Shown: in pieces, positions 1 to 64,000 of the stretch
Numbering within the stretch: position 1 is the first letter of the stretch
Layout of the letters: every line of letters starts with the position of its first letter
Source: Pseudohongiella sp. O18
GTDB taxonomy: Bacteria > Pseudomonadota > Gammaproteobacteria > Pseudomonadales > Pseudohongiellaceae
NCBI RefSeq assembly: GCF_021729085.1
Contig: NZ_JAJSAR010000002.1
Coordinates: 744,001-808,000 of the forward strand
Direction of reading: 5' to 3'
DNA: 64,000 nt
Position numbers and translations under genes: made by a program
The notes under the pieces: model-generated
What the model was told of the DNA's origin: nothing
The model's database searches: none
Seen by the model: only the letters and a program-made list of their open reading frames with translations

Positions 1-865
1 AACGTACCACTTCATCCTGAGTCAATGTCATAGGACCGTCCTTGACGGTCAGCCATTCAGCTTCGACCTTGTCCCGGAACTGCTCTACACCGGTTTCCCT
101 GACCAGAATCTTGATGCGCGCTTTGTATTTGTTGTCACGGCGTCCTTCCTGGTTATAGACGCGCAGGATGGCATCAAGGTAACTCAGCAGATGTTGCTCC
201 GGCAGGAAACTACGAATCTCACTGCCGATGACCGGGGTGCGACCCAGCCCGCCCCCAACCAGTACCCGAAAGCCCAGCTCGCCAGCTGCATTTCTGACCA
301 TGTACAGACCAATATCATGGACTTGCGTGGCCGCCTGGTCGTGCCTGGTGCCACAGACTGCAATTTTGAACTTGCGCGGCAGGTAGGCAAACTCGGGGTG
401 GAAGGTCGACCATTGTCTGATTATCTCGCAGTACGGGCGGGCATCAGTTATTTCGTCTGCCGATACACCTGCGAACTGGTCGGTGGTGGTATTGCGGATG
501 CAGTTACCACTGGTCTGGATCGCGTGCATTTCCACTTCAGCCAGATGTTCGAGTATGTCCGGTACTTCCTCAAGATGAGGCCAGTTAAACTGAATATTCT
601 GACGGGTTGTCAGGTGGCCGTAACCTTTATCGTAGTGATCGGCGATATAGGCCAGCTTGCGCATTTGTCGCGATGACAGCATGCCGTAAGGGATTGCGAT
701 CCGCAGCATCGGTGCCAGGCGCTGAATGTATAGCCCGTTTTGAAGGCGTAATGGCAGGAATTCGGCATCCGACAACTGGCCAGCCAGGTATCTCTGCGTC
801 TGGTCCCTGAATTGTGCTACACGATCAGCCAGCATCTGGTGATCATATTGGTCGTATCGATACAT
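1..865 (-). CDS. cysI: Sulfite reductase hemoprotein, CysI type (partial, N-terminal 288 residues)
   Basis: Translating the minus strand from the ATG at 865 gives an open frame that runs off the left edge of the window. It opens with MYRYDQYDHQ and contains the ferredoxin-like half-domain of siroheme nitrite/sulfite reductases, with the motifs TTRQNIQFNWP and QTSGNCIRN that line the siroheme/substrate pocket, and later RRDNKYKARIK. The layout follows the Pseudomonas-type CysI of about 550 residues. The carboxyl half with the cysteines that hold the 4Fe-4S/siroheme centre lies outside the window. The enzyme reduces sulfite to sulfide in cysteine synthesis. A closely related assimilatory nitrite reductase is the main alternative, but the N-terminal similarity favours sulfite reductase. 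Confidence 0.85.
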   Translation of the reverse strand, partial: MYRYDQYDHQMLADRVAQFRDQTQRYLAGQLSDAEFLPLRLQNGLYIQRLAPMLRIAIPYGMLSSRQMRKLAYIADHYDKGYGHLTTRQNIQFNWPHLEEVPDILEHLAEVEMHAIQTSGNCIRNTTTDQFAGVSADEITDARPYCEIIRQWSTFHPEFAYLPRKFKIAVCGTRHDQAATQVHDIGLYMVRNAAGELGFRVLVGGGLGRTPVIGSEIRSFLPEQHLLSYLDAILRVYNQEGRRDNKYKARIKILVRETGVEQFRDKVEAEWLTVKDGPMTLTQDEVVR

Positions 866-989
866 AATTCGAAACTGCTACGGAAAATTTGGGAGGGCAT
901 TGTAATAAAAACAGGTATTGATTACCACCAGACGGAATATGGCGGTTTGTCATAACCGTATAACCAGAAGTGATTTTCGTGCAGATTAC

Positions 990-1017
990 TTGATTATCCG
1001 GGTAGATGAATTAAAAT
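990..1017 (+). promoter_or_regulatory. Predicted sigma-70 promoter for the 43-residue membrane peptide gene
   Basis: TTGATT (990-995) and TAAAAT (1012-1017) are separated by 16 nt. Transcription would start near 1024 and leave a leader of about 54 nt before the ATG at 1078. The 866-1077 gap must also hold the divergent cysI promoter, for which I see no clear motif. Confidence 0.5.
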
Positions 1018-1077
1018 GCGCTCGCGATTTTTACTGCGTAATTCACAGACAGCCCCTATACAAGCAGGTGAGGCCCC

Positions 1078-1209
1078 ATGACTGATCAAGCCAACAACAG
1101 CCATTACACTGAAGAAGAGTTGCAAGCCAACAGCCAGGTCGACGCAGTCGCCATTTTTGCCGCTGTTATCGTTATGGTCAGCCTGGTGATTTTCTTTGTA
1201 GCCAGCTGA
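1078..1209 (+). CDS. Small single-span membrane protein, 43 aa
   Basis: ATG at 1078 follows a GAGG element with about 5 nt spacing. The product has a polar, acidic N-terminus (MTDQANNSHYTEEELQ) and one hydrophobic helix from about residue 23 to 41 (AVAIFAAVIVMVSLVIFFVA), ending two residues later. A good promoter lies just upstream. Topology is probably N-in with a very short outer tail. It sits alone between divergent cysI and the convergent DUF2970 gene, which is also a small membrane protein. I do not recognise a named family. Support comes from promoter, ribosome site and coherent transmembrane design, not from a known homologue. Confidence 0.6.
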   Translation: MTDQANNSHYTEEELQANSQVDAVAIFAAVIVMVSLVIFFVAS

Positions 1210-1221
1210 TTCAGGCGTAAT

Positions 1222-1497
1222 TCACGCCAGCACCACCCGTACAACGACCACCAGAGTCAGCACAAACACTACGGTAAAAATGAGCGCGGCAGCGACAAAG
1301 CCCGAAATGGAGCCTTGTTCGAAGTCGCGCTCTTTGTTTTTGCGGCTTTGCACGCCAAAGCTGGCGGCGATCACACTGCTCATGGTTTGCCAGAAGCCAA
1401 GCTTCTTCCTGGCTGGCTGAGGCGCCTGGTTCTGTTCAGTGGTTCCTGGGCCTGAATGCTCATCAGAGCTGTAATCATCTGCAGTTTTATCAATCAT
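1222..1497 (-). CDS. DUF2970 family membrane protein
   Basis: This 91-residue protein contains the conserved DUF2970 segment, beginning KKLGFWQTMSSVIAASFGVQ and followed by SRKNKERDF, and then a C-terminal transmembrane helix (about residues 65-90, rich in V, A, L and F). The start is set at the ATG at 1497, preceded by GGAGG at good spacing; an in-frame GTG at 1515 lies upstream of that ribosome site and is unlikely. It starts 23 bp after the metH stop on the same strand, so it is probably the last gene of a metH transcript. The family is widespread in proteobacteria and has no established function. Confidence 0.8.
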   Translation of the reverse strand: MIDKTADDYSSDEHSGPGTTEQNQAPQPARKKLGFWQTMSSVIAASFGVQSRKNKERDFEQGSISGFVAAALIFTVVFVLTLVVVVRVVLA

Positions 1498-1520
1498 GGT
1501 TGCCTCCGATAACACCCCGC

Positions 1521-4500
1521 TTAATCCAGCAGATTGGGTGTCAGTAACTTACGGGCTGCTTCAACGGTAATTCCGCGGCGTTCAGCAAAATCCTCTACCT
1601 GGTCTTCATTGATCTTGCCCACGGAGAAATAGCGCGAATCCGGATGGGCAAAATAAAATCCACTGACCGCTGCTGCTGGTAGCATAGCGAAACTCTCGGT
1701 CAGAGACATCTCAATTGAATTGTTTATATCGAGCAGATCAAAGATGGCAACTTTGTCTGAGTGTTCAGGGCAGGCCGGATAACCTGGCGCGGGTCTGATA
1801 CCACGATACTTCTCGCGAATCAGGGCTTCGTTATCAAGGGTTTCGTCAGGGGCGTAGGCCCAGAATTCACGCCGCACTCGTTCATGCAGGTGTTCAGCGA
1901 AGGCCTCGGCGAGGCGATCCGCCAGGGCCTTGACCATAAGGGCGTTGTAGTCGTTATTTTCGGCCTGGTATTTGTCAGCCAGTTCCTGAGCGCCAAGTCC
2001 TGCCGTCACGGCAAACGCACCGATATAGTCTGTGTCTGCCTCTGAGCTGTCGGCAACAAAATCAGCGAGTGAGAGGTTGGGGATGCCCTCAGCCTTGGAC
2101 GCCTGCTGCCGAAGAAAGTTGAATTCGTGCAGTGGTTTAATGTGTGCGTCATCAGCAAATACCTTGACATCGTTGCGCCCACTGCGCTGAGCTGGCCAGA
2201 AGCCGATCACGCCCTGTGCACGCAGTTTTTTGTTGCTGACAAGATCATCCAGCATCTGTTGGGCATCCGCGAAAAGGTCACGGGCTGCCTGCCCAACCAC
2301 ATCGTCCTCAAGAATCGCGGGATACTTGCCTGACAGGCTCCAGGTGATGAAAAAAGGTGTCCAGTCGATGTATGGCACCAGCTTTTCCAGAGGGTAGTCC
2401 TCAAACACTTTTGTCCCCAGGAAGGAGGGCCTGGTAATGGTGTCCGTGCGCCATTCAAACTGACCTGCGTTACTGTTGGCCTCGTCGAAACTCAGCAGGC
2501 TGCTGCGCTGGTCACGACCTGCGGTGCGCGTGCGTATTGTGTCGTACTCAGCTTTGACCTTGGCGACAAATTCGGGGTGGGTCTCTTTGCCGAGCAGGTT
2601 GCTGACGACGGTTACGCTGCGAGATGCATCTGGCACGTAGACCGTCGCATTATTCTTGTAATGCTGCTCGATCTTGACCGCGGTATGAGCCTTTGACGTC
2701 GTCGCTCCGCCGATCAGCAGAGGTACCTTAAAGTCCAGGCGCTGCATTTCCTTGGCGACATGGACCATTTCATCAAGCGATGGTGTGATCAGGCCGCTCA
2801 GGCCAATAATATCCACATCGTGTTCACGTGCCTGTTGCAGTATTTTCTCGCAGGGAACCATGACGCCGAGATCGATGATGTCGTAGTTATTGCAGCCCAG
2901 CACGACGCCGACAATGTTTTTGCCAATGTCGTGGACATCGCCTTTGACTGTGGCGAGCAGGACTTTGCCTTTGGATTTGCTGGCATCGCCCGACTTGAGC
3001 TTCTCGGCCTCGATATACGGCAGCAGGTAGGCAACCGCCTGTTTCATGACCCGGGCACTTTTTACGACCTGTGGCAGGAACATTTTGCCACTGCCAAACA
3101 GATCGCCGACAACATTCATGCCGTCCATCAATGGGCCTTCGATCACTTCGATCGGTTTGTCGTATTGCTGACGCGCCTCTTCGGTGTCGGCGTCAATATA
3201 GCGAGTAATGCCTTTGACAAGCGCGTGGGTGATGCGCTGTTGGACAGGCGCGTCACGCCAGGCGACATCCTCATTGGACTCGGTGCTGCCAGTGCCGCTG
3301 TACTTGCCGGCGATTTCCATCAGGCGGTCAGTGCCGTCGCTGCGCCGGTTCAACACGATGTCGCTGACGCGCTCTTTGAGATCCGCGGGTATGTCATCGT
3401 AAACCGTCAACTGGCCGGCATTGACGATACCCATATTCAGTCCGGCCTTGATGGCGTGATAAAGGAAAACCGAGTGAATCGCTTCGCGCACAGGGTCGTT
3501 GCCGCGGAAGGAAAACGACACGTTACTGACACCGCCTGAAATCAATGCGTGTGGCAGATTCTTGCGGATGTAACGACAGCTTTCGATAAAATCCACGGCG
3601 TAGTTGTTATGCTCATCGATACCGGTGGCAATCGCGAAGATGTTGGGATCAAAAATGATGTCCTCCGGAGCAAAACCAGCCTCGGAGATAAGCAGATCGT
3701 AGCTGCGCTTACAAATCGACTGCTTCTTCTCCAGCGTGTCCGCCTGTCCGGTTTCGTCAAAGGCCATCACCACGACAGCAGCACCATAGCGACGACAGAG
3801 TCGGGCTTTCTCCAGAAAGTCTGCTTCGCCTTCCTTCAGGCTGATCGAGTTGACGATGCCCTTGCCCTGAATATTCTTCAGGCCACATTCAAGCACCTCC
3901 CATTTGGAAGAGTCGATCATGATAGGGACGCGGCTGATGTCAGGCTCCGACGCGATCAGACGCAGAAATTTCTGCATCGCCGCCAGTGAGTCCAGCATGC
4001 CTTCGTCCATATTGATGTCGATGATCTGCGCACCGTTTTCCACCTGCTGCAGCGCAACATCCAGTGCCTCGTTGTAATTGTTCTCGCGAATCAAGCGCGC
4101 GAACTTGCGAGACCCGGTTATGTTAGTGCGTTCGCCGACATTCACGAACAGGCTGTCAGGGCCGATGTTGAACGCTTCCAGTCCACTGAGTCGGCATTTG
4201 ACCGGGACCTGGGGAATCTTGCGCGGCTTGTGAGCAGCGACTGCTTTGGCGATGGCACTGATATGCACAGGCGTCGTGCCACAGCAGCCGCCAATAATGT
4301 TTACGAAGCCGCTGGCAGCAAACTCTTCAACAATCGCAGCCATTTCGGCAGCGCTCTGATCATATTCGCCGAACGCATTGGGCAGGCCGGCATTGGGGTG
4401 TGCCGATACAAACGACGAGGCCAGGCCCGATATCTCTTCGATGTGTGGCCGCAACTGATCGGCACCCAGAGCGCAGTTAAAACCTATCGAAAGCGGCTTA

Positions 4501-5219
4501 CTGTGCCGGACAGAGTTCCAGAAGGCTTCTACGGTCTGACCGGAAAGCGTACGGCCACTGGCATCCGTAATGGTGCCAGAGATCATGATCGGCAGCTCGA
4601 TGGCCATGTCGTCAAACACTTCCTGAATGGCGAAGAGCGCGGCTTTGGCATTCAGTGTGTCAAAGATTGTTTCCACCAGCAGCAGATCAGCGCCGCCACT
4701 GATCAAACCCTCGACGGCGACTTTATAGTCCACCACCAGGCTGTCAAAGTCAGTGTTGCGGTAACCCGGGTCGTTCACATCGGGCGATAGAGAAGCAGTG
4801 CGGCTGGTTGGGCCGATGACACCCGCCACAAACCGGGGCCTGTCCGGTGTCTTCAGATTGATCTCTTCACAGCATTCGCGCGCCAGTTTTGCACCCTGGT
4901 AGTTCAGCTCTCTGACAATAGGTTGCAGGTTGTAATCTGACTGGGAGACTGCCGTAGCGTTAAAGGTATTGGTCTCGACGATATCCGCGCCAGCTTCCAG
5001 ATAAGCCAGGTGGATTTTGCGTATGATATCCGGGCGTGTCAGTGTCAGCAGGTCGTTGTTCCCTGTCAGGTCCGATTCATGATCCCTGAACTGTTCACCA
5101 CGATAGTCTGCTTCAGTCAGCTTTTCGGCCTGAATCATGGTTCCCATTGCCCCATCCAGAATCAGGATGCGCTGGCTGAGGGCTTGCTTCAGAAGTTCAA
5201 AGGCCGGGTGTTGTTTCAT
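1521..5219 (-). CDS. metH: Cobalamin-dependent methionine synthase
   Basis: A 1232-residue, full-length MetH (E. coli about 1227). It transfers the methyl group of 5-methyltetrahydrofolate to homocysteine through methylcobalamin. Domains in order are: homocysteine-binding barrel starting at [12 protein letters not shown] with zinc-ligand cysteines in GFNCALG and IIGGCCGTT; folate-binding domain ([16 protein letters not shown]); cap plus B12 Rossmann domain with the [10 protein letters not shown] motif that supplies the lower axial histidine; and the C-terminal reactivation domain ([15 protein letters not shown]) that binds S-adenosylmethionine. The ATG at 5219 gives an N-terminus like E. coli MetH; an upstream in-frame TTG at 5258 adds 13 residues unlike the family. 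No cobalamin riboswitch fits in the 155-bp gap upstream. Confidence 0.97.
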
Positions 5220-5331
5220 CAGTCTGTCCGTTGGGTCATCGCATTGGAAAAGCCGCAATTCTAGCAGAAGCAGGGCGGTGTACCGAGGGTTTTGTCATAT
5301 CGCAGTGGGACGGGGGGATGTAAATCGGCTA

Positions 5332-5356
5332 ATAACCTAGTAAAATACTCGGCTAT
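5332..5356. promoter_or_regulatory. Probable IscR type 1 binding site over the nfuA promoter
   Basis: These 25 nt match the E. coli IscR type 1 consensus as I recall it (an ATA...GACT...AGTC...TAT dyad) at 21 of 25 positions, on either strand. The site includes TAAAAT (5341-5346), a possible -10 box, so bound holo-IscR would block transcription of nfuA, which starts 19 bp downstream. Iron-sulfur carrier genes including nfuA belong to the IscR regulon in E. coli. The match is by eye; no matrix was run. Confidence 0.55.
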
Positions 5357-5374
5357 TGGAGATAGAGGATTGCT

Positions 5375-5956
5375 ATGATCACGATTACCGAACCAGCCCA
5401 GGAATACCTGGCGCAGTTACTGAAGAAACAGGATGCCGAAGGGGTCGGCATACGGGTGTTCATCCTGGATCCGGGGACTCCGAAAGCCGAAACCTGCATA
5501 TCCTTCTGTCGCCCTGGCGAGCAGAAAGACGAAGATGAGCTGAAAGAGTTCGCTGAATTTAATGCCTGGCTTGAAAAGCGCAGCATTCCTTTTCTGGAGG
5601 AAGCTGTTGTCGACTATGCCAAAGACAGCATGGGTGGTCAGCTTACAATCAAGGCGCCTAACTCACGCCTGCCTAAAATCCGCGACGACAGCCCGCTGGA
5701 AGATCGTATTAACTACGTGCTTTATAATGAGATCAATCCCTCACTGGCCTCGCATGGCGGTGTTGTCAGCCTGGAAGACATCGTTGATGACTCGATTGCG
5801 ATACTTCGCTTTGGTGGTGGCTGTCAGGGTTGTGGCATGGTAGATGTGACGCTGAAGGAAGGTGTGGAAAAGACGCTGATGGACCAGATTCCCGGCCTGA
5901 CCGGCGTGCGCGACGTTACCGACCATACCAACCGGGAAAACGCTTACTTCAAGTAG
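5375..5956 (+). CDS. nfuA: Fe/S biogenesis protein NfuA
   Basis: This 193-residue protein has the NfuA design: a degenerate A-type (HesB/IscA-like) domain in residues 1-95 that lacks the three conserved scaffold cysteines, followed by an Nfu domain with the CxxC pair C150/C153 in [14 protein letters not shown]. Two subunits hold one 4Fe-4S cluster through these cysteines and deliver it to client enzymes. Length matches E. coli NfuA (191). The ATG at 5375 follows AGAGG at about 7 nt. It is transcribed alone, divergent from metH, behind an IscR-like site, which fits a role in iron-sulfur repair under iron limitation or oxidative stress. Confidence 0.96.
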
Positions 5957-6054
5957 GCCGTAAACCGTCTGGCTGTGCCGCGGGTTTTGGTCGCGGCACT
6001 CGCTGTTTTTCATCCTGCCAGTTAAATCAATCGAGCATTGCAAGTTTAATCTTA

Positions 6055-6717
6055 TCAGGGGCTTGCAGGATATCTCTCAAGCAGCGCCTGATATAGTCGG
6101 GCAGGGTAGTCGTCCGTTTCGGCAGACAAGCCCGACATGGCCTCTACCAGGTGCTCGTTGTCTTCCCGCCCATGCCACAGCTTTTGATAGCTTCCTTCCT
6201 TGTAGCCATGGTCCTGTCGGAAGAAATTAAGAACATTTTTACCCACGTACTGGCGAAACAGCTCATTCCATGACATCTCGCAATCACGCATGATGTGTTC
6301 AAACAGAGGCAGTTCGATTCGCCTTGCAGCCGCTGTCGCCGTCAATAGCTCCAGCTTTTCAAGCATAGATAAACCGCCCAGCTGCCATTCCCTGCCATCA
6401 AAGAGCAGAGAATCACTTTTGGTGGGCTGTATAATCTGATTCAGGGATGTTTCCAGATCGCCTCTGGCTCGCAAGAGCACTTCAGACACAAGAAAGTGCC
6501 ATATATCGATCACTTCCATTTGTAGCTGCGGCAAGTCCAGCGTCTGTTTTTTCCACCATTTCCAGCCATGGTGCTCAATCGCTTCGGCAGCTTCGACAAG
6601 CACTGCGCGCAGATACGGGTATCCAGCGTTTAGCCAGTCAGGGTCGACTTTAGAGTTCATGGCAGTCTGAAGTTCCAGCATGGTGCGAGCCTGCCGGGGG
6701 GAGAGCGAGTCGTGCAT
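6055..6717 (-). CDS. dUTPase-like all-alpha NTP pyrophosphohydrolase
   Basis: A 220-residue helical protein of the dimeric dUTPase/MazG-like all-alpha NTP-PPase superfamily. The metal-binding acidic motifs are visible: EAAEAIEHHGWKWWK (ExxE-like) at about residues 42-56 and MEVIDIWHF (ExxD) at about 67-75. Homologues hydrolyse dUTP or other nucleoside triphosphates to monophosphate and pyrophosphate, keeping uracil out of DNA. A second possible start lies at MLELQTAM, 12 residues in. It follows a small coiled-coil gene by 23 bp on the same strand, so the two are probably cotranscribed. Exact substrate is not shown by the sequence. Confidence 0.75.
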   Translation of the reverse strand: MHDSLSPRQARTMLELQTAMNSKVDPDWLNAGYPYLRAVLVEAAEAIEHHGWKWWKKQTLDLPQLQMEVIDIWHFLVSEVLLRARGDLETSLNQIIQPTKSDSLLFDGREWQLGGLSMLEKLELLTATAAARRIELPLFEHIMRDCEMSWNELFRQYVGKNVLNFFRQDHGYKEGSYQKLWHGREDNEHLVEAMSGLSAETDDYPARLYQALLERYPASP

Positions 6718-6740
6718 GGTGAGGTCCGGTCGATTTCTGA

Positions 6741-6983
6741 TCAGTGATTTGCAGTGTTGCTCAGATTGGCCTTTTGTTGCTGCAGTGCCGCAAGCATCTC
6801 CCGACGACTTCGCAGCATATCTTCGTAGAAGCGGCGGGGTTCTGCGTCGGAAGAATCGATATCAGCTATCCAGTCCTGCAGTGTCTTGATTTCCAGGCTC
6901 AATTGAGTAATCCCCTGGTCGAGCAGATCTGGCTCAACCTGGGGGAGCGATGGGGCGCGCTTTCGCTTTTCTGTCAAGCTCAT
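6741..6983 (-). CDS. Small coiled-coil hypothetical protein
   Basis: An 80-residue, highly charged protein predicted to be almost fully helical, with leucine-rich heptad-like spacing (LLDQGITQLSLEIKTLQDWI, then RRFYEDMLRSRREMLAALQQ). The ATG at 6983 is preferred (GAGA about 9 nt upstream); a TTG at 7001 would add six residues. No cysteine, signal peptide or membrane segment is present. It lies immediately upstream of the dUTPase-like gene and may be cotranscribed with it. I recognise no family. Confidence 0.55.
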   Translation of the reverse strand: MSLTEKRKRAPSLPQVEPDLLDQGITQLSLEIKTLQDWIADIDSSDAEPRRFYEDMLRSRREMLAALQQQKANLSNTANH

Positions 6984-7139
6984 GCCGGAATTCTCTGACA
7001 AACTGCAACCGCCGTTATCTTACCATGACAACGGTTATCGGCCACTAAGCCCATAGCATTAGTCATCGCTCGAATTGAATTTATAAATTTTCTGGAGATT
7101 GGCACATTTGCGCTTAGAACTCAATAGTTTGCTTGCGTT

Positions 7140-7913
7140 TCAAGCCGTTTGGGACGGTTCAAACAGACTTCGATGATAGGCTTTGGCACTCTGTTGTCGT
7201 TCGGGCTCGCCCCATAGATCTACCATCTGGCGACTGTCGGTCTTGTTGAGTAGTCGCATGTGCTCGTGGCCCAGGTCTCGCCAGGGCAACTCAATTTGTG
7301 CGATTTGTTCGGCGGTGAAACGCTGTGACAGCGATTGCCACTTAAGATCGGGGACTCCAGGAACTTTATCGTGCAACAGGCTGGCCTCTGCAGCCAGGCG
7401 GTAAAGCGTCTGCAGCCAGTCGGCTCTTGACTCCTCTGTGGCTGCACGGGCCGCAGCGCGGGCAATGATCGCAGCCTGCTGGTATCCCTGTAGCTGTGGC
7501 CAGGCGACATTACAGGCAGAGAGCGCTGCATCGTAGTCCCCCTGGTTCTTTAATGATTGCGCCACCTGCTTCCAGTCGCCGGGCGATGCGACTGGAGAGG
7601 GACTGTCTTCCTGCTCAGACTTGTTGGTGTGGTTTTGTTCCCGGGACTCTTCTTCCACCTCAGGGGCAGGGCCTGGTTCTGTGGTTGCTGTTTCCGTCAC
7701 ACGCTGTTCCGGTTCCGCGATTGATGTCTCAGACTCTTCTGATGGCGCCTGCTCTGCTTCCGGTTCCAGTTCAGGAACTTCGACGTCCAGAGGAGGTAAA
7801 CCGCGTTCACGCTCAACTGCATCAACGCGGGCTCTTTGCTGGTGACGGTGGAGTACATAAGCGATTGCGCAGACCAGCGCCAGCGATAAGACTAGACTGA
7901 AGAATACTAACAT
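7140..7913 (-). CDS. Membrane-anchored protein with acidic linker and helical C-domain, unknown function
   Basis: A 257-residue protein in three parts. Residues 1-21 form one transmembrane helix (MLVFFSLVLSLALVCAIAYV) followed by an Arg/His-rich stretch, giving a cytoplasm-facing body. Residues about 36-110 are a low-complexity linker rich in Glu, Pro, Ser and Thr. Residues about 110-257 form a helical, TPR-like domain starting DWKQVAQSLKNQGDYDAALS. This plan (short N-anchor, disordered acidic arm, globular tip) resembles ZipA or other inner-membrane scaffolds, but the tip is not recognisable as a ZipA fold. It is transcribed alone towards the coiled-coil/dUTPase pair. Function unknown. Confidence 0.65.
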   Translation of the reverse strand: MLVFFSLVLSLALVCAIAYVLHRHQQRARVDAVERERGLPPLDVEVPELEPEAEQAPSEESETSIAEPEQRVTETATTEPGPAPEVEEESREQNHTNKSEQEDSPSPVASPGDWKQVAQSLKNQGDYDAALSACNVAWPQLQGYQQAAIIARAAARAATEESRADWLQTLYRLAAEASLLHDKVPGVPDLKWQSLSQRFTAEQIAQIELPWRDLGHEHMRLLNKTDSRQMVDLWGEPERQQSAKAYHRSLFEPSQTA

Positions 7914-8310
7914 TGTGCGAATCAGGCCCTGTTTGCAGAGTGTGGATACTTAACTATAACACTGTTGATCCGGTGTGAAGGAAATGCCGTAAAGACGAGT
8001 GATGACTCCCTCATCAGGGCAAATATGGTGCTGATGCGAAAAAAACAAATATTTTGAAAATAGTTCTATCAGCTGCCGAATCTATTTGCTATTATGCGCG
8101 CGCTGCATCGGTAGGGCATTCAGTGTTCTCGAGTCACCGGTTTCGACTGGTGGTAGCAGCAAGAAACTGCGATACAACTCTGAGTAAGCTAATGTACAAA
8201 ATCAGAGTGAAAAAAAGTTGTCCAGTTTGACAGAATTTACTTGACGGCGACGTGTTAGCTTCTTAGAATTCGCGCCGCTTTCTGCAACAAGGCAGGAAAC
8301 AAAGTTTTCT
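7914..8310. other. 397-bp intergenic region upstream of tRNA-Glu
   Basis: No gene is supported here. TATTAT at 8090-8095 followed by GCGCGCGC resembles a -10 box with a stringent-type discriminator, but its -35 is poor. Between 8100 and 8225 there are two stem-loops: CACCGG/CTGGTG with a TTTCGA loop, and ACTCTGA/TCAGAGT with a long loop. The convincing tRNA promoter is at 8241-8269. A short untranslated RNA starting near 8100 is possible but unproven. Confidence 0.4.
8241..8269 (+). promoter_or_regulatory. Promoter of tRNA-Glu
   Basis: TTGACG (8241-8246) and TAGAAT (8264-8269) are spaced by 17 nt. The following GCGCCGC gives a GC-rich discriminator typical of stringently controlled stable-RNA promoters. 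A second TTGACA lies at 8227-8232. Confidence 0.7.
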
Positions 8311-8386
<76 letters not shown>

Positions 8387-8392
8387 TATTTT

Positions 8393-8421
8393 AAGCCTGG
8401 CTTTTGCCAGGCTTTTTTTTT
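8393..8421 (+). terminator. Rho-independent terminator after tRNA-Glu
   Basis: AAGCCTGGC and GCCAGGCTT form a 9-bp stem with a TTTT loop, followed by a run of T residues to 8421. Confidence 0.9.
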
Positions 8422-8458
8422 GGCCATAATTCGGAAATCGACGTCATCAGGTTCCGCC

Positions 8459-9394
8459 ATGCAAACAGAAAATCACCACGCAATCTCGATTCGAAACCTG
8501 AAGAAAACCTACGACAATGGCCACCAGGCGCTTAAGGGAATCGATCTCGATGTTCGCGAGAACGACTTCTTTGCGCTGCTGGGACCCAACGGGGCAGGAA
8601 AGTCGACAATCATCGGCATTATCTCCACGCTGGTTCGTGCAACGTCTGGCCAGATCCAGATTTTCGGGCGGGATGTGGCGACCGACGTTTATCAGACAAA
8701 ACTGTCACTGGGCGTGGTTCCGCAGGAAGTAAACTTCAGTCAGTTCGAGAAAGTTGGTGATATTGTCATGACCCAGGCCGGGTACTATGGCCTCAAGGGA
8801 CAGCTGGCAAAGGAACGCACAGAAAAATACCTCAAGAAGCTTGACCTGTGGGACAAGCGCGACAACCGCTCAAGAATGCTTTCTGGCGGGATGAAACGTC
8901 GCTTGATGATCGCCAGGGCTTTGGTTCACGAACCCAGACTGCTGATACTGGACGAACCAACGGCAGGTGTTGATATCGAACTGCGTCGCTCAATGTGGGA
9001 TTTCCTGCAGGAAATCAATAGAAGTGGCACAACCATCATTCTGACCACCCATTATCTGGAAGAGGCAGAACATCTGTGTCGCAACATTGCCATTATTAAT
9101 CATGGCGAAATTGTTGAAAACACCAGTATGCGAAGTCTGTTGGGCAAACTGGCGCGTCAGACACTGGTATTCGACACGTTCAGTGAGCTCACTGCTGCGC
9201 CAGTATTCGAAGACCCGGATATCCATAGCCACCTGATTGATTCGCACAGTTTTGAGGTCAGTATGAGCACCAGTCGTGATATCAACGCGCTTTTCAACGT
9301 TCTGTCGCAGCAGAATGTATTGATCAAAAGCATGCGCAACAAGACCAATCGGTTGGAGGAACTGTTCCTGTCCAGCCTGAGCACCCAGAAGTAA
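8459..9394 (+). CDS. yadG: ABC transporter ATP-binding protein, YadG type
   Basis: This 311-residue ATPase carries all ABC motifs: Walker A GPNGAGKST (about residues 43-51), Q-loop VPQEVNF, signature LSGGMKRR, Walker B LLILDEPTAGVD, and the switch histidine in TTHYLEEAE. Length and sequence order match YadG of E. coli (308). The ATG at 8459 is chosen because the protein then begins like the family; an upstream TTG lies inside the tRNA terminator. The permease gene starts 18 bp after its stop, so the two form an ABC-2 type exporter. YadGH-like pumps have no firmly established substrate. Confidence 0.88.
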   Translation: MQTENHHAISIRNLKKTYDNGHQALKGIDLDVRENDFFALLGPNGAGKSTIIGIISTLVRATSGQIQIFGRDVATDVYQTKLSLGVVPQEVNFSQFEKVGDIVMTQAGYYGLKGQLAKERTEKYLKKLDLWDKRDNRSRMLSGGMKRRLMIARALVHEPRLLILDEPTAGVDIELRRSMWDFLQEINRSGTTIILTTHYLEEAEHLCRNIAIINHGEIVENTSMRSLLGKLARQTLVFDTFSELTAAPVFEDPDIHSHLIDSHSFEVSMSTSRDINALFNVLSQQNVLIKSMRNKTNRLEELFLSSLSTQK

Positions 9395-9412
9395 CGGGGC
9401 AGGGGGCACATT

Positions 9413-10186
9413 ATGTTCAACGGACACAAATACATAGCCTTCGAGACGATTCTTATCAAAGAGGTGCGGCGCTTTACCCGTATATGGATGCAGACGCTGT
9501 TGCCACCTGCGATAACAATCGGCCTTTATTACCTCATTTTTGGCAACCTGATTGGTCGCCGTATTGGGGACATGGGGGGCTACGATTACATTGATTTTAT
9601 AGTGCCTGGCCTAATCATGATGGCGGTTATCCAGAACGCCTACTCAAATGTGTCATCTTCGTTCTTCAGCAACAAGTTCCAACGCTGTATCGAAGAGATA
9701 CTGGTGTCACCGGTTCCAAACTACATCATCCTGCTGGGGTTTGTAGCCGGCGGGATGGCCCGCGGATTGCTGGTGGGCATCATCGTAACCATCATGTCAT
9801 TTGTCTTCACATCATTGAACATTGCGCATCTCGGGCTGACCGTTCTGGTGGTGCTTTTGACGGCCATGGTTTTTTCCCTGGCAGGGTTTATCAATGCACT
9901 GTTTGCCAACACCTTTGACGACATTTCCATCATTCCCACTTTTGTTCTGACGCCGCTGATTTATCTGGGTGGTGTGTTCTACTCAATCGAATTGCTACCC
10001 GCGGCCGGGCAGTGGGTGTCTGCTCTGAATCCTGTGCTGTATATGGTCAATACATTCAGATACGGCATTCTGGGCACCAGTGACGTGAACGTTTACTGGG
10101 CGCTGTCCATGCTGGTCTTCTTCAGTGCTCTGCTTTTTGGTGTGGCGCTCTATCTGCTGCGACGTGGCACGGGGTTGCGACATTGA
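9413..10186 (+). CDS. yadH: ABC-2 type transporter permease, YadH type
   Basis: A 257-residue inner-membrane protein with six hydrophobic segments, the ABC-2 family loop DFIVPGLIMMAVIQNAYSNV, and the conserved RCIEEILVSPVP element before the third helix. It ends with a short cytoplasmic tail (LLRRGTGLRH). The start has a strong AGGGGG ribosome site. It pairs with the ATPase immediately upstream; the last base of its TGA stop is the first base of the queF start codon, so queF is probably translationally coupled to it. Substrate unknown. Confidence 0.87.
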   Translation: MFNGHKYIAFETILIKEVRRFTRIWMQTLLPPAITIGLYYLIFGNLIGRRIGDMGGYDYIDFIVPGLIMMAVIQNAYSNVSSSFFSNKFQRCIEEILVSPVPNYIILLGFVAGGMARGLLVGIIVTIMSFVFTSLNIAHLGLTVLVVLLTAMVFSLAGFINALFANTFDDISIIPTFVLTPLIYLGGVFYSIELLPAAGQWVSALNPVLYMVNTFRYGILGTSDVNVYWALSMLVFFSALLFGVALYLLRRGTGLRH

Positions 10187-11049
10187 TGGGACACTCGGAC
10201 ATTCCGCTGGGGAAACAGACCAGTTACCCGCAGCAATATGATCCTGCACAACTGTATCGTGTTGCACGAAGCGACAATCGCGCGCTTCTGCCGTTTGCTG
10301 CCGCCGGGACCGGTTCTGCCGATTTTGCAGACAAGGACCTGCCGTTCTTCGGCTTTGACCATTGGAGAGCCTATGAACTTTCCTGGCTGCAGCCTTCAGG
10401 TAAGCCCGTTGTGGCAACCGCAGACATCATCGTTCCCTGTGACTCGCCAAACCTGATTGAGTCCAAGTCAATGAAGTTGTACTTCAACTCATTGAACCAG
10501 CACAAACTGGATGGCATGCAGGAAGCGAGCGAGCTGATAGCTCGTGACCTCAGCCTGGCTGCCGGTAAGCCAGTTCAGGTGCGACTGCATCCCCTGACGG
10601 CGGGCGAGCATCACACGTCGATTGATACAAGCGCTGTTCTGTTGGATGAGCTGCAGATAGCGACCGAAGCCTTCTCACCTGATGCTGCTCTATTGGGCGT
10701 TCGGGAAGACAGCTCTGGCCCGGTTTCCGAAAGGCTGCGTTCGGAGCTGTTTCGATCCAACTGCCCGATTACCAGTCAACCTGACTGGGGCAGTGTTACG
10801 ATAGAGTACACCGGTCAGCCAATAAACCACGAGAGCCTTTTGCGCTACATTATTTCCTATAGGCAACATGAAGGCTTTCACGAACACTGTGTGGAAATGA
10901 TTTTCTGTGACCTGATGAAGATCTGCCGACCCCAGTCTTTGACCGTAAGCATCAATTTCCTCAGGCGTGGCGGCCTGGAAATCAATCCGCTGCGCACCAC
11001 ACGCGCCGGGCTTACCCCACAAAGCCTGCCGCGGGAACTACGCCAGTAA
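10186..11049 (+). CDS. queF: NADPH-dependent 7-cyano-7-deazaguanine reductase (QueF, long form)
   Basis: A 287-residue QueF of the two-domain YqcD type found in Gammaproteobacteria (E. coli 282). It reduces the nitrile preQ0 to the amine preQ1, the last soluble step before queuosine enters tRNA. Seen are the NADPH-binding signature ESKSMKLYFNSLNQ (about residues 97-110), the catalytic cysteine in SNCPITSQPDWGSV and the later HEGFHEHCVEMIF segment. The ATG at 10186 shares its A with the permease stop codon. No preQ1 riboswitch is evident, as expected for a coupled internal gene. Its neighbour tRNA-Ser is not a queuosine substrate. Confidence 0.96.
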   Translation: MGHSDIPLGKQTSYPQQYDPAQLYRVARSDNRALLPFAAAGTGSADFADKDLPFFGFDHWRAYELSWLQPSGKPVVATADIIVPCDSPNLIESKSMKLYFNSLNQHKLDGMQEASELIARDLSLAAGKPVQVRLHPLTAGEHHTSIDTSAVLLDELQIATEAFSPDAALLGVREDSSGPVSERLRSELFRSNCPITSQPDWGSVTIEYTGQPINHESLLRYIISYRQHEGFHEHCVEMIFCDLMKICRPQSLTVSINFLRRGGLEINPLRTTRAGLTPQSLPRELRQ

Positions 11050-11064
11050 TTCCTGCGGATTCGC

Positions 11065-11091
11065 TTGTATTTGCCACTGCCATGTTATAGA
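11065..11091 (+). promoter_or_regulatory. Weak candidate promoter of tRNA-Ser
   Basis: TTGTAT (11065-11070) and TATAGA (11086-11091) are separated by 15 nt and followed by the GC-rich GTTACGCGCC before the tRNA at 11109. The spacing is short. The tRNA may partly rely on read-through from queF, which ends 59 bp upstream. Confidence 0.35.
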
Positions 11092-11108
11092 GTTACGCGC
11101 CTTAAAAC

Positions 11109-11196
11109 GGTGAGGTGTCCGAGTGGTTGAAGGAGCACGCCTGGAAAGTGTGTATACGGAAACGTATCGAGGGTTCGAATCCCTCCCTCACCGCCA
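11109..11196 (+). tRNA. tRNA-Ser (anticodon GGA)
   Basis: An 88-nt type II tRNA with encoded CCA. Acceptor stem GGTGAGG pairs with CCTCACC (11186-11192), the anticodon loop is CTGGAAA, and a long variable arm (TATACG/CGTATC) is present. The T arm GAGGGTTCGAATCCCTC ends the molecule. Its last 19 nt (11178-11196) are the first element of the repeat array that follows. Confidence 0.97.
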
Positions 11197-11363
11197 TTTT
11201 AAGAATCCCCGCAGTAAACCTATCATAGCTGACCCCGAACAAAGCGCTGCCCTCGAGGAGGGATGAGAACCCGAAAAGAGGGTTCGACCGATTGCATCGC
11301 AATCGGAGACGAGCGCGTCAGCGCGAAGCCCAACGGGTCAAACAGCCCTAAGGCTGTTTGATC
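11178..11363 (+). repeat. tRNA-Ser-linked tandem repeat, unit 1 (186 bp)
   Basis: The unit starts with AATCCCTCCCTCACCGCCA, the authentic tRNA 3' end. It continues with a core to 11287 that is 91% identical to unit 2 (100 of 110 positions, no net indel). The core contains hairpin CCCTC/GAGGG (11250-11262), an ATG immediately after it, hairpin GAACCC/GGGTTC (11267-11285) and the tRNA T-arm start GAGGGTTCGA (11278-11287). A 76-nt insert then forms CCGATTGC/GCAATCGG (11288-11306), GCGC/GCGC (11313-11324), CCC/GGG (11329-11337) and TCAAACAGCC/GGCTGTTTGA (11338-11361). The next tRNA tail follows. Confidence 0.9.
11263..11361 (+). other. Minicistron in repeat unit 1 (32 codons)
   Basis: ATG at 11263 directly follows GAGGAGGG and reads MRTRKEGSTDCIAIGDER..., ending at TGA 11359-11361, two bases before the next tRNA tail. 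The purine-rich ribosome-like element is closer to the ATG than is usual. The first nine residues match unit 2 at all but one position; the rest do not. It may be a by-product of RNA hairpins. Compare the protamine-like tpr reading frame in the E. coli tyrT repeats. Confidence 0.3.
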
Positions 11364-11550
11364 AATCCCTCCCTCACCGCCAGTTTTAAAGTCCCCGCAG
11401 TAAAACGTCCATAGCTGACCCCGAACAAAGCGCTGCCCTCGAGGAGGGATGAGAACCCGACCAGAGGGTTCGACAAGCATCGCTTTGCGATGCGCAGCAC
11501 GTCACCGCCAGGTGACGCCCCGACGGGGTGAGCCGCGCAGCGGCGAATGA
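11364..11550 (+). repeat. tRNA-Ser-linked tandem repeat, unit 2 (187 bp)
   Basis: The same 19-nt tRNA tail (11364-11382) and 110-nt core are followed by a 77-nt insert (11474-11550) that shares almost no primary sequence with unit 1 but again folds into successive hairpins: GCATCGC/GCGATGC (11477-11493), CGTCACC/GGTGACG (11500-11517), CCCC/GGGG (11518-11528) and GCCGC/GCGGC (11532-11544). The insert begins right after GAGGGTTCGA (11464-11473), the point at which the tRNA-Ser T-loop would continue. Confidence 0.9.
11449..11550 (+). other. Minicistron in repeat unit 2 (33 codons)
   Basis: ATG at 11449 in the same position as in unit 1 opens MRTRPEGSTSIALRCAARH... and ends at TGA 11548-11550, abutting the third tRNA tail. 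The C-terminal half is arginine-rich (eight Arg in 33 residues), unlike the unit 1 peptide. Translation is unproven. Confidence 0.3.
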
Positions 11551-11622
11551 AATCCCTCCCTCACCGCCATTTTAAGAATCCCCGCAGTAAAACTTTCATA
11601 GCAGACCCCGAACAAAAGCGCT
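11551..11622 (+). repeat. tRNA-Ser-linked tandem repeat, unit 3 (truncated)
   Basis: A third exact 19-nt tRNA tail (11551-11569) is followed by core sequence matching unit 1 up to GCGCT at 11622. After this the sequence diverges: the CCCTC/GAGGG hairpin, the ATG and the insert are all missing. This marks the end of the array. Confidence 0.85.
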
Positions 11623-11681
11623 AGTGCCACGGTCCGACAACAAACCGATCAGGTGGTTAGATCCAGCCTCGCCACCGCCTG

Positions 11682-11709
11682 TTGCGCCCCAACAGCATTG
11701 GTGTACTAT
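11682..11709 (+). promoter_or_regulatory. Candidate promoter of the PQQ dehydrogenase pair
   Basis: TTGCGC (11682-11687) and TACTAT (11704-11709) are spaced by 16 nt and lie 41 bp upstream of the ATG at 11751. The stretch 11623-11750 contains no gene. Confidence 0.45.
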
Positions 11710-11750
11710 CCCTCTCGACCAACAAAATAAAAAAACAAAGAGAGATCACC

Positions 11751-13697
11751 ATGCAGCCATCCTGTTACCGCGGGCAAAGTGTACCTCCAGCTGACTCACC
11801 AAGAAAACGTAGCCTATTACTGGCCCACATCATCACGGCAGCATTTGTCACACTGTCTAGCGGCAGCCTGGCCAATGACTGGGCTCACTACGGCTCCGAT
11901 CAGGCATCCAGCAAATATGTGCCTTTTGATCAGATCAATGAAGATAATGTGAACCAACTGCAACTGGCGTGGAGTTGGGATTCACCCGACAATGCTACGG
12001 TCGCTGCCAACCATGAGGCCGGCAATTTTGCGGCCACTCCGAGCGCCTATAAATCGACGCCTATTGCCATAGACGGCGTGCTCTACATCAATTCTTCCTT
12101 CGGCCGGGTGGCGGCCATTGACGGGGAGAGTGGGGAAACGCTATGGACCTTTGATACCCGTGCCTGGGAAGCCGGTCGCCCGGCTAATCTTGGCTACAAC
12201 ACACGTGGTGTCAGCTACTGGACTGATGGTGATGCGCAACGCATCATTGTGCTGACCAATGATTCCTGGATGTGGTCCATCGATGCTGAAACGGGCTTGC
12301 CCGATCCCGCTTTTGGGGTTGATGGCAAAGTCGACCTGGCACAGGGACTGGGGCGTGAGATTAATCGTCGCGCCTACTCTATGGTCAGCACCGCGTTAAT
12401 TCATGGCGATCTGGCAGTTGTTGGCTCAGTGATAAACGACGTGCCGACTTATCAACTCGCGCCACCCGGCCATGTACGGGCTTTTGACGTCCGCACTGGC
12501 GAGCAGCGCTGGATATTCAGAACCATCCCACAGCCCGGCGAGTTCGGCAATGAAACCTGGGAAAACGGTGCCTGGCAGACAGTGGGTAACACTAATGTCT
12601 GGACACAGATGAGCTCGGATCCCGAGCTTGACCTGATCTATCTGCCAACTGGCACGCCGACCAACGACTGGTATGGCGGTCACAGACTGGGCAGTAATCT
12701 GTTTGCCGAAACAATAATTGCTGTCGATGCTCAGACGGGGGCAAGACGATGGCATTTTCAGACAGTGCATCACGGACTCTGGGACTATGACTTGCCCGCC
12801 GCCCCGAACCTTATGGATATTACGGTCGACGGAGAGCCCGTAAAGGCGCTTGCGCAGATTTCCAAACAGGGGTTTGTTTATGTCCTGAACCGTGAGACCG
12901 GTGAGCCCATCTGGCCAATAGAAGAACGTTCGGTACCGGCCTCAACCGTCCCCGGTGAGCGTGCTTCACCAACGCAGCCGCATCCCACACGTCCCGCCCC
13001 GTTCGAGCCTCAGGGTATATCAGATGCCACATTGATTGACTTCACTCCCGAGCTGCGCGCTCAGGCAGAAGAGGCGCTCGCGCCATTTGATTATGGCCCG
13101 CTGTTTACACCCCCATCATTGCGGGGCACGGTGTTGTTGCCAGGCTGGACCGGAGGTGGTGGCTGGCAGGGAGCTGCAGCTGACCCAGAAACCGGCATGC
13201 TGTATATCCCTTCGGGCAGTGCTCCAATTGTCGCGCAACTGGTAGAACCTGAGGCTGGCAGCTCTGACTTCCGTTATGTCCGGGGTGGCATCACATCCGT
13301 GTCAGGTCCACAGGGTCTGCCGTTGACCAAACCGCCTTACGGACGAATTACCGCCATTGATATGAACAGTGGCGAACACGCCTGGGTCGTCCCACATGGC
13401 GAAGGCATTCGTCAACGTATCATTGATCTTGGTCTGGCAGACCCGGGACCGGTCGGTTCAACCTCCAGAACCGGACCGGTATTGACCAAAACCCTGTTGT
13501 TTGTGGCCCAGCAGGACGGTGGACGTGCTGTGATGCGGGCGTTCGACAAATCAACCGGTGAGGTTGTTCACGAGTTGGACCTGCCATCGTCGCCGGCCGC
13601 GACGCCCATGAGTTACATGGTGGGGGATAAACAATATATCGCCATCGCCCTGGGCGGTGGTACGGACGCAAGAGTTGTCAGTTATGCATTACCTTGA
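11751..13697 (+). CDS. Secreted PQQ-dependent dehydrogenase, glucose-dehydrogenase-like (copy 1)
   Basis: A 648-residue eight-bladed propeller quinoprotein. The ATG at 11751 precedes a signal peptide (RKRSLLLAHIITAAFVTLSSGSLA, about residues 16-38), so the enzyme is periplasmic. Family marks are SSKYVPFDQINEDNV, the tryptophan motif LWTFDTRAWEAGR, TNDWYGGHRLGSNL, the mGDH-like FQTVHHGLWDYDLPAAPNL and a lysine in ISKQGFVYVLNRETGEPIWP that aligns with the PQQ-contacting lysine of E. coli Gcd. Unlike Gcd there is no N-terminal membrane domain, and there is no cytochrome c domain, so an electron acceptor must be supplied separately. Sugar or alcohol substrate is not predictable. No pqq biosynthesis genes lie in the window. 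Confidence 0.88.
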   Translation: MQPSCYRGQSVPPADSPRKRSLLLAHIITAAFVTLSSGSLANDWAHYGSDQASSKYVPFDQINEDNVNQLQLAWSWDSPDNATVAANHEAGNFAATPSAYKSTPIAIDGVLYINSSFGRVAAIDGESGETLWTFDTRAWEAGRPANLGYNTRGVSYWTDGDAQRIIVLTNDSWMWSIDAETGLPDPAFGVDGKVDLAQGLGREINRRAYSMVSTALIHGDLAVVGSVINDVPTYQLAPPGHVRAFDVRTGEQRWIFRTIPQPGEFGNETWENGAWQTVGNTNVWTQMSSDPELDLIYLPTGTPTNDWYGGHRLGSNLFAETIIAVDAQTGARRWHFQTVHHGLWDYDLPAAPNLMDITVDGEPVKALAQISKQGFVYVLNRETGEPIWPIEERSVPASTVPGERASPTQPHPTRPAPFEPQGISDATLIDFTPELRAQAEEALAPFDYGPLFTPPSLRGTVLLPGWTGGGGWQGAAADPETGMLYIPSGSAPIVAQLVEPEAGSSDFRYVRGGITSVSGPQGLPLTKPPYGRITAIDMNSGEHAWVVPHGEGIRQRIIDLGLADPGPVGSTSRTGPVLTKTLLFVAQQDGGRAVMRAFDKSTGEVVHELDLPSSPAATPMSYMVGDKQYIAIALGGGTDARVVSYALP

Positions 13698-15609
13698 TTT
13701 GACGCGCGCGGGCGTTGCCCTGATTGCGCTGGGTCTGATCCTCACGTCAGCAGATCAGGCAGGGGCGCAGCAACAGGAATGGACAAGTTACGGTTCAGAT
13801 CTGACATCCAGCAAATACGTGCCATTGCAGCAGATCAATGCGGAGAATGTCGGGGAGTTGCAAATTGCCTGGATGTGGGAGACTCCGGACAACGAACTGT
13901 TCCAGAGCCGCTCCGATGTCAGTGCCGCCGAGTATAAATCTACACCATTAATGGTAAACGGCACGCTGTACGTCAGCACGTCGCTGGGGCAAGTGGGCGC
14001 CGTTGATGCGCTGACGGGGGAGGAGCTATGGACCTTCGATACCGGGTCCTGGCAGCGCGGTCGGCATCCTAACTTCAATAACAATCATCGTGGCGTAGCC
14101 TGGTGGGATGATGGGGTTGATGGTCGCGTTCTGATGGCGGCCAATGATGGCGTCTTATGGTCCCTGAATGCGCGCACCGGACAGCCCGACCCGAATTTTG
14201 CCAATAATGGTCAACTGGATCTCAAACAGGGTCTGGGTTCCAGCGCGACCATTGGCCAGTATGGTGCCATATCTCCGCCGCTTGTTATCAACGATGTCAT
14301 CGTCGTTGGATCCTCAATCAACGACGTGCCGTATTTCACTGACCAGGTTCCGCCCGGGCATGTGCGTGGTTTTGATGCTCAAACAGGCGAGCAGCGCTGG
14401 ATATTCCACACTGTCCCGCAGGGTGATGAGCCCGGGACCGAAACGTGGGAAAACGATGCCTGGCAATCGGCAGGTGCAACCAACGTCTGGACCCTGATGA
14501 GTGCCGACCCTGAAACCGGCTATGTGTATCTGCCCGTGAGTACTCCCAACAACGACTGGTATGGCGGGCACCGCCTGGGTGACAACTTGTATGCCGAAAG
14601 TCTGGTCTGTCTCGATGCCGAGACTGGTGAGCTGATCTGGCATTTTCAGGCCGTCCGGCATGGCCTTTGGGACTACGATTTGCCGGCTGCCCCTAACCTG
14701 GTGGATATCTCGGTTGATGGTGAAGCCATCAAAGCAGTGGCCCAGGTCAGCAAGCAGGGTTTTGTCTATGTTCTGGATCGAATGACCGGTGATCCTGTCT
14801 GGCCAATCGAAGAGCGGCCAGTACCCCAGTCAACTGTACCGGGTGAGCGCACGTCGCCAACGCAGCCATTTCCGACCAGGCCAGCACCGTTTGAACCACA
14901 GGGGATATCGGATGCGACGCTGATCGATTTTACACCCGAGCTACGTGCCGAGGCACTGGATCTGATCAGCGAAGTCGACTACGGACCATTGTACACGCCG
15001 CCCTCCGAACGCGGTGTGATCCTATTTCCCGGTTATAGCGGCGGCGCAACATGGACCGGGGCAGCCGTAGATCCGGAAGAGGGGGTCATGTATGTGCCAT
15101 CATTCTCGGCGCCACGTTTTGTGCGCCTGCGCAGACCTGATCCTGGCGAGTCAGATTTTGGGTTTATCCGGGACAGAGGCTTTGATATTCAGGGTCCTCA
15201 GGGTCTGCCACTGATCAAACCTCCCTACGCCAGAATTACCGCCATCGACCTGAATACCGGCGAGCACTTGTGGATGGTGCCGCATGGTGAAGGTATACGC
15301 CAACGGCTGATCGACATGGGAATCGATGATCCCGGCCCGGTTGGCAGCTTCGGACGCAATGGGCCCTTGCTGACTGAGTCGCTGCTCTTTGTGGCGCAGC
15401 TGGATGGCGCAAGACCCGTGTTCAGGAGTTACAACAAGCAGACGGGCAAGGTGGTCAGTGAGCTGGATCTTCCGTTGCCACCGATGGGCACACCAATGAG
15501 CTACATGGTCGACAGCAGGCAATTTATTGTCATGGCTGTTGGTGCCGGTCCCGATACGCGACTGCTTGCCTTGAGCCTGCCAGCCGAAGCTCAGGGCAAC
15601 GAACTCTGA
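13684..15609 (+). CDS. Secreted PQQ-dependent dehydrogenase, glucose-dehydrogenase-like (copy 2)
   Basis: A 641-residue paralogue of the preceding gene, starting at ATG 13684, 14 bp inside it, so translation is probably coupled. The signal peptide is about residues 8-28 (GVALIALGLILTSADQAGA). Domain order and motifs repeat those of copy 1 (SSKYVPLQQINAENV, AVRHGLWDYDLPAAPNL, SKQGFVYVLDRMTGDPVWP), and the block from PIEERPVPQSTVPGERTSPT onward is nearly identical. Differences cluster in the N-terminal blades, around residues 60-150, which may alter substrate access. A within-operon duplication is the simplest origin. Confidence 0.88.
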   Translation: MHYLDLTRAGVALIALGLILTSADQAGAQQQEWTSYGSDLTSSKYVPLQQINAENVGELQIAWMWETPDNELFQSRSDVSAAEYKSTPLMVNGTLYVSTSLGQVGAVDALTGEELWTFDTGSWQRGRHPNFNNNHRGVAWWDDGVDGRVLMAANDGVLWSLNARTGQPDPNFANNGQLDLKQGLGSSATIGQYGAISPPLVINDVIVVGSSINDVPYFTDQVPPGHVRGFDAQTGEQRWIFHTVPQGDEPGTETWENDAWQSAGATNVWTLMSADPETGYVYLPVSTPNNDWYGGHRLGDNLYAESLVCLDAETGELIWHFQAVRHGLWDYDLPAAPNLVDISVDGEAIKAVAQVSKQGFVYVLDRMTGDPVWPIEERPVPQSTVPGERTSPTQPFPTRPAPFEPQGISDATLIDFTPELRAEALDLISEVDYGPLYTPPSERGVILFPGYSGGATWTGAAVDPEEGVMYVPSFSAPRFVRLRRPDPGESDFGFIRDRGFDIQGPQGLPLIKPPYARITAIDLNTGEHLWMVPHGEGIRQRLIDMGIDDPGPVGSFGRNGPLLTESLLFVAQLDGARPVFRSYNKQTGKVVSELDLPLPPMGTPMSYMVDSRQFIVMAVGAGPDTRLLALSLPAEAQGNEL

Positions 15610-15618
15610 TCGCAGCGC

Positions 15619-15647
15619 TTGATTAGCCCGTTGAATTTGACCATAAT
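15619..15647 (+). promoter_or_regulatory. Promoter of the 4.5S RNA gene
   Basis: TTGATT (15619-15624) and CATAAT (15642-15647) are spaced by 17 nt. Transcription would start near 15654, leaving a 5' extension with a CCTGATG/CATCAGG hairpin (15654-15684) to be trimmed before the mature RNA at about 15691. Confidence 0.5.
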
Positions 15648-15690
15648 GCCGCCCCTGATGTGACATCACGTGTGCCGCATCAGGCGTTAT

Positions 15691-15802
<112 letters not shown>

Positions 15803-15964
15803 CCCAAATTCTTGCAAACTCCCCATTCAGACCGTCTGCATCCAGGCATCCTCGCTCTGCTCACATTTTTGTTTTTTGACACACACTGGAGCTGCTTCAG
15901 CCCTGTCCCTGACCGGACGATTGCAATACAATAGCTGTTTAACCACAGAGCTTGCAGCTGACGC

Positions 15965-17758
15965 ATGAGTTATCAGGTACTTGCCAGGAAATGGCGACCG
16001 AAAAATTTCAGTGAAATGGCCGGGCAGACACATGTGCTGCAGACCCTCACTCATGCTCTCGAACAGCAGCGCCTTCACCATGCGTATCTGTTTACTGGTA
16101 CTCGCGGAGTCGGCAAAACAACGGTTGCGCGTATTCTGGCCCGCTGTCTGAACTGTGAGACCGGCATCACTGCCACGCCCTGTGGTACATGCGATGCCTG
16201 TCGTGAAATATCTGAAGGGCGCTTCATAGATCTGATCGAAGTGGATGCCGCCTCCCGAACGCGCGTTGAAGATACCCGCGAGCTCCTTGAAAACGTTCAG
16301 TACGCGCCATCGCGTGGCCGTTACAAGGTCTACCTGATCGACGAAGTACACATGCTGTCGACGCACAGCTTCAATGCCCTGCTGAAAACCCTTGAAGAGC
16401 CACCACCCCACGTCAAGTTCCTGCTGGCAACAACAGATCCACAGAAACTGCCAGTGACTGTGCTGTCGCGCTGTTTGCAGTTCCATCTAAAGAATCTGGC
16501 GCCGCGACAGATAGTCAGCTACCTGGAGTCTGTCCTGACCGCAGAGCAGATTGAGTATGAGGAAGATGCGCTCTGGCAACTCGCGCGAGCCGCGGCAGGC
16601 AGCATGCGGGACGCCCTGACCTTGCTGGATCAGAGCATCTCCTTTGGCGAGGGCCGTGTTCATACTGGCGCTGTCACCGATCTGCTGGGAACACCGGACC
16701 ACGGTCTGATTTTTGCTTTGCTGGAGGCATTGGCCGGCCGCGATGGCGCAGCCATAACGACGCTGGTGGCTAACGCCGCAGAGAATAATCCGGATTTTGA
16801 GCGTCTGCTTTCTCATTTTACATCCGTGCTCCATCGCCTGGCGGTTGCACAGACTCTTCCGGACGCTGTGGACAACAGCGAAGGCGACAAGGAGCAGATA
16901 ACGTCACTGGCAGGCAAGCTGTCGGGTGAAGACGTGCAGCTCTATTACCAGTTTGCCATGCAGGCAATGCAGGAAATGCACTTCTCTCCAGATCGCCGTA
17001 TCAGTTTTGAGATGGCGATGTTGCGCATGCTGGCATTCAGCCCCGATGTCTTTTCCCGTGCTCAGGCCGACCTCGTGCCCGAGGGTGAAAAAAAAAAGCC
17101 TGAACTGACCATTTCAGAGACGTCGCCGTCAGACAATGACGCCGTCAGCGAACCTGCCACCAGACACGATGTTCCCCCGCAGATTGAGCAGGCTCCGGCT
17201 GACGATGACGCAATGAATCAGATTCCTGTTCAGTCAGTCGCCCCTGCGCCAGACTTCCCTGCGGAGACGCCTGAGCCTGCGCTGGACATGGCGGCTGAGG
17301 CAGATGTGAGTGTCGGTGAGGGGCCTGCTCCAGTAAACCCTGAAGGGGGTTCCCAGCCCGGCAAAATCGAGTCCAGTGATTGGGACTGGTATGACCTGGT
17401 GCAACGCAGCGGGCTTGCGGGCATCAGTGGCAATATTCTCTGGAACTGTGTGCTTAGCGACAGGCAAAATGATCAGCTAAGCCTGACTCTGGATCAACAG
17501 CAAAGCGCCCTGTATTCGACAGATCATGCAGAACATATCGCACATGCGCTGTCAGATTCACTGGGGTATCCGGTCACTGTAAACATCAGTATTGGAGAGC
17601 TGAATCAGGAGTCGCCTGCCCAGCGCCGCGCACGGGAAAAACAGGAAGCGATCGCTGCGCTCCACCAACGATTTCACAATGACCCCGGTGTCAAAGCACT
17701 GGTTCAAACCTTCGATGCAAGTATTGAGCAATTGAGGACAGAATATGAGCGATTTTAA
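15965..17758 (+). CDS. dnaX: DNA polymerase III subunits tau and gamma
   Basis: The 597-residue tau protein is the ATP-driven clamp-loader core. Residues about 1-220 hold the AAA+ module with Walker A GTRGVGKTT, the zinc knuckle CLNCETG...CGTCDAC, Walker B YLIDEVHMLS and sensor 1 LLATTDPQKLP. Clamp-loader domain III follows to about residue 365. After a Lys-Lys-Lys stretch comes a long acidic, Pro/Ala-rich linker (about 380-470) and the tau C-terminal domain V (WDWYDLVQRSGLAG) that contacts the polymerase alpha subunit. A ten-A run at 17088-17097 is a programmed slip site giving a 379-residue gamma. The start is ATG 15965; the ribosome site is weak. Confidence 0.97.
   Translation: MSYQVLARKWRPKNFSEMAGQTHVLQTLTHALEQQRLHHAYLFTGTRGVGKTTVARILARCLNCETGITATPCGTCDACREISEGRFIDLIEVDAASRTRVEDTRELLENVQYAPSRGRYKVYLIDEVHMLSTHSFNALLKTLEEPPPHVKFLLATTDPQKLPVTVLSRCLQFHLKNLAPRQIVSYLESVLTAEQIEYEEDALWQLARAAAGSMRDALTLLDQSISFGEGRVHTGAVTDLLGTPDHGLIFALLEALAGRDGAAITTLVANAAENNPDFERLLSHFTSVLHRLAVAQTLPDAVDNSEGDKEQITSLAGKLSGEDVQLYYQFAMQAMQEMHFSPDRRISFEMAMLRMLAFSPDVFSRAQADLVPEGEKKKPELTISETSPSDNDAVSEPATRHDVPPQIEQAPADDDAMNQIPVQSVAPAPDFPAETPEPALDMAAEADVSVGEGPAPVNPEGGSQPGKIESSDWDWYDLVQRSGLAGISGNILWNCVLSDRQNDQLSLTLDQQQSALYSTDHAEHIAHALSDSLGYPVTVNISIGELNQESPAQRRAREKQEAIAALHQRFHNDPGVKALVQTFDASIEQLRTEYERF
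17081..17103 (+). promoter_or_regulatory. dnaX programmed -1 slippage site
   Basis: GAGGGTG is followed by ten A residues and G (17088-17098), which includes the heptamer A AAA AAG in the correct phase. After a -1 shift the next codons are GCC (17098-17100) and TGA (17101-17103), so gamma ends one residue after the lysines. E. coli dnaX uses the same heptamer with a near-immediate -1 stop. The A10 run could also cause transcriptional slippage, as in Thermus. Confidence 0.8.
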
Positions 17759-18071
17759 TATTAACGAGTTGATGCAACAGGCTAAAAAAATGCAGGAGCA
17801 GATGCAGAAGGCTCAGGAAGAAGCCGCTAAACGCACTGTTACTGGCGAATCGGGTGCCGGCATGGTCAAAGTTCAGCTGGGCGGACGTTACGATGCCAGA
17901 CGCGTTGAACTCAGTGATGAATTGATGACTGAGGACAAAGAAATCATTGAAGATCTGATCGTCGCGGCGATAAACGACGCAGTTAAAAAACTCGATGACG
18001 GTAACAAGGACTCAATGAGTCAAATGGCCGCCGGCATGAAGCTGCCGGATGGTTTCAAATTCCCATTCTGA
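17745..18071 (+). CDS. ybaB: YbaB/EbfC nucleoid-associated protein
   Basis: A 108-residue DNA-binding protein with the characteristic N-terminal helix MQQAKKMQEQMQKAQEEAAK and core GGRYDARRVELSDELMTEDKEIIEDLIVAAINDA. It forms tweezer-like dimers on DNA and binds without strong sequence specificity. The ATG at 17745 overlaps the dnaX end by 14 bp, and recR starts 9 bp after its stop. dnaX-ybaB-recR is a classic gene order. Length matches E. coli YbaB (109). Confidence 0.95.
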   Translation: MSDFNINELMQQAKKMQEQMQKAQEEAAKRTVTGESGAGMVKVQLGGRYDARRVELSDELMTEDKEIIEDLIVAAINDAVKKLDDGNKDSMSQMAAGMKLPDGFKFPF

Positions 18072-18080
18072 GCCCTGAGC

Positions 18081-18677
18081 ATGCACAGTAAACTGCTGGA
18101 ACAACTCATTCAGTCATTGCGATGCCTGCCCGGTGTCGGGCCAAAATCCGCACAGCGTATGGCGCTTCACCTGATGGAACGTAATCGCAATGGCGCTGCG
18201 CAGTTAAGTGAGGTCCTCAAAGAAGCGCTGGATCGACTGGGAAGATGCAGTCAGTGCAGAGCTCTGACCGAGGAGCCGGTATGCAGGCTTTGCAGTAATC
18301 CCGCCCGAGATCAGTCGCTGCTATGTGTCGTGGGTTCGCCTGCTGATATGTTTGCCATTGAGCAGGCTGGCAGCTACCGCGGGTTGTATTTTCTTTTATC
18401 GGGTCACCTGTCACCCATTGATGGCATAGGCCCTCAGGAAATTGGTGTCGATGAGCTTATGGCTTTGCTCGACAGTCGTCCTGTACAGGAGATCATACTG
18501 GCCAACAACCCGACCGTTGAGGGTGAAGCGACTGCCTGCTACATCTCGGGTTTGCTGGAAAACAGGCAAGTCGCGGTATCTCGCATTGCTCATGGCGTGC
18601 CGGTTGGCGGTGAACTCGAATACGTTGATGGCGGAACATTAAGCCATGCTTTTAATGGCCGGTTGCGACTTCGATGA
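18081..18677 (+). CDS. recR: Recombination protein RecR
   Basis: A 198-residue protein (E. coli 201) with the helix-hairpin-helix [17 protein letters not shown] (about residues 14-30), a four-cysteine zinc finger CSQC...CRLC (about 54-70), a Toprim domain ([18 protein letters not shown] to [16 protein letters not shown]) and a C-terminal Walker-B-like tail ([17 protein letters not shown]). With RecO/RecF it loads RecA on gapped DNA. Its TGA stop overlaps the rnd ATG (ATGA). Confidence 0.96.
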
Positions 18678-19876
18678 GCATTGACTACGAGATAATCAGC
18701 AGTAATGAACGACTGGCAGAGCTGTGTGAGAAACTGCAGACGCAGACTGTACTGGCTCTGGACACAGAGTTCATCCGGGTTAATACGTTTTATCCCAAGC
18801 CTGGGTTGATACAACTTTCTGACGGCGTTTCTGCGTTCCTGCTCGATCCTTTGAGCATAGACCAGTGGCAGCCGTTACTGAACCTGCTGACTGCGCCCGA
18901 TATCGTCAAAGTACTGCACGCTGGCTCTGAGGACCTGATTCTTTTCCTGGACTTTTTCGGTTGCCTGCCACAGCCATTTTTTGACACCCAGAAAGCAGCC
19001 GCGTTCCTTGGACATGGTCCAAGTATCAGCTACCTGAACCTGGTCAAAACACTAATTGGCGTTGAACTTGACAAGGGAGAGACCCGTTCCGACTGGTTAC
19101 AGCGCCCGTTGACCAGTCAACAGCTTCACTATGCGGCCCTGGACGTAAAATACCTCCCTTCACTTTATCAGCAACTCGTCGCTGAGCTGGTCAGCAAAAG
19201 CCGACTGACAATGGTAGAGGAGGAGTGCGAGTTGATGCGCCAACTAGCGCTCGCAACCGAACAACAGGATAACTGGGAAGATCTGTATCGGCAGATGGGA
19301 GCCGCCTGGCGCCTCGATGCCAGACAGTTGGGCGCTCTCAAATCGCTATGTCTGTGGCGCGAGCAACAGGCGCGGCTGCGCAACAAGCCTAGGACCTGGA
19401 TCGCCAGAGACCCGGATCTGATAACCCTGGCCCAGCGGATGCCTTCTTCTGTCGAGGCTCTTAAAAAGATTCCGGACCTGACCCGTAGTCTCTACAACCG
19501 GGATGCTGAGGCTGTTATTGACTTGATCCTGCAAAGCACTGCTGTTGATCCGGATATCCCCGCTTCACTGGAGGGCGCACCCCTCGATAACCTTCAGCGA
19601 GGATTGTTAAAGAGCATGCAGCGCGCAGTTCGGGATGTCGCCAGCCAGACAGAGATTGCAGAGGAAATTCTGGCCAGGAAAAAAGTCCTCATTCAGATTC
19701 TGCGTCTGAACCAGCAGGATGCTGGCAGTCAGGGTGCCAAGGAGCAGCTGGTTTGGCCTGAAGACTTCCAGCCGTGGCGGCAGAGTCTGCTGCAGGCGCC
19801 TTTGCAAAGGGCGCTTGGCAAAGCAGTAGGTCCTGTCGGGTCTGGTGATGACCAGGAGGGTCGGCGCCATGACTGA
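18674..19876 (+). CDS. rnd: Ribonuclease D
   Basis: A 400-residue 3'-5' exoribonuclease (E. coli 375) that trims tRNA precursors and small stable RNAs. The DEDD catalytic motifs are [11 protein letters not shown] (Exo I, about residues 27-37), [13 protein letters not shown] (Exo II) and [15 protein letters not shown] (Exo III with the tyrosine). An HRDC domain follows (about 210-290, [19 protein letters not shown]). Start is by ATGA overlap with recR; the end overlaps the YcgN-family start by 8 bp. In a genome with tRNA-derived repeats its role in 3'-end trimming is of interest, though no link is shown. Confidence 0.95.
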
Positions 19877-20321
19877 CAACAAGGATGTACCTTTTTGGGA
19901 GCGTCCCCTCGAGACTCTGAACAGGGCAGAGTGGGAGGCATTGTGCGACGGTTGCGCGCGCTGTTGCCAGAAGAAGCTGCAGGACGAAGATGGTGAGTTG
20001 TGGTACACACGCGTCGTGTGCCGATTGCTGGACCAGCAGGCCTGCAGCTGCACGGCATATGGCAACCGCCAGGTTCTGGTGCCAGACTGCCTGGTACTGG
20101 ATATGGACGTTCTGGCAAAGTCTCTCGACTGGATTCCGGGTACTTGTGCCTATAAACTCAGATATCAGGGTAAACCGCTACCGTCCTGGCACCCTTTGTT
20201 GACGGGCTCTAGTGAAGCCATGCAGGAGCAGGGAATCAAAGTGACGGGCCGCGTGCTGTCCGAAGAATACGTGCATGAGGACGGTCTGGAAGAACATGTC
20301 ATTCGCTGGGTGACACCCTGA
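19869..20321 (+). CDS. YcgN family (UPF0260) cysteine-cluster protein
   Basis: A 150-residue protein of the UPF0260/YcgN family (E. coli YcgN about 153), part of the YkgJ-type zinc- or iron-chelating group. Conserved cysteines occur in LCDGCARCCQKK (residues about 25-36), VVCRLLD and ACSCTAYGNR. The N-terminus PFWERPLETLNRAEWEALC is diagnostic of the family. The ATG at 19869 follows GGAGG by about 9 nt inside the end of rnd. Biochemical role is not established. Confidence 0.9.
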   Translation: MTDNKDVPFWERPLETLNRAEWEALCDGCARCCQKKLQDEDGELWYTRVVCRLLDQQACSCTAYGNRQVLVPDCLVLDMDVLAKSLDWIPGTCAYKLRYQGKPLPSWHPLLTGSSEAMQEQGIKVTGRVLSEEYVHEDGLEEHVIRWVTP

Positions 20322-20403
20322 TGCATACAACGGCCATAACCGCCATTGGCGCTGGTGCCAAAAGCACAAATGCGCAAGACAACAAGAAAGGAGTCTGCTG
20401 CCG

Positions 20404-20736
20404 ATGTTGAATATTTATGGCTATCTGACCGCCTGGGCCATTTACCTTAGCGCCGGCACGCTTTGTTATATTCTGTTCTACAAGGCCACTGGTTTCATCC
20501 GCCCCAAGGCACTGGCCAATGTCTTGCGCGGCATCATGATTGCACTGATTTACACACCGTGGACAATTGCCCCAGATGAAGATCTGATGGCGCCTGCGGT
20601 AATTGTCATCCTGCTTGACCTTATCACAGTCGGCGGCGAGTCATTCATCAGGGCACTGGTGCCCCTGACTCTGGCCTTGATGCTGGCTATAGTTGTAGGG
20701 TTATTTTGGAATCTGATTCGCAGAAAAAGAAACTGA
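20404..20736 (+). CDS. Small inner-membrane protein, three predicted helices
   Basis: A 110-residue hydrophobic protein with helices at about 5-27, 40-62 and 78-103 and a positive C-terminus (IRRKRN), predicting a cytoplasmic tail. The middle carries TPWTIAPDEDLMAPAVIVILLD, an acidic loop that may face the periplasm. ATG at 20404 is preceded by AAAGGAG about 10 nt upstream. It ends 10 bp before the MoxR-type ATPase, so it is likely cotranscribed with the ATPase/VWA pair and could anchor or be acted on by them. I recognise no named family. Confidence 0.7.
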   Translation: MLNIYGYLTAWAIYLSAGTLCYILFYKATGFIRPKALANVLRGIMIALIYTPWTIAPDEDLMAPAVIVILLDLITVGGESFIRALVPLTLALMLAIVVGLFWNLIRRKRN

Positions 20737-20746
20737 CGAGGACACT

Positions 20747-21589
20747 ATGCGCTTTACTGGCACAAAAGAATACGTGGCGACTGACGAACTGCAGATGGCA
20801 GTCAATGCCGCCATCAGCCTGCAGAAGCCACTATTGATCAAAGGTGAGCCTGGCACAGGTAAGACCATGCTGGCTGAGCAGATCGCACAGTCACTGGGGC
20901 TTGAACTTATTCAGTGGCATATCAAGTCGACCACACGGGCGCAACAGGGCCTGTATGAATATGATGCGGTTTCTCGTCTTCGCGATTCTCAGCTGGGTGA
21001 TCCCAAAGTACATGACATTGCCAACTACATCGTTAAAGGCAAGCTTTGGGAAGCCTTTGATGCTGACAAGCAGGTTGTCCTGCTGATCGACGAGATTGAC
21101 AAGGCAGACATCGAATTCCCCAATGATCTGCTGCTTGAAATCGACAAAATGGAGTTTTATGTTTATGAAACTCGTCAGCGTATCAAGGCCAAACATCGCC
21201 CGATTGTTATCATTACCAGCAACAATGAAAAGGAATTACCTGACGCGTTCCTGCGCCGCTGCTTCTTCCATTTCATCAAGTTTCCTGACCCGGTCACGAT
21301 GGAAAAGATCGTTGCAGTACATTATCCGGACATCAAGAAAGAACTGGTCTCCCAGGCCATGGACGTATTTTTTGATGTGCGCAAGGTACCTGGTCTGAAA
21401 AAGAAACCTTCTACATCCGAGCTTATAGACTGGCTGAAGCTGCTGATGGCCGACGATATCCCGGAGGAGATTCTCCGCAACCAGGACAACACCAGTGCCA
21501 TACCGCCGCTTTATGGTGCGCTGCTCAAGAATGAACAGGACGTCCATTTGCTGGAGAAACTGGCCTTTATGCACAGAGCAAAACGCTGA
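20747..21589 (+). CDS. MoxR-type AAA+ ATPase
   Basis: A 280-residue AAA+ protein with Walker A GEPGTGKTML (about residues 32-41), a Walker B-like VVLLIDEIDKAD, sensor 1 PIVIITSNNEKELPDAFLRRC and a lid domain carrying STSELIDWLKLL. MoxR-family ATPases work with VWA-domain partners to mature or activate enzyme complexes by inserting metals or cofactors. The gene directly downstream encodes such a VWA protein. The ribosome site GAGG lies 5-8 nt upstream. The client complex cannot be read from this window. Confidence 0.92.
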   Translation: MRFTGTKEYVATDELQMAVNAAISLQKPLLIKGEPGTGKTMLAEQIAQSLGLELIQWHIKSTTRAQQGLYEYDAVSRLRDSQLGDPKVHDIANYIVKGKLWEAFDADKQVVLLIDEIDKADIEFPNDLLLEIDKMEFYVYETRQRIKAKHRPIVIITSNNEKELPDAFLRRCFFHFIKFPDPVTMEKIVAVHYPDIKKELVSQAMDVFFDVRKVPGLKKKPSTSELIDWLKLLMADDIPEEILRNQDNTSAIPPLYGALLKNEQDVHLLEKLAFMHRAKR

Positions 21590-21595
21590 TCGCCT

Positions 21596-22774
21596 ATGTT
21601 GATCCGCTTTTTCTACACATTGCGCCGCGAAAAAGTACCAGTCACTGTTGGTGAACTGTTCACACTCTTTGATTGTCTTGAGCGCGACTATGCGTTTGCA
21701 GATATGGATCAGTTCTATCTGCTGGCCCGGATGTGCATGGTCAAGGATGAAAAATACTATGACCGTTTTGATCGCGCCTTCTCCAGGTACTTCAAGGAAC
21801 TGACTGTCCTGGATGATCTGCTGCGCGAGATGATTCCAGACGATTGGCTGCGCAGACAGCTGGATAGTGTTCTGACACCTGAAGAGCGGCGTCAGATACA
21901 GGCTCTGGGCGGCCTGGAAGAATTAATGAAGGCGTTCCGGGAACGACTCACGGAACAGAAGGAACGACACCAGGGCGGCAACAAATGGATCGGCACGGGC
22001 GGGACTTCACCGTTTGGTGCGTTCGGCTACAATCCGGAAGGAATCCGGATCGGGCAGGATGAAGGCAAAGAAGGCCGTGCAGCCAAAGTCTGGGACAAAC
22101 GCGAATATCGCGACCTGGACGACACAGCTGAGATAGGCGCCCGAAATATGAAACTGGCATTAAGGCGCTTGCGTAAATTCGCCCGCACTGGTGCACAGGA
22201 AGAACTGGATATCGACGATACAATTTCATCGACGGCCCGTAATGCAGGGCTGTTGGATATCAAGATGGTTCCAGAGCGACACAACGCCGTCAAAGTACTG
22301 ATCTTTTTTGACGTCGGCGGCTCGATGGATCCCTATGTCCAGATGTGTGAAGAGTTATTCTCTGCCGCGAGATCTGAATTCAAACATCTGGAGTATTACT
22401 ATTTTCACAACTTCATCTATGAATCCGTGTGGCGCAAGAACCGGCGCCGCCATGGCGAAACAACATCGCTGCATGATCTGATGAACAAATACGGCAAAGA
22501 CTACAAAGTGATCTTTGTCGGCGATGCGACAATGGCACCCTATGAAATAACCCATACGGGTGGAAGCATTGAGCACTACAATGAAGAGCCCGGTGCAGTC
22601 TGGATGGAGCGGATGACAGACCATTACGAGCATCTGGCATGGATCAACCCGGTGCCAGAGCAGCACTGGGAGCATGGTTACTCTATTGCCATAGTCAGGC
22701 AGTTGATAGGGGATCGTATGTATCCGATGTCTGTCAAAGGTCTGGAGCAGGCAATGCAGAGGCTAAGCAAATAA
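21596..22774 (+). CDS. VWA domain-containing CoxE-like protein
   Basis: A 392-residue cytoplasmic protein, the expected partner of the MoxR-type ATPase 6 bp upstream. The N-terminal half (about 1-210) is helical, starting MLIRFFYTLRREKVPVTVGE. The C-terminal half is a von Willebrand A-like domain with a MIDAS-type loop in VLIFFDVGGSMDPYV, where the usual DxSxS is DVGGS, and a later FVGDATMAPYEI strand. A Gly-rich hinge (GTGGTSPFGAFGYNPEGIRIG) joins the halves. Likely role is adaptor or chaperone for the ATPase. The substrate is unknown. Confidence 0.88.
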   Translation: MLIRFFYTLRREKVPVTVGELFTLFDCLERDYAFADMDQFYLLARMCMVKDEKYYDRFDRAFSRYFKELTVLDDLLREMIPDDWLRRQLDSVLTPEERRQIQALGGLEELMKAFRERLTEQKERHQGGNKWIGTGGTSPFGAFGYNPEGIRIGQDEGKEGRAAKVWDKREYRDLDDTAEIGARNMKLALRRLRKFARTGAQEELDIDDTISSTARNAGLLDIKMVPERHNAVKVLIFFDVGGSMDPYVQMCEELFSAARSEFKHLEYYYFHNFIYESVWRKNRRRHGETTSLHDLMNKYGKDYKVIFVGDATMAPYEITHTGGSIEHYNEEPGAVWMERMTDHYEHLAWINPVPEQHWEHGYSIAIVRQLIGDRMYPMSVKGLEQAMQRLSK

Positions 22775-22875
22775 AAGATGAGTAAATAACAGCAGAAAAA
22801 CCTGAGCCAGCAGTGATTTTATCTGACTGGTTATCGGAAACTCGGACGACGTCACACGTAAAAGGGGAAATCATA

Positions 22876-24537
22876 ATGTTCACGGCACCAGCGCTTGAAA
22901 CAAGCGGCGACATGAATGCCTCACGTTTTTCAACGATTACCGATGTTTTTGAATATGCATTTTCTAGTCATGCGGACAAGCAGGCGTTTCAGTGTCTGGG
23001 TCATACACTGACCTACGCGGACCTCGACAGATACAGCGCCAGGCTGGCGGGCTGGCTTCAACAGCATAGCGGCCTCAAGCCAGGTGATCGTATTGCCATA
23101 CAGTTGCCAAACCTGCTGCAGTTTCCCGTTGCCGTGATGGCTGCTGCTCGAGCGGGTCTGGTTATCGTGAACACCAACCCACTTTACACAGCACGTGAGA
23201 TGAAACACCAGTTCACTGACTCCGGTGTCAAGGGGATCATCATCCTTGAAAATTTCTGTCATAACCTGGAAAAGATTCTCCCGGAAACCGACATCAGCTG
23301 TGTCATCACTACCCGCCTGGCAGATATGCTGCCGCAACCTAAAAAGACCATCGTTAATTTTGTGGTCAAGCGTGTAAAGCGCATGGTGCCAGCCTGGAAC
23401 ATTGCATCAGCCAGAAGTTGGGACCAGGTCATGAAAGAGAGTTCAGGCAGCTTCTCAAGCGTATCAAGTGGAACCGATGTCGCTATCGTGCTCTACACAG
23501 GCGGCACAACTGGTCTGGCAAAGGGCGCCATGTTGACGCACCAGAATCTGATCGTGAATATGATGCAGCTGCGTCAGGTGAGCAAGGCGCTGATCAAGGA
23601 TGGCAGAGATACTATTGTTGCACCGCTGCCGCTGTATCATACCTACGCTTTCATGTTTCACTGCATGGCTGCCGTCTACGCCGGAAATCTTAATGTCTTG
23701 ATTCCCAATCCCCGTGACATCAATGAGTTAATAAAGACGCTGCAGGCGCTGCCCGAGATTAACGGTTTTGTTGGTCTGAACACACTGTTCCTGGCCATGT
23801 GCCGGCACAAAGATATTGCGCAAGTTGATTTCAGTAAGATGCGCTTCACCGGATCGGGCGGTATGGCATTGACCATAAGCGTCGCAGAAGAGTGGGCTAA
23901 AGTAACCGGATGTCAGATCTATGAGGGATATGGCCTGACAGAGTGTTCTCCAGTGGTCAGCGTAAACCCCCACGACAAGGTCAAAATTGGCACCGTAGGG
24001 CCACCCGTCCCAGGCACCGACGTCATGACAGTAGATGAGGAGGGTAACGATACCGGATTTAATGAAAAAGGCGAACTCTGGATACGCGGCCCGCAGGTCA
24101 TGAAAGGGTACTGGCAGAACGAGAAGGCAACTACCGAGTCGATCACTGCCGAAGGCTGGTTTAAAACCGGCGATTTTGCCCAGATTGATGAGGAGGGATA
24201 CATCCGGATTGTTGACCGCAAAAAGGACCTCATTATCGTCTCTGGATTTAATGTGTTCCCGAGCGAGGTCGAGGAAGTTGTCAACGCACATCCAGGCGTC
24301 GCAGAAAGTGCAGCCATTGGTGTGCCCAGTGACAAAAGTGGCGAAACCATCAAACTGTTTGTTGTACGCCGCGACTCTGTGCTCAACATTAAGGATGTGG
24401 AGAGTTATTGCCGCGAAAATCTGACCGCGTACAAGGTGCCCAAACAGATTGAATTTGTCGACGATCTGCCCAAATCTAATGTTGGTAAAATTCTGCGTCG
24501 CGAGCTTCGCGAGCAGGAACTGAATAAATCTGGTTGA
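22876..24537 (+). CDS. fadD: Long-chain-fatty-acid-CoA ligase
   Basis: A 553-residue ANL-superfamily enzyme that activates fatty acids with ATP and CoA. Seen are the P-loop YTGGTTGLAKGAMLTHQN, the A5 motif YEGYGLTECSPVVSVNP, the FadD motif GWFKTGDFAQIDEEGYIRIVDRKKDLI and the catalytic lysine in KSNVGKILRRELRE. Alignment with E. coli FadD (561) is full length. The ATG at 22876 follows AAAGGGG; an upstream GTG at 22813 would add 21 non-family residues. A half-site ACTGGT lies upstream but no full FadR operator was found. The hrpA frame overlaps its stop by 4 bp. Confidence 0.95.
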   Translation: MFTAPALETSGDMNASRFSTITDVFEYAFSSHADKQAFQCLGHTLTYADLDRYSARLAGWLQQHSGLKPGDRIAIQLPNLLQFPVAVMAAARAGLVIVNTNPLYTAREMKHQFTDSGVKGIIILENFCHNLEKILPETDISCVITTRLADMLPQPKKTIVNFVVKRVKRMVPAWNIASARSWDQVMKESSGSFSSVSSGTDVAIVLYTGGTTGLAKGAMLTHQNLIVNMMQLRQVSKALIKDGRDTIVAPLPLYHTYAFMFHCMAAVYAGNLNVLIPNPRDINELIKTLQALPEINGFVGLNTLFLAMCRHKDIAQVDFSKMRFTGSGGMALTISVAEEWAKVTGCQIYEGYGLTECSPVVSVNPHDKVKIGTVGPPVPGTDVMTVDEEGNDTGFNEKGELWIRGPQVMKGYWQNEKATTESITAEGWFKTGDFAQIDEEGYIRIVDRKKDLIIVSGFNVFPSEVEEVVNAHPGVAESAAIGVPSDKSGETIKLFVVRRDSVLNIKDVESYCRENLTAYKVPKQIEFVDDLPKSNVGKILRRELREQELNKSG

Positions 24538-27500
24538 ATTCAGCAGGCAGGCTTGTGCAGATATCGTATCCACCGGAATTACCGGTATCGGAAAAGCGCG
24601 GAGAAATAGCGCAGGCCATTACAGAGAATCAGGTTGTGGTTATTGCCGGTGAAACCGGCTCCGGCAAAACCACCCAGATTCCCAAGATCTGTCTTGAGCT
24701 TGGCTTCGGCCAGGATCGCATGATTGGACACACCCAGCCACGCCGACTGGCGGCTCGCTCGGTCGCGGCCCGTATAGCAGAAGAGCTTGGTATGGCGCTG
24801 GGTTCTGGCGTCGGGTATCAGGTGCGCTTCAATGACGTCACCAGCCCCGAGACACACATCAAGCTGATGACCGATGGCATCCTGCTAGCTGAGATTCAGC
24901 AGGACCGTCTGTTGTCTCGCTACGATGTCATCATCGTGGACGAAGCTCACGAGCGCAGCCTGAACATCGATTTCCTGTTGGGTTACCTCAAGCAGCTGAC
25001 TAAAAAGCGTCCTGATCTCAAAATCATCATCACCTCAGCAACCATTGATGTTGAGCGATTCGCACAACACTTCTCTGGGGCGCCAATAGTCAGCGTATCG
25101 GGCCGCACCTATCCGGTAGAAATTGTTTACCAGGATCCAGCCGATGGCGAGAATACACAAGCAGCTGAGCTTGCTGATGACTGGGTTCTTAATGGCGTTC
25201 TCAGATCCCTGAAACTGTTCAGGCAGCACGAAAGCAAACTGGGGCAGGGGCCTGGGGACGTACTGGTATTTCTTAGCGGCGAGCGCGACATTCGCGAGCT
25301 CGCGATTGAACTGCGTAAACAGTCACTAGCCGATACAGAAATCGTACCCCTCTATGCCCGGCTGTCTCAATCGGAGCAACAACGCATATTCAGCCCGCAT
25401 CGTGGCAGGCGCATTATTCTGTCCACAAACGTCGCTGAAACCTCGCTTACCGTGCCAGGTATACGCTATGTGATAGATACGGGTCTTGCCCGTATCAGTC
25501 GATACAGTGTGCAGAGCAAGGTACAACGCCTGCCAATAGAGCCCGTGTCTCAGGCCAGTGCCAATCAGCGGGCAGGTCGGTGTGGTCGAGTGGCCAGTGG
25601 TATCTGCGTCAGGCTTTATAGCGAGAGTGATTTTCTGGGGCGCCCTGAATTTACCGATCCTGAGATTCAGCGGACCAATCTGAGTGCGGTAATTCTCCAG
25701 ATGCTGGCTCTGAGGCTGGGAGACATTGAATCTTTCCCGTTTGTTGAGCCACCCGACCAGCGGGCCATAAATGATGGATTCAGGCTGCTCGACGAACTGG
25801 ATGCTATTGATCGTGATCGTCAACTGACGCCTGTCGGTCGGGCCATGGCAAGGGTTCCAGCGGATCCACGACTCAGTCGCATGCTTATTGAAGCAGCAAA
25901 TCGTCACTGTCTGGCAGAACTGCTTATCATCGTCAGCGCATTAAGCATTCAGGATCCTCGCGACACCCCCGCTGAAAAGCGCCAGGCGGCACGCGAGCGT
26001 CACGCTGCATTCGCACACCCGGAGTCGGATTTCCTGTCCTGGGTTCTGTTGTGGAACGCGGTAGAGCAACAGCGCCAGGACATGTCGCAGTCGCAGTTCA
26101 AAAAGTACTGCAAGGAGAATTTTCTATCCTGGCTGCGCCTTCGCGAATGGCGTGAAACACACCGTCAGTTGCTGCTTGCCTGTCAGCAGGCCGCCTTTGC
26201 GCGCAAGGCAAAAGGCAAGGTGCAGGATGATACCGAGATCGATTATGAAAGTGTGCATAGGGCCATGCTGCCAGGATCACTCAGCCAATTCGGACAGAAA
26301 GGGCAGGATGGTTTGTATGTCGCGCCGCGCGGTCGCAAATTCTCGATATTTCCCTCTTCGACTCTGAGTAGAAAGCAGCCACGCTGGATCCTGACATCCG
26401 AATTGATGGAAACCAGTCGTCTATTCGCGACCCAGGCAGCACGTATCGAGCCCGACTGGCTGATTAATGCTGCAGAACACCTGGTTAGACGGGAGTATTT
26501 CGAGGCACACTGGGAGAAGAAGCGTGGAGAAGTGGTCGCTTTTGAACGTGTGTCTCTTTTTGGTCTGGTGTTGATTGAAAAGCGTCGAGTCTCGTTTGGC
26601 AGGATCGATCCCGCGTTGGCTCGCGAAATTTTTATCCGGGAAGCCCTGGTCACCGGCGAGATCAATTCTCGCGCGGCATTTCTGCGCCACAACCAAAAAC
26701 TGATTGAAAAATACCGCAAGCAGGAAGAGAAGGAACGTCGTCCGGATATTGTTGTACCCGATGAGGATCTTGCAGCGTTTTATGCCAACAGGTTGCCAGA
26801 ACACGTGAACACCCTGGCGGCACTGCAACGCTGGCTAAGAAAGCAGGACAATGCTGGCGCTACATTGCAAATGTCAGCCGAGGACGTGCTGGCACGTCAG
26901 ATTGACGAAACCAGCGCGCGTGCGTTTCCGGATCGCACAGTTGTCCAACAGAACCGACTCGCGATTGACTACCGATTCACACCGGGCAAAGCCGACGATG
27001 GCGCAAGCATTACCGTCCCTCGCACACTACTTGCGCAGATGTCACAACAGGACCTGGACTGGGCAGTGCCTGGATTGCTGCACGAGCGCTGTGTAGGTCT
27101 CGTCAAAAGCCTGCCCAAAATGATCCGTAAACATCTGGTACCCGTACCTGAATTCGTAAACAGAGCACTTGAACGTGTAGGTACGCAGGCCAGACCTGCT
27201 CTCGATAGTATGCTTGCCGAACAGGCCTGGCGCGAAAAGCAGCTGCAGATCCCGGTGGATGCCTGGGATGAATCCAGCCTTGCTGCGCATCTGCGTGCCA
27301 CCGTCAAAGTAGTCGACGAACGCGGTAAGCTGCTGGGCTCAGGTCAGGATCTTGAGGATCTGAAACGGCGGTTTACTGCTCAGATGCCAGCTCCCGCTCA
27401 GCATCCACTGGAACAAGCTGGACTGACCAGCTGGACCCTGGACGAGTTTCCAGTGCAGATCGAAATCATGCAGGGTGGTGTCAGGCTGCAGCGATATCCC

Positions 27501-28283
27501 GCGCTGCGTGATGATGGCAACAGTGTCAGCAGCGTACTGACTGAGGACCCGGACAGGGCACAACAGTTGACTGAACGCGGGCTGGCTCGGTTGTATATGC
27601 TTAGAACCCCGCAACAACGGCAGATGTTGCAGGATCGTTTTGCGCATCTCAAGAAATCCCTGGGCCTGAAGCAGGCCATGCTGCCTGCCGACTGGCAGGA
27701 GGCAACCCTGCTTGCAGCGTACAGACTGGCATTTGAGACGGGCAGTGTCAGACCGACCAGTCAGCCTGCGTTCGAAAAACAGCTGACGCGCGGTAAAGCT
27801 GAGGTTGTGGCTTTGGGGGAAAAATTAAGTCGCTTGATGACAGGCATTTATGAGGACGTGTTTGCACTGCAGCAGCCATTGAAAGCACTGGAAAGCCGGT
27901 TCAAACGCAATGCTGCCGATATCAGAGCGCAGCTTGAACAGTTGTTTGCTGACAATTTTCCAGACTCAGTGCCGGGCGACTGGTTGTGGGAATACCCTCG
28001 GTATATCAAAGCCTTGAGGGCACGAATTGAGAAGCTTCCTGGCAATCCGGAGCGGGATCTGAGTGATGCGACGCAGATCCAGAACCTGTACCAGCAATGG
28101 CAGAGCCTGCGGGAAAGAAACAGCTCGGTGCTGCCCCAGTTTCCCTGGCAACTGCAGGAGCTGCGCGTGTCTATGTTTGCGCAAAACCTGGGTACACGCC
28201 AGCCGGTATCGATTAAGCGACTGCAGAAACAAATTGATGCTGCCCGTTTGGGGGATATCAAGTCATCCACGAATTTGCGATAA
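24534..28283 (+). CDS. hrpA: ATP-dependent DEAH-box RNA helicase HrpA
   Basis: A 1249-residue DEAH/RHA helicase. Motif I is GETGSGKTTQ, Ia TQPRRLAARS, II DEAHERS, III SAT, V STNVAETSLTVPGI and VI QRAGRCGR, followed by the winged-helix/ratchet, OB and long HrpA-specific C-terminal regions. E. coli HrpA (1300) begins with about 70-80 extra residues before the motif I region; these are missing here because the frame begins just after fadD. The start is uncertain: TTG 24534 (TTGA overlap) or GTG 24555, which has an AGG element nearby. HrpA rescues stalled or collided ribosomes on mRNA in E. coli. Confidence 0.9.
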   Translation: MNSAGRLVQISYPPELPVSEKRGEIAQAITENQVVVIAGETGSGKTTQIPKICLELGFGQDRMIGHTQPRRLAARSVAARIAEELGMALGSGVGYQVRFNDVTSPETHIKLMTDGILLAEIQQDRLLSRYDVIIVDEAHERSLNIDFLLGYLKQLTKKRPDLKIIITSATIDVERFAQHFSGAPIVSVSGRTYPVEIVYQDPADGENTQAAELADDWVLNGVLRSLKLFRQHESKLGQGPGDVLVFLSGERDIRELAIELRKQSLADTEIVPLYARLSQSEQQRIFSPHRGRRIILSTNVAETSLTVPGIRYVIDTGLARISRYSVQSKVQRLPIEPVSQASANQRAGRCGRVASGICVRLYSESDFLGRPEFTDPEIQRTNLSAVILQMLALRLGDIESFPFVEPPDQRAINDGFRLLDELDAIDRDRQLTPVGRAMARVPADPRLSRMLIEAANRHCLAELLIIVSALSIQDPRDTPAEKRQAARERHAAFAHPESDFLSWVLLWNAVEQQRQDMSQSQFKKYCKENFLSWLRLREWRETHRQLLLACQQAAFARKAKGKVQDDTEIDYESVHRAMLPGSLSQFGQKGQDGLYVAPRGRKFSIFPSSTLSRKQPRWILTSELMETSRLFATQAARIEPDWLINAAEHLVRREYFEAHWEKKRGEVVAFERVSLFGLVLIEKRRVSFGRIDPALAREIFIREALVTGEINSRAAFLRHNQKLIEKYRKQEEKERRPDIVVPDEDLAAFYANRLPEHVNTLAALQRWLRKQDNAGATLQMSAEDVLARQIDETSARAFPDRTVVQQNRLAIDYRFTPGKADDGASITVPRTLLAQMSQQDLDWAVPGLLHERCVGLVKSLPKMIRKHLVPVPEFVNRALERVGTQARPALDSMLAEQAWREKQLQIPVDAWDESSLAAHLRATVKVVDERGKLLGSGQDLEDLKRRFTAQMPAPAQHPLEQAGLTSWTLDEFPVQIEIMQGGVRLQRYPALRDDGNSVSSVLTEDPDRAQQLTERGLARLYMLRTPQQRQMLQDRFAHLKKSLGLKQAMLPADWQEATLLAAYRLAFETGSVRPTSQPAFEKQLTRGKAEVVALGEKLSRLMTGIYEDVFALQQPLKALESRFKRNAADIRAQLEQLFADNFPDSVPGDWLWEYPRYIKALRARIEKLPGNPERDLSDATQIQNLYQQWQSLRERNSSVLPQFPWQLQELRVSMFAQNLGTRQPVSIKRLQKQIDAARLGDIKSSTNLR

Positions 28284-28312
28284 TTATGCCCCTGATTTTT
28301 TAGGTGTCCCTG

Positions 28313-29032
28313 ATGAAGAAGTTCACGCCTGCGAGTGTTGTGTTGACTGTTGTACTGGTGGGCTCGCCCACTTTTTCCGGTCAAGTGCTGGCACAGCAGT
28401 TTGTCTCCGACCCACTGGAACCTGTCAACACCAAGGTCCATGCATTCAACCAGTTCATGGACAAACACTTTTTGTTGCCAGTTGCTCGCGGCTACCGTAA
28501 ATACATCCCGGGGCCTGCGCGCCAGGGCGTCAGTAACTTCTTCTCGAATATCGGCGACATCAGCGTCCTGGCCAATAACCTGCTGCAAATGAAACTCGAA
28601 GCGGCTGCCAATGACACCGGGCGCATCATGATCAACACCACCATCGGTATCGGTGGCCTGCTGGATGTGGCAACTGCCATAGGTTTCACGCCCAACGACG
28701 AAGACTTTGGTCAGACATTGGGCTACTGGGGAATAGGCACAGGACCTTATATCGTGCTGCCGCTGTTTGGACCAAGCACCTTGCGTGATGCCATCGGGTT
28801 TTCGGTTGATACGGCTACCAATCCCATCAGTCATCAGGACAATGTCAGGATCAGAAACAGTGCATTTGCCCTGGAACAACTGGACAAGCGTGTTGATGCG
28901 ATGTCGGTGGAATCGCTGATTACTGGTGATCCCTACATCTTCATGCGCGAGGCCTACCTGCAGCAGCGAGAGTATCTGGTGAATGATGGTCAGGCCAATC
29001 AGGACTGGGATCAGGAGTGGGACTGGGACTAG
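28313..29032 (+). CDS. mlaA: MlaA (VacJ) family outer-membrane phospholipid removal protein without a lipobox
   Basis: A 239-residue MlaA homologue. Family marks are DPLEPVNTKVHAFNQFMD, PARQGVSNFFSNIGD, GRIMINTTIGIGGLLDVA, the conserved GQTLGYWGIGTGPYIVLPLFGPSTLRD and DPYIFMREAYLQQREY. MlaA removes mislocalised phospholipid from the outer leaflet and passes it to MlaC. The signal sequence (about residues 1-26, ending SGQVLA) has no cysteine, and the whole protein contains none, so it cannot be a lipoprotein as E. coli MlaA is. The ATG at 28313 has AGG 8 nt upstream. The tail QDWDQEWDWD is unusual. The Mla transporter genes are not nearby. Confidence 0.9.
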   Translation: MKKFTPASVVLTVVLVGSPTFSGQVLAQQFVSDPLEPVNTKVHAFNQFMDKHFLLPVARGYRKYIPGPARQGVSNFFSNIGDISVLANNLLQMKLEAAANDTGRIMINTTIGIGGLLDVATAIGFTPNDEDFGQTLGYWGIGTGPYIVLPLFGPSTLRDAIGFSVDTATNPISHQDNVRIRNSAFALEQLDKRVDAMSVESLITGDPYIFMREAYLQQREYLVNDGQANQDWDQEWDWD

Positions 29033-29033
29033 G

Positions 29034-29489
29034 CTACTGATCCCTGACCTGCAGTTTGGTCTTTATAAAATCGCTGTGTGAAACATAAATCAAGTCAGCG
29101 GTTTTTCTGATCATCTGCTCCTCGTACTTGTCCAGAACCTCATCTGCCATCGCCAGTTCCCACAAGGTTCTGATCAGTTCAACCTTCTCCTCGTACTGGT
29201 AGTGCTCATTCACAAGACTGGTGAATTCGTAGAGTGAAACAGCCTGCTCGGCTTCCTGCTCAGCCAACTCGATGATCTCATCCAGGCGGGCGCTGTCCAG
29301 CTTGAACTGAGTTGCCACAATGTCCCTTAGTTTGGCGGTTTCTCGCGCGTCGATGTGCCGGTCTGTTTTTAGCAACTCAAACATGAGTGCTGCACTGGCC
29401 AGTTGCAGTCGACAGACTCGCTCTGAATCAGTCTCTGTGGCAGCAGTGGAAAGTTGAGCCTCAAAAAAACGTTTTACAGCAGCTAGCAT
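29034..29489 (-). CDS. TerB-like domain protein
   Basis: A 151-residue all-helical protein of the TerB/DUF533-like group. The two-fold pattern is visible: LASAALMFELLKTDRHIDARE (about residues 30-50) and LIRTLWELAMADEVLDKYEEQMIRKTADLIYV (about 105-136), with the typical acidic D-x-x-D-style metal loops. No signal or membrane segment. Its start codon directly abuts the dusA stop on the same strand, so the pair is cotranscribed. TerB-domain proteins bind calcium or act in stress responses; a tellurite role should not be assumed for a single-domain protein like this. Confidence 0.8.
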   Translation of the reverse strand: MLAAVKRFFEAQLSTAATETDSERVCRLQLASAALMFELLKTDRHIDARETAKLRDIVATQFKLDSARLDEIIELAEQEAEQAVSLYEFTSLVNEHYQYEEKVELIRTLWELAMADEVLDKYEEQMIRKTADLIYVSHSDFIKTKLQVRDQ

Positions 29490-30569
29490 TCAGGCTGACT
29501 CCCTTTGCAATGATCGTGACCTGGCCTGTTCAGCCAGCGCAGTAGCATCCTCAAGCACTTCAATTCCTGCATCTTTACGAAAAGCGTGCTGGCTCAGATG
29601 ACGTCTGAACAGTTTGCCACCCGGCTCGCCCTTGTAAAGACCGAGAATATGGCGGGTCATGTGCTGGAGCGGTGTGCCGGCCTTCAGTTCCTCACGCACA
29701 TAAGGTAGATAACGCTCGATAATCACGGATCGCTCCGCAACCGGCGCCGCGCTGCCAAACAGATTCCGGTCGACACCGGCCAGCAGGTAGGGGTTCTGAT
29801 AAGCCTCACGCCCCAGCATCACGCCATCAACCGTTTTCAGCAGCGATCTGGAAGCCTCAAGACTGTTTATGCCACCATTAATGACAATCTCGAGCTCTGG
29901 ATAGCGCTGCTTCATACGGAATACGCGATCGTATTGCAGTGGCGGTATTTCCCGGTTCTGCTTGGGGCTCAGCCCCTGCAACCACGCGGTTCTGGCGTGC
30001 AGTATAAAAGTCTGGCAGCCTGCGCCGGCGACTTTCTCGATAAAATCCTGCACAAATTCGTCACTGTCGTGCTCATCAATGCCGATTCGGGTTTTTACTG
30101 TGACGGGAAGAGGGCATGATTTACGCATCTCCCGCACGCAACTGGCCACCAGCTCAGGTTCTGCCATCAGACAGGCGCCAAAACGTCCCGACTGAACGCG
30201 ATCACTGGGGCAGCCAACATTAATATTTACTTCATCGTAGCCATAATCTGCTGCCAGCGCAGCGCATTGCGCCATGGCCTGTGGGTCGCTGCCTCCCAGC
30301 TGCAGTGCAACTGGGTGTTCGGCGGCATCAAAGCGAAGATGACGATCGGCGTCACCATGTATCAGTGCTCCAGTGGTCACCATCTCAGTGTACAGCCAGG
30401 CATGCTGGCTGATCAGGCGCAGAAAGTAACGCTCGTGACGATCTGTCCAATCCAGCATAGGCGCGACACAAAAACGGCGTGTCGCAACCGGATCTGACGG
30501 ACCGGCAGAGGAAACGAAAGGTTCAGTAGAGTTCATCAAAGAAGTCACATTGGAAGGTGTTTGCTGCAT
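29490..30569 (-). CDS. dusA: tRNA-dihydrouridine synthase A
   Basis: A 359-residue FMN enzyme that reduces U20/U20a in tRNA D-loops. Diagnostic segments are FCVAPMLDWTDRHERYFLRL, the active-site cysteine region NVGCPSDRVQSGRFGACLM, KTRIGIDEHDSDEFV, ILHARTAWLQGLSPKQNREIPPL and INGGI...GVMLGREAYQNP. This pattern is DusA rather than DusB or DusC. The start is uncertain: ATG 30569 (used here) or ATG 30536. Neither has a good ribosome site, and a TATACT box lies only 8 nt upstream of 30569. It is divergent from gltX and cotranscribed with the TerB-like gene. Confidence 0.94.
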   Translation of the reverse strand: MQQTPSNVTSLMNSTEPFVSSAGPSDPVATRRFCVAPMLDWTDRHERYFLRLISQHAWLYTEMVTTGALIHGDADRHLRFDAAEHPVALQLGGSDPQAMAQCAALAADYGYDEVNINVGCPSDRVQSGRFGACLMAEPELVASCVREMRKSCPLPVTVKTRIGIDEHDSDEFVQDFIEKVAGAGCQTFILHARTAWLQGLSPKQNREIPPLQYDRVFRMKQRYPELEIVINGGINSLEASRSLLKTVDGVMLGREAYQNPYLLAGVDRNLFGSAAPVAERSVIIERYLPYVREELKAGTPLQHMTRHILGLYKGEPGGKLFRRHLSQHAFRKDAGIEVLEDATALAEQARSRSLQRESA

Positions 30570-30680
30570 GGTAGTCAGTATAACATGCTGACAGCCAGGT
30601 GCCTGCGGGCGTAGAGCTTGCAGACCCCATCGCGTATAATTTGCAGCCATATTTGGCAATCTATGACTCTAGGGAGAAAC

Positions 30681-32219
30681 ATGTCCAACACTACGGCGTC
30701 CAGTAACTCCGCCACCCCTGTCAGAACCAGGATCGCACCATCGCCGACAGGCGACCCTCACGTTGGCACCGCGTATATCGCGCTGTTTAACCGCTGTTTT
30801 GCGAACCAGCATAAAGGTGAGTTCATCCTGCGCATCGAGGATACTGACCAGACGCGCAGCACGGCACGATCAGAGCAGGATATCCTGCGTGCGCTTCGCT
30901 GGCTTGGACTCGACTGGGCGGAAGGTCCGGACATCGGTGGACCACACGGCCCTTATCGTCAAAGCCAGCGCAGCGATATCTATCGCAAACACATTAACCA
31001 GTTGCTGGATAGCGGACACGCATTCCGCTGCTTCTGCACAAGTGAACGCCTTGATGCGCTACGCGCTGAACAGACCGCCAACAAGCAGACGCCGGGCTAT
31101 GATGGACACTGCATGCATTTGAGCAATGCTGAAGTCAGCAGCAAGATGGCCGCCGGTGAGCCCTATGTGGTTCGTATGAAAGTTCCGCAGGAAGGCGAGT
31201 GCGTATTTACCGATCGCCTGAGAGGTGAAATCCGCATCAACTGGCAGCAGATCGACATGCAGGTGCTGATGAAATCAGACAATCTGCCAACCTATCACTT
31301 TGCCAATGTGGTGGATGATCACTTGATGGGCATTACTCACGTCATTCGTGGTGAGGAGTGGATCAACTCAACGCCCAAGCACCTCTTGCTGTATCAGCAC
31401 TTCGGTTGGGAGCCACCGCAGTTCTGTCATATGCCACTGCTGCGCAATCCGGACAAAAGCAAGCTGAGTAAACGCAAGAACCCCACCAGTATCAATTACT
31501 ACCGTGACATGGGTTATCTGCCCGAGGCCATGGTGAATTATCTGGGCATGATGGGCTGGACCATGCCAGATGGTCGCGAGAAATTTTCCCTGCCAGAAAT
31601 GGAGCAGTCGTTTGATATTGACCGCGTCTCCCTGGGTGGGCCGGTATTTGATATCGACAAACTCAACTGGTTGAACGGCAAATACATTCGTGAAGATCTC
31701 GACACCGAGACCTTCGCGGAGCTTTACGCCGAATGGGCATTTGACGCAGAGCGCCTGAAACAGGTAATTCCGCTGGTCAAAGAGCGTGTTGAACGGTTCA
31801 GCGATGTCATACCACTGGCTGGCTTTTTCCTGAGCGGTCTGCTGCCAGTGACCGAGGGTGATTTCGCGCACAAGCAGCTGGATACGGAGCAGAGCAGGGA
31901 GCTTCTGCAGTTGATGGCGTGGCAGCTGGAGCAGTTACCGCAATGGGATAAACCGGCCATCGAACAGGCCTGTCGCAGGCTGTCGGCATTCAAGGGGCTG
32001 AAGATTCGCGAGACCCTGTTTCCATTGTTCGTGGCCGTCACCGGCCGTGCGGTATCGGTTTCGGTAATCGACTCGATGGTCATACTTGGGTTGGATGTCA
32101 CCCGGGCCCGCTTGCGGTACGCAGTGGAAGTGCTGGGCGGCGTCTCCAAGAAACAGGCCAAGGCACTGGAAAAAACCTTCAGGGACCTGCAGGATTTTGA
32201 GCTGCCTGAGTCTGAATAG
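30681..32219 (+). CDS. gltX: Glutamate-tRNA ligase
   Basis: A 512-residue class I synthetase that charges tRNA-Glu. The HIGH-type motif is in [20 protein letters not shown] (residues about 15-34) and the KMSKS-type motif is SKLSKRKNP (about 260). A cysteine-containing insertion [14 protein letters not shown] matches the zinc-binding region of bacterial GluRS. The ATG at 30681 has a strong AGGGAG ribosome site; upstream in-frame codons belong to the leader, which has a TATAAT box at 30635-30640 without a clear -35. A discriminating GluRS is most likely. Confidence 0.96.
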
Positions 32220-32249
32220 TTTATCCGGCAAATAAGCTAAATCGGGCAT

Positions 32250-32278
32250 TGACACAACAGAGTCCGATGCCTAAAATG
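32250..32278 (+). promoter_or_regulatory. Promoter of tRNA-Ala
   Basis: TTGACA (32250-32255) and TAAAAT (32273-32278) with a 17-nt spacer, followed by GCGCGG, a GC-rich discriminator typical of stringent control. It lies 76 bp upstream of the tRNA. Confidence 0.8.
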
Positions 32279-32354
32279 CGCGGTCTCTGCAGGAAGCAGG
32301 TGTCACTTGGAAGTCCAGACACAGCTGATTCCGTTCAGAGATACCAGTAGATTT

Positions 32355-32430
32355 GGGGCTATAGCTCAGCTGGGAGAGCGCAACACTGGCAGTGTTGAGG
32401 TCAGCGGTTCGATCCCGCTTAGCTCCACCA
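32355..32430 (+). tRNA. tRNA-Ala (anticodon GGC)
   Basis: A 76-nt cloverleaf with encoded CCA. The acceptor stem GGGGCTA pairs with TAGCTCC, including the G3-U70 wobble that identifies tRNA-Ala. Anticodon GGC sits in the loop between CAACACT and AGTGTTG. The T arm is GCGGTTCGATCCCGC. It is transcribed alone. Confidence 0.97.
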
Positions 32431-32439
32431 AATTGAAAA

Positions 32440-32470
32440 GGCCGCCGTGATTTCACGGCGGCCTTTTTTT
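32440..32470 (+). terminator. Rho-independent terminator after tRNA-Ala
   Basis: GGCCGCCGTG (32440-32449) and CACGGCGGCC (32454-32463) form a perfect 10-bp stem with an ATTT loop, followed by seven T. Confidence 0.93.
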
Positions 32471-32485
32471 ATGGGATTGCGATCT

Positions 32486-32511
32486 AAAAAAACGGGGCCG
32501 AAGCCCCGTTT
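32486..32511 (-). terminator. Rho-independent terminator of gltA
   Basis: Read on the minus strand, AACGGGGC (32503-32510) and GCCCCGTT (32491-32498) pair around a TTCG tetraloop and are followed by a T run down to 32486. It starts five bases past the gltA stop and faces the tRNA-Ala terminator. Confidence 0.92.
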
Positions 32512-32514
32512 GAT

Positions 32515-33792
32515 TTACTGCGGATAGTCGCGCTGTGGCGAGCCCTTGTACAGCTGCCGTGGACGTCCGATCTTGTAGGCGCTGCTCAGCATCTCGTTCC
32601 AGTGTGAAATCCAGCCAGGGGTGCGGCCTAGGGCAAAAATGACTGTGAACATGCTGGTGGGTATACCAATCGCCTTGAGAATGATGCCGGAGTAGAAGTC
32701 GACGTTGGGATACAGCTTGCGATCGATGAAATACTGATCTTCCAGAGCAATCTTCTCCAGACGACGCGCAATCTTGAACAGCGGGTCGTTCTCGACACCG
32801 AGATCCGCCAGCACTTCGTCGCAGATCTTGCGCATGACACGCGAGCGCGGATCGAAATTCTTGTAAACACGGTGACCAAAGCCCATCAGGCGGAAGGGGT
32901 CATCCTTGTCTTTGGCGCGAGCGATGAACTCTTCGATACGCGACTCGTCACCAATTTCGTTCAGCATATTCAGAACGGCCTCGTTGGCACCACCATGGGC
33001 AGGGCCCCACAGCGCCGCGATGCCTGAGGAAATACAGGCATAGGGGTTGGCACCGGTAGAACCAGCCAGACGTACTGTTGAAGTGGAGGCGTTCTGTTCG
33101 TGATCGGCGTGCAGCAGGAAAATGACATCCATCGCCTTGGCCAGTACCGGGCTGACATTGGGCTTGTCGGCGGGGACGCCGTACATCATATGGAGGAAAT
33201 TTTCTGCGTAGGACAGGGAGTTAAGCGGAGACATGTAAGGCTGGCCAATCGAATGCTTGTAAACCATGGCCGCCAGCGTCGGCATCTTGGCAATCAGGCG
33301 TATCGCTGCCAGGTGACGGTGTTCTGCATTATCTACATCCAGTCCGTCGTGATACAGGGCTGCCAGCGCACCGGTCAGGGACACCATCACAGCCATAGGA
33401 TGCGCATCGCGCTGGAAGCCATCCAGAATCTTGGCGATCTGCGCGTCTACCATGGTGTGCTGAGTCACTTCAGCGACGAAGGCTTTCTTCTGCTCGTCAT
33501 TGGGAAGCTCACCTTTCAACAGCAGATAACAGGTTTCCAGATAGTCAGAGTGTTCGGCCAGCTGATCGATCGGGTAGCCTCGATGGAGAAGAACTCCCGC
33601 ATCACCATCAATGTAAGTAATCGAAGACTCGGTTGAGGCGGTCGACATGAACCCGGGGTCGTAGGTGAACACACCTTTGGAGACCAGACTGCGGACGTCG
33701 ATCACATCGGGACCGATATTGCCTTCCAATACGGGCAGCTCAATCGCATCCTGGCTGTTTGCCAGTGTCAAGCGGGCTTTTTTTTCACTCAT
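32515..33792 (-). CDS. gltA: Citrate synthase (type II)
   Basis: A 425-residue enzyme (E. coli 427) condensing acetyl-CoA with oxaloacetate. Catalytic histidines lie in [15 protein letters not shown] and [14 protein letters not shown], with the aspartate in [12 protein letters not shown]. The N-terminal extension of the NADH-sensitive hexameric type II form is present ([30 protein letters not shown]). The start has AGGAG 7 nt upstream. It is transcribed away from the sdh-suc cluster, so the whole segment from citrate synthase to succinyl-CoA synthetase is contiguous. Confidence 0.97.
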
Positions 33793-34034
33793 ATTGTACT
33801 CCTGACTGATAAACTTCCAGTTGCCGGCATCATAGGGCGGCCCGGGCCGCTCTACGGTCCGATCCGATCATGGAATCCTGAATTCGTATATTGAGTCGAG
33901 CAGGGGGCCAGCGATAAAGCCGCTACTGTACCACAAAATATCTGCTGTTTGCCTCACCGGAAATGTAAAAATATCAAGTTGACAAAATGCTGTCACATTC
34001 ATGCGTGCTACTGAGGTGATTGGCTGCCAATTTA

Positions 34035-34063
34035 TTGTATTCGCAACACTATAGGACTATACT
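34035..34063 (+). promoter_or_regulatory. Promoter of the sdhCDAB-sucABlpdCD cluster
   Basis: TTGTAT (34035-34040) and TATACT (34058-34063) with a 17-nt spacer. Transcription would start near 34070, about 178 nt upstream of the sdhC start codon. Confidence 0.6.
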
Positions 34064-34157
34064 CAGCGGCCGAATCTCCGATACCGACCCATCGTATCGA
34101 GATCGAACGAAGCGCCTGAACAAGCTCAACTTTTAGTGTGTCTTGTCCAGACTCTCC

Positions 34158-34196
34158 GGAGGTTGATCAGTGCAGCATCGTAACATCAGGCACTGA
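34158..34196 (+). promoter_or_regulatory. Possible leader minicistron with strong ribosome site upstream of sdhC
   Basis: GGAGG (34158-34162) is followed after 7 nt by GTG (34170) and eight codons, MQHRNIRH, then TGA (34194-34196). The stretch also forms a stem CAGTGC/GCACTG (34168-34173 with 34190-34195) that includes the GTG. It is the best ribosome site in the leader, while sdhC itself has a poor one. Confidence 0.35.
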
Positions 34197-34247
34197 TTGT
34201 TCTAACTAACGTGCCCTTTGTATGGGCCCAACTAGAATTGGCTACCA

Positions 34248-34622
34248 GTGAAAGACAACAGACCTGTAAATCTCGACCTGACCAAATTCCGTTTTCCTCT
34301 TCCGGCTATTACGTCGATCCTGCATCGTATCTCGGGCGTACTGATTTTTGTTGGTACAGCTGTGCTGCTTTGGATGCTCTCTGAATCACTTGCCTCGGCG
34401 CAGGGATTCGGGCGTATCGCTGAATTGCTGACGGCCCCTCACGCCAAATTCATTGTATGGGTGATCCTCTCGGGGCTGCTGTACCACCTGATCGCCGGTA
34501 TCCGCCACCTGCTGATGGATGTCGGCATCGGTGAAACACTGCAGGGTGGACGCCAGGGTGCCGTGATGATCGTTGTGTTCTCGGTAATCAGTATTGTGTT
34601 GGCAGGAGTCTGGGTATGGTAA
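34248..34622 (+). CDS. sdhC: Succinate dehydrogenase cytochrome b556 subunit
   Basis: A 124-residue membrane subunit with three helices. Family marks are the N-terminus RPVNLDLTKFRFP, the quinone-site serine/arginine in SILHRISGVLIF and the heme b histidine in YHLIAGIRHLLMD. It starts with GTG at 34248 after a weak ribosome site. The end overlaps sdhD by 7 bp. With SdhD it anchors the flavoprotein and iron-sulfur subunits and reduces ubiquinone. Confidence 0.95.
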   Translation: MKDNRPVNLDLTKFRFPLPAITSILHRISGVLIFVGTAVLLWMLSESLASAQGFGRIAELLTAPHAKFIVWVILSGLLYHLIAGIRHLLMDVGIGETLQGGRQGAVMIVVFSVISIVLAGVWVW

Positions 34623-34993
34623 AGCGAGTCAACAGTGCGACCAATGTGGGTCGCAACGGCCTTCATGACTGGGTCATTCAACGTTTCAGCGCAATCATTC
34701 TGGCGGCATATACAATAGTGTTGCTGGGCTGGATGATCATGACGCCTGACATCGATTACGCCGCGTGGTCAGCGCTGTTTCAGACGACCTGGATGCGCAT
34801 TTTCAGTCTGCTGGCCCTGATTTCACTCTGCGCTCACGCGTGGGTTGGTATGTGGACCATTGCGACAGACTACCTGACGTCAATGACTTTTGGTGGCGCG
34901 GCAACCGCAGTACGCCTGTTGTTTCAGGCCGGCTGCGTGATCCTGATATTCATTTACCTCGTTTGGGGTATCCAGATTCTGTGGGGACTATAA
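34616..34993 (+). CDS. sdhD: Succinate dehydrogenase hydrophobic membrane anchor subunit
   Basis: A 125-residue three-helix subunit. The segment LCAHAWVGMWTIATDYLT carries the heme-ligand histidine and the aspartate-tyrosine pair of the quinone site. GLHDWVIQRFSAIILAAY is typical of proteobacterial SdhD. The start codon overlaps sdhC by 7 bp and the stop directly abuts the sdhA ATG, so the three genes are tightly coupled. Confidence 0.95.
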   Translation: MVKRVNSATNVGRNGLHDWVIQRFSAIILAAYTIVLLGWMIMTPDIDYAAWSALFQTTWMRIFSLLALISLCAHAWVGMWTIATDYLTSMTFGGAATAVRLLFQAGCVILIFIYLVWGIQILWGL

Positions 34994-36766
34994 ATGAGCG
35001 GTATGCGTACAATTTCATTTGATGCTGTCATTGTGGGCGGTGGTGGTGCCGGTATGCGTGCTGCACTGCAGCTGTCCCAGTCCGGCTACAAAACTGCCGT
35101 GATCAGCAAAGTCTTCCCGACGCGCTCTCACACTGTTTCGGCGCAGGGCGGTATCACCTGTGCAATTGCCAGTGCAGACCCGAACGACGATTGGCGCTGG
35201 CACATGTATGACACGGTCAAGGGTTCCGACTATATCGGCGACCAGGAAGCCATTGAGTACATGTGCAGTGAAGGCCCCCAGACCGTGTTCGAACTTGAGC
35301 ATATGGGGCTGCCCTTTTCCCGAACAGAAAATGGCCGTATCTATCAGCGGCCGTTCGGTGGTCAGTCCAAGGATTTTGGCAAGGGCGGACAGGCTGCCCG
35401 TACCTGTGCAGCTGCTGACCGTACCGGTCACGCGCTGCTGCACGCTCTGTATCAGGGCAACCTGAAGAACAAAACGGTGTTCTTCAATGAGTGGTACGCG
35501 GTAGATCTGGTGCGCAATCAGGATGGCGTCATTGTTGGCGTTATCGCGATCTGTATCGAAACAGGTGAGACAGTCTACGTCGCTTCCAAAGCAACCGTGC
35601 TGGCAACAGGTGGTGCAGGCCGTATTTACGCGTCGACCACTAACGCCCTGATCAATACCGGTGATGGTATCGGTATGGCGCTGCGTGCCGGTTATCCGGT
35701 ACAGGATATGGAAATGTGGCAATTCCACCCGACGGGTATTCATGGTGCCGGCACGCTGGTAACCGAAGGCTGTCGTGGTGAGGGTGGATACCTGATCAAC
35801 AAGGACGGCGAACGCTTTATGGAGCGTTACGCACCGAACGCCAAAGACCTGGCGGGACGCGACGTAGTGGCGCGCTCCATGATACAGGAAATCATTGCTG
35901 GCAAAGGTTGTGGCCCCAATGGTGACCACGTACTGCTGAAGCTGGATCACCTGGGCGAAAAGGTGTTGAACGAGAAGCTGCCAGGCATCCTGGAACTGTC
36001 CAGAACCTTTGCGCACGTCGATCCGGTCAAGGAACCGATTCCGGTTATCCCGACCTGCCATTACATGATGGGTGGTATCGCTACCAATATTCATGGTCAG
36101 GCGATCGCACAGAACGAAGCTGGCGAAGATGTCCAGATCCCAGGTCTGTTCGCGGTGGGCGAAGTAGCCTGCGTTTCCGTACACGGCGCCAACCGTCTGG
36201 GCGGCAACTCATTGCTGGACCTGGTGGTATTCGGTCGTGCAGCAGGCAAGCACATTGAATCCATGCTGGGGCAGGGTATTGAGTACCGACGCGCGTCAGA
36301 ATCAGATATTGAACAGTCCATGGCGCGTCTGAATCGTCTTAATAACAGCACCGATGGCGAAAGCGTGTCCAAGCTCCGAGGCGAACTGCAGAGCATCATG
36401 CAGAACCACTTTGGCGTGTTCCGCACGGGCGACTTCATGAAGGAAGGCGTGCAGAAGCTGGAAGGACTGCGCGGACGAATTGCCAATGTAAAACTCGAAG
36501 ACAAAAGCAACGCCTTCAATACAGCACGAATTGAAGCGCTTGAGCTGGAAAACCTGTTCGAAGTTGCTGAAGCGACCGCGCTGGCAGCCGAAGCTCGAAC
36601 AGAAAGTCGCGGCGCACATGCTCGCGAAGATTTCCAGGAGCGAGATGACGATAACTGGCTGTGTCACTCGATGTACCACCCGACACAACGCAGTGTGACA
36701 AAACGCGCTGTGAATTTTGCGCCCAAGACGGTGGAAAAATTCGAGCCCAAGGTCCGTACTTATTAA
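34994..36766 (+). CDS. sdhA: Succinate dehydrogenase flavoprotein subunit
   Basis: A 590-residue flavoprotein (E. coli 588). FAD-binding [13 protein letters not shown] is followed by [14 protein letters not shown], whose histidine carries the covalent FAD. Active-site segments are [31 protein letters not shown] and [21 protein letters not shown]. The C-terminus carries the expected Arg-rich tail [14 protein letters not shown]. It oxidises succinate to fumarate and passes electrons to SdhB. It begins immediately after the sdhD stop. Confidence 0.97.
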
Positions 36767-36795
36767 ATCCGTTAATCTAGAGAAGGTGATTTAAC

Positions 36796-37500
36796 GTGTT
36801 AGTCAGTGTTTATCGCTACAACCCGGAAACTGATGATAAGCCATCCATGCGCGAGTATCAGATCGAGCTGCCGGAAGGTCGTGACCTGATGGTGCTCGAC
36901 GTACTGTCGATGATCAAAGAGCAGGATCCTTCAATTGCTTACCGACGTTCCTGTCGCGAAGGCGTCTGCGGTTCTGACGGTATGAACATCAACGGCACCA
37001 ATGGCCTGGCATGTATCACACCGGTATCGGCAGTGGCTAAAGGCGGCAAGCTGGTGCTGCGTCCTCTGCCTGGTCTGCCCGTAGTTCGCGATCTGGTTGT
37101 TGACATGACCATCTTCTACAAGCAGTTTGAGAAGGTTCAGCCCTTCCTGATCAACGATACGCCGGCGCCTGCCATTGAACGTCTGCAAAGCCCGGAAGAC
37201 CGTGCCAAACTCGACGGCCTGTACGAATGTATCCTGTGCGCCTGCTGCAGCACCAGCTGTCCTTCTTTCTGGTGGAACCCCGACAAATTCATCGGGCCTG
37301 CCGGACTGCTGCAAGCGTACCGATTCCTGGCCGATAGCCGTGACACTGCCACCGAAGAACGTCTGGCTGGACTGGAAGACCCATTCAGCGTGTTCCGCTG
37401 TCGAGGCATCATGAATTGTGTGGCTGTCTGCCCCAAGGGTCTTAACCCGACCAAGGCGATCGGTCACATTCGTCACATGCTGTTGCAGCGGGCAAGCTAA
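36796..37500 (+). CDS. sdhB: Succinate dehydrogenase iron-sulfur subunit
   Basis: A 234-residue electron-transfer subunit (E. coli 238). The 2Fe-2S ligands are in SCREGVCGSDGMNINGTNGLAC, and the 4Fe-4S and 3Fe-4S ligands are in CILCACCSTSCPSFWW and CRGIMNCVAVCPKGLNP. It starts with GTG at 36796 after AGAAGG, 29 bp beyond sdhA. Confidence 0.97.
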   Translation: MLVSVYRYNPETDDKPSMREYQIELPEGRDLMVLDVLSMIKEQDPSIAYRRSCREGVCGSDGMNINGTNGLACITPVSAVAKGGKLVLRPLPGLPVVRDLVVDMTIFYKQFEKVQPFLINDTPAPAIERLQSPEDRAKLDGLYECILCACCSTSCPSFWWNPDKFIGPAGLLQAYRFLADSRDTATEERLAGLEDPFSVFRCRGIMNCVAVCPKGLNPTKAIGHIRHMLLQRAS

Positions 37501-37589
37501 GACCAAGGAAATTTTTGTGAGGCGACTGGCAACGCCGCTCACGAGGCGGTGATTGATTGCGGTGGCCCTGTAACCCCGGGAAGAATAAT

Positions 37590-40433
37590 ATGCATGACAG
37601 CATAATGGAGTTGATGTGGAGCACTGGCCATTTATCCGGTGGCAATGCTGAGTATGTCGAACAGCTTTATGATCAATACCTGAAAGATCCTGAACAGGTC
37701 CCTGCCGAGTGGCGCAGTTATTTCGACTCGCTGCCCCGGATAGCAGAGCAGTCGCCTGCCGATGTATCACATCGTGAGATTCAGGCCTACTTCAAACGGC
37801 TGGGCAAAACCAGTCGCTTCATGCCGGTACTGAGCAACGATGTTGTTGTAAATTCCGAACATGAAAACAAACAGGTTCAGGTACTGCACCTGATCAGCTC
37901 CTACCGCGTCCGTGGTCACCAGAAAGCGGCGCTTGACCCCCTGTCACTGATGCATCGCGAACGCGTGCCAGACCTGGAGCTCGACTTTCACAATCTTTCA
38001 CCCGCTGATTACTCCACAGTCTTTCAGACCGGCTCTCTGCATATCAATCGCGACACCGCCTCACTGCGCGAAATTGTTGAAGCGCTGGAGAATATTTACT
38101 GCGGGTCTATCGGCTATGAGTTCATGCATATTGTCGATCTTGCGCAGAAGCAGTGGATTCAAAAGCGCATTGAACCCAAACTCGGCAATCCGGGTTTCCC
38201 CAATGAAGTAAAGCGACACCTGTTGGAGCGACTCAGCGCAGCTGAGGGCCTTGAAAAGCATCTGGACTCCAAGTACCCGGGCACGAAACGCTTTGGCCTT
38301 GAAGGCGGCGAAAGCCTGATTCCGCTGGTCGATGAACTGATTCAGCGTGCCGGCAGCTACGGCGTCAAGGAAGTTGTCATCGGCATGGCTCACCGTGGCC
38401 GCCTGAATATGCTGGTGAACATTCTCGGCAAGAACCCGGCTGACCTGTTCAGCGAGTTCGAAGGCCGCGCCAAGTACAAGAGCTCAGGCGATGTAAAATA
38501 CCATCAGGGCTTTTCGTCCAACATCATGACGCCTGGCGGCGAAGTGCATCTGGCAATGGCATTTAACCCTTCGCACCTGGAAATTGTTTCTCCGGTTATC
38601 GAAGGCTCCGTTCGTGCCCGTCAGGACCGACGCAAAGACAATCTGGGCCACGCTGTAATTCCGCTCAGCATCCACGGTGATGCAGCTTTTGCAGGCCAGG
38701 GTGTGGTCATGGAAACTTTCCAGATGTCCAAGACCCGGGCATATGGTACAGGTGGCACGGTACATATCATCATCAACAACCAGGTGGGCTTCACCACAAG
38801 TCGCCAGGACGATGCCCGCTCAACAGAGTATTGTACCGATGTAGCCAAAATGGTTCAGGCGCCAATCTTCCACGTGAATGCGGATGATCCTGAGGCGGTG
38901 CTGTTCGTCACTCAGCTGGCACTTGATTTCCGTTATGAGTTCAAAAAAGATGTGGTCATCGATCTGGTCTGTTATCGCCGTCGCGGCCATAACGAAACAG
39001 ACGAGCCCTCGTCAACTCAGCCACTGATGTATCACAAGATTCGCAAGCACCAGACTACGCGCGCTCTGTATGCAGAACGTCTTATCAGTGACAAGCTGGT
39101 GACCGAGAAAGAAGTCGACGAGCTCAATGCATCGTACCGTAATGCACTGGACACCGGCGAACACGTAGTGAAGAGCCTTGTAAAAGAGCCCAACGTCGAA
39201 ATGTTCGTCGACTGGAACCCTTACCTGGGTCACACTTGGACGCCGCATTTTAATACCAGCATCAAGCTTGAGTCGCTGGAAGCACTGGCACGCAAGATTA
39301 CCAGTCTGCCTGAAAATCTGAATCTGCACCGTCAGGTACAGAAAATCGTCGACGACCGCAGCAAGATGGCTTCCGGCGAGATCCCGGTTGACTGGGGTTT
39401 TGCCGAGACACTGGCATACGCCAGCATTCTCACGACCGGCAATCGGGTCCGAATTACCGGGCAGGATGTTGGACGTGGCACCTTCTCGCATCGCCATGCG
39501 GTACTGCGTGATCAGAACACCGAAGAAGAGTACATTCCGCTTCGCAGCCTGGTTGCAGACCCCAAGATGTTCTGTATCTACGACTCACTGCTGTCCGAAG
39601 AAGCTGTGCTGGCTTTTGAGTACGGTTACGCGACGACCACCCCTAATGCGCTGGTTGTCTGGGAAGCCCAGTTTGGCGACTTTGCGAACTCGGCGCAGGT
39701 TGTTATCGACCAGTTCATTACCAGTGGCGAGCACAAGTGGCAGCGCCTGTGCGGCCTGACCATGCTGTTGCCGCACGGCTACGAAGGACAGGGCCCTGAG
39801 CATTCATCAGCTCGTCTGGAACGCTTCCTGCAACTTTGTGCGGAACACAATATCCAGGTCTGCCTGCCGACCACCTCAGCCCAGGTCTTCCACATGCTGA
39901 GACGTCAGGTCCTGTGTCCGCTGCGCAAGCCATTGATTGTGATGTCACCCAAGAGTCTGTTGCGTCACAAAGAAACCACAGCAACGCTTGAAGAGCTGGC
40001 AAACGGCAGCTTCCAGGTAGTCATCGGTGAAACCGACGAAGATATCAAGCCTGACAACGTTGAGCGCGTAATACTCTGCTCTGGCAAAGTTTACTACGAC
40101 CTGCGAGCAGAGCGTCGCAAGCGTGAATTGACCAATATCGCAATCATCCGTCTCGAACAGCTTTACCCGTTCCCGGAAGATGATCTGCGCGCCGAAATGA
40201 AAAAGTACGAGAACGTTAGCGATGTTGTCTGGTGTCAGGAGGAGCCCATGAACCAGGGAGCCTGGTACTCCAGCCAGCACCACATGCGTAATGTCATACA
40301 GTCTCTTGGCTCGTCTGTGTCATTGCGCTATGCAGGCCGTGAGGCATCGGCAGCGGCTGCAGCCGGTTATCCAGAATTGCACATGCAACAGCTCAATGCA
40401 TTTCTGGAGCAAGCACTGGGACCAAAGGAATAA
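37590..40433 (+). CDS. sucA: 2-oxoglutarate dehydrogenase E1 component
   Basis: A 947-residue thiamine diphosphate enzyme (E. coli 933). It opens with the E2-contacting N-terminal helix LSGGNAEYVEQLYDQYLKDPEQVPAEWR. Key segments are GMAHRGRLNMLVNILGK, the cofactor-binding SIHGDAAFAGQGVVMETFQM, HIIINNQVGFTT, and CYRRRGHNETDEPS. The C-terminal transketolase-like part contains DVGRGTFSHRHAVLRDQ and LLPHGYEGQGPEHSSARLERFLQL. The ATG at 37590 has GGGAAG 7 nt upstream. It decarboxylates 2-oxoglutarate and succinylates the lipoyl arm of SucB. Confidence 0.97.
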   Translation: MHDSIMELMWSTGHLSGGNAEYVEQLYDQYLKDPEQVPAEWRSYFDSLPRIAEQSPADVSHREIQAYFKRLGKTSRFMPVLSNDVVVNSEHENKQVQVLHLISSYRVRGHQKAALDPLSLMHRERVPDLELDFHNLSPADYSTVFQTGSLHINRDTASLREIVEALENIYCGSIGYEFMHIVDLAQKQWIQKRIEPKLGNPGFPNEVKRHLLERLSAAEGLEKHLDSKYPGTKRFGLEGGESLIPLVDELIQRAGSYGVKEVVIGMAHRGRLNMLVNILGKNPADLFSEFEGRAKYKSSGDVKYHQGFSSNIMTPGGEVHLAMAFNPSHLEIVSPVIEGSVRARQDRRKDNLGHAVIPLSIHGDAAFAGQGVVMETFQMSKTRAYGTGGTVHIIINNQVGFTTSRQDDARSTEYCTDVAKMVQAPIFHVNADDPEAVLFVTQLALDFRYEFKKDVVIDLVCYRRRGHNETDEPSSTQPLMYHKIRKHQTTRALYAERLISDKLVTEKEVDELNASYRNALDTGEHVVKSLVKEPNVEMFVDWNPYLGHTWTPHFNTSIKLESLEALARKITSLPENLNLHRQVQKIVDDRSKMASGEIPVDWGFAETLAYASILTTGNRVRITGQDVGRGTFSHRHAVLRDQNTEEEYIPLRSLVADPKMFCIYDSLLSEEAVLAFEYGYATTTPNALVVWEAQFGDFANSAQVVIDQFITSGEHKWQRLCGLTMLLPHGYEGQGPEHSSARLERFLQLCAEHNIQVCLPTTSAQVFHMLRRQVLCPLRKPLIVMSPKSLLRHKETTATLEELANGSFQVVIGETDEDIKPDNVERVILCSGKVYYDLRAERRKRELTNIAIIRLEQLYPFPEDDLRAEMKKYENVSDVVWCQEEPMNQGAWYSSQHHMRNVIQSLGSSVSLRYAGREASAAAAAGYPELHMQQLNAFLEQALGPKE

Positions 40434-40478
40434 CTTTTAAACAAATAGTGATGACACCGAACAGTGTAAGGAATCAAC

Positions 40479-41732
40479 ATGTCTATTGAGATCAAAGCAC
40501 CGCAACTGCCCGAATCCGTGCCAGACGGCACCATTGCAAGCTGGCACAAGAAAGTCGGTGATGCTGTCAAACGTGACGAGCTGCTGGTCGACATCGAGAC
40601 TGACAAAGTCGTAATCGAAGTCGTGGCACCAGCTGATGGCGTCCTGGAAAAAATCATCAAGGACTCTGGCGATACTATCGTCAGCAATGAAATCATCGCC
40701 ACGATCAAGGAAGGCGCGGCTGCTGATGACAAGTCCTCAAGTGCAGACAGCAAGTCATCAGACAAGTCGTCTGACAAAAAATCAGAATCGGCATCTGAGG
40801 CCAAATCTGACGATAAACAGGATGGCGAAACGCCTGCCCTGAGCCCGGCTGCCAAGAAACTTGCCGAAGAGCACGGCCTGAAAGCTGGTCAGATCAGCGG
40901 TACTGGCAAAGATGGTCGAATTACCAAAGAAGATGTGCTGAACGCGATCGAGAAGGGCGACAAACAGTCGAGCTCCAGTTCCGAGTCAAGCAGCAAGGCT
41001 GCTGCACCGACTACCGATGGCTCATCTGGCCGCGTTGAAGAGCGTGTACCCATGAGCCGCCTGCGCGCCAAAGTGGCGGAGCGTCTGCTACAGGCATCGC
41101 AGTCCACTGCCATGTTGACCACCTTCAATGAGGTCAATATGAAGCCGGTTATGGACCTGCGCTCGCGCTACAAAGACCAGTTTGAGAAAGCGCATGATGG
41201 TGTGCGTCTCGGCTTCATGTCCTTCTTCGTGCGTGCCAGTGTGGAAGCGCTGAAGCGTTACCCCGCCGTCAATGCCTCCATCGATGGCAACGACATCGTA
41301 TATCACGGTTACCAGGACATCGGCGTTGCAGTTTCGTCTCCGCGCGGACTGGTAGTTCCGGTGCTGCGCAACGCAGACCACATGGGTCTGGCACAAGTCG
41401 AGGCAAAAATCCGTGAGTTTGGTAACAAGGCGCAGGACGGCAAGCTGTCCATCGACGAAATGACTGGCGGTACATTCACCATCTCCAACGGTGGTGTTTT
41501 TGGTTCGCTGCTGTCGACTCCGATCCTGAACCCACCACAAACTGCGATTCTGGGCATGCACAAGATCCAGGAGCGCCCGATGGCTGTGAACGGCAAGGTC
41601 GAGATTCTGCCGATGATGTACCTGGCACTTTCTTACGACCACCGAATGATAGATGGTAAAGAAGCAGTGCAGTTCCTGGTGACCATCAAGGAATTGCTCG
41701 AAGATCCAGCACGCATTTTGCTGGAGATCTGA
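40479..41732 (+). CDS. sucB: Dihydrolipoyllysine succinyltransferase E2 component
   Basis: A 417-residue E2. The lipoyl domain (1-77) has its lysine in [11 protein letters not shown]. The E3-binding domain (about 123-160) is [20 protein letters not shown] followed by [12 protein letters not shown]. The catalytic domain (about 185-417) ends with [16 protein letters not shown], holding the catalytic histidine and aspartate. Both linkers are rich in Ser, Lys, Asp and Glu instead of the usual Ala/Pro, for example [17 protein letters not shown]. Cotranscribed with sucA (45 bp gap) and lpd. Confidence 0.97.
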
Positions 41733-41836
41733 TAGCCAGGTTTAAACGGAGCAATGACTCCAGACCGTACCAAGATGAGCCACAGCCACAACTACGCTGT
41801 GGCTCATGCTTTTAACGAGACTGTAATCGAGAGTGA

Positions 41837-43306
<1,470 letters not shown>

Positions 43307-43339
43307 TTCATGCGCGTTTGACTATAGAGGACCAATAGA

Positions 43340-44506
43340 ATGAATCTACACGAATATCAGGGAAAGCAGCTTTTTGCGGAATACGGTCTGCCTGTTTCCA
43401 AGGGTTTCGCCGTTGACACAGCAGACGCTGCCGCAGAAGCCTGCGACAAAATCGGCGGTGACATGTGGGTGGTCAAGGCTCAGGTGCACGCGGGCGGCCG
43501 TGGTAAGGCCGGTGGCGTAAAACTGGTCAAGAGCCGTGATGACGCCAAAGCATTTGCCGAGCAGTGGCTGGGCAAACGCCTGGTGACATACCAGACAGAT
43601 GCAAATGGTCAGCCTGTCAGCAAGATTCTGGTTGAATCCTGCACCGACATCGACAAAGAACTGTATCTCGGGGCTGTCGTCGACAGAGCGTCACGTCGCA
43701 TTGTATTTATGGCATCCACCGAAGGTGGTGTTGAAATCGAGAAGGTTGCGCACGAAACTCCAGAGAAGATCATCAAGGCGACAATCGACCCGCTGGTTGG
43801 ACCCATGCCTTTCCAGGGTCGCGAACTTGCGTTCAAACTGGGTCTGACAGGCGACCAGATCAAACAGTTCACCAAGATCTTCATGGGCCTCGGCAAACTG
43901 TTCAAGGACTACGACCTGGCACTGCTTGAGATCAACCCGCTGGTCATCAAAACTGACGGCAATCTGCACTGCCTGGACGCCAAGATCAACATCGATGGCA
44001 ATGCCATGTATCGTCAGCCAAAACTGCGCGAAATGCATGACCCGTCGCAGGACGATCCACGCGAAGCGCATGCTGCCAGTCACGAACTGAACTATGTTGC
44101 ACTGGACGGCAACATCGGCTGCATGGTCAACGGTGCTGGCCTGGCGATGGGCACCATGGACATCGTGAATCTGCACGGCGGCAAGCCTGCCAACTTCCTG
44201 GATGTAGGCGGTGGCGCAACTAAAGAGCGTGTTTCCGAAGCATTCAAGATCATCCTGTCCGACGACAACGTCAAAGCTGTTCTGGTGAACATTTTTGGCG
44301 GCATTGTGCGTTGCGACATGATCGCAGAAGGCATCATCGGTGCAGTCAAGGAAGTAGGCGTCAAGGTACCGGTTGTAGTTCGACTGGAGGGTAATAATGC
44401 AGACGTCGGCGCCAAGGTGCTGAAGGATAGCGGACTGAATATTATCGCGGCGAAAAGTCTGACTGATGCTGCCCAACAGGTAGTTAAGGCCGCGGAGGGT
44501 AAATAA
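43340..44506 (+). CDS. sucC: Succinyl-CoA synthetase beta subunit
   Basis: A 388-residue subunit, the same length as E. coli SucC. The ATP-grasp domain begins [21 protein letters not shown] and contains [17 protein letters not shown]. The metal and nucleotide residues lie in LLEINPLVI and [15 protein letters not shown], and the C-terminal [17 protein letters not shown] binds the phosphate-carrying helix. It couples succinyl-CoA cleavage to nucleotide triphosphate formation. The last base of its TAA is the first base of the sucD ATG. Confidence 0.97.
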
Positions 44507-45378
44507 TGAGCATTCTGATCAATAAAGATACCAAAGTAATCTGCCAGGGCTTTACTGGTTCACAGGGTACTTTCCATTCCGAGCAGGCGATTGCCTACGG
44601 CACCAAAATGGTAGGTGGTGTAACACCGGGCAAGGGTGGCAGCACTCACCTGGGCCTGCCCGTATTCAATACTGTGCAGGAAGCAATTGATGCAACTGGC
44701 GCCGATGCCAGCGTGATCTACGTTCCGGCTCCGTTCTGTAAGGATTCCATCCTTGAAGCCGCTAACGCGGGTATCAAGCTGATCGTATGTATCACTGAAG
44801 GCATTCCCACTCTGGACATGCTTGACGTTAAAGTACGCTGCGATGAACTGGGTGTGCGTCTGATCGGGCCGAACTGCCCCGGCGTGATTACCCCCGGCGA
44901 ATGCAAGATTGGCATCATGCCTGGTCACATCCACAAGCCAGGCAAGGTCGGTATCGTGTCGCGTTCCGGTACGTTGACCTATGAAGCCGTCAAGCAGACT
45001 ACCGACCATGGCTTTGGTCAGTCTTCCTGTGTGGGCATCGGTGGTGACCCGATCCCGGGCTCCAACTTTATCGACATCCTGGCTATGTTCGAAAAAGATC
45101 CAGCGACCGAAGCTATTGTGATGATCGGCGAAATTGGTGGTAGTGCGGAAGAAGAAGCCGCAGCTTACATCAAGGCCAACGTCACCAAGCCAGTGGTTTC
45201 CTATATTGCGGGTGTGACTGCACCGCCCGGAAAGCGTATGGGCCATGCCGGCGCCATCATCTCTGGCGGCAAGGGAACGGCTGATGAAAAGTTTGCTGCC
45301 CTGCAGGACGCAGGTGTCAAGACTGTACGCAGTCTGGCCGATATTGGTGATGCACTGAAAGAAGTAACAGGCTGGTAA
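44506..45378 (+). CDS. sucD: Succinyl-CoA synthetase alpha subunit
   Basis: A 290-residue subunit (E. coli 289). The CoA-binding Rossmann domain contains [17 protein letters not shown], the middle has [20 protein letters not shown], and the phosphorylated histidine is in [12 protein letters not shown] near residue 247. Translation is coupled to sucC by a one-base overlap. It ends the TCA cluster and is followed by a long hairpin. Confidence 0.97.
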
Positions 45379-45382
45379 GCGC

Positions 45383-45437
45383 CTTGTGCACGGTTCATGT
45401 GCGTATTTCACGCGCATGAACCATCACGGCGCACAAG
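45383..45437 (+). terminator. Large stem-loop after sucD (terminator or processing signal)
   Basis: GGTTCATGTGCG (45392-45403) pairs with CGCGCATGAACC (45411-45422) over 12 bp including one G-U, and an outer CTTGTGC/GCACAAG (45383-45389 with 45431-45437) extends it. There is no T run, so it is not a canonical intrinsic terminator. It may protect the 3' end or stall polymerase for Rho. Confidence 0.45.
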
Positions 45438-45768
45438 CGGGCCCTGAACCTAAAAAATTCTCATTTGAGAGGTTCAAAAATTCAAACGGGTTGTGTTAGT
45501 CTTGACGACATAATTCGGCAGGGAGCCTTGAATTTACGGTAAGTTGCAGGATCTGGATCACTTCTGTTACGCATTTCTACAATCATTTGATGAGTGTGTA
45601 GTTTCGTAACTGTCTGGCCCGATAATTGCTCGTTTTTACCGGCTAAAAGGAATGCTGTTTTAGAAGATCGTTGTTTGGATGGTAAACACTTACCCGGAAA
45701 AGCACGATAGATAAGAAGTCACATCCGGTGTTACACCCGGAGTGTTTAATACAATAACAGGATGGCAC
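45438..45768. other. Gap upstream of the TonB2-type operon
   Basis: About 330 bp without a gene. It contains the palindrome TCTCATTTGAGA (45459-45470) inside a larger GAACC/GGTTC repeat, and a TTGACG at 45502-45507 with no good -10 partner. I found no sequence resembling a Fur box. The promoter is not identifiable by eye. Confidence 0.5.
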
Positions 45769-46551
45769 ATGAAAAACCGTCGATTATATTCAAAGGTTCT
45801 GGCACCACTGGCCTCGCTACTGGTGATCGGAACAGCCCTCGCTCAGGACGTTGACACCAGCGCCATTGAGCAGGCTCAGAGTGTTGTAGGTGAGACTAAC
45901 AGGGAAGCTGCTGAGTCTCAGGAGCGAATCAACCGTCTGTCGAACTCGTCCAGTTCTCTGTTCGAAGAATTCAAAACGGAAAGTGATAACCTGGAAGCTC
46001 TGCTGGTCTTGAATGCCAACTGGCGTCGACAGATAGCGATCCAGGAAGACCAACTGGAGACAATCTCCGAGTCCATCGCCGAAGTGCGAAACGTGACCCA
46101 GGAACTGCCTCTGCTGATGAGCCGTATGATCGCCAGTATCGAGCAGTTCATCGAGTTGGACATCCCCTTCCACCTGGAACAGCGCCGCGCCCGGATCCAG
46201 TTCGTCCGCGATGCAATCGATGATCCAAACGTTTCCACCGCCGAGCGCTTCCGTCAGATCCTGGTGCTGTATCAGACAGAAAACGCCTATGGACGTACCC
46301 ACGAAACCTATTCAGCCACACTCAACCTGGATGGCGTCCCGACCGACGTCGACATGTTGCGTGTTGGTCGAATTGCACTGACCTATCAGACCAAGGACCG
46401 CACCCGCACCGGGGCGTGGGACTCAGAGTCACGTCAGTGGGTAACGCTGGAAGATGGCGCGTACCGCAATGCCATCCGTGACGCAATCAACGTCTCTAGC
46501 GGCCTGATTGCGCCAGAAATTTTTGAATTACCAATCGTTGCGCCGGAGTAA
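45769..46551 (+). CDS. DUF3450 family periplasmic coiled-coil protein of the TonB2 system
   Basis: A 260-residue secreted protein. The ATG at 45769 (AGGA 8 nt upstream) precedes a signal peptide ending GTALA (about residue 23). Residues about 25-130 form a long coiled coil (QERINRLSNSSSSLFEEFKT and LNANWRRQIAIQEDQLETIS), followed by a compact domain with LDIPFHLEQRRARIQFV and YGRTHETYSATLNLDG. DUF3450 genes usually sit first in TonB2-type operons of Vibrio, Shewanella and relatives, as here. The role is probably in coupling the inner-membrane motor to the periplasm, and is not proven. Confidence 0.88.
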   Translation: MKNRRLYSKVLAPLASLLVIGTALAQDVDTSAIEQAQSVVGETNREAAESQERINRLSNSSSSLFEEFKTESDNLEALLVLNANWRRQIAIQEDQLETISESIAEVRNVTQELPLLMSRMIASIEQFIELDIPFHLEQRRARIQFVRDAIDDPNVSTAERFRQILVLYQTENAYGRTHETYSATLNLDGVPTDVDMLRVGRIALTYQTKDRTRTGAWDSESRQWVTLEDGAYRNAIRDAINVSSGLIAPEIFELPIVAPE

Positions 46552-46556
46552 GCACA

Positions 46557-47957
46557 GTGAAGAAGAATATAATTAAATTAGCAGGCATTTCTCTTACGGG
46601 CATGTTCCTTGCCGTATCTACTCAGGCGTTCGCACAGGAAACGGCAGGCAGCTTGACAGAACTTCTCCGTAATGTAGAAGAAAATCGAGTACTGGAATCC
46701 CAGGAAGCCCGTCAGCGCGAGCAGCGATTCCAGCAGGAAGTTAACCAGCAGCAGCAGATTCTTGAAGAAACACGTCAGCGTATTTCTGAAGAAGAAGCTG
46801 AAAACACGCGTCTGGAAGGTGTTTTCGACGAAAACCGTACACTGCTGGCCGAGCGTCGTTCACAGCTGAACGAAGTGCGCGCCAACCTGAACGAACTGCT
46901 GGGTACCATCCAGGGCGTTGCAGGTGACTTCCGCAGTGTATTCGAAACCTCTCTGGTAAGCGCCCAGTATCCTGGCCGTACCGAGTTCCTTGATTCATTC
47001 ATCGAGCGCGTAGCGAGTGACACTGAACAGGTTCGTGTTGATGAGATCGAGCGTTTCTGGTTCTACATGCAGCAGGAGCTGGTTGAATCCGGCCGTGTTG
47101 TACAGTACGAAGGCCAGGTAGGTCTGCCTTCTGGCGACCAGGAAAGCCGTGTTGTAACTCGTATCGGTACCTTCAACTCCATCGCCAACGGTGACTACCT
47201 GTCTTACAACGCCGACGTAGACCACCTGCAGGTGCTTCCACGTCAGCCAGGTGGAGACATCGTCGCCAACGCCCAGGCTCTGGAAAATGCTGATAGCGGC
47301 ATCCACAAAGTCGGTATCGACCCGACTGGTGCGCAGGGCGGCAGTCTGATGGCCAACCTGATCAACTTCCCGACAGTCACCGAACAGGTTCGTCAGAACT
47401 CCGGTACTATCGGTTTTGCGATCATCGGTATTGGTATTATCGCCATTCTGGTTGGTCTGATCCGCTCCTTCCAGCTGACTCTGGTCGCTGCCAAGGTGAA
47501 TTCTCAGGTCAAGTCTGACAAGGCCAACAAGAACAACCCGCTGGGTCGTGTTCTGATGGTTGCCGAGTCCAACCCGAACGTTGACACCGAAACTCTGGAA
47601 CTGAAACTGGGTGAAGCAATCCTGCAGGAAACTCCGGCACTGGAACGCTTCCTGACATTCATCAAGATCATCTCGGCTATCGCGCCTCTGATGGGTCTGT
47701 TGGGTACAGTTACCGGTATGATTCAGGTGTTCCAGCAGATCACCGTTTACGGTGCTGGTGACCCGACCATCATGGCTGGTGGTATCTCCATGGCCCTGAT
47801 GACAACTGTACTGGGTATCACGGTCGCCATCCCGACCATCCTGATGCACACCTGGGTTAAGAGTAAGAGTGACCGTATCATCCACATTCTGGAAGAACAG
47901 GCCACTGGTATCATCGCTCGTAAGGCCGAAGCTTCTGGCAACAAAGCTCAGGCTTAA
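46557..47957 (+). CDS. TtpC-type MotA/TolQ/ExbB proton channel protein with periplasmic coiled coil
   Basis: A 466-residue protein starting with GTG at 46557 after GGAG. It has a signal sequence (about 1-26, ending TQAFA), a periplasmic coiled-coil region (about 35-130, rich in Glu, Arg and Gln), a globular middle, then an ExbB/TolQ module with helices at about 280-305, 370-392 and 408-430. The channel signature is ISAIAPLMGLLGTVTGMIQVF. TtpC is the extra motor-associated subunit needed by the Vibrio TonB2 system. It follows the DUF3450 gene by 5 bp and precedes exbB by 11 bp. Confidence 0.88.
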   Translation: MKKNIIKLAGISLTGMFLAVSTQAFAQETAGSLTELLRNVEENRVLESQEARQREQRFQQEVNQQQQILEETRQRISEEEAENTRLEGVFDENRTLLAERRSQLNEVRANLNELLGTIQGVAGDFRSVFETSLVSAQYPGRTEFLDSFIERVASDTEQVRVDEIERFWFYMQQELVESGRVVQYEGQVGLPSGDQESRVVTRIGTFNSIANGDYLSYNADVDHLQVLPRQPGGDIVANAQALENADSGIHKVGIDPTGAQGGSLMANLINFPTVTEQVRQNSGTIGFAIIGIGIIAILVGLIRSFQLTLVAAKVNSQVKSDKANKNNPLGRVLMVAESNPNVDTETLELKLGEAILQETPALERFLTFIKIISAIAPLMGLLGTVTGMIQVFQQITVYGAGDPTIMAGGISMALMTTVLGITVAIPTILMHTWVKSKSDRIIHILEEQATGIIARKAEASGNKAQA

Positions 47958-47968
47958 GGGGAGACAGC

Positions 47969-48490
47969 ATGTATTTTGCACTGCTCGACTTATCTGATGC
48001 GATCTCGGACTTCATGGCCAGAGGAGGCGGTGTTCTCTGGATCATCGGCGTACTTCTGCTGGTCATGTGGAGCCTGATCTTCGAGCGGCTATGGTACCTG
48101 CATTCCACTCACGCCAAGAGGGTGAAACACACCCTCGCGGCCTGGGCGGGTCGCTCTGATACCAAATCCTGGAAAGCCCAGCAGATTCGGAACATGATGG
48201 TGTCGCAGATTTCTCTGGATCTGCGCTCCACCATGCCAATCATCGAAACCCTGGTAGTGGTGTGTCCGCTGCTCGGGCTGCTCGGCACGGTTACAGGTAT
48301 GATCGAAGTATTCTACGTAATGGCTCTGACCGGCGGTGGCGACGCCAAATCAATGGCGGGTGGTGTCTCCAAGGCAACCATTCCGACCATGGCAGGCATG
48401 GTGGGAGCACTTTCAGGGATCTTTGCCAGCAACTGGCTGAAGTCCCGAATCGATCGTGACCTGGAACTTCTCGAAGACCATATGGCCTAA
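47969..48490 (+). CDS. exbB2: ExbB-type proton channel subunit (TonB2 system)
   Basis: A 173-residue, three-helix inner-membrane protein of the short ExbB2 type. Helix 1 is about residues 20-40 (GVLWIIGVLLLVMWSLIFE). Helices 2 and 3 hold the channel signature VCPLLGLLGTVTGMIEVF and GGVSKATIPTMAGMVGALSGIF. With ExbD it harvests proton motive force for TonB. Start ATG 47969 follows GGGGAG. Confidence 0.93.
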   Translation: MYFALLDLSDAISDFMARGGGVLWIIGVLLLVMWSLIFERLWYLHSTHAKRVKHTLAAWAGRSDTKSWKAQQIRNMMVSQISLDLRSTMPIIETLVVVCPLLGLLGTVTGMIEVFYVMALTGGGDAKSMAGGVSKATIPTMAGMVGALSGIFASNWLKSRIDRDLELLEDHMA

Positions 48491-48521
48491 TTATCACTAG
48501 ATACTGAATAAAGGCACAATA

Positions 48522-48929
48522 ATGAAAACAGGTTTGATGAAGAAAAGGGATGATGAGAACACCGGGGAGATTGACCTTACCCCGATGCTCGACGTGGTAT
48601 TCATCCTGCTCATCTTCTTTATTGTCACCTCGGTGTTTATCACTGAGGCTGGCATTGAGGTGGTGAAGCCGGAGGGGTCTACCGCCGAGCCCCGATCCAA
48701 GGACCTGATCCTGATTGCAATCAGCAATGATGGTCAGATCTGGATTGATGGCGAGCAAATAGATCCGCGGTTTATCCGGTCTCGTTTTGAGAGACGTCTG
48801 GCGGAGACGCCAAACGCTTCGGTCGTGATACAGGGCGACCGAACTGCTCAAAACGAGCATGTCATGACCATTATGCGAGCGGCACGCGATGCGCAGATTG
48901 CATCCGTTGCCATATCTACGGAGAACTAG
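48522..48929 (+). CDS. exbD2: ExbD-type biopolymer transport subunit (TonB2 system)
   Basis: A 135-residue protein with one transmembrane helix (about residues 22-44) carrying the essential aspartate in DLTPMLDVVFILLIFFIVTS, then a periplasmic domain with the ExbD pattern VVIQGDRTAQNEHVMTIMRAARDAQI. The ATG at 48522 has AAGG 8 nt upstream; an internal Met at 48537 is a less likely start. It ends 3 bp before tonB. Confidence 0.93.
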   Translation: MKTGLMKKRDDENTGEIDLTPMLDVVFILLIFFIVTSVFITEAGIEVVKPEGSTAEPRSKDLILIAISNDGQIWIDGEQIDPRFIRSRFERRLAETPNASVVIQGDRTAQNEHVMTIMRAARDAQIASVAISTEN

Positions 48930-48932
48930 AAG

Positions 48933-49541
48933 ATGAGTATACTTCGATGGGTAGTCTCTCTTGGACTGGCGGGTCTTGTGACACTGGGGCTGTTCTATTT
49001 CATGCAGGCGCTGATTGCTACTGGCGGTGAGCTGGAGCAGAACACCAATATCATCCGTATCGTTGATGCGACCATGCCAGAAATTGAAATGGAAGTGATC
49101 CGGGATGTAGAGCCACCGGAAGAGATTGAACAACCGCCGGAAGACACACCACCACCACCGGATCGTAATATCGATATGGATGGCGGCGGCGATCTGAACA
49201 TTGCCCGCGAAAACGTGAATGTTGATATCGGCCTTGATATTGGTGCGGCCGGCCTCAGCGCTACAGACGGTGAAATGCTGCCGCTGGTAAACATTCAGCC
49301 CCAGTATCCAACACGTGCCGCTCAGCGTGGTATCGAAGGCTGGTGTCAGGTTTCGTTTACGGTAACTGAAACCGGTGGCGTACGTGATGTTGTTGTGGTC
49401 GATGCAGAGCCACGTGGCATGTTCGACTCAGCTTCCATCCGAGCTGCTGAACGTTTCCGCTTTCAGCCACGTGTTGTGAACGGTGAAGCGGTAGAAGTAC
49501 CGAACGTTCAGTACGTGTTCCGCTTTGAACTGGAGGAGTAA
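48933..49541 (+). CDS. tonB2: TonB2-type energy transducer
   Basis: A 202-residue TonB, shorter than the TonB1 type. An N-terminal helix (about residues 5-27) is followed by a short acidic proline stretch (EPPEEIEQPPEDTPPPPD, about 53-70) and a C-terminal TonB domain (about 115-202) with VNIQPQYPTRAAQRGIEGWC and the final VQYVFRFELEE. A short Pro region is characteristic of TonB2 proteins, which rely on TtpC to span the periplasm. Start ATG 48933 follows GGAG. Confidence 0.93.
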   Translation: MSILRWVVSLGLAGLVTLGLFYFMQALIATGGELEQNTNIIRIVDATMPEIEMEVIRDVEPPEEIEQPPEDTPPPPDRNIDMDGGGDLNIARENVNVDIGLDIGAAGLSATDGEMLPLVNIQPQYPTRAAQRGIEGWCQVSFTVTETGGVRDVVVVDAEPRGMFDSASIRAAERFRFQPRVVNGEAVEVPNVQYVFRFELEE

Positions 49542-49545
49542 GAGA

Positions 49546-50901
49546 ATGAGTGCTGTAAATACAATTCTCCGATCCGCCATGATGGCTGCCTTCCTGGCGA
49601 CCAGCGCGTCAGTTGGCACCATGATGCTGGCCACGCCTGCCTACGCTCAGGAAGAGGATGATGGTCCGCGTGAACCACCACCCACACGACGTTCAGACAC
49701 ACTGAGCGACCGTGTCTATCGTGTCATCGCGGAAGTTCAGGAGCTGATGAACCCGTCCGAAGAAGGGCAGGAGCCGGATCTGGCCGCTGCCAAGCGTGAA
49801 CTGGACTCCTTGAACGAGCGCTACGATACGCTGAACGACTTCGAAAAGGCCACGATGCTGAACTTCTACACCAACTACTATCTAGGTGTGGACGACATTC
49901 CGAATGCGTTGGCGACTTTTGAACGTATCCTGACGATTGAGGACCTGCGTCCCGAACAGCGTCTGCGTTCACTGCAGTCGCTGGGTCAGCTTTACGCCAG
50001 TGAAGAGCGCTATGAAGACGCGATTCGCACGCTGGAAGAGTGGCGCAATCTGTCAGCCGATGAAAACGCAACTGTTTATAACGTGCTGGCACTGGCTCAC
50101 TACAACCTGCAGCAGTTCACGCCTGCAATTGACTATCTGCTCAGCTATATGGATCTGCTGCGTGCAGAGGGTCGTGAGATTGCGCGAAACGTCTACACGC
50201 TGCTCAATGTCATGTACATTGAACTGGAAGACTATGAGTCAGCGCTGGACGTCACCAAGACTCTCGTAGCCCTGTTTGATGAAGGCGCTGACTGGCGTAA
50301 CCTGGCAGCCATTTATGGCTTCCTGGATCGCGAGCAGCAGCGTATTCAGACCATGGAACTGGCCTACGTCAAAGGTTACCTGCAAAGCGAAGGCGAGTAC
50401 ATGAACCTGGCTCAGTCGCTTGCTGGTCTGGATGCTCCGATTCGGGGCATCGAGATCCTCGAAGATGGTATCGAACAGGGTATTGTCGAAGAGAATGGCG
50501 ACAACCTGCGTCGACTGACTCAGATGTATATCATTGCATCCGAGTTTCAGGCTGCAGTTGAACCTGCAGAGCGTCTGGTTGAAATCGTTGATGATGGCGA
50601 AGCCTGGGACTACCTCGGCTACATTCATCTGATGAACCGTGACTACGCCAGCGCTGTTGAAGCAATGCAGACTGCGCTGGACCGCGGCGGCCTGGAGAAC
50701 ACTGGCGATGTCCAGCTGTCTCTGGCGCGAGCCCTGGTAGAACTGGATCGTTATGACGAAGCCCTGACCGCCGCGCAACGTGCGCAGCAAATGGGTGCCA
50801 ACAACGCTGGTCAGTTTGTATCGTTCGTTGAAAGCTCCAAGGCGCGTTACGAAGCGCTGCAGGAGCAGAAAGAACGCGCAATCGAATACTACCAGTCTTG
50901 A
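49546..50901 (+). CDS. TPR-repeat periplasmic protein of the TonB2 operon
   Basis: A 451-residue secreted protein. The ATG at 49546 is followed by a signal peptide ending TPAYA (about residue 35), a Pro/Arg-rich segment and then a TPR superhelix (about 60-440) with units such as ALATFERILTIEDLRPEQRL, YEDAIRTLEEWRNLS and YASAVEAMQTALDRGG. Equivalent TPR genes end TonB2 operons in Vibrio and Shewanella; the protein may bind receptors or peptidoglycan-associated partners. Its stop codon lies within the htpG -35 element. A terminator follows. Confidence 0.88.
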   Translation: MSAVNTILRSAMMAAFLATSASVGTMMLATPAYAQEEDDGPREPPPTRRSDTLSDRVYRVIAEVQELMNPSEEGQEPDLAAAKRELDSLNERYDTLNDFEKATMLNFYTNYYLGVDDIPNALATFERILTIEDLRPEQRLRSLQSLGQLYASEERYEDAIRTLEEWRNLSADENATVYNVLALAHYNLQQFTPAIDYLLSYMDLLRAEGREIARNVYTLLNVMYIELEDYESALDVTKTLVALFDEGADWRNLAAIYGFLDREQQRIQTMELAYVKGYLQSEGEYMNLAQSLAGLDAPIRGIEILEDGIEQGIVEENGDNLRRLTQMYIIASEFQAAVEPAERLVEIVDDGEAWDYLGYIHLMNRDYASAVEAMQTALDRGGLENTGDVQLSLARALVELDRYDEALTAAQRAQQMGANNAGQFVSFVESSKARYEALQEQKERAIEYYQS

Positions 50902-50923
50902 AATCGGGGCCACTGGCCCCCAT
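50897..50923 (+). promoter_or_regulatory. Sigma-32 (heat shock) promoter of htpG
   Basis: CTTGAAA (50897-50903) and CCCCAT (50918-50923) are separated by 14 nt, an essentially perfect match to the E. coli sigma-32 consensus. Transcription would start near 50930, inside the 5' arm of the upstream terminator, and give a leader of about 140 nt. htpG belongs to the sigma-32 regulon in E. coli. Confidence 0.75.
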
Positions 50924-50960
50924 AAAAAGCCCGGACACCGAAAGGTCTCCGGGCTTTTTT
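50924..50960 (+). terminator. Rho-independent terminator of the TonB2 operon
   Basis: AAAAAGCCCGGA (50924-50935) pairs with TCCGGGCTTTTT (50948-50959) and ends in six T. It overlaps the predicted start point of the htpG transcript. Confidence 0.92.
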
Positions 50961-51070
50961 GTTTCTGGGCTCTACTTGCTACACGCGGGCATTTGCCAAG
51001 ATGGCCAGGCGCGAGGCGACCAGAGACCAGACACTGATTAATAGAATTCAAGACAGCAGAGGTTTGTTGC

Positions 51071-52981
51071 ATGACAACAGATATGAAAAAGGAAACGCGT
51101 GGATTTGAAACCGAAGCCAAGCAGCTACTGAAGCTGATGATCCACTCGCTGTACAGCAATAAGGAAGTATTCCTGCGCGAGTTGATTTCAAATGCATCGG
51201 ATGCTGCAGACAAGCTCCGCTTCCAGGCTTTGTCCAACCCCGATATTTACGAGGGTGATACCGACCTCAGGGTTTTGATCGACTTTGACAAGGATGCCGG
51301 TACCATCACCATCAGCGACAACGGCATAGGCATGGATCGCGAAGACGTGATCAGCAACCTGGGTACAATTGCCCGGTCTGGCACCGCCCAGTTTCTACAG
51401 TCTCTCAGTGGTGACCAGAAAAAAGATTCCCAGTTGATAGGCCAGTTTGGTGTCGGTTTCTATTCAGCATTCATTGTTGCCAACGAAGTTGAGGTCATAA
51501 CCCGCAAGGCCGGCACAGCCGCCAGCGACGCGGTGCGCTGGGTCTCAGCAGGGGAGTCTGACTACTCCATAGAGGCAACCGAGAAGGCGGGTCGCGGCAC
51601 CACAGTTATTCTGAAGCTGCGTGATGACTCCAAAGACTTTGCGGACGCCTATCGAATCCGTCAGGTCGTCAAGAAATACGCGGATCACATTGCCATACCG
51701 GTATTGCTGCCAAAGCAGAACTTCGACGATAAAGATGAAGGTAAGTCTGCTGAAGCACCTGAATACGAGGCAGTCAACGACGCCAAGGCTCTGTGGACAC
51801 GCCCAAGGACGCAGGTAAGCGACGACGAATACGTCGAGTTCTATAAGCATGTCTCTCACGACTACGAGAAACCACTTAGCTGGAGCCACAACAAGGTAGA
51901 AGGCAAGCTGGAATACACCAGCCTGCTGTATCTTCCTGCTCGAGCCCCGTTCGATTTGTGGAATCGTGATGGCGCCCGTGGTCTGAAACTCTACGTGCAA
52001 CGCGTCTTTATCATGGATCAGGCTGAGCAGTTTCTACCTCTGTACCTGCGCTTCATCAAAGGTGTCGTGGATTCCAACGATATCTCCCTGAACGTATCAC
52101 GCGAGATTCTGCAGAAAGACCCAGCTGTAGATTCAATGCGCAGTGCACTGACCAAACGTGCGCTGGATATGTTGGCAAAGCTCAAAAAAGACGAGCCTGA
52201 GAAATACGCCACTTTCTGGAAAGAGTTTGGTCAGGTGCTCAAGGAAGGTCCAGGTGAGGATTACAGCAACCGCGAGGCTATCGCCAAGCTGTTGATGTTT
52301 GCCAGCACCCACGAGCAGAGCACTGGGCAGGATCAGAGCCTGGAAGATTATATTTCACGCATGAAGTCTGATCAGGAGAAGATCTACTACCTGATTGCTG
52401 ATTCCGCCAAAGCCGCCAAAGGCAGCCCGCACCTGGAAATTTTCCGCAAGAAAGGCATAGAAGTCCTGCTGTTGTCCGACCGGATTGATGAATGGCTGAT
52501 GAGCCATCTGCATGAATTCGATGGCAAACCGCTGCAGGATGTTGCCCGCGGCGAACTTGATCTGGGCAAGCTGGATGACGAGGAAGAGAAAAAGGCGCAG
52601 GAAAAGCTCGAAGAAGAGCTGAAACCTCTGCTCGAGCGCGTCCAGAATGCACTGGGAGAGCGCGTTAAGGAAGTCAGAATCAGTCACCGTCTAACTGACT
52701 CAGCGGCTTGCCTGGCGATCGATGAGGACGATATGGGCGCGCAGATGCGACGCATCATGCAGGCATCCGGACAGGCAGTGCCTGACACCAAGCCGATCTT
52801 CGAGCTGAATCCGACACACCCATTGGTCGACAAGCTGGAACATGAGCAAAACGAAGAGCGCTTCGGCGATCTGATTTCAATATTGTTCGATCAGGCGAGT
52901 CTGGCTGATGGCAATGAACTGGAAGATCCAGCCCGGTTCAGCCAGCAGCTCAACAAGTTGCTGCTTGAGTTGTGCAACTGA
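51071..52981 (+). CDS. htpG: Chaperone HtpG (bacterial Hsp90)
   Basis: A 636-residue Hsp90 (E. coli 624). The GHKL ATPase domain (1-about 230) carries [40 protein letters not shown] and [14 protein letters not shown]. The middle domain includes [20 protein letters not shown] and the catalytic-loop region [14 protein letters not shown]. The C-terminal dimerisation domain ends without an MEEVD tail, as expected in bacteria. The start at 51071 has GAGG 8 nt upstream. It assists client folding with DnaK during heat stress. Confidence 0.97.
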
Positions 52982-52993
52982 TTTGAGGTCTGT

Positions 52994-53021
52994 GTTTGCG
53001 GGGCAGGGAGGCCCCGCAAAC
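52994..53021. terminator. Hairpin between convergent htpG and argS
   Basis: GTTTGCGGGGC (52994-53004) and GCCCCGCAAAC (53011-53021) form a perfect 11-bp stem with a 6-nt loop, midway between the two convergent stops. There is no T run on either strand, so it may be a weak bidirectional terminator. Confidence 0.55.
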
Positions 53022-53041
53022 AAAAGAAGTCAGAAACTTTC

Positions 53042-54778
53042 TCACATCTGCTGCAGCGGTTCTATACCAAGCAGATTCATACCTTCACGCAATGTCTGCG
53101 CAGTCAGGCTGGCCAGCGCAAGACGACTGGCCTGTATCTCCGGCTCGGATTTAAGAATCGGGCAGCTCTCGTAAAACTTCATGAACAAGCCGGCCAGCTC
53201 AAACAGATACTGACACAGCTGGTTCGCATAACAATCCTGACCAACCTGACGGACAGCCTCGGACAGTTGCAGAATCTTCAGCAACAAGGCTCGTTCTTCT
53301 GCGGCAATCGCCTGAATCTGTGAGCCCGGTTTAACACCTTCTGCTTCCAGGCGGCGGACCACGCTCTGAATTCGCGCGTAGGCGTACAGCATGTAGGGTG
53401 CCGTATTGCCATCAAAAGACAGCATGGTAGACCAGTCAAATATGTAATCGCTGGTGCGATTCTTGGACAACTCAGCATACTTTACCGCCGCGACACCCAC
53501 CGTATCCGAGATTTCCCGGCGCTGTGCTTCTGGCAGATCCGGGTTCTTGTCGGACACCAGCGCAAATGCCCGCTGGACAGCCTCATCCAGCAGCGCCTTG
53601 AGTTTGACAGTATCACCACTGCGCGTTTTGAAAGGTTTGCCGTCTTCACCCATCATCGTGCCGTAGGCAACATGTTCCAGGCTGCAATCACTACGAACCA
53701 GACCTGCGGCCCGTGCTACTGCAAATACCTGCTGAAAATGCAGGCTCTGTCTGGCATCAACGACATACAGCACCCGGTCAGCGCCGAGCTGACCAGAGCG
53801 ATAGCGAACGGCGGCCAGATCGGTCGTGGCATAAAGATAACCGCCATCCCGCTTTTGAATGATCACGGGCAGGGGAGTGCCGTCTTTACCTGTGAACTCT
53901 TCCAGGAAGACACACTGCGCACCATCTGACTCGGTCAGCAGCTTTCTGGCAGAAAGCTCATTAACTATCTTCGGCAAGTCATTGTTATAGAAACTTTCCG
54001 CACAGAGATCGCTGGGCTTAAGTTTGACCTGAAGCTGATCGTAAACTTCCTGACAATGACGCAGGGACTCTTCGATAAAACGCTGCCATGCCGCCAGACA
54101 CTCGGCGTCACCCTGCTGCAGCCGCACAACATAACTGCGCGCCAGATCAGCAAATCCGGGTTCATCGTCGAAACGCTGCTTGGCAGCCCGGTAAAAACTC
54201 TCAAGATCCGCAAGGCTGCCAGACACTGATTCACCCTGTTCAATCAGTGATGTCATGTGTGCGATCAGCATGCCGAACTGAGTTCCCCAGTCGCCCACAT
54301 GGTTCTGTCGTATGACGCAGTGTCCCAGGGCTTCGAGAACGCGGACGATCGTGTCGCCGATGATGGTGCCTCGCAAATGCCCGACATGCATTTCCTTGGC
54401 AAGGTTCGGGCTGGAGTAATCCACCACAATGGTCTGTGTAGTGTTATCAGGCAGTATCAACGGTGCCTTCGATTGCAGAATCGCGGTAGCACGCGTATTT
54501 AGCGCTGAGTCATCCAGAAACAGATTGATAAATCCCGGTCCGGCGACCTCGGCTCGACTGACCAGTCCCGCCACATCCAGAGCAGCCAGTACTTCCTGGG
54601 CAACCTCTCGGGGATTGCGACGCAGCTGTTTCGCGACTGACATCACGCCATTGGCTTGGTAATCACCAAACTCGGGGCGGGAGGCGTAGATGACCTGCGC
54701 TCTGGCATCAGTGATGCCGGTCACCTTGACCAGTGCTTTGGTTACGGCAGCATCAAGCGTCTCTTTGAGGGTCTGCAT
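53042..54778 (-). CDS. argS: Arginine-tRNA ligase
   Basis: A 578-residue class I synthetase (E. coli 577). The HIGH-type motif is in NLAKEMHVGHLRGTIIGD and the N-terminal tRNA-recognition domain starts MQTLKETLDAAVTKAL. The region RSGDTVKLKALLDEA takes the place of a canonical KMSKS loop, as is normal for ArgRS. The DALR anticodon-binding domain ends the protein (YAYARIQSVVRRLE to MNLLGIEPLQQM). Transcribed convergently with htpG; the promoter region is the 54779-54900 gap. Confidence 0.96.
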   Translation of the reverse strand: MQTLKETLDAAVTKALVKVTGITDARAQVIYASRPEFGDYQANGVMSVAKQLRRNPREVAQEVLAALDVAGLVSRAEVAGPGFINLFLDDSALNTRATAILQSKAPLILPDNTTQTIVVDYSSPNLAKEMHVGHLRGTIIGDTIVRVLEALGHCVIRQNHVGDWGTQFGMLIAHMTSLIEQGESVSGSLADLESFYRAAKQRFDDEPGFADLARSYVVRLQQGDAECLAAWQRFIEESLRHCQEVYDQLQVKLKPSDLCAESFYNNDLPKIVNELSARKLLTESDGAQCVFLEEFTGKDGTPLPVIIQKRDGGYLYATTDLAAVRYRSGQLGADRVLYVVDARQSLHFQQVFAVARAAGLVRSDCSLEHVAYGTMMGEDGKPFKTRSGDTVKLKALLDEAVQRAFALVSDKNPDLPEAQRREISDTVGVAAVKYAELSKNRTSDYIFDWSTMLSFDGNTAPYMLYAYARIQSVVRRLEAEGVKPGSQIQAIAAEERALLLKILQLSEAVRQVGQDCYANQLCQYLFELAGLFMKFYESCPILKSEPEIQASRLALASLTAQTLREGMNLLGIEPLQQM

Positions 54779-54904
54779 GCGGGACTTCCTGTATATAACT
54801 CGAGAGGTGGAATCAAATAGCGGCTAAATTTCAAGCAGCGCGGATTTTACACTATTCAGGGCTGGGCTGCCGGATCAATCTGTCCCTCAGCTGAACTGCA
54901 ACAC

Positions 54905-54913
54905 TGATATAAT
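54905..54913 (+). promoter_or_regulatory. Extended -10 promoter of rluC
   Basis: TGATATAAT gives a TGn-extended, perfect TATAAT box without a clear -35. Transcription would begin near 54920, which excludes the ATG at 54912 as the rluC start and supports 54948. Confidence 0.6.
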
Positions 54914-54947
54914 GCCGGCTTTGCCGCACAGCGATCAGACCGCAGCC

Positions 54948-55934
54948 ATGAATGATCAAAAACACTCACCGCAAGCTGACAGAAATTACCAGGGGGCAGC
55001 CACAACTGGGGTCCAGTATATCTCAGTGGGTGAACACGCTACCGGTCAGCGACTGGACAACTTTCTCATGTCGCGGCTACGTGGATTACCCAAGTCGCAC
55101 CTTTACCGACTTATTCGCAAAGGCGAGATTCGCATCAATAAAAAACGCTGTAAGCCCGACAGTCGAGTCACGGAAGGCGATGTCGTTCGTGTTGCGCCAT
55201 TGCGACTCAGTGTGCGGGACGCGCCAGTGCCACCAGGTGCTGAGCTGCAGCGCGCCCTGCAGCAGTCGATCCTGTACGAAGACGATCATCTGCTACTGCT
55301 CAACAAACCCGCCGGAATGCCCGTGCATGCGGGAACCGGCACGGCAGCCGGCGTGATTGAGGCCTTGCGTCATATGGCAGGCGAGGGTGGCTATCGGGAA
55401 CTGGCACACCGACTTGATAAAGAGACCTCTGGTTGTCTGCTGGTGGCGAAATCGGCGATTGCGCTCAAAACCCTGCAAGTGGCCTTCAAAAAGCGGCAGG
55501 TCAGCAAGATCTACCAGGCCATCGTGCATGGCAGCTGGTCAGCAGACCTGACGCAAGTGGATGCGCCCCTGCTGAGGGTTCAGCCCCAGCAGGGAGAACG
55601 GATCGTCAAGACTGACAATAGCGGAAAATCTGCGCAGACTGAGTTTCGTCTGTTAAAGGACTACGGCACGGCCAGTCTGATCGAGGCCAGGCCGCTGACC
55701 GGGCGTACTCATCAGATCCGCGTGCATTGCCAACAGGCAGGTCATCCTATTCTGGGGGACGACAAGTATACCTACCATCGCCCGCACTCATTCGGCAAAC
55801 TGCGCTTTTTATGCCTGCATGCCAGCGCTCTGTCTCTGGACCATCCTGTATCAGGCCAGACACTGGCAGTCTCAGCGCCACTGCGATCAGCCATGCAGGA
55901 ATTACTGACACAACTTGACGAAAGCCGGGCGTAA
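54948..55934 (+). CDS. rluC: Ribosomal large subunit pseudouridine synthase C
   Basis: A 328-residue RluA-family enzyme (E. coli 319) that makes pseudouridines in 23S rRNA at positions equivalent to 955, 2504 and 2580. An S4 domain (about 30-90: GQRLDNFLMSRLRGLPKSHL followed by RINKKRCKPDSRV) is joined to the catalytic domain, whose aspartate is in AHRLDKETSGCLLVAK; further motifs are LLNKPAGMPVHAG and RPLTGRTHQIRVHCQQAGHP. The start at 54948 fits the promoter position. An upstream ATG at 54912 lies in the -10 box. It is followed by the lipid gene cluster. Confidence 0.93.
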   Translation: MNDQKHSPQADRNYQGAATTGVQYISVGEHATGQRLDNFLMSRLRGLPKSHLYRLIRKGEIRINKKRCKPDSRVTEGDVVRVAPLRLSVRDAPVPPGAELQRALQQSILYEDDHLLLLNKPAGMPVHAGTGTAAGVIEALRHMAGEGGYRELAHRLDKETSGCLLVAKSAIALKTLQVAFKKRQVSKIYQAIVHGSWSADLTQVDAPLLRVQPQQGERIVKTDNSGKSAQTEFRLLKDYGTASLIEARPLTGRTHQIRVHCQQAGHPILGDDKYTYHRPHSFGKLRFLCLHASALSLDHPVSGQTLAVSAPLRSAMQELLTQLDESRA

Positions 55935-55987
55935 AGCCGAAACTGGCAGTAACAACCCGTAAAATATGCAAAAAAGCGCATATTTTT

Positions 55988-56016
55988 TTGACAGCGAACG
56001 CCGTTGCCCCTATTAT
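55988..56016 (+). promoter_or_regulatory. Promoter of the yceD-rpmF-plsX-fab cluster
   Basis: TTGACA (55988-55993) and TATTAT (56011-56016) with an exact 17-nt spacer. The start of transcription is expected at about 56023, only about 3 nt before the yceD ATG. Confidence 0.75.
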
Positions 56017-56025
56017 TGCGCGCCT

Positions 56026-56589
56026 ATGGCTGACACCCTCGATTTTGCCTCCCCAGTACCTGCAATTCTGGACTCCCGAAAGGTCTTCAGACAGGGGCTG
56101 TTGATAGAGGGAAGTATTGCGGTTGCTGAGCTGAAGCAGCTTTGCAGCATGCTCAGCAGTGCCGAAGGGCGAGTCAGTGCCAGACTGGAATTTGGGTTTG
56201 ACGACGCTCGCAGACGCAAAATCGAAGGTCGCGTATACGGTGAATTATCGTTGCAGTGCCAGCGCTGCCTCGACACAGTCAGGGTCGCGGTGAGTGAGCC
56301 GATTAACCTTGCGGTGGTAAGCAGCGAAGACAGCGCTCGCCAGTTACCGGCGGACATCGACCCCTTGCTGGATGTCGATGAGGAAATCAGACCGCCAGAG
56401 CTGATAGAAGAACAGATGATACTGGGTTTGCCGATTGTGGCAACGCATAAACATTGCGAACCACACACGGCTTCGGTGACGCCGCCAGCAAAGGCTTCGG
56501 AGAAACAGTCCGCGTCATCAGTCAGCAACCCATTTGCGGTGCTGGCAGCACTTAAGAACAACAGCGAAAAAAACAGCGACACACACTGA
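56026..56589 (+). CDS. yceD: YceD family (DUF177) protein
   Basis: A 187-residue homologue of E. coli YceD (173), found before rpmF in most proteobacteria. The conserved core is LSLQCQRCLDTVRVAV (CxxC) and the acidic IDPLLDVDEEIRPPELIEEQ followed by MILGLPIVATHKHCE; it ends NPFAVLAALKNNSE, the family's usual tail. The protein is linked to 23S rRNA accumulation in plants and bacteria. Residues about 155-170 form a variable Ala/Ser/Lys linker. ATG 56026 lies only 9 nt past the -10 box and has no ribosome site; the longer frame from 55966 would contain the promoter. Confidence 0.9.
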   Translation: MADTLDFASPVPAILDSRKVFRQGLLIEGSIAVAELKQLCSMLSSAEGRVSARLEFGFDDARRRKIEGRVYGELSLQCQRCLDTVRVAVSEPINLAVVSSEDSARQLPADIDPLLDVDEEIRPPELIEEQMILGLPIVATHKHCEPHTASVTPPAKASEKQSASSVSNPFAVLAALKNNSEKNSDTH

Positions 56590-56624
56590 TTTAGTTATCG
56601 TTTTTATAAACAGGAGTACCTGAA

Positions 56625-56804
56625 ATGGCCGTTCAACAGAACAAAAAATCCCGCGCTCGTCGCGACCAGCGTCGTAGCCACGATGCTCTGACTGGCGCAA
56701 CTCTGTCTGTGGACAAAACCACAGGTGAAGTACATCGCCGTCACCACGTGACTGCAGATGGCTTTTACAAAGGCAAAAAAGTACTGAATCTGGGCGACGA
56801 GTAA
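56625..56804 (+). CDS. rpmF: 50S ribosomal protein L32
   Basis: A 59-residue basic protein of standard L32 length and sequence: [20 protein letters not shown] at the start and a C-terminus [18 protein letters not shown] lies 8 nt upstream of the ATG. The zinc-ribbon cysteines of the C+ paralogue are absent, as in most Gammaproteobacteria. plsX starts 2 bp after its stop, the classic coupling of ribosome and lipid synthesis. Confidence 0.97.
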
Positions 56805-56806
56805 GT

Positions 56807-57817
56807 TTGACGAAAGTCAGACGTATTGCAGTGGATGTAATGGGGGGCGATCATGGCCCCCATGTCACGGTGTCGGCCTCGCTCAAAGCGCTGCGCCGAC
56901 ATCATGACCTGCATCTGATACTGGTGGGCCCTGAGCAGGAGATAAATCCCTCATTGGACTCACTGTCTCCCGCTCTGCGTGCCCGTACCAGTGTCCTGCA
57001 TACTGATGATGTGATCAGTAACCATGACAGACCCGACCGAATTCTTCGTTCCAGCCGCAACAGCTCCATGTTCATCGCCATCGACCAGGTGAAACAGGGC
57101 CTTGCTGATGCCTGTGTCAGCGCCGGAAACACCGGAGCCCTGCTGATGGCGGGTCGCCACCTGTTAAAGACCATCCCCGGTATCGACAAACCCGCCATTA
57201 TGGCCATGATCCCAGTGACGCGTGCCGGTGGATACAGCTATCTTCTGGATGTTGGCGCGAATGTGCGCAATTCTGCGCGAGAACTCTATCAATTTGCCTG
57301 CATGGGTGCCGTTCTGGCCAGCTCATTATCCGGGCGCAAATCTGCTCGAGTCGCTCTGCTGAATATTGGCGAGGAGTCCATCAAGGGCACGCCCGTCATC
57401 CAGGATGCCGCGCAACTGCTGGCCGATAACCCGGATTTTGAATACCTGGGATACATCGAAGGCAATCAGCTGTTTTCAGGGCATGCCGATGTCATCGTCT
57501 GTGACGGTTTCACCGGCAATATAACCATCAAGACCAGCGCGGGAGCAGTCAAGGCACTTCAGGCCCTGATGCGACGCAGTATCGCCAGACGCTGGTACTA
57601 CAAGACGTTCAGCTGGATACTCAAACCACTGCTGCGGGATCTGCGCCGAGAAATAGATCCTGCCCGTTATAACGGCGCCACGCTGGTGGGACTGCAGGGT
57701 ATCATCGTAAAAAGCCATGGCAATGCCAACGAGAAGGGCTTTCTCAAAGCAATAGAGCATGCCCTGAGACAGATCAACGATAACGTTCCGGCACTGATTG
57801 CCGGTAAAATGGTGTAA
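56807..57817 (+). CDS. plsX: Phosphate acyltransferase PlsX
   Basis: A 336-residue enzyme that converts acyl-ACP to acyl-phosphate for phospholipid synthesis. The N-terminal IAVDVMGGDHGPHVTVSASL, the central CVSAGNTGALLMAGRHLLK, GEESIKGTPVIQDA and VIVCDGFTGNITIKT are diagnostic. The start appears to be TTG at 56807, two bases after rpmF; no ATG lies near the family start, so translation is probably coupled to rpmF. Length matches the family (E. coli 356). Confidence 0.95.
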   Translation: MTKVRRIAVDVMGGDHGPHVTVSASLKALRRHHDLHLILVGPEQEINPSLDSLSPALRARTSVLHTDDVISNHDRPDRILRSSRNSSMFIAIDQVKQGLADACVSAGNTGALLMAGRHLLKTIPGIDKPAIMAMIPVTRAGGYSYLLDVGANVRNSARELYQFACMGAVLASSLSGRKSARVALLNIGEESIKGTPVIQDAAQLLADNPDFEYLGYIEGNQLFSGHADVIVCDGFTGNITIKTSAGAVKALQALMRRSIARRWYYKTFSWILKPLLRDLRREIDPARYNGATLVGLQGIIVKSHGNANEKGFLKAIEHALRQINDNVPALIAGKMV

Positions 57818-57833
57818 ACAGCGAGAAACAGAT

Positions 57834-58769
57834 ATGCCTAAGATTGGATTCGTATTTCCTGGCCAGGGCTCCCAGCGCAGCGGGATGCTTGCGGACATGA
57901 TTGAACAGCACCCAGTCATCAGCACCACATTCGCCGAAGCCTCGGCTGTGATTGGTCAGGACCTGTGGCAGATAGTCGTCGACAACCCTGACGGTCTGCT
58001 GGATCAAACCTACATCACTCAACCGGCGCTGTTGACGGCCTCGGTGGCGTTATGGCGTGCCTGGATGCAGGAAAAGGGCCCTTTGCCGGAAATGCTGGCA
58101 GGTCACAGCCTCGGTGAATACTCTGCTCTGGTCTGCGCCGGTGTATTGAGCTTTACCGACGCCGTATCACTGGTCCATAAACGCGGCCAGTATATGCAGG
58201 ACGCCGTTCCGGCGGGTACCGGCGGCATGGCCGCGATCATTGGCATGGACGACAATCGCATTGATGATATCTGTGCCGGCGTCGCCGATGGTGACACTGT
58301 TTCAGCGGCAAATTTCAACTCTCCCGGCCAGACCGTGATTGCAGGCAGCAAGGCCGCTGTCGAGCGCGCGATGGAGGCATGTAAAGCCGCCGGCGCCAAG
58401 CGGGCTCTGCCCCTTAATGTCAGTGTTCCGTCTCACTGCGCCCTGATGAAGCCGGCTGCTGACCGGCTGGCCGACGACCTGGCGAAGGTAGACTTCCGCC
58501 GCCCGGAAATCCCCGTGGTACAGAATATCAATGGACGCGCGACGCGTGAGCCCGGCGAGATCAAGGATAATCTGCTTAAACAGCTTTATATGCCCGTGCA
58601 GTGGGTGGACACAATTTACTGTATGCGCGACTTTGGCATCGCCAAGGTTGTAGAATGCGGCCCCGGCAAGGTGCTCAGTGGTCTGGTGAAACGCATTCAC
58701 CCGGAACTCGAGTGTTTTGCGGCTGATTCATCAGAAGCGCTGGCATCAGCGCTGAAGAACGTCAAATAG
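57834..58769 (+). CDS. fabD: Malonyl-CoA:ACP transacylase
   Basis: A 311-residue enzyme (E. coli 309) that moves malonyl from CoA to ACP. FVFPGQGSQRSGML opens the fold; the nucleophile serine is in LAGHSLGEYSALVCAG (about residue 92) and the catalytic histidine in NVSVPSHCALMKPA (about 202). The ATG at 57834 has GAGAAA upstream. No fabH lies between plsX and fabD, unlike E. coli but as in Pseudomonas. Confidence 0.96.
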   Translation: MPKIGFVFPGQGSQRSGMLADMIEQHPVISTTFAEASAVIGQDLWQIVVDNPDGLLDQTYITQPALLTASVALWRAWMQEKGPLPEMLAGHSLGEYSALVCAGVLSFTDAVSLVHKRGQYMQDAVPAGTGGMAAIIGMDDNRIDDICAGVADGDTVSAANFNSPGQTVIAGSKAAVERAMEACKAAGAKRALPLNVSVPSHCALMKPAADRLADDLAKVDFRRPEIPVVQNINGRATREPGEIKDNLLKQLYMPVQWVDTIYCMRDFGIAKVVECGPGKVLSGLVKRIHPELECFAADSSEALASALKNVK

Positions 58770-58799
58770 CACAACGTTGCGAACAAGGAGTCAATGCTG

Positions 58800-59546
58800 A
58801 TGAGCATTTCAGGAAAAGTTGCACTGGTCACTGGCGCGAGCCGCGGAATTGGTCGTGCCATTGCGGCAGAGCTGGGCGCCCAGGGAGTCATCGTGGCTGG
58901 TACTGCAACCACCGAGAACGGCGCTCAGGCAATTACGGAATTTTTTGCCGAAAATGGCATCAAAGGCAAAGGATTTTGCCTCGACGTATCGTCAATGGAA
59001 GCAGTAGACAATGTCATGCAGGCCATCAGTAATGAGCTGGGTGAGCCGCCTCTGATTCTTGTCAACAACGCGGGGATCACGCGTGACAATCTGTTGATGC
59101 GCATGAAAGAGGATGAGTGGGACAGTGTCATCAACACCAACCTCAACTCACTCTATCGCGTGTGTCGGTCCGCACTTAAGGCAATGACCAAGGCCCGTTG
59201 GGGAAGAATCATCAATATCAGCTCGGTGGTCGCTTCAAGCGGCAATCCCGGACAGAGCAATTATGCTGCCAGCAAGGCAGCAGCAGAGGGATTCACGCGC
59301 TCTCTGGCCCGTGAAATTGGTTCACGCGGCATTACCGTGAATGCCATCGCCCCCGGATTTATCGATACCGATATGACCCGGGCGCTTAACGAAAAACAGA
59401 TTGAAACGCTGCTGGCCCAGATTCCGTTGGCCCGTTTCGGCAAACCAGAGGAAATCGCTTCGGTTGCCAGTTTCCTGGCTTCCGATGCCGGCGCCTACAT
59501 CACAGGTGAAACCATTCAGGTCAATGGTGGTATGTACATGGCCTGA
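58800..59546 (+). CDS. fabG: 3-oxoacyl-ACP reductase
   Basis: A 248-residue short-chain dehydrogenase (E. coli 244) that reduces beta-ketoacyl-ACP with NADPH. Cofactor motif VTGASRGIGRAIAAEL, NNAG in LVNNAGITRDNLLMRM, the catalytic Ser in ISSVVASSGNPGQ and the YxxxK in YAASKAAAEGF are all present. Two ATGs (58794, 58800) follow AAGGAG; 58800 gives the usual family N-terminus. The C-terminal VNGGMYMA is typical. Confidence 0.96.
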   Translation: MSISGKVALVTGASRGIGRAIAAELGAQGVIVAGTATTENGAQAITEFFAENGIKGKGFCLDVSSMEAVDNVMQAISNELGEPPLILVNNAGITRDNLLMRMKEDEWDSVINTNLNSLYRVCRSALKAMTKARWGRIINISSVVASSGNPGQSNYAASKAAAEGFTRSLAREIGSRGITVNAIAPGFIDTDMTRALNEKQIETLLAQIPLARFGKPEEIASVASFLASDAGAYITGETIQVNGGMYMA

Positions 59547-59779
59547 ACCAACACTGACGAGGGTTCGATTATAGGATAAGCAATTAGTGAAAAAGAAATA
59601 ATAAGATGCTGAAATTTATGAAAAATAATTCGAAGCATTCAATTATTTTCGAGTTTGAGATTACAAGCGCATTAAAATAGATGTAAACTTGCGATTCGGA
59701 TTATGTCAGTTGGTCAAATAATAACCAATTTAATCGGAATGCATGACAAACCTTAAGGTACTAGGAGCTAATAAGAGTT
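59547..59779. other. AT-rich gap between fabG and acpP
   Basis: The gap is strikingly AT-rich compared with its neighbours. It contains an all-AT hairpin AAAATAATT/AATTATTTT (59622-59630 with 59641-59649) and an inverted repeat TTGGT/ACCAA (59710-59714 with 59724-59728) that might be an operator. A separate acpP promoter is expected because the protein is very abundant, but no clear -35/-10 pair was found. AGGAG lies upstream of the acpP start. Confidence 0.5.
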
Positions 59780-60013
59780 ATGAGCAGCATTGAAGAACGC
59801 GTGAAAAAAATTGTCTGCGAGCAGCTTGGCGTGAAAGAAGAAGATGTCAAAGCCTCCTCTTCTTTTGTTGAAGATCTGGGCGCCGATTCTTTGGACACCG
59901 TGGAATTGGTTATGGCTCTCGAAGAAGAGTTTGAGACTGAAATTCCGGACGAAGAAGCCGAGAAGATCACAACTGTCCAGCTGGCAATCGACTACATCAA
60001 CCAGCACCTGTAA
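59780..60013 (+). CDS. acpP: Acyl carrier protein
   Basis: A 77-residue, very acidic four-helix protein. Ser37 in [20 protein letters not shown] is the 4'-phosphopantetheine attachment site. Length and sequence match E. coli AcpP (78). It carries growing acyl chains between FabD, FabG, FabF and PlsX, all encoded around it. A terminator-like hairpin follows before fabF, which would make acpP mRNA more abundant than the longer transcript. Confidence 0.98.
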
Positions 60014-60045
60014 TAGCATTCCGCATATCGGATTGACTCTAATAG

Positions 60046-60083
60046 AAGCTACTCCGGGGACAGGCTTGGAGTAGCTTTTGTTT
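60046..60083 (+). terminator. Terminator or attenuator between acpP and fabF
   Basis: AAGCTACTCC (60046-60055) pairs with GGAGTAGCTT (60068-60077) over 10 bp and is followed by TTGTTT. It lies 33 bp after acpP and 21 bp before fabF, so part of the transcripts would stop here. Confidence 0.75.
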
Positions 60084-60103
60084 ATTACGTGGAGAACTAC
60101 GCT

Positions 60104-61351
60104 TTGAACGGCAGACGAGTAGTAGTTACCGGCCTGGGGATGGTCACGCCACTTGGCAACGATGTGACAAGCACCTGGGATGGACTTAAAGCAGGGAACA
60201 GCGGCATCAACCTGATCGAGCATTTTGACGTGTCTGCATTCAGCACACGTTTCGGTGGTTCGATCAAAGCATTTGACAGCGAACCCTATATTGCTCCCAA
60301 AGACGCCAAACGCATGGATGTCTTTCTGGTCTACGGCGTCAGCGCCGGCGTCCAGGCGATGCGGGATGCCGGTCTGGAAGGCGACGAAGCAGCATTCGAT
60401 CCTGCCAGATTTGGTGCGGCGATTGGCTCGGGCATTGGCGGCATCAGTGCTATCGAAGATACCGCTGAACTGATTCGCAACTCTGGTCCCCGCAAGGTTT
60501 CCCCATTTTTTGTACCGGGCTCGATCATCAACATGATCGGCGGCTCGCTGTCCATACGTTACAACCTGCAGGGACCCAATATTGCAATAACCACCGCCTG
60601 TACAACCGGCACACACAATATTGGCCTCGCCGCCCAGATGATTGCTCTTGGTCAGGCTGATCTCATGTTGGCTGGCGGTGCAGAGATGGCAACATCACCA
60701 GTGGGTCTGGGCGGTTTCTGTGCCGCTCGCGCGCTTTCGACCCGCAATGACGACCCGCAGTCCGCAAGCCGCCCCTGGGACAGATCACGCGACGGCTTTG
60801 TGCTCAGCGATGGCGCCGGCATTATGGTTCTTGAAGAATACGAACATGCAGTGAAACGCGGTGCAAAAATATACGCAGAGCTGACCGGGTTTGGCATGAG
60901 CGCCGACGCCTTCCACATGACCTCACCTTCAGAGAACGGACGCGGCGCGGCGACCTGCATGCAAAATGCATTGAACAGTGCCGGACTTGACGCCAGCGAC
61001 ATTGATTACATCAATGCACACGGCACGTCCACGCTGGCTGGCGACATTGCAGAAACCCAGGCCATCAAGACGGTGTTCGGTGAGCATGCCAGCAAACTGG
61101 CAGTCAGCTCCAGCAAATCCATGATTGGTCACCTGCTGGGTGCGGCCGGTGCGGTCGAAGCCATCATCAGTGTGCTGTCGCTGCACGATCAGGTCGTTAC
61201 ACCGACAATCAATCTTGATGAACCGGATGACGGCTGCGATCTGGACTACGTGCCAAATACAGCACGTGATGCCGCGTTAAGGGCCGTACTGACCAACTCC
61301 TTTGGATTTGGTGGCACTAATGGTTCACTGATTTTCACCAAAGCACCCTGA
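60104..61351 (+). CDS. fabF: 3-oxoacyl-ACP synthase II
   Basis: A 415-residue elongating condensing enzyme (E. coli 413). The catalytic cysteine is in [14 protein letters not shown] (about residue 165), and the two histidines are in [12 protein letters not shown] and [17 protein letters not shown] 60104 is taken as the start: GGAG lies 9 nt upstream and the product then begins [18 protein letters not shown] as in the family. An in-frame GTG at 60089 overlaps that ribosome site. Confidence 0.96.
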
Positions 61352-61373
61352 GTCCGTCACCGAGGCGGATGTC

Positions 61374-62231
61374 ATGCAGATGCCGAAACAGCTTACTCAG
61401 GTAGACGGCATGATGACTGACCAGTTGCCGACATCAGACCGTGGTCTGATGTACGGCGATGGTCTGTTCGAAACCATGCGCCTGCAGGCAGGACAGTATT
61501 CTCACCTCGAGCAGCACCTGCAACGACTGCTTGCTGGCTGCAGGCAACTCTCCATTACGGTATCGCCTGAAACTATCGAGAGCCAGCTGCAGCGTTTCCT
61601 GTCTGAGCTGCAGCATCAGGCCCTGGATAACGCCGTAATCAAATTGATCATTACTCGCGGCAGTGGTGGCCGTGGATACCAGCCGCCAGTCGACGCGAAG
61701 CCCCGAATCATTCTGCAATCGCATCCATTGCCCGCCAGGCTGTCCCATTACCAGCAACACGGAATCACCTGCATCACGGCCAGGCAGACGGTTGCCAGTC
61801 CCGCCGTTCTGCCCGGTGTAAAGCACCTCAATCGTCTGGAGCAGGTTCTTGCCAGTATTGAGCTGCAGCAGGCATCACAAAGGCATGAGGACACGCAGGA
61901 AGCATTGATGGTGGATACCGCCGGCAGGTTGCTGGAAGGTACCCGAAGCAATGTCTTTCTGGCCAATGAGGACAGCCTGTTTACGCCCTCAATTGCTGAG
62001 GCGGGCATCGCAGGAATCATGCGCCAGTTGGTGCTGACGCTGGCAGAGCAGCGTGGCTGGTCATTGGTCGTGGGGCAGCTGCCTGTTACGCAAATACAGG
62101 GTTTTCAGGAAATGTTTGTCTGTAACTCCATCATCGGCATATGGCCGGTGAACTGTGTCTCAGTTGGCGGACAGGAGATCCTGTTTCCTCAACACCGTTT
62201 TGCCAGAGAAATTCAGCAAGTTCTGGCATAA
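61374..62231 (+). CDS. pabC: Aminodeoxychorismate lyase
   Basis: A 285-residue fold-type IV PLP enzyme (E. coli 269) that forms p-aminobenzoate for folate. SDRGLMYGDGLFETMRLQAG opens the fold; the PLP lysine is in LPGVKHLNRLEQVLAS, and DTAGRLLEGTRSNVFL plus AGIAGIMRQLVL complete the signature. It follows fabF by 22 bp with GAGG before the ATG. The pabC-mltG-tmk-holB order is common in Gammaproteobacteria. A branched-chain aminotransferase is a less likely alternative. Confidence 0.92.
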   Translation: MQMPKQLTQVDGMMTDQLPTSDRGLMYGDGLFETMRLQAGQYSHLEQHLQRLLAGCRQLSITVSPETIESQLQRFLSELQHQALDNAVIKLIITRGSGGRGYQPPVDAKPRIILQSHPLPARLSHYQQHGITCITARQTVASPAVLPGVKHLNRLEQVLASIELQQASQRHEDTQEALMVDTAGRLLEGTRSNVFLANEDSLFTPSIAEAGIAGIMRQLVLTLAEQRGWSLVVGQLPVTQIQGFQEMFVCNSIIGIWPVNCVSVGGQEILFPQHRFAREIQQVLA

Positions 62232-62238
62232 TGCCGCC

Positions 62239-63270
62239 ATGCTTTCTCTTTCCCGGCTTATCAAGTACTTCTGCGTCATGGTGGCACTGTGCATCAGTGC
62301 GGCACTGCTTGGCTGGTTGAGCCTAAACCGCTATCTTGAATCACCGATAGGAGAGGGCGGTTCCTCCGCTGAAAGCATTGTGATCGACATCCCGGCGGGA
62401 TTTGGGGTCAATCAGGTGGCCTCATTGTTACAACGCGAGGCGGGCCTCAAGTGGCCTCGTATATTCGCGGCCTGGACTCGTGCGCAGGGCCAGGATCGTT
62501 CCATCCGCAGTGGTGAGTTTGCAATAGAGCCCTCGATGACACCGCCAGAGATTCTTGCCTTGCTGGTCTCCGGGCGGAATGTGCAATATCCGGTCACGCT
62601 GGTTGAGGGTTGGACCATCGATCAGGCCCTGAGTCAGTTATGGGCCATTGACACGATTTCCAGCACGCTTCAGGGCCTGACGCACGAGGAGATTCTGGCA
62701 CAACTGCAATCTCCCTATCCCGCTCTGGAAGGCAGCCTATTTCCTGATACCTATTTCCACACACGTGGCACAACCGATATTGATATTCTGCGACGCGCTA
62801 ATCAGCGACTGCAGCAGACAATGAATGAGCTCTGGCCAGCGCGGGATGCGGCGCTACCATACGAGACCCCGTGGGAAGCGCTGATCATGGCCTCAATCAT
62901 CGAGCGCGAGTCAGGGTACAATGCCGAAAAGAATGCAATCGCAGGCGTCTTTGTGCGCCGCCTGCAGCGAGGCATGCGCCTGCAATCGGACCCAACGGTA
63001 ATTTACGGGATGGGTGCCGAGTATCAGGGAAATATCAGGCGCCGCGATCTTGAGACGACCACGCCCTGGAACACATACCGGATTAACGGGCTTCCGCCTA
63101 CACCGATTGCCCTCAGCGGTCGGGCGTCGATAGAGGCAAGTCTGCACCCGGCAGAGGGAACGGCACTGTATTTCGTTTCCAGAGGCGATGGCAGTCATCA
63201 GTTTTCCGACACACTGGAAGAACACAACGCTGCTGTGCGTCAATACATTCTCAACCGCACGAGTGACTAG
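62239..63270 (+). CDS. mltG: Endolytic murein transglycosylase MltG
   Basis: A 343-residue YceG family protein (E. coli 340). A transmembrane helix (about residues 10-30) anchors a LysM-like segment (IDIPAGFGVNQVASLLQREA) and the catalytic domain with IMASIIERESGYNAEKNAIA, whose glutamate is catalytic, plus LQSDPTVIYGMG and PWNTYRINGLPPTPIALSG. It cuts nascent glycan strands and sets their length. The ATG at 62239 lies 7 bp after pabC without a clear ribosome site, suggesting coupling. Confidence 0.95.
   Translation: MLSLSRLIKYFCVMVALCISAALLGWLSLNRYLESPIGEGGSSAESIVIDIPAGFGVNQVASLLQREAGLKWPRIFAAWTRAQGQDRSIRSGEFAIEPSMTPPEILALLVSGRNVQYPVTLVEGWTIDQALSQLWAIDTISSTLQGLTHEEILAQLQSPYPALEGSLFPDTYFHTRGTTDIDILRRANQRLQQTMNELWPARDAALPYETPWEALIMASIIERESGYNAEKNAIAGVFVRRLQRGMRLQSDPTVIYGMGAEYQGNIRRRDLETTTPWNTYRINGLPPTPIALSGRASIEASLHPAEGTALYFVSRGDGSHQFSDTLEEHNAAVRQYILNRTSD

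Positions 63271-64000
<730 letters not shown>

Follow-up and report, generated by a model that had tools for sequence, protein, structure and literature searches.

The rtT repeat is known from the tyrT operon of E. coli, and its role there is uncertain. The tyrT/tyrV locus of E. coli K-12 carries four repeats that score 132.9-137.5 bits against the Rfam RtT model, RF00391, and rttR is annotated as an sRNA whose annotated end falls exactly at the CCA of the tail. The accessible part of one study (PMC4986893) likewise points to uncertainty about the role of RtT and gives Northern bands for Arrc20 and Arrc21, RtT-family RNAs of Actinobacillus pleuropneumoniae. Here we describe an RtT-like array behind a different tRNA in Pseudohongiella sp. 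O18 and place it in a wider set of related elements.

Results

Architecture of the Array. In the 64,000-nucleotide stretch of DNA that we have analysed (the window) ARAGORN calls a tRNA-Ser(GGA) gene whose last 19 nt, AATCCCTCCCTCACCGCCA, are found at 11178, 11364 and 11551, giving array periods of 186 and 187 bp. Repeat detection returns a 111-nt family at the same three positions, with the later copies 91% and 66% like the first, and the exact recurrence of the tail reported in a preliminary description of this locus is thus confirmed both from the sequence and by repeat detection. There are two full units and a partial third copy that consists of a tail and 53 nt of spacer (Table 1). Each unit runs in the order spacer, inverted arm, short loop, T-stem copy (GGTTCGA), insert of ~76 nt and 19-nt tail. 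When units 1 and 2 are aligned without their tails 83 of 92 positions (90%) are the same in spacer and arms, and only 48 of 83 (58%) in the inserts. The inverted T-arm/acceptor copies, the differing inserts and the sister elements behind three more tRNAs (see below) all go beyond what had been noted initially.

Table 1. Features of the tRNA-Ser(GGA) locus and its tandem array, in window coordinates
Feature	Position	Strand	Basis or remark
Host gene, tRNA-Ser(GGA)	11109..11196	+	ARAGORN; last 19 nt (11178-11196) match the tail copies
Unit 1 spacer (trailer)	11197..11254	+	sequence, unit alignment
Unit 1 inverted arm, GAGGAGGGATGAGAACCC	11255..11272	+	near-reverse complement of host T-arm/acceptor 3' strand
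Unit 1 direct T-stem copy, GAGGGTTCGA	11278..11287	+	left border of the insert
Unit 1 insert, type A	11288..11363	+	hairpins P3, P4, P5, P6
Tail copy 2	11364..11382	+	exact last 19 nt of tRNA
Unit 2 spacer	11383..11440	+	together with arms 90% like unit 1
Unit 2 inverted arm	11441..11458	+	sequence, fold
Unit 2 direct T-stem copy, GAGGGTTCGA	11464..11473	+	sequence
Unit 2 insert, type B (RtT-like)	11474..11550	+	85% to insert behind tRNA-Ser(GCT) of G014; 58% to unit 1 insert
Tail copy 3	11551..11569	+	exact
Partial third spacer (53 nt)	11570..11622	+	92% identical to spacer 1; array end

The array is absent from the output of TRF for the window and is missed by Rfam at curated thresholds, which reports only three tRNAs and the SRP RNA there. 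No coding capacity was seen in the 186-bp units, and there is no room between the repeats for an integrase gene or mobile cargo. Two minus-strand open frames, at 11102-11302 and 11223-11480 (66 and 85 aa), lie over the tRNA and the units; one of them contains VREGFEPS, and both look like spurious ORFs antisense to the tRNA.

Relation to RtT. When RF00391 is run in permissive mode the region 11428-11569, that is unit 2, matches over the full length of the model with 43.9 bits (E 2.2e-7), while unit 1 scores 22.8 bits; because both values lie below the curated cut-off of 45 bits we call the array RtT-like and do not file it as a member of the family. Its parts follow the same order as in the four E. 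coli K-12 repeats, with inverted arm, GGTTCGA, insert and tail in succession. Like rtT, it lies on the 3' side of a tRNA gene whose last 19 nt it repeats; the linkage to a tyrT operon is not found, the host here being tRNA-Ser(GGA). The full-length match, short of the cut-off as it is, and the common order of parts bear out the initial suggestion that the array and E. coli rtT are elements of one kind, on different tRNAs and in different lineages.

Spread over Genomes and tRNAs. A BLAST search of the unit against its own genome gives relatives at three more places (E 3.3e-6 or better), behind tRNA-Ser(GCT) (L048), tRNA-Phe(GAA) (L049) and tRNA-Ser(TGA) (L050), and by eye the arms at each follow the neighbouring tRNA. 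A smaller tandem array is also present in L048, at ~1127-1255 behind the tRNA-Ser(GCT) element, with four copies 36 nt apart and a unit that holds the T-loop/tail piece AATCCCTCTCTC.

Among the genomes of relatives 23 of 56 match the unit at E <=0.001 (7 of 29 genera). Matches to RF00391 at E <=0.01 are found in 81 of 369 Gammaproteobacteria genomes and 69 of 272 genera, 23 being over the cut-off, with only E. coli positive among 14 control genomes. Across Pseudomonadota 47 of 398 genomes match at E <=0.001, and these matches are confined to Gammaproteobacteria or to one family (f226) of another class. That family has many RtT-model matches (L307-L319), and most of the 13 stretches read sit behind tRNA-Ser or tRNA-Gln and have a tail copy.

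From the RF00391 matches listed we took 127 places, most tandem neighbours having been merged, and 100 of these have a tRNA within 400 nt upstream. The host tRNAs cover 15 anticodons: Gln (TTG 20, CTG 13), Ser (GGA 17, GCT 15, CGA 8, TGA 8), Tyr (9), Arg (6, five kinds), Glu (2), Val (1) and Pro (1); Phe, Leu and Lys hosts were found outside the 127-place set. At 93 of the 127 listed places the tRNA ends <100 nt upstream of the match, and these form the set used for the arm, loop and terminator tests below; the other 34 comprise 7 at contig edges, 20 without a tRNA within 400 nt and 7 with one at 100-400 nt upstream. The preliminary description had proposed that tRNA-tail repeats are general, a notion that would fall if no other genome had such repeats beside its tRNAs. 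The 81 genomes with matches and the 15 anticodons among the listed places sustain that proposal.

The type-A core, defined by a pattern free of tRNA sequence, occurs in 70 stretches of named genomes, from genera that include Pseudohongiella, Microbulbifer, Alloalcanivorax, Alteromonas and Teredinibacter. There are 87 type-A cores, of which 43 begin 97-117 nt downstream of a tRNA and another 13 are found within 500 nt, most of these 13 being further units of an array; the tRNAs before these 56 are always Phe, Ser or one Leu. Of the rest, one core is separated from a tRNA by 5.4 kb, and no tRNA precedes the other 30 in their stretches. Twenty-four of these 31 were read by eye, and ~18 have an upstream 3' fragment of tRNA-Phe or tRNA-Ser that seems to be left over from island integration. 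At one locus, L326 of genome G569, short RtT-like units alternate with whole tRNA genes in tRNA-Lys/tRNA-Val arrays, as if the units had taken part in the duplication of the tRNA genes.

Carriage by viruses or plasmids was considered and rejected, the exact core pattern having 0 matches in viral_contigs and one type-A element 0 matches against plasmids. The E. coli RtT query against phages hits one record, a 515-kb Salmonella record filed under phages.

Host-Matched Arms. At the 93 listed places the 330 nt that follow the tRNA were scored for its last 19 nt: the own tail reaches a mean of 17.3 of 19, as compared to 7.0 for other isotypes, and is above all other isotypes at 87 places and tied at 4. 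A copy of the own tail with at most 2 mismatches (median offset 153 nt) is present at 78 of the 93 places and one of a randomly drawn other isotype's tail at 0 of 93, so that recurrence of the tail is not a matter of chance. The inverted arm follows the host as well, with a mean score of 13.0 for the own arm versus 8.4 for other isotypes; the own arm is above all others at 64 places, tied at 15 and below that of another isotype at 14. L101 is an instructive exception, with a tRNA-Phe-type trailer and element behind tRNA-Leu(CAG); both tRNAs end in CTGGGCACCA. We have found no description of tRNA-matched arms or of insert exchange in the open-licence literature, so an earlier account elsewhere is possible.

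Insert Exchange and Turnover. Comparison of unit 2 with the unit behind tRNA-Ser(GCT) of G014, a genome of the same genus, gives identities of 56/103 (54%) in spacer and arms and 66/78 (85%) in the insert; this insert was found in 2 of the 56 genomes searched, its own and G014. Such alignments indicate that arms stay with the locus and that inserts are exchanged between loci. In L085, L114 and L144 inserts seem, by eye, to be placed serially within one frame.

The element also comes and goes within the genus. Among 15 genomes the tRNA-Ser(GGA) site holds the element in six (decayed in G011, partly N in G008), is empty in five (G001, G002, G004, G009 and G010) and has an integrase-like frame in place of the element in two (G003 and G012); it is not visible in G005, where the tRNA is at the contig start, or in G006. 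The next gene at four of these five empty sites resembles the dehydrogenase found after the array in the window, and that of G009 is similar-looking. Of the 14 genomes of the genus in which the tRNA-Ser(GCT) site was read, eight have the element there; in the other six the site is empty or different. In G012 this site, which holds the element elsewhere, has a different short repeat, GGCTCTACCCCATTAACGGGGGATAGCACTCATTAAACC, in about two copies (L276).

Folding, Loops and Mismatches. Unit 1 is predicted to fold as RNA with -69.3 kcal/mol (z -4.07) into a multi-branched structure that is closed by pairing of the inverted arm with the tail, and unit 2 gives a z of -3.73. Both strands also fold when treated as DNA (z -5.07 and -5.61), and the minus strand taken as RNA has a z of -3.89; since both strands fold, the fold alone cannot name RNA or DNA as the active form. 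In an alignment of 21 related elements 19 of 37 pairs have changes on both sides, a covariation that fits selection on RNA and palindromes equally well.

Loops of the cGNAg type are stable in DNA, and aptamer papers reportedly contain the GCGAAGC hairpin. Counting hairpins with stem >=5 and loop 3-4 in the RtT-model elements of the 93-place listed set, we find cGNAg triloops in 67 of 187 on the tRNA-sense strand and in none on the opposite strand; the controls are 34 of 1210 hairpins in 445 kb of flanks (both strands) and 4 of 197 for the remainder of the window. With stems >=4, GNA triloops are found in 129 of 308 hairpins of RtT-model elements (GNRA 20, UNCG 2), as against 28 of 237 in type A and 28 of 296 in upstream controls. 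Type A often has cGNNAg loops, with GCCA 18, GTCA 13 and GACA 5 among 68 P4 loops, and unit 1 of the window belongs to this class with its weak loop signal. We have therefore not retained cGNAg loops as a general DNA signature, which holds in RtT-model elements and hardly in type A.

Mismatches in P3 and P6, counted over 51/52 unique P3 and 52/57 unique P6 stretches, comprise GT 7 and AC 10; tRNA stems, for comparison, have GT 65 and AC 0. At 84 of the 93 listed places P1 has GT 32 and AC 35, and hairpins with one mismatch GT 10 and AC 2 (P=0.04). The outcome of G.U wobble as a test of strand is mixed, and it was dropped as proof.

Terminators. An apparent terminator stands between the CCA and the element at all 30 of 30 type-A tRNA-Phe places and at 40 of the 93 listed RtT-model places, as compared with 33 of 1860 shuffles, a control that applies to detection at the RtT-model places and not to the type-A detector. 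Elsewhere in type A the counts are Ser(GGA) 1/4, Ser(TGA) 0/7, Ser(GCT) 0/2 and Leu 1/1. The listed RtT-model places differ by tRNA, with Gln CTG 12/13, Gln TTG 0/19 and Tyr 0/9, and 53 of the 93 have no terminator in front. The search of 11000-11800 of the window gave no terminator-like site, and transcription of the array is for this reason possible. Taken together, the apparent terminators point to DNA, the loops do so for part of the family and the mismatch types are mixed.

Discussion

A Proposed DNA Element of tRNA 3' Flanks. The reading that we favour, tentatively and with a little less than an even chance of being right, is that of a DNA element which recombines in the 3' flanks of tRNA genes and for which any RNA is a secondary product. 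The element would be a non-coding unit of ~186 bp that acts first as DNA. Its 19-nt tails would allow units to be duplicated in tandem or lost by recombination, and loss between tails would restore a clean tRNA gene, so that little harm would come to the host tRNA. Recombination within the T-arm frame may swap inserts, and because most tRNAs have its borders, GGTTCGA and AATCC, in common, an insert could move to the locus of another tRNA and leave the arms behind. Units without an intervening terminator are probably transcribed together with the tRNA and trimmed, as in E. coli, to an RNA ending in CCA, which would be a by-product or a secondary use. The recombination route, the priority of DNA and the status of the RNA are what we infer; the anatomy, the host-matched arms, the range of tRNAs, the exchange of inserts, presence and absence in the genus and apparent terminators before many copies are observed.

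Arguing for the recombining DNA element are the own tails and inverted arms, the exchange of inserts, the occupied and empty sites, the terminators and the four tRNAs with elements in one genome, to which can be added the Phe-type element behind tRNA-Leu(CAG) in L101 and the strand bias of cGNAg loops in RtT-model elements. Against it stand the sRNA annotation of rttR, the Actinobacillus Northerns in the accessible text of PMC4986893, the covariation, the weak loop signal of type A, the mixed wobble test, the 53 of 93 places without a terminator and the 14 of 93 at which the arm of another isotype fits better. No recombinase or transposase tied to the element was found in the genus, Y1_Tnp being present in 15 of 15 genomes whether or not the site is occupied. 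A RAYT/Y1 transposase is not favoured as mover, no link between Y1_Tnp and occupancy being visible in these 15 genomes.

A Possible Regulatory or Decoy RNA. A less likely competitor is a structured, CCA-ended RNA of ~170-187 nt that would be cut from the tRNA precursor and act in trans (in the stringent response, as has been proposed for rtT) or, as a decoy of the kind suggested in the preliminary description, titrate tRNA-processing enzymes, with arms that match the tRNA because fold and processing need them. The rttR annotation and the Northern bands of Actinobacillus (PMC4986893, in the part available) establish that RNA is made in some hosts. The strong folds of both units, the position of the annotated rttR end at the tail CCA, the orientation of the element, which is that of the tRNA, the window array with no terminator-like site and the lack of a cGNAg excess in type A are all in keeping with such an RNA. 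As a general purpose it is hard to reconcile with an apparent terminator at every type-A tRNA-Phe place and at 40 of the 93 listed RtT-model places, with the tRNA-Ser(GGA) site being empty in several species of the genus, or with inserts that swap between loci. The RtT-model hairpins, moreover, are rich in GNA and poor in GNRA and UNCG loops, and the other strand folds about equally well.

A Possible Mobile Element with Borrowed Termini. Less probable still, in our judgment, is a mobile DNA element of a categorically distinct sort, with terminal inverted repeats borrowed from the host tRNA. By sequence both 3' ends of the insert frame appear to resemble a T-loop (GGTTC..ATC on one strand, ..AATCC on the other), which would allow a single-stranded, hairpin-folded molecule to base-pair with the T-loop of nearly every tRNA gene. 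Replication would then extend the annealed form, copying tRNA tail and trailer onto both ends, direct and inverted. If true, this route would explain in one step the host-matched arms and the palindrome through the terminator, and also why the array ends in a partial spacer and why 15 or more anticodons are reached.

Possible Errors of Replication. The arms might alternatively be a by-product of replication, in which fold-back and template switching, at the T-arm palindrome and trailer hairpin, produce copies of the tRNA 3' end in both orientations that then drift without selection; we hold this to be improbable. At some tRNA-Phe and Arg loci (L129, L095 and L290, read by eye) the inverted arm does run through the anti-CCA into the trailer, forming one long palindrome centred on the terminator loop. 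Over 33 loosely filtered tRNAs the inverted match averages 9.5, versus 5.5 in shuffles, and beats all 20 shuffles at 20 of 33, but the other 13 fail to beat theirs. The kinship of the inserts, furthermore, can be recognised from one tRNA and genus to another, and at many loci the shared motif GGATGAGAACC shows the same departure from a perfect reverse complement, GGATTCGAACC, for which reason the copies seem to share descent.

Integrases and Islands. The region from T-loop to CCA of a tRNA gene is a usual attachment region for integrases, and islands seem to use the tRNAs concerned here. A satellite or scar of tRNA-targeting integrases, with the tails as attachment-site duplications, would account for tails that span T-loop to CCA, for the frame in G003 and G012 that reads by eye like a tyrosine integrase right after tRNA-Ser(GGA), with an element 13-14 kb further on (L026, L030), and for the tRNA 3' fragments before elements that lack a tRNA, but it is very improbable given units in which no coding capacity was seen, 0 exact core matches in viral_contigs, no plasmid match for one type-A element and 15 anticodons that a single integrase could hardly serve.

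In L026 and L030 the element carries the 3' part of a tRNA-Ser, and the stretches are apparent islands. Decoy attachment sites that shield the tRNA were also considered and are not favoured, the integrase-like frame of G003 and G012 lying directly behind the tRNA with an element 13-14 kb on. In six stretches (L084, L096, L099, L103, L124 and L146) a tRNA-Phe 3' fragment is fused to an insert at GGTTCGA, and most of these fusions adjoin repeated AGCACACT motifs. They are apparently the result of recombination of island ends with the T-stem copy of the element; they speak against rejecting decoy sites, and could reflect either integration or later recombination.

Implications. The evidence supports the rtT-type repeat as a widespread kind of sequence in tRNA 3' flanks, far beyond one lineage. 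To what was known are added a host-matched inverted arm, a modular insert, turnover within a genus and many copies behind apparent terminators. What was an E. coli curiosity now looks like a widespread genetic element that usually carries the tail of its own tRNA, and it raises questions that can be tested: whether it is the RNA or the DNA that is selected, where the tRNA-matching arms come from and whether the tails drive tRNA-gene duplication and island integration.

Comparison with Known Systems. With the attachment duplications of prophages and islands at tRNA genes the array shares a direct repeat of the tRNA 3' end; the window array, in contrast, has no cargo between the repeats and has an inverted arm, tandem units and related inserts. 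REP/BIME sequences with their Y1 (RAYT) transposases are likewise short, palindromic, non-coding repeats, whereas the window element is tied to tRNA tails, and the presence of Y1_Tnp, seen in all 15 genus genomes, does not track occupancy. The available portions of two papers connect REPs and rtT, one placing rttR among sRNAs with predicted REPs (PMC12306157), the other describing BIME attenuators that resemble rtT (PMC2965389). Arrc20 and Arrc21 are RtT-family RNAs by non-Tyr tRNA genes (Asn, Lys) and are in this respect similar, but in the accessible text of PMC4986893 they are treated as trans-acting sRNAs and lie upstream of the tRNAs, and host-matched arms and insert exchange go unmentioned there.

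The closest relative is rtT itself (tyrT/tyrV, RttR, RF00391). The window array differs in its tRNA-Ser(GGA) host, in having both units below 45 bits and in the other insert type of unit 1, which places two insert types in one array; an RNA is annotated in E. coli, and for the window array transcription is possible. Common to the two are tandem repeats of about 180 bp that carry the last 19 nt of the host tRNA, an inverted arm with GGATGAGAA, the GGTTCGA motif, a hairpin insert with CCCGAAGGG and a tail that ends in CCA.
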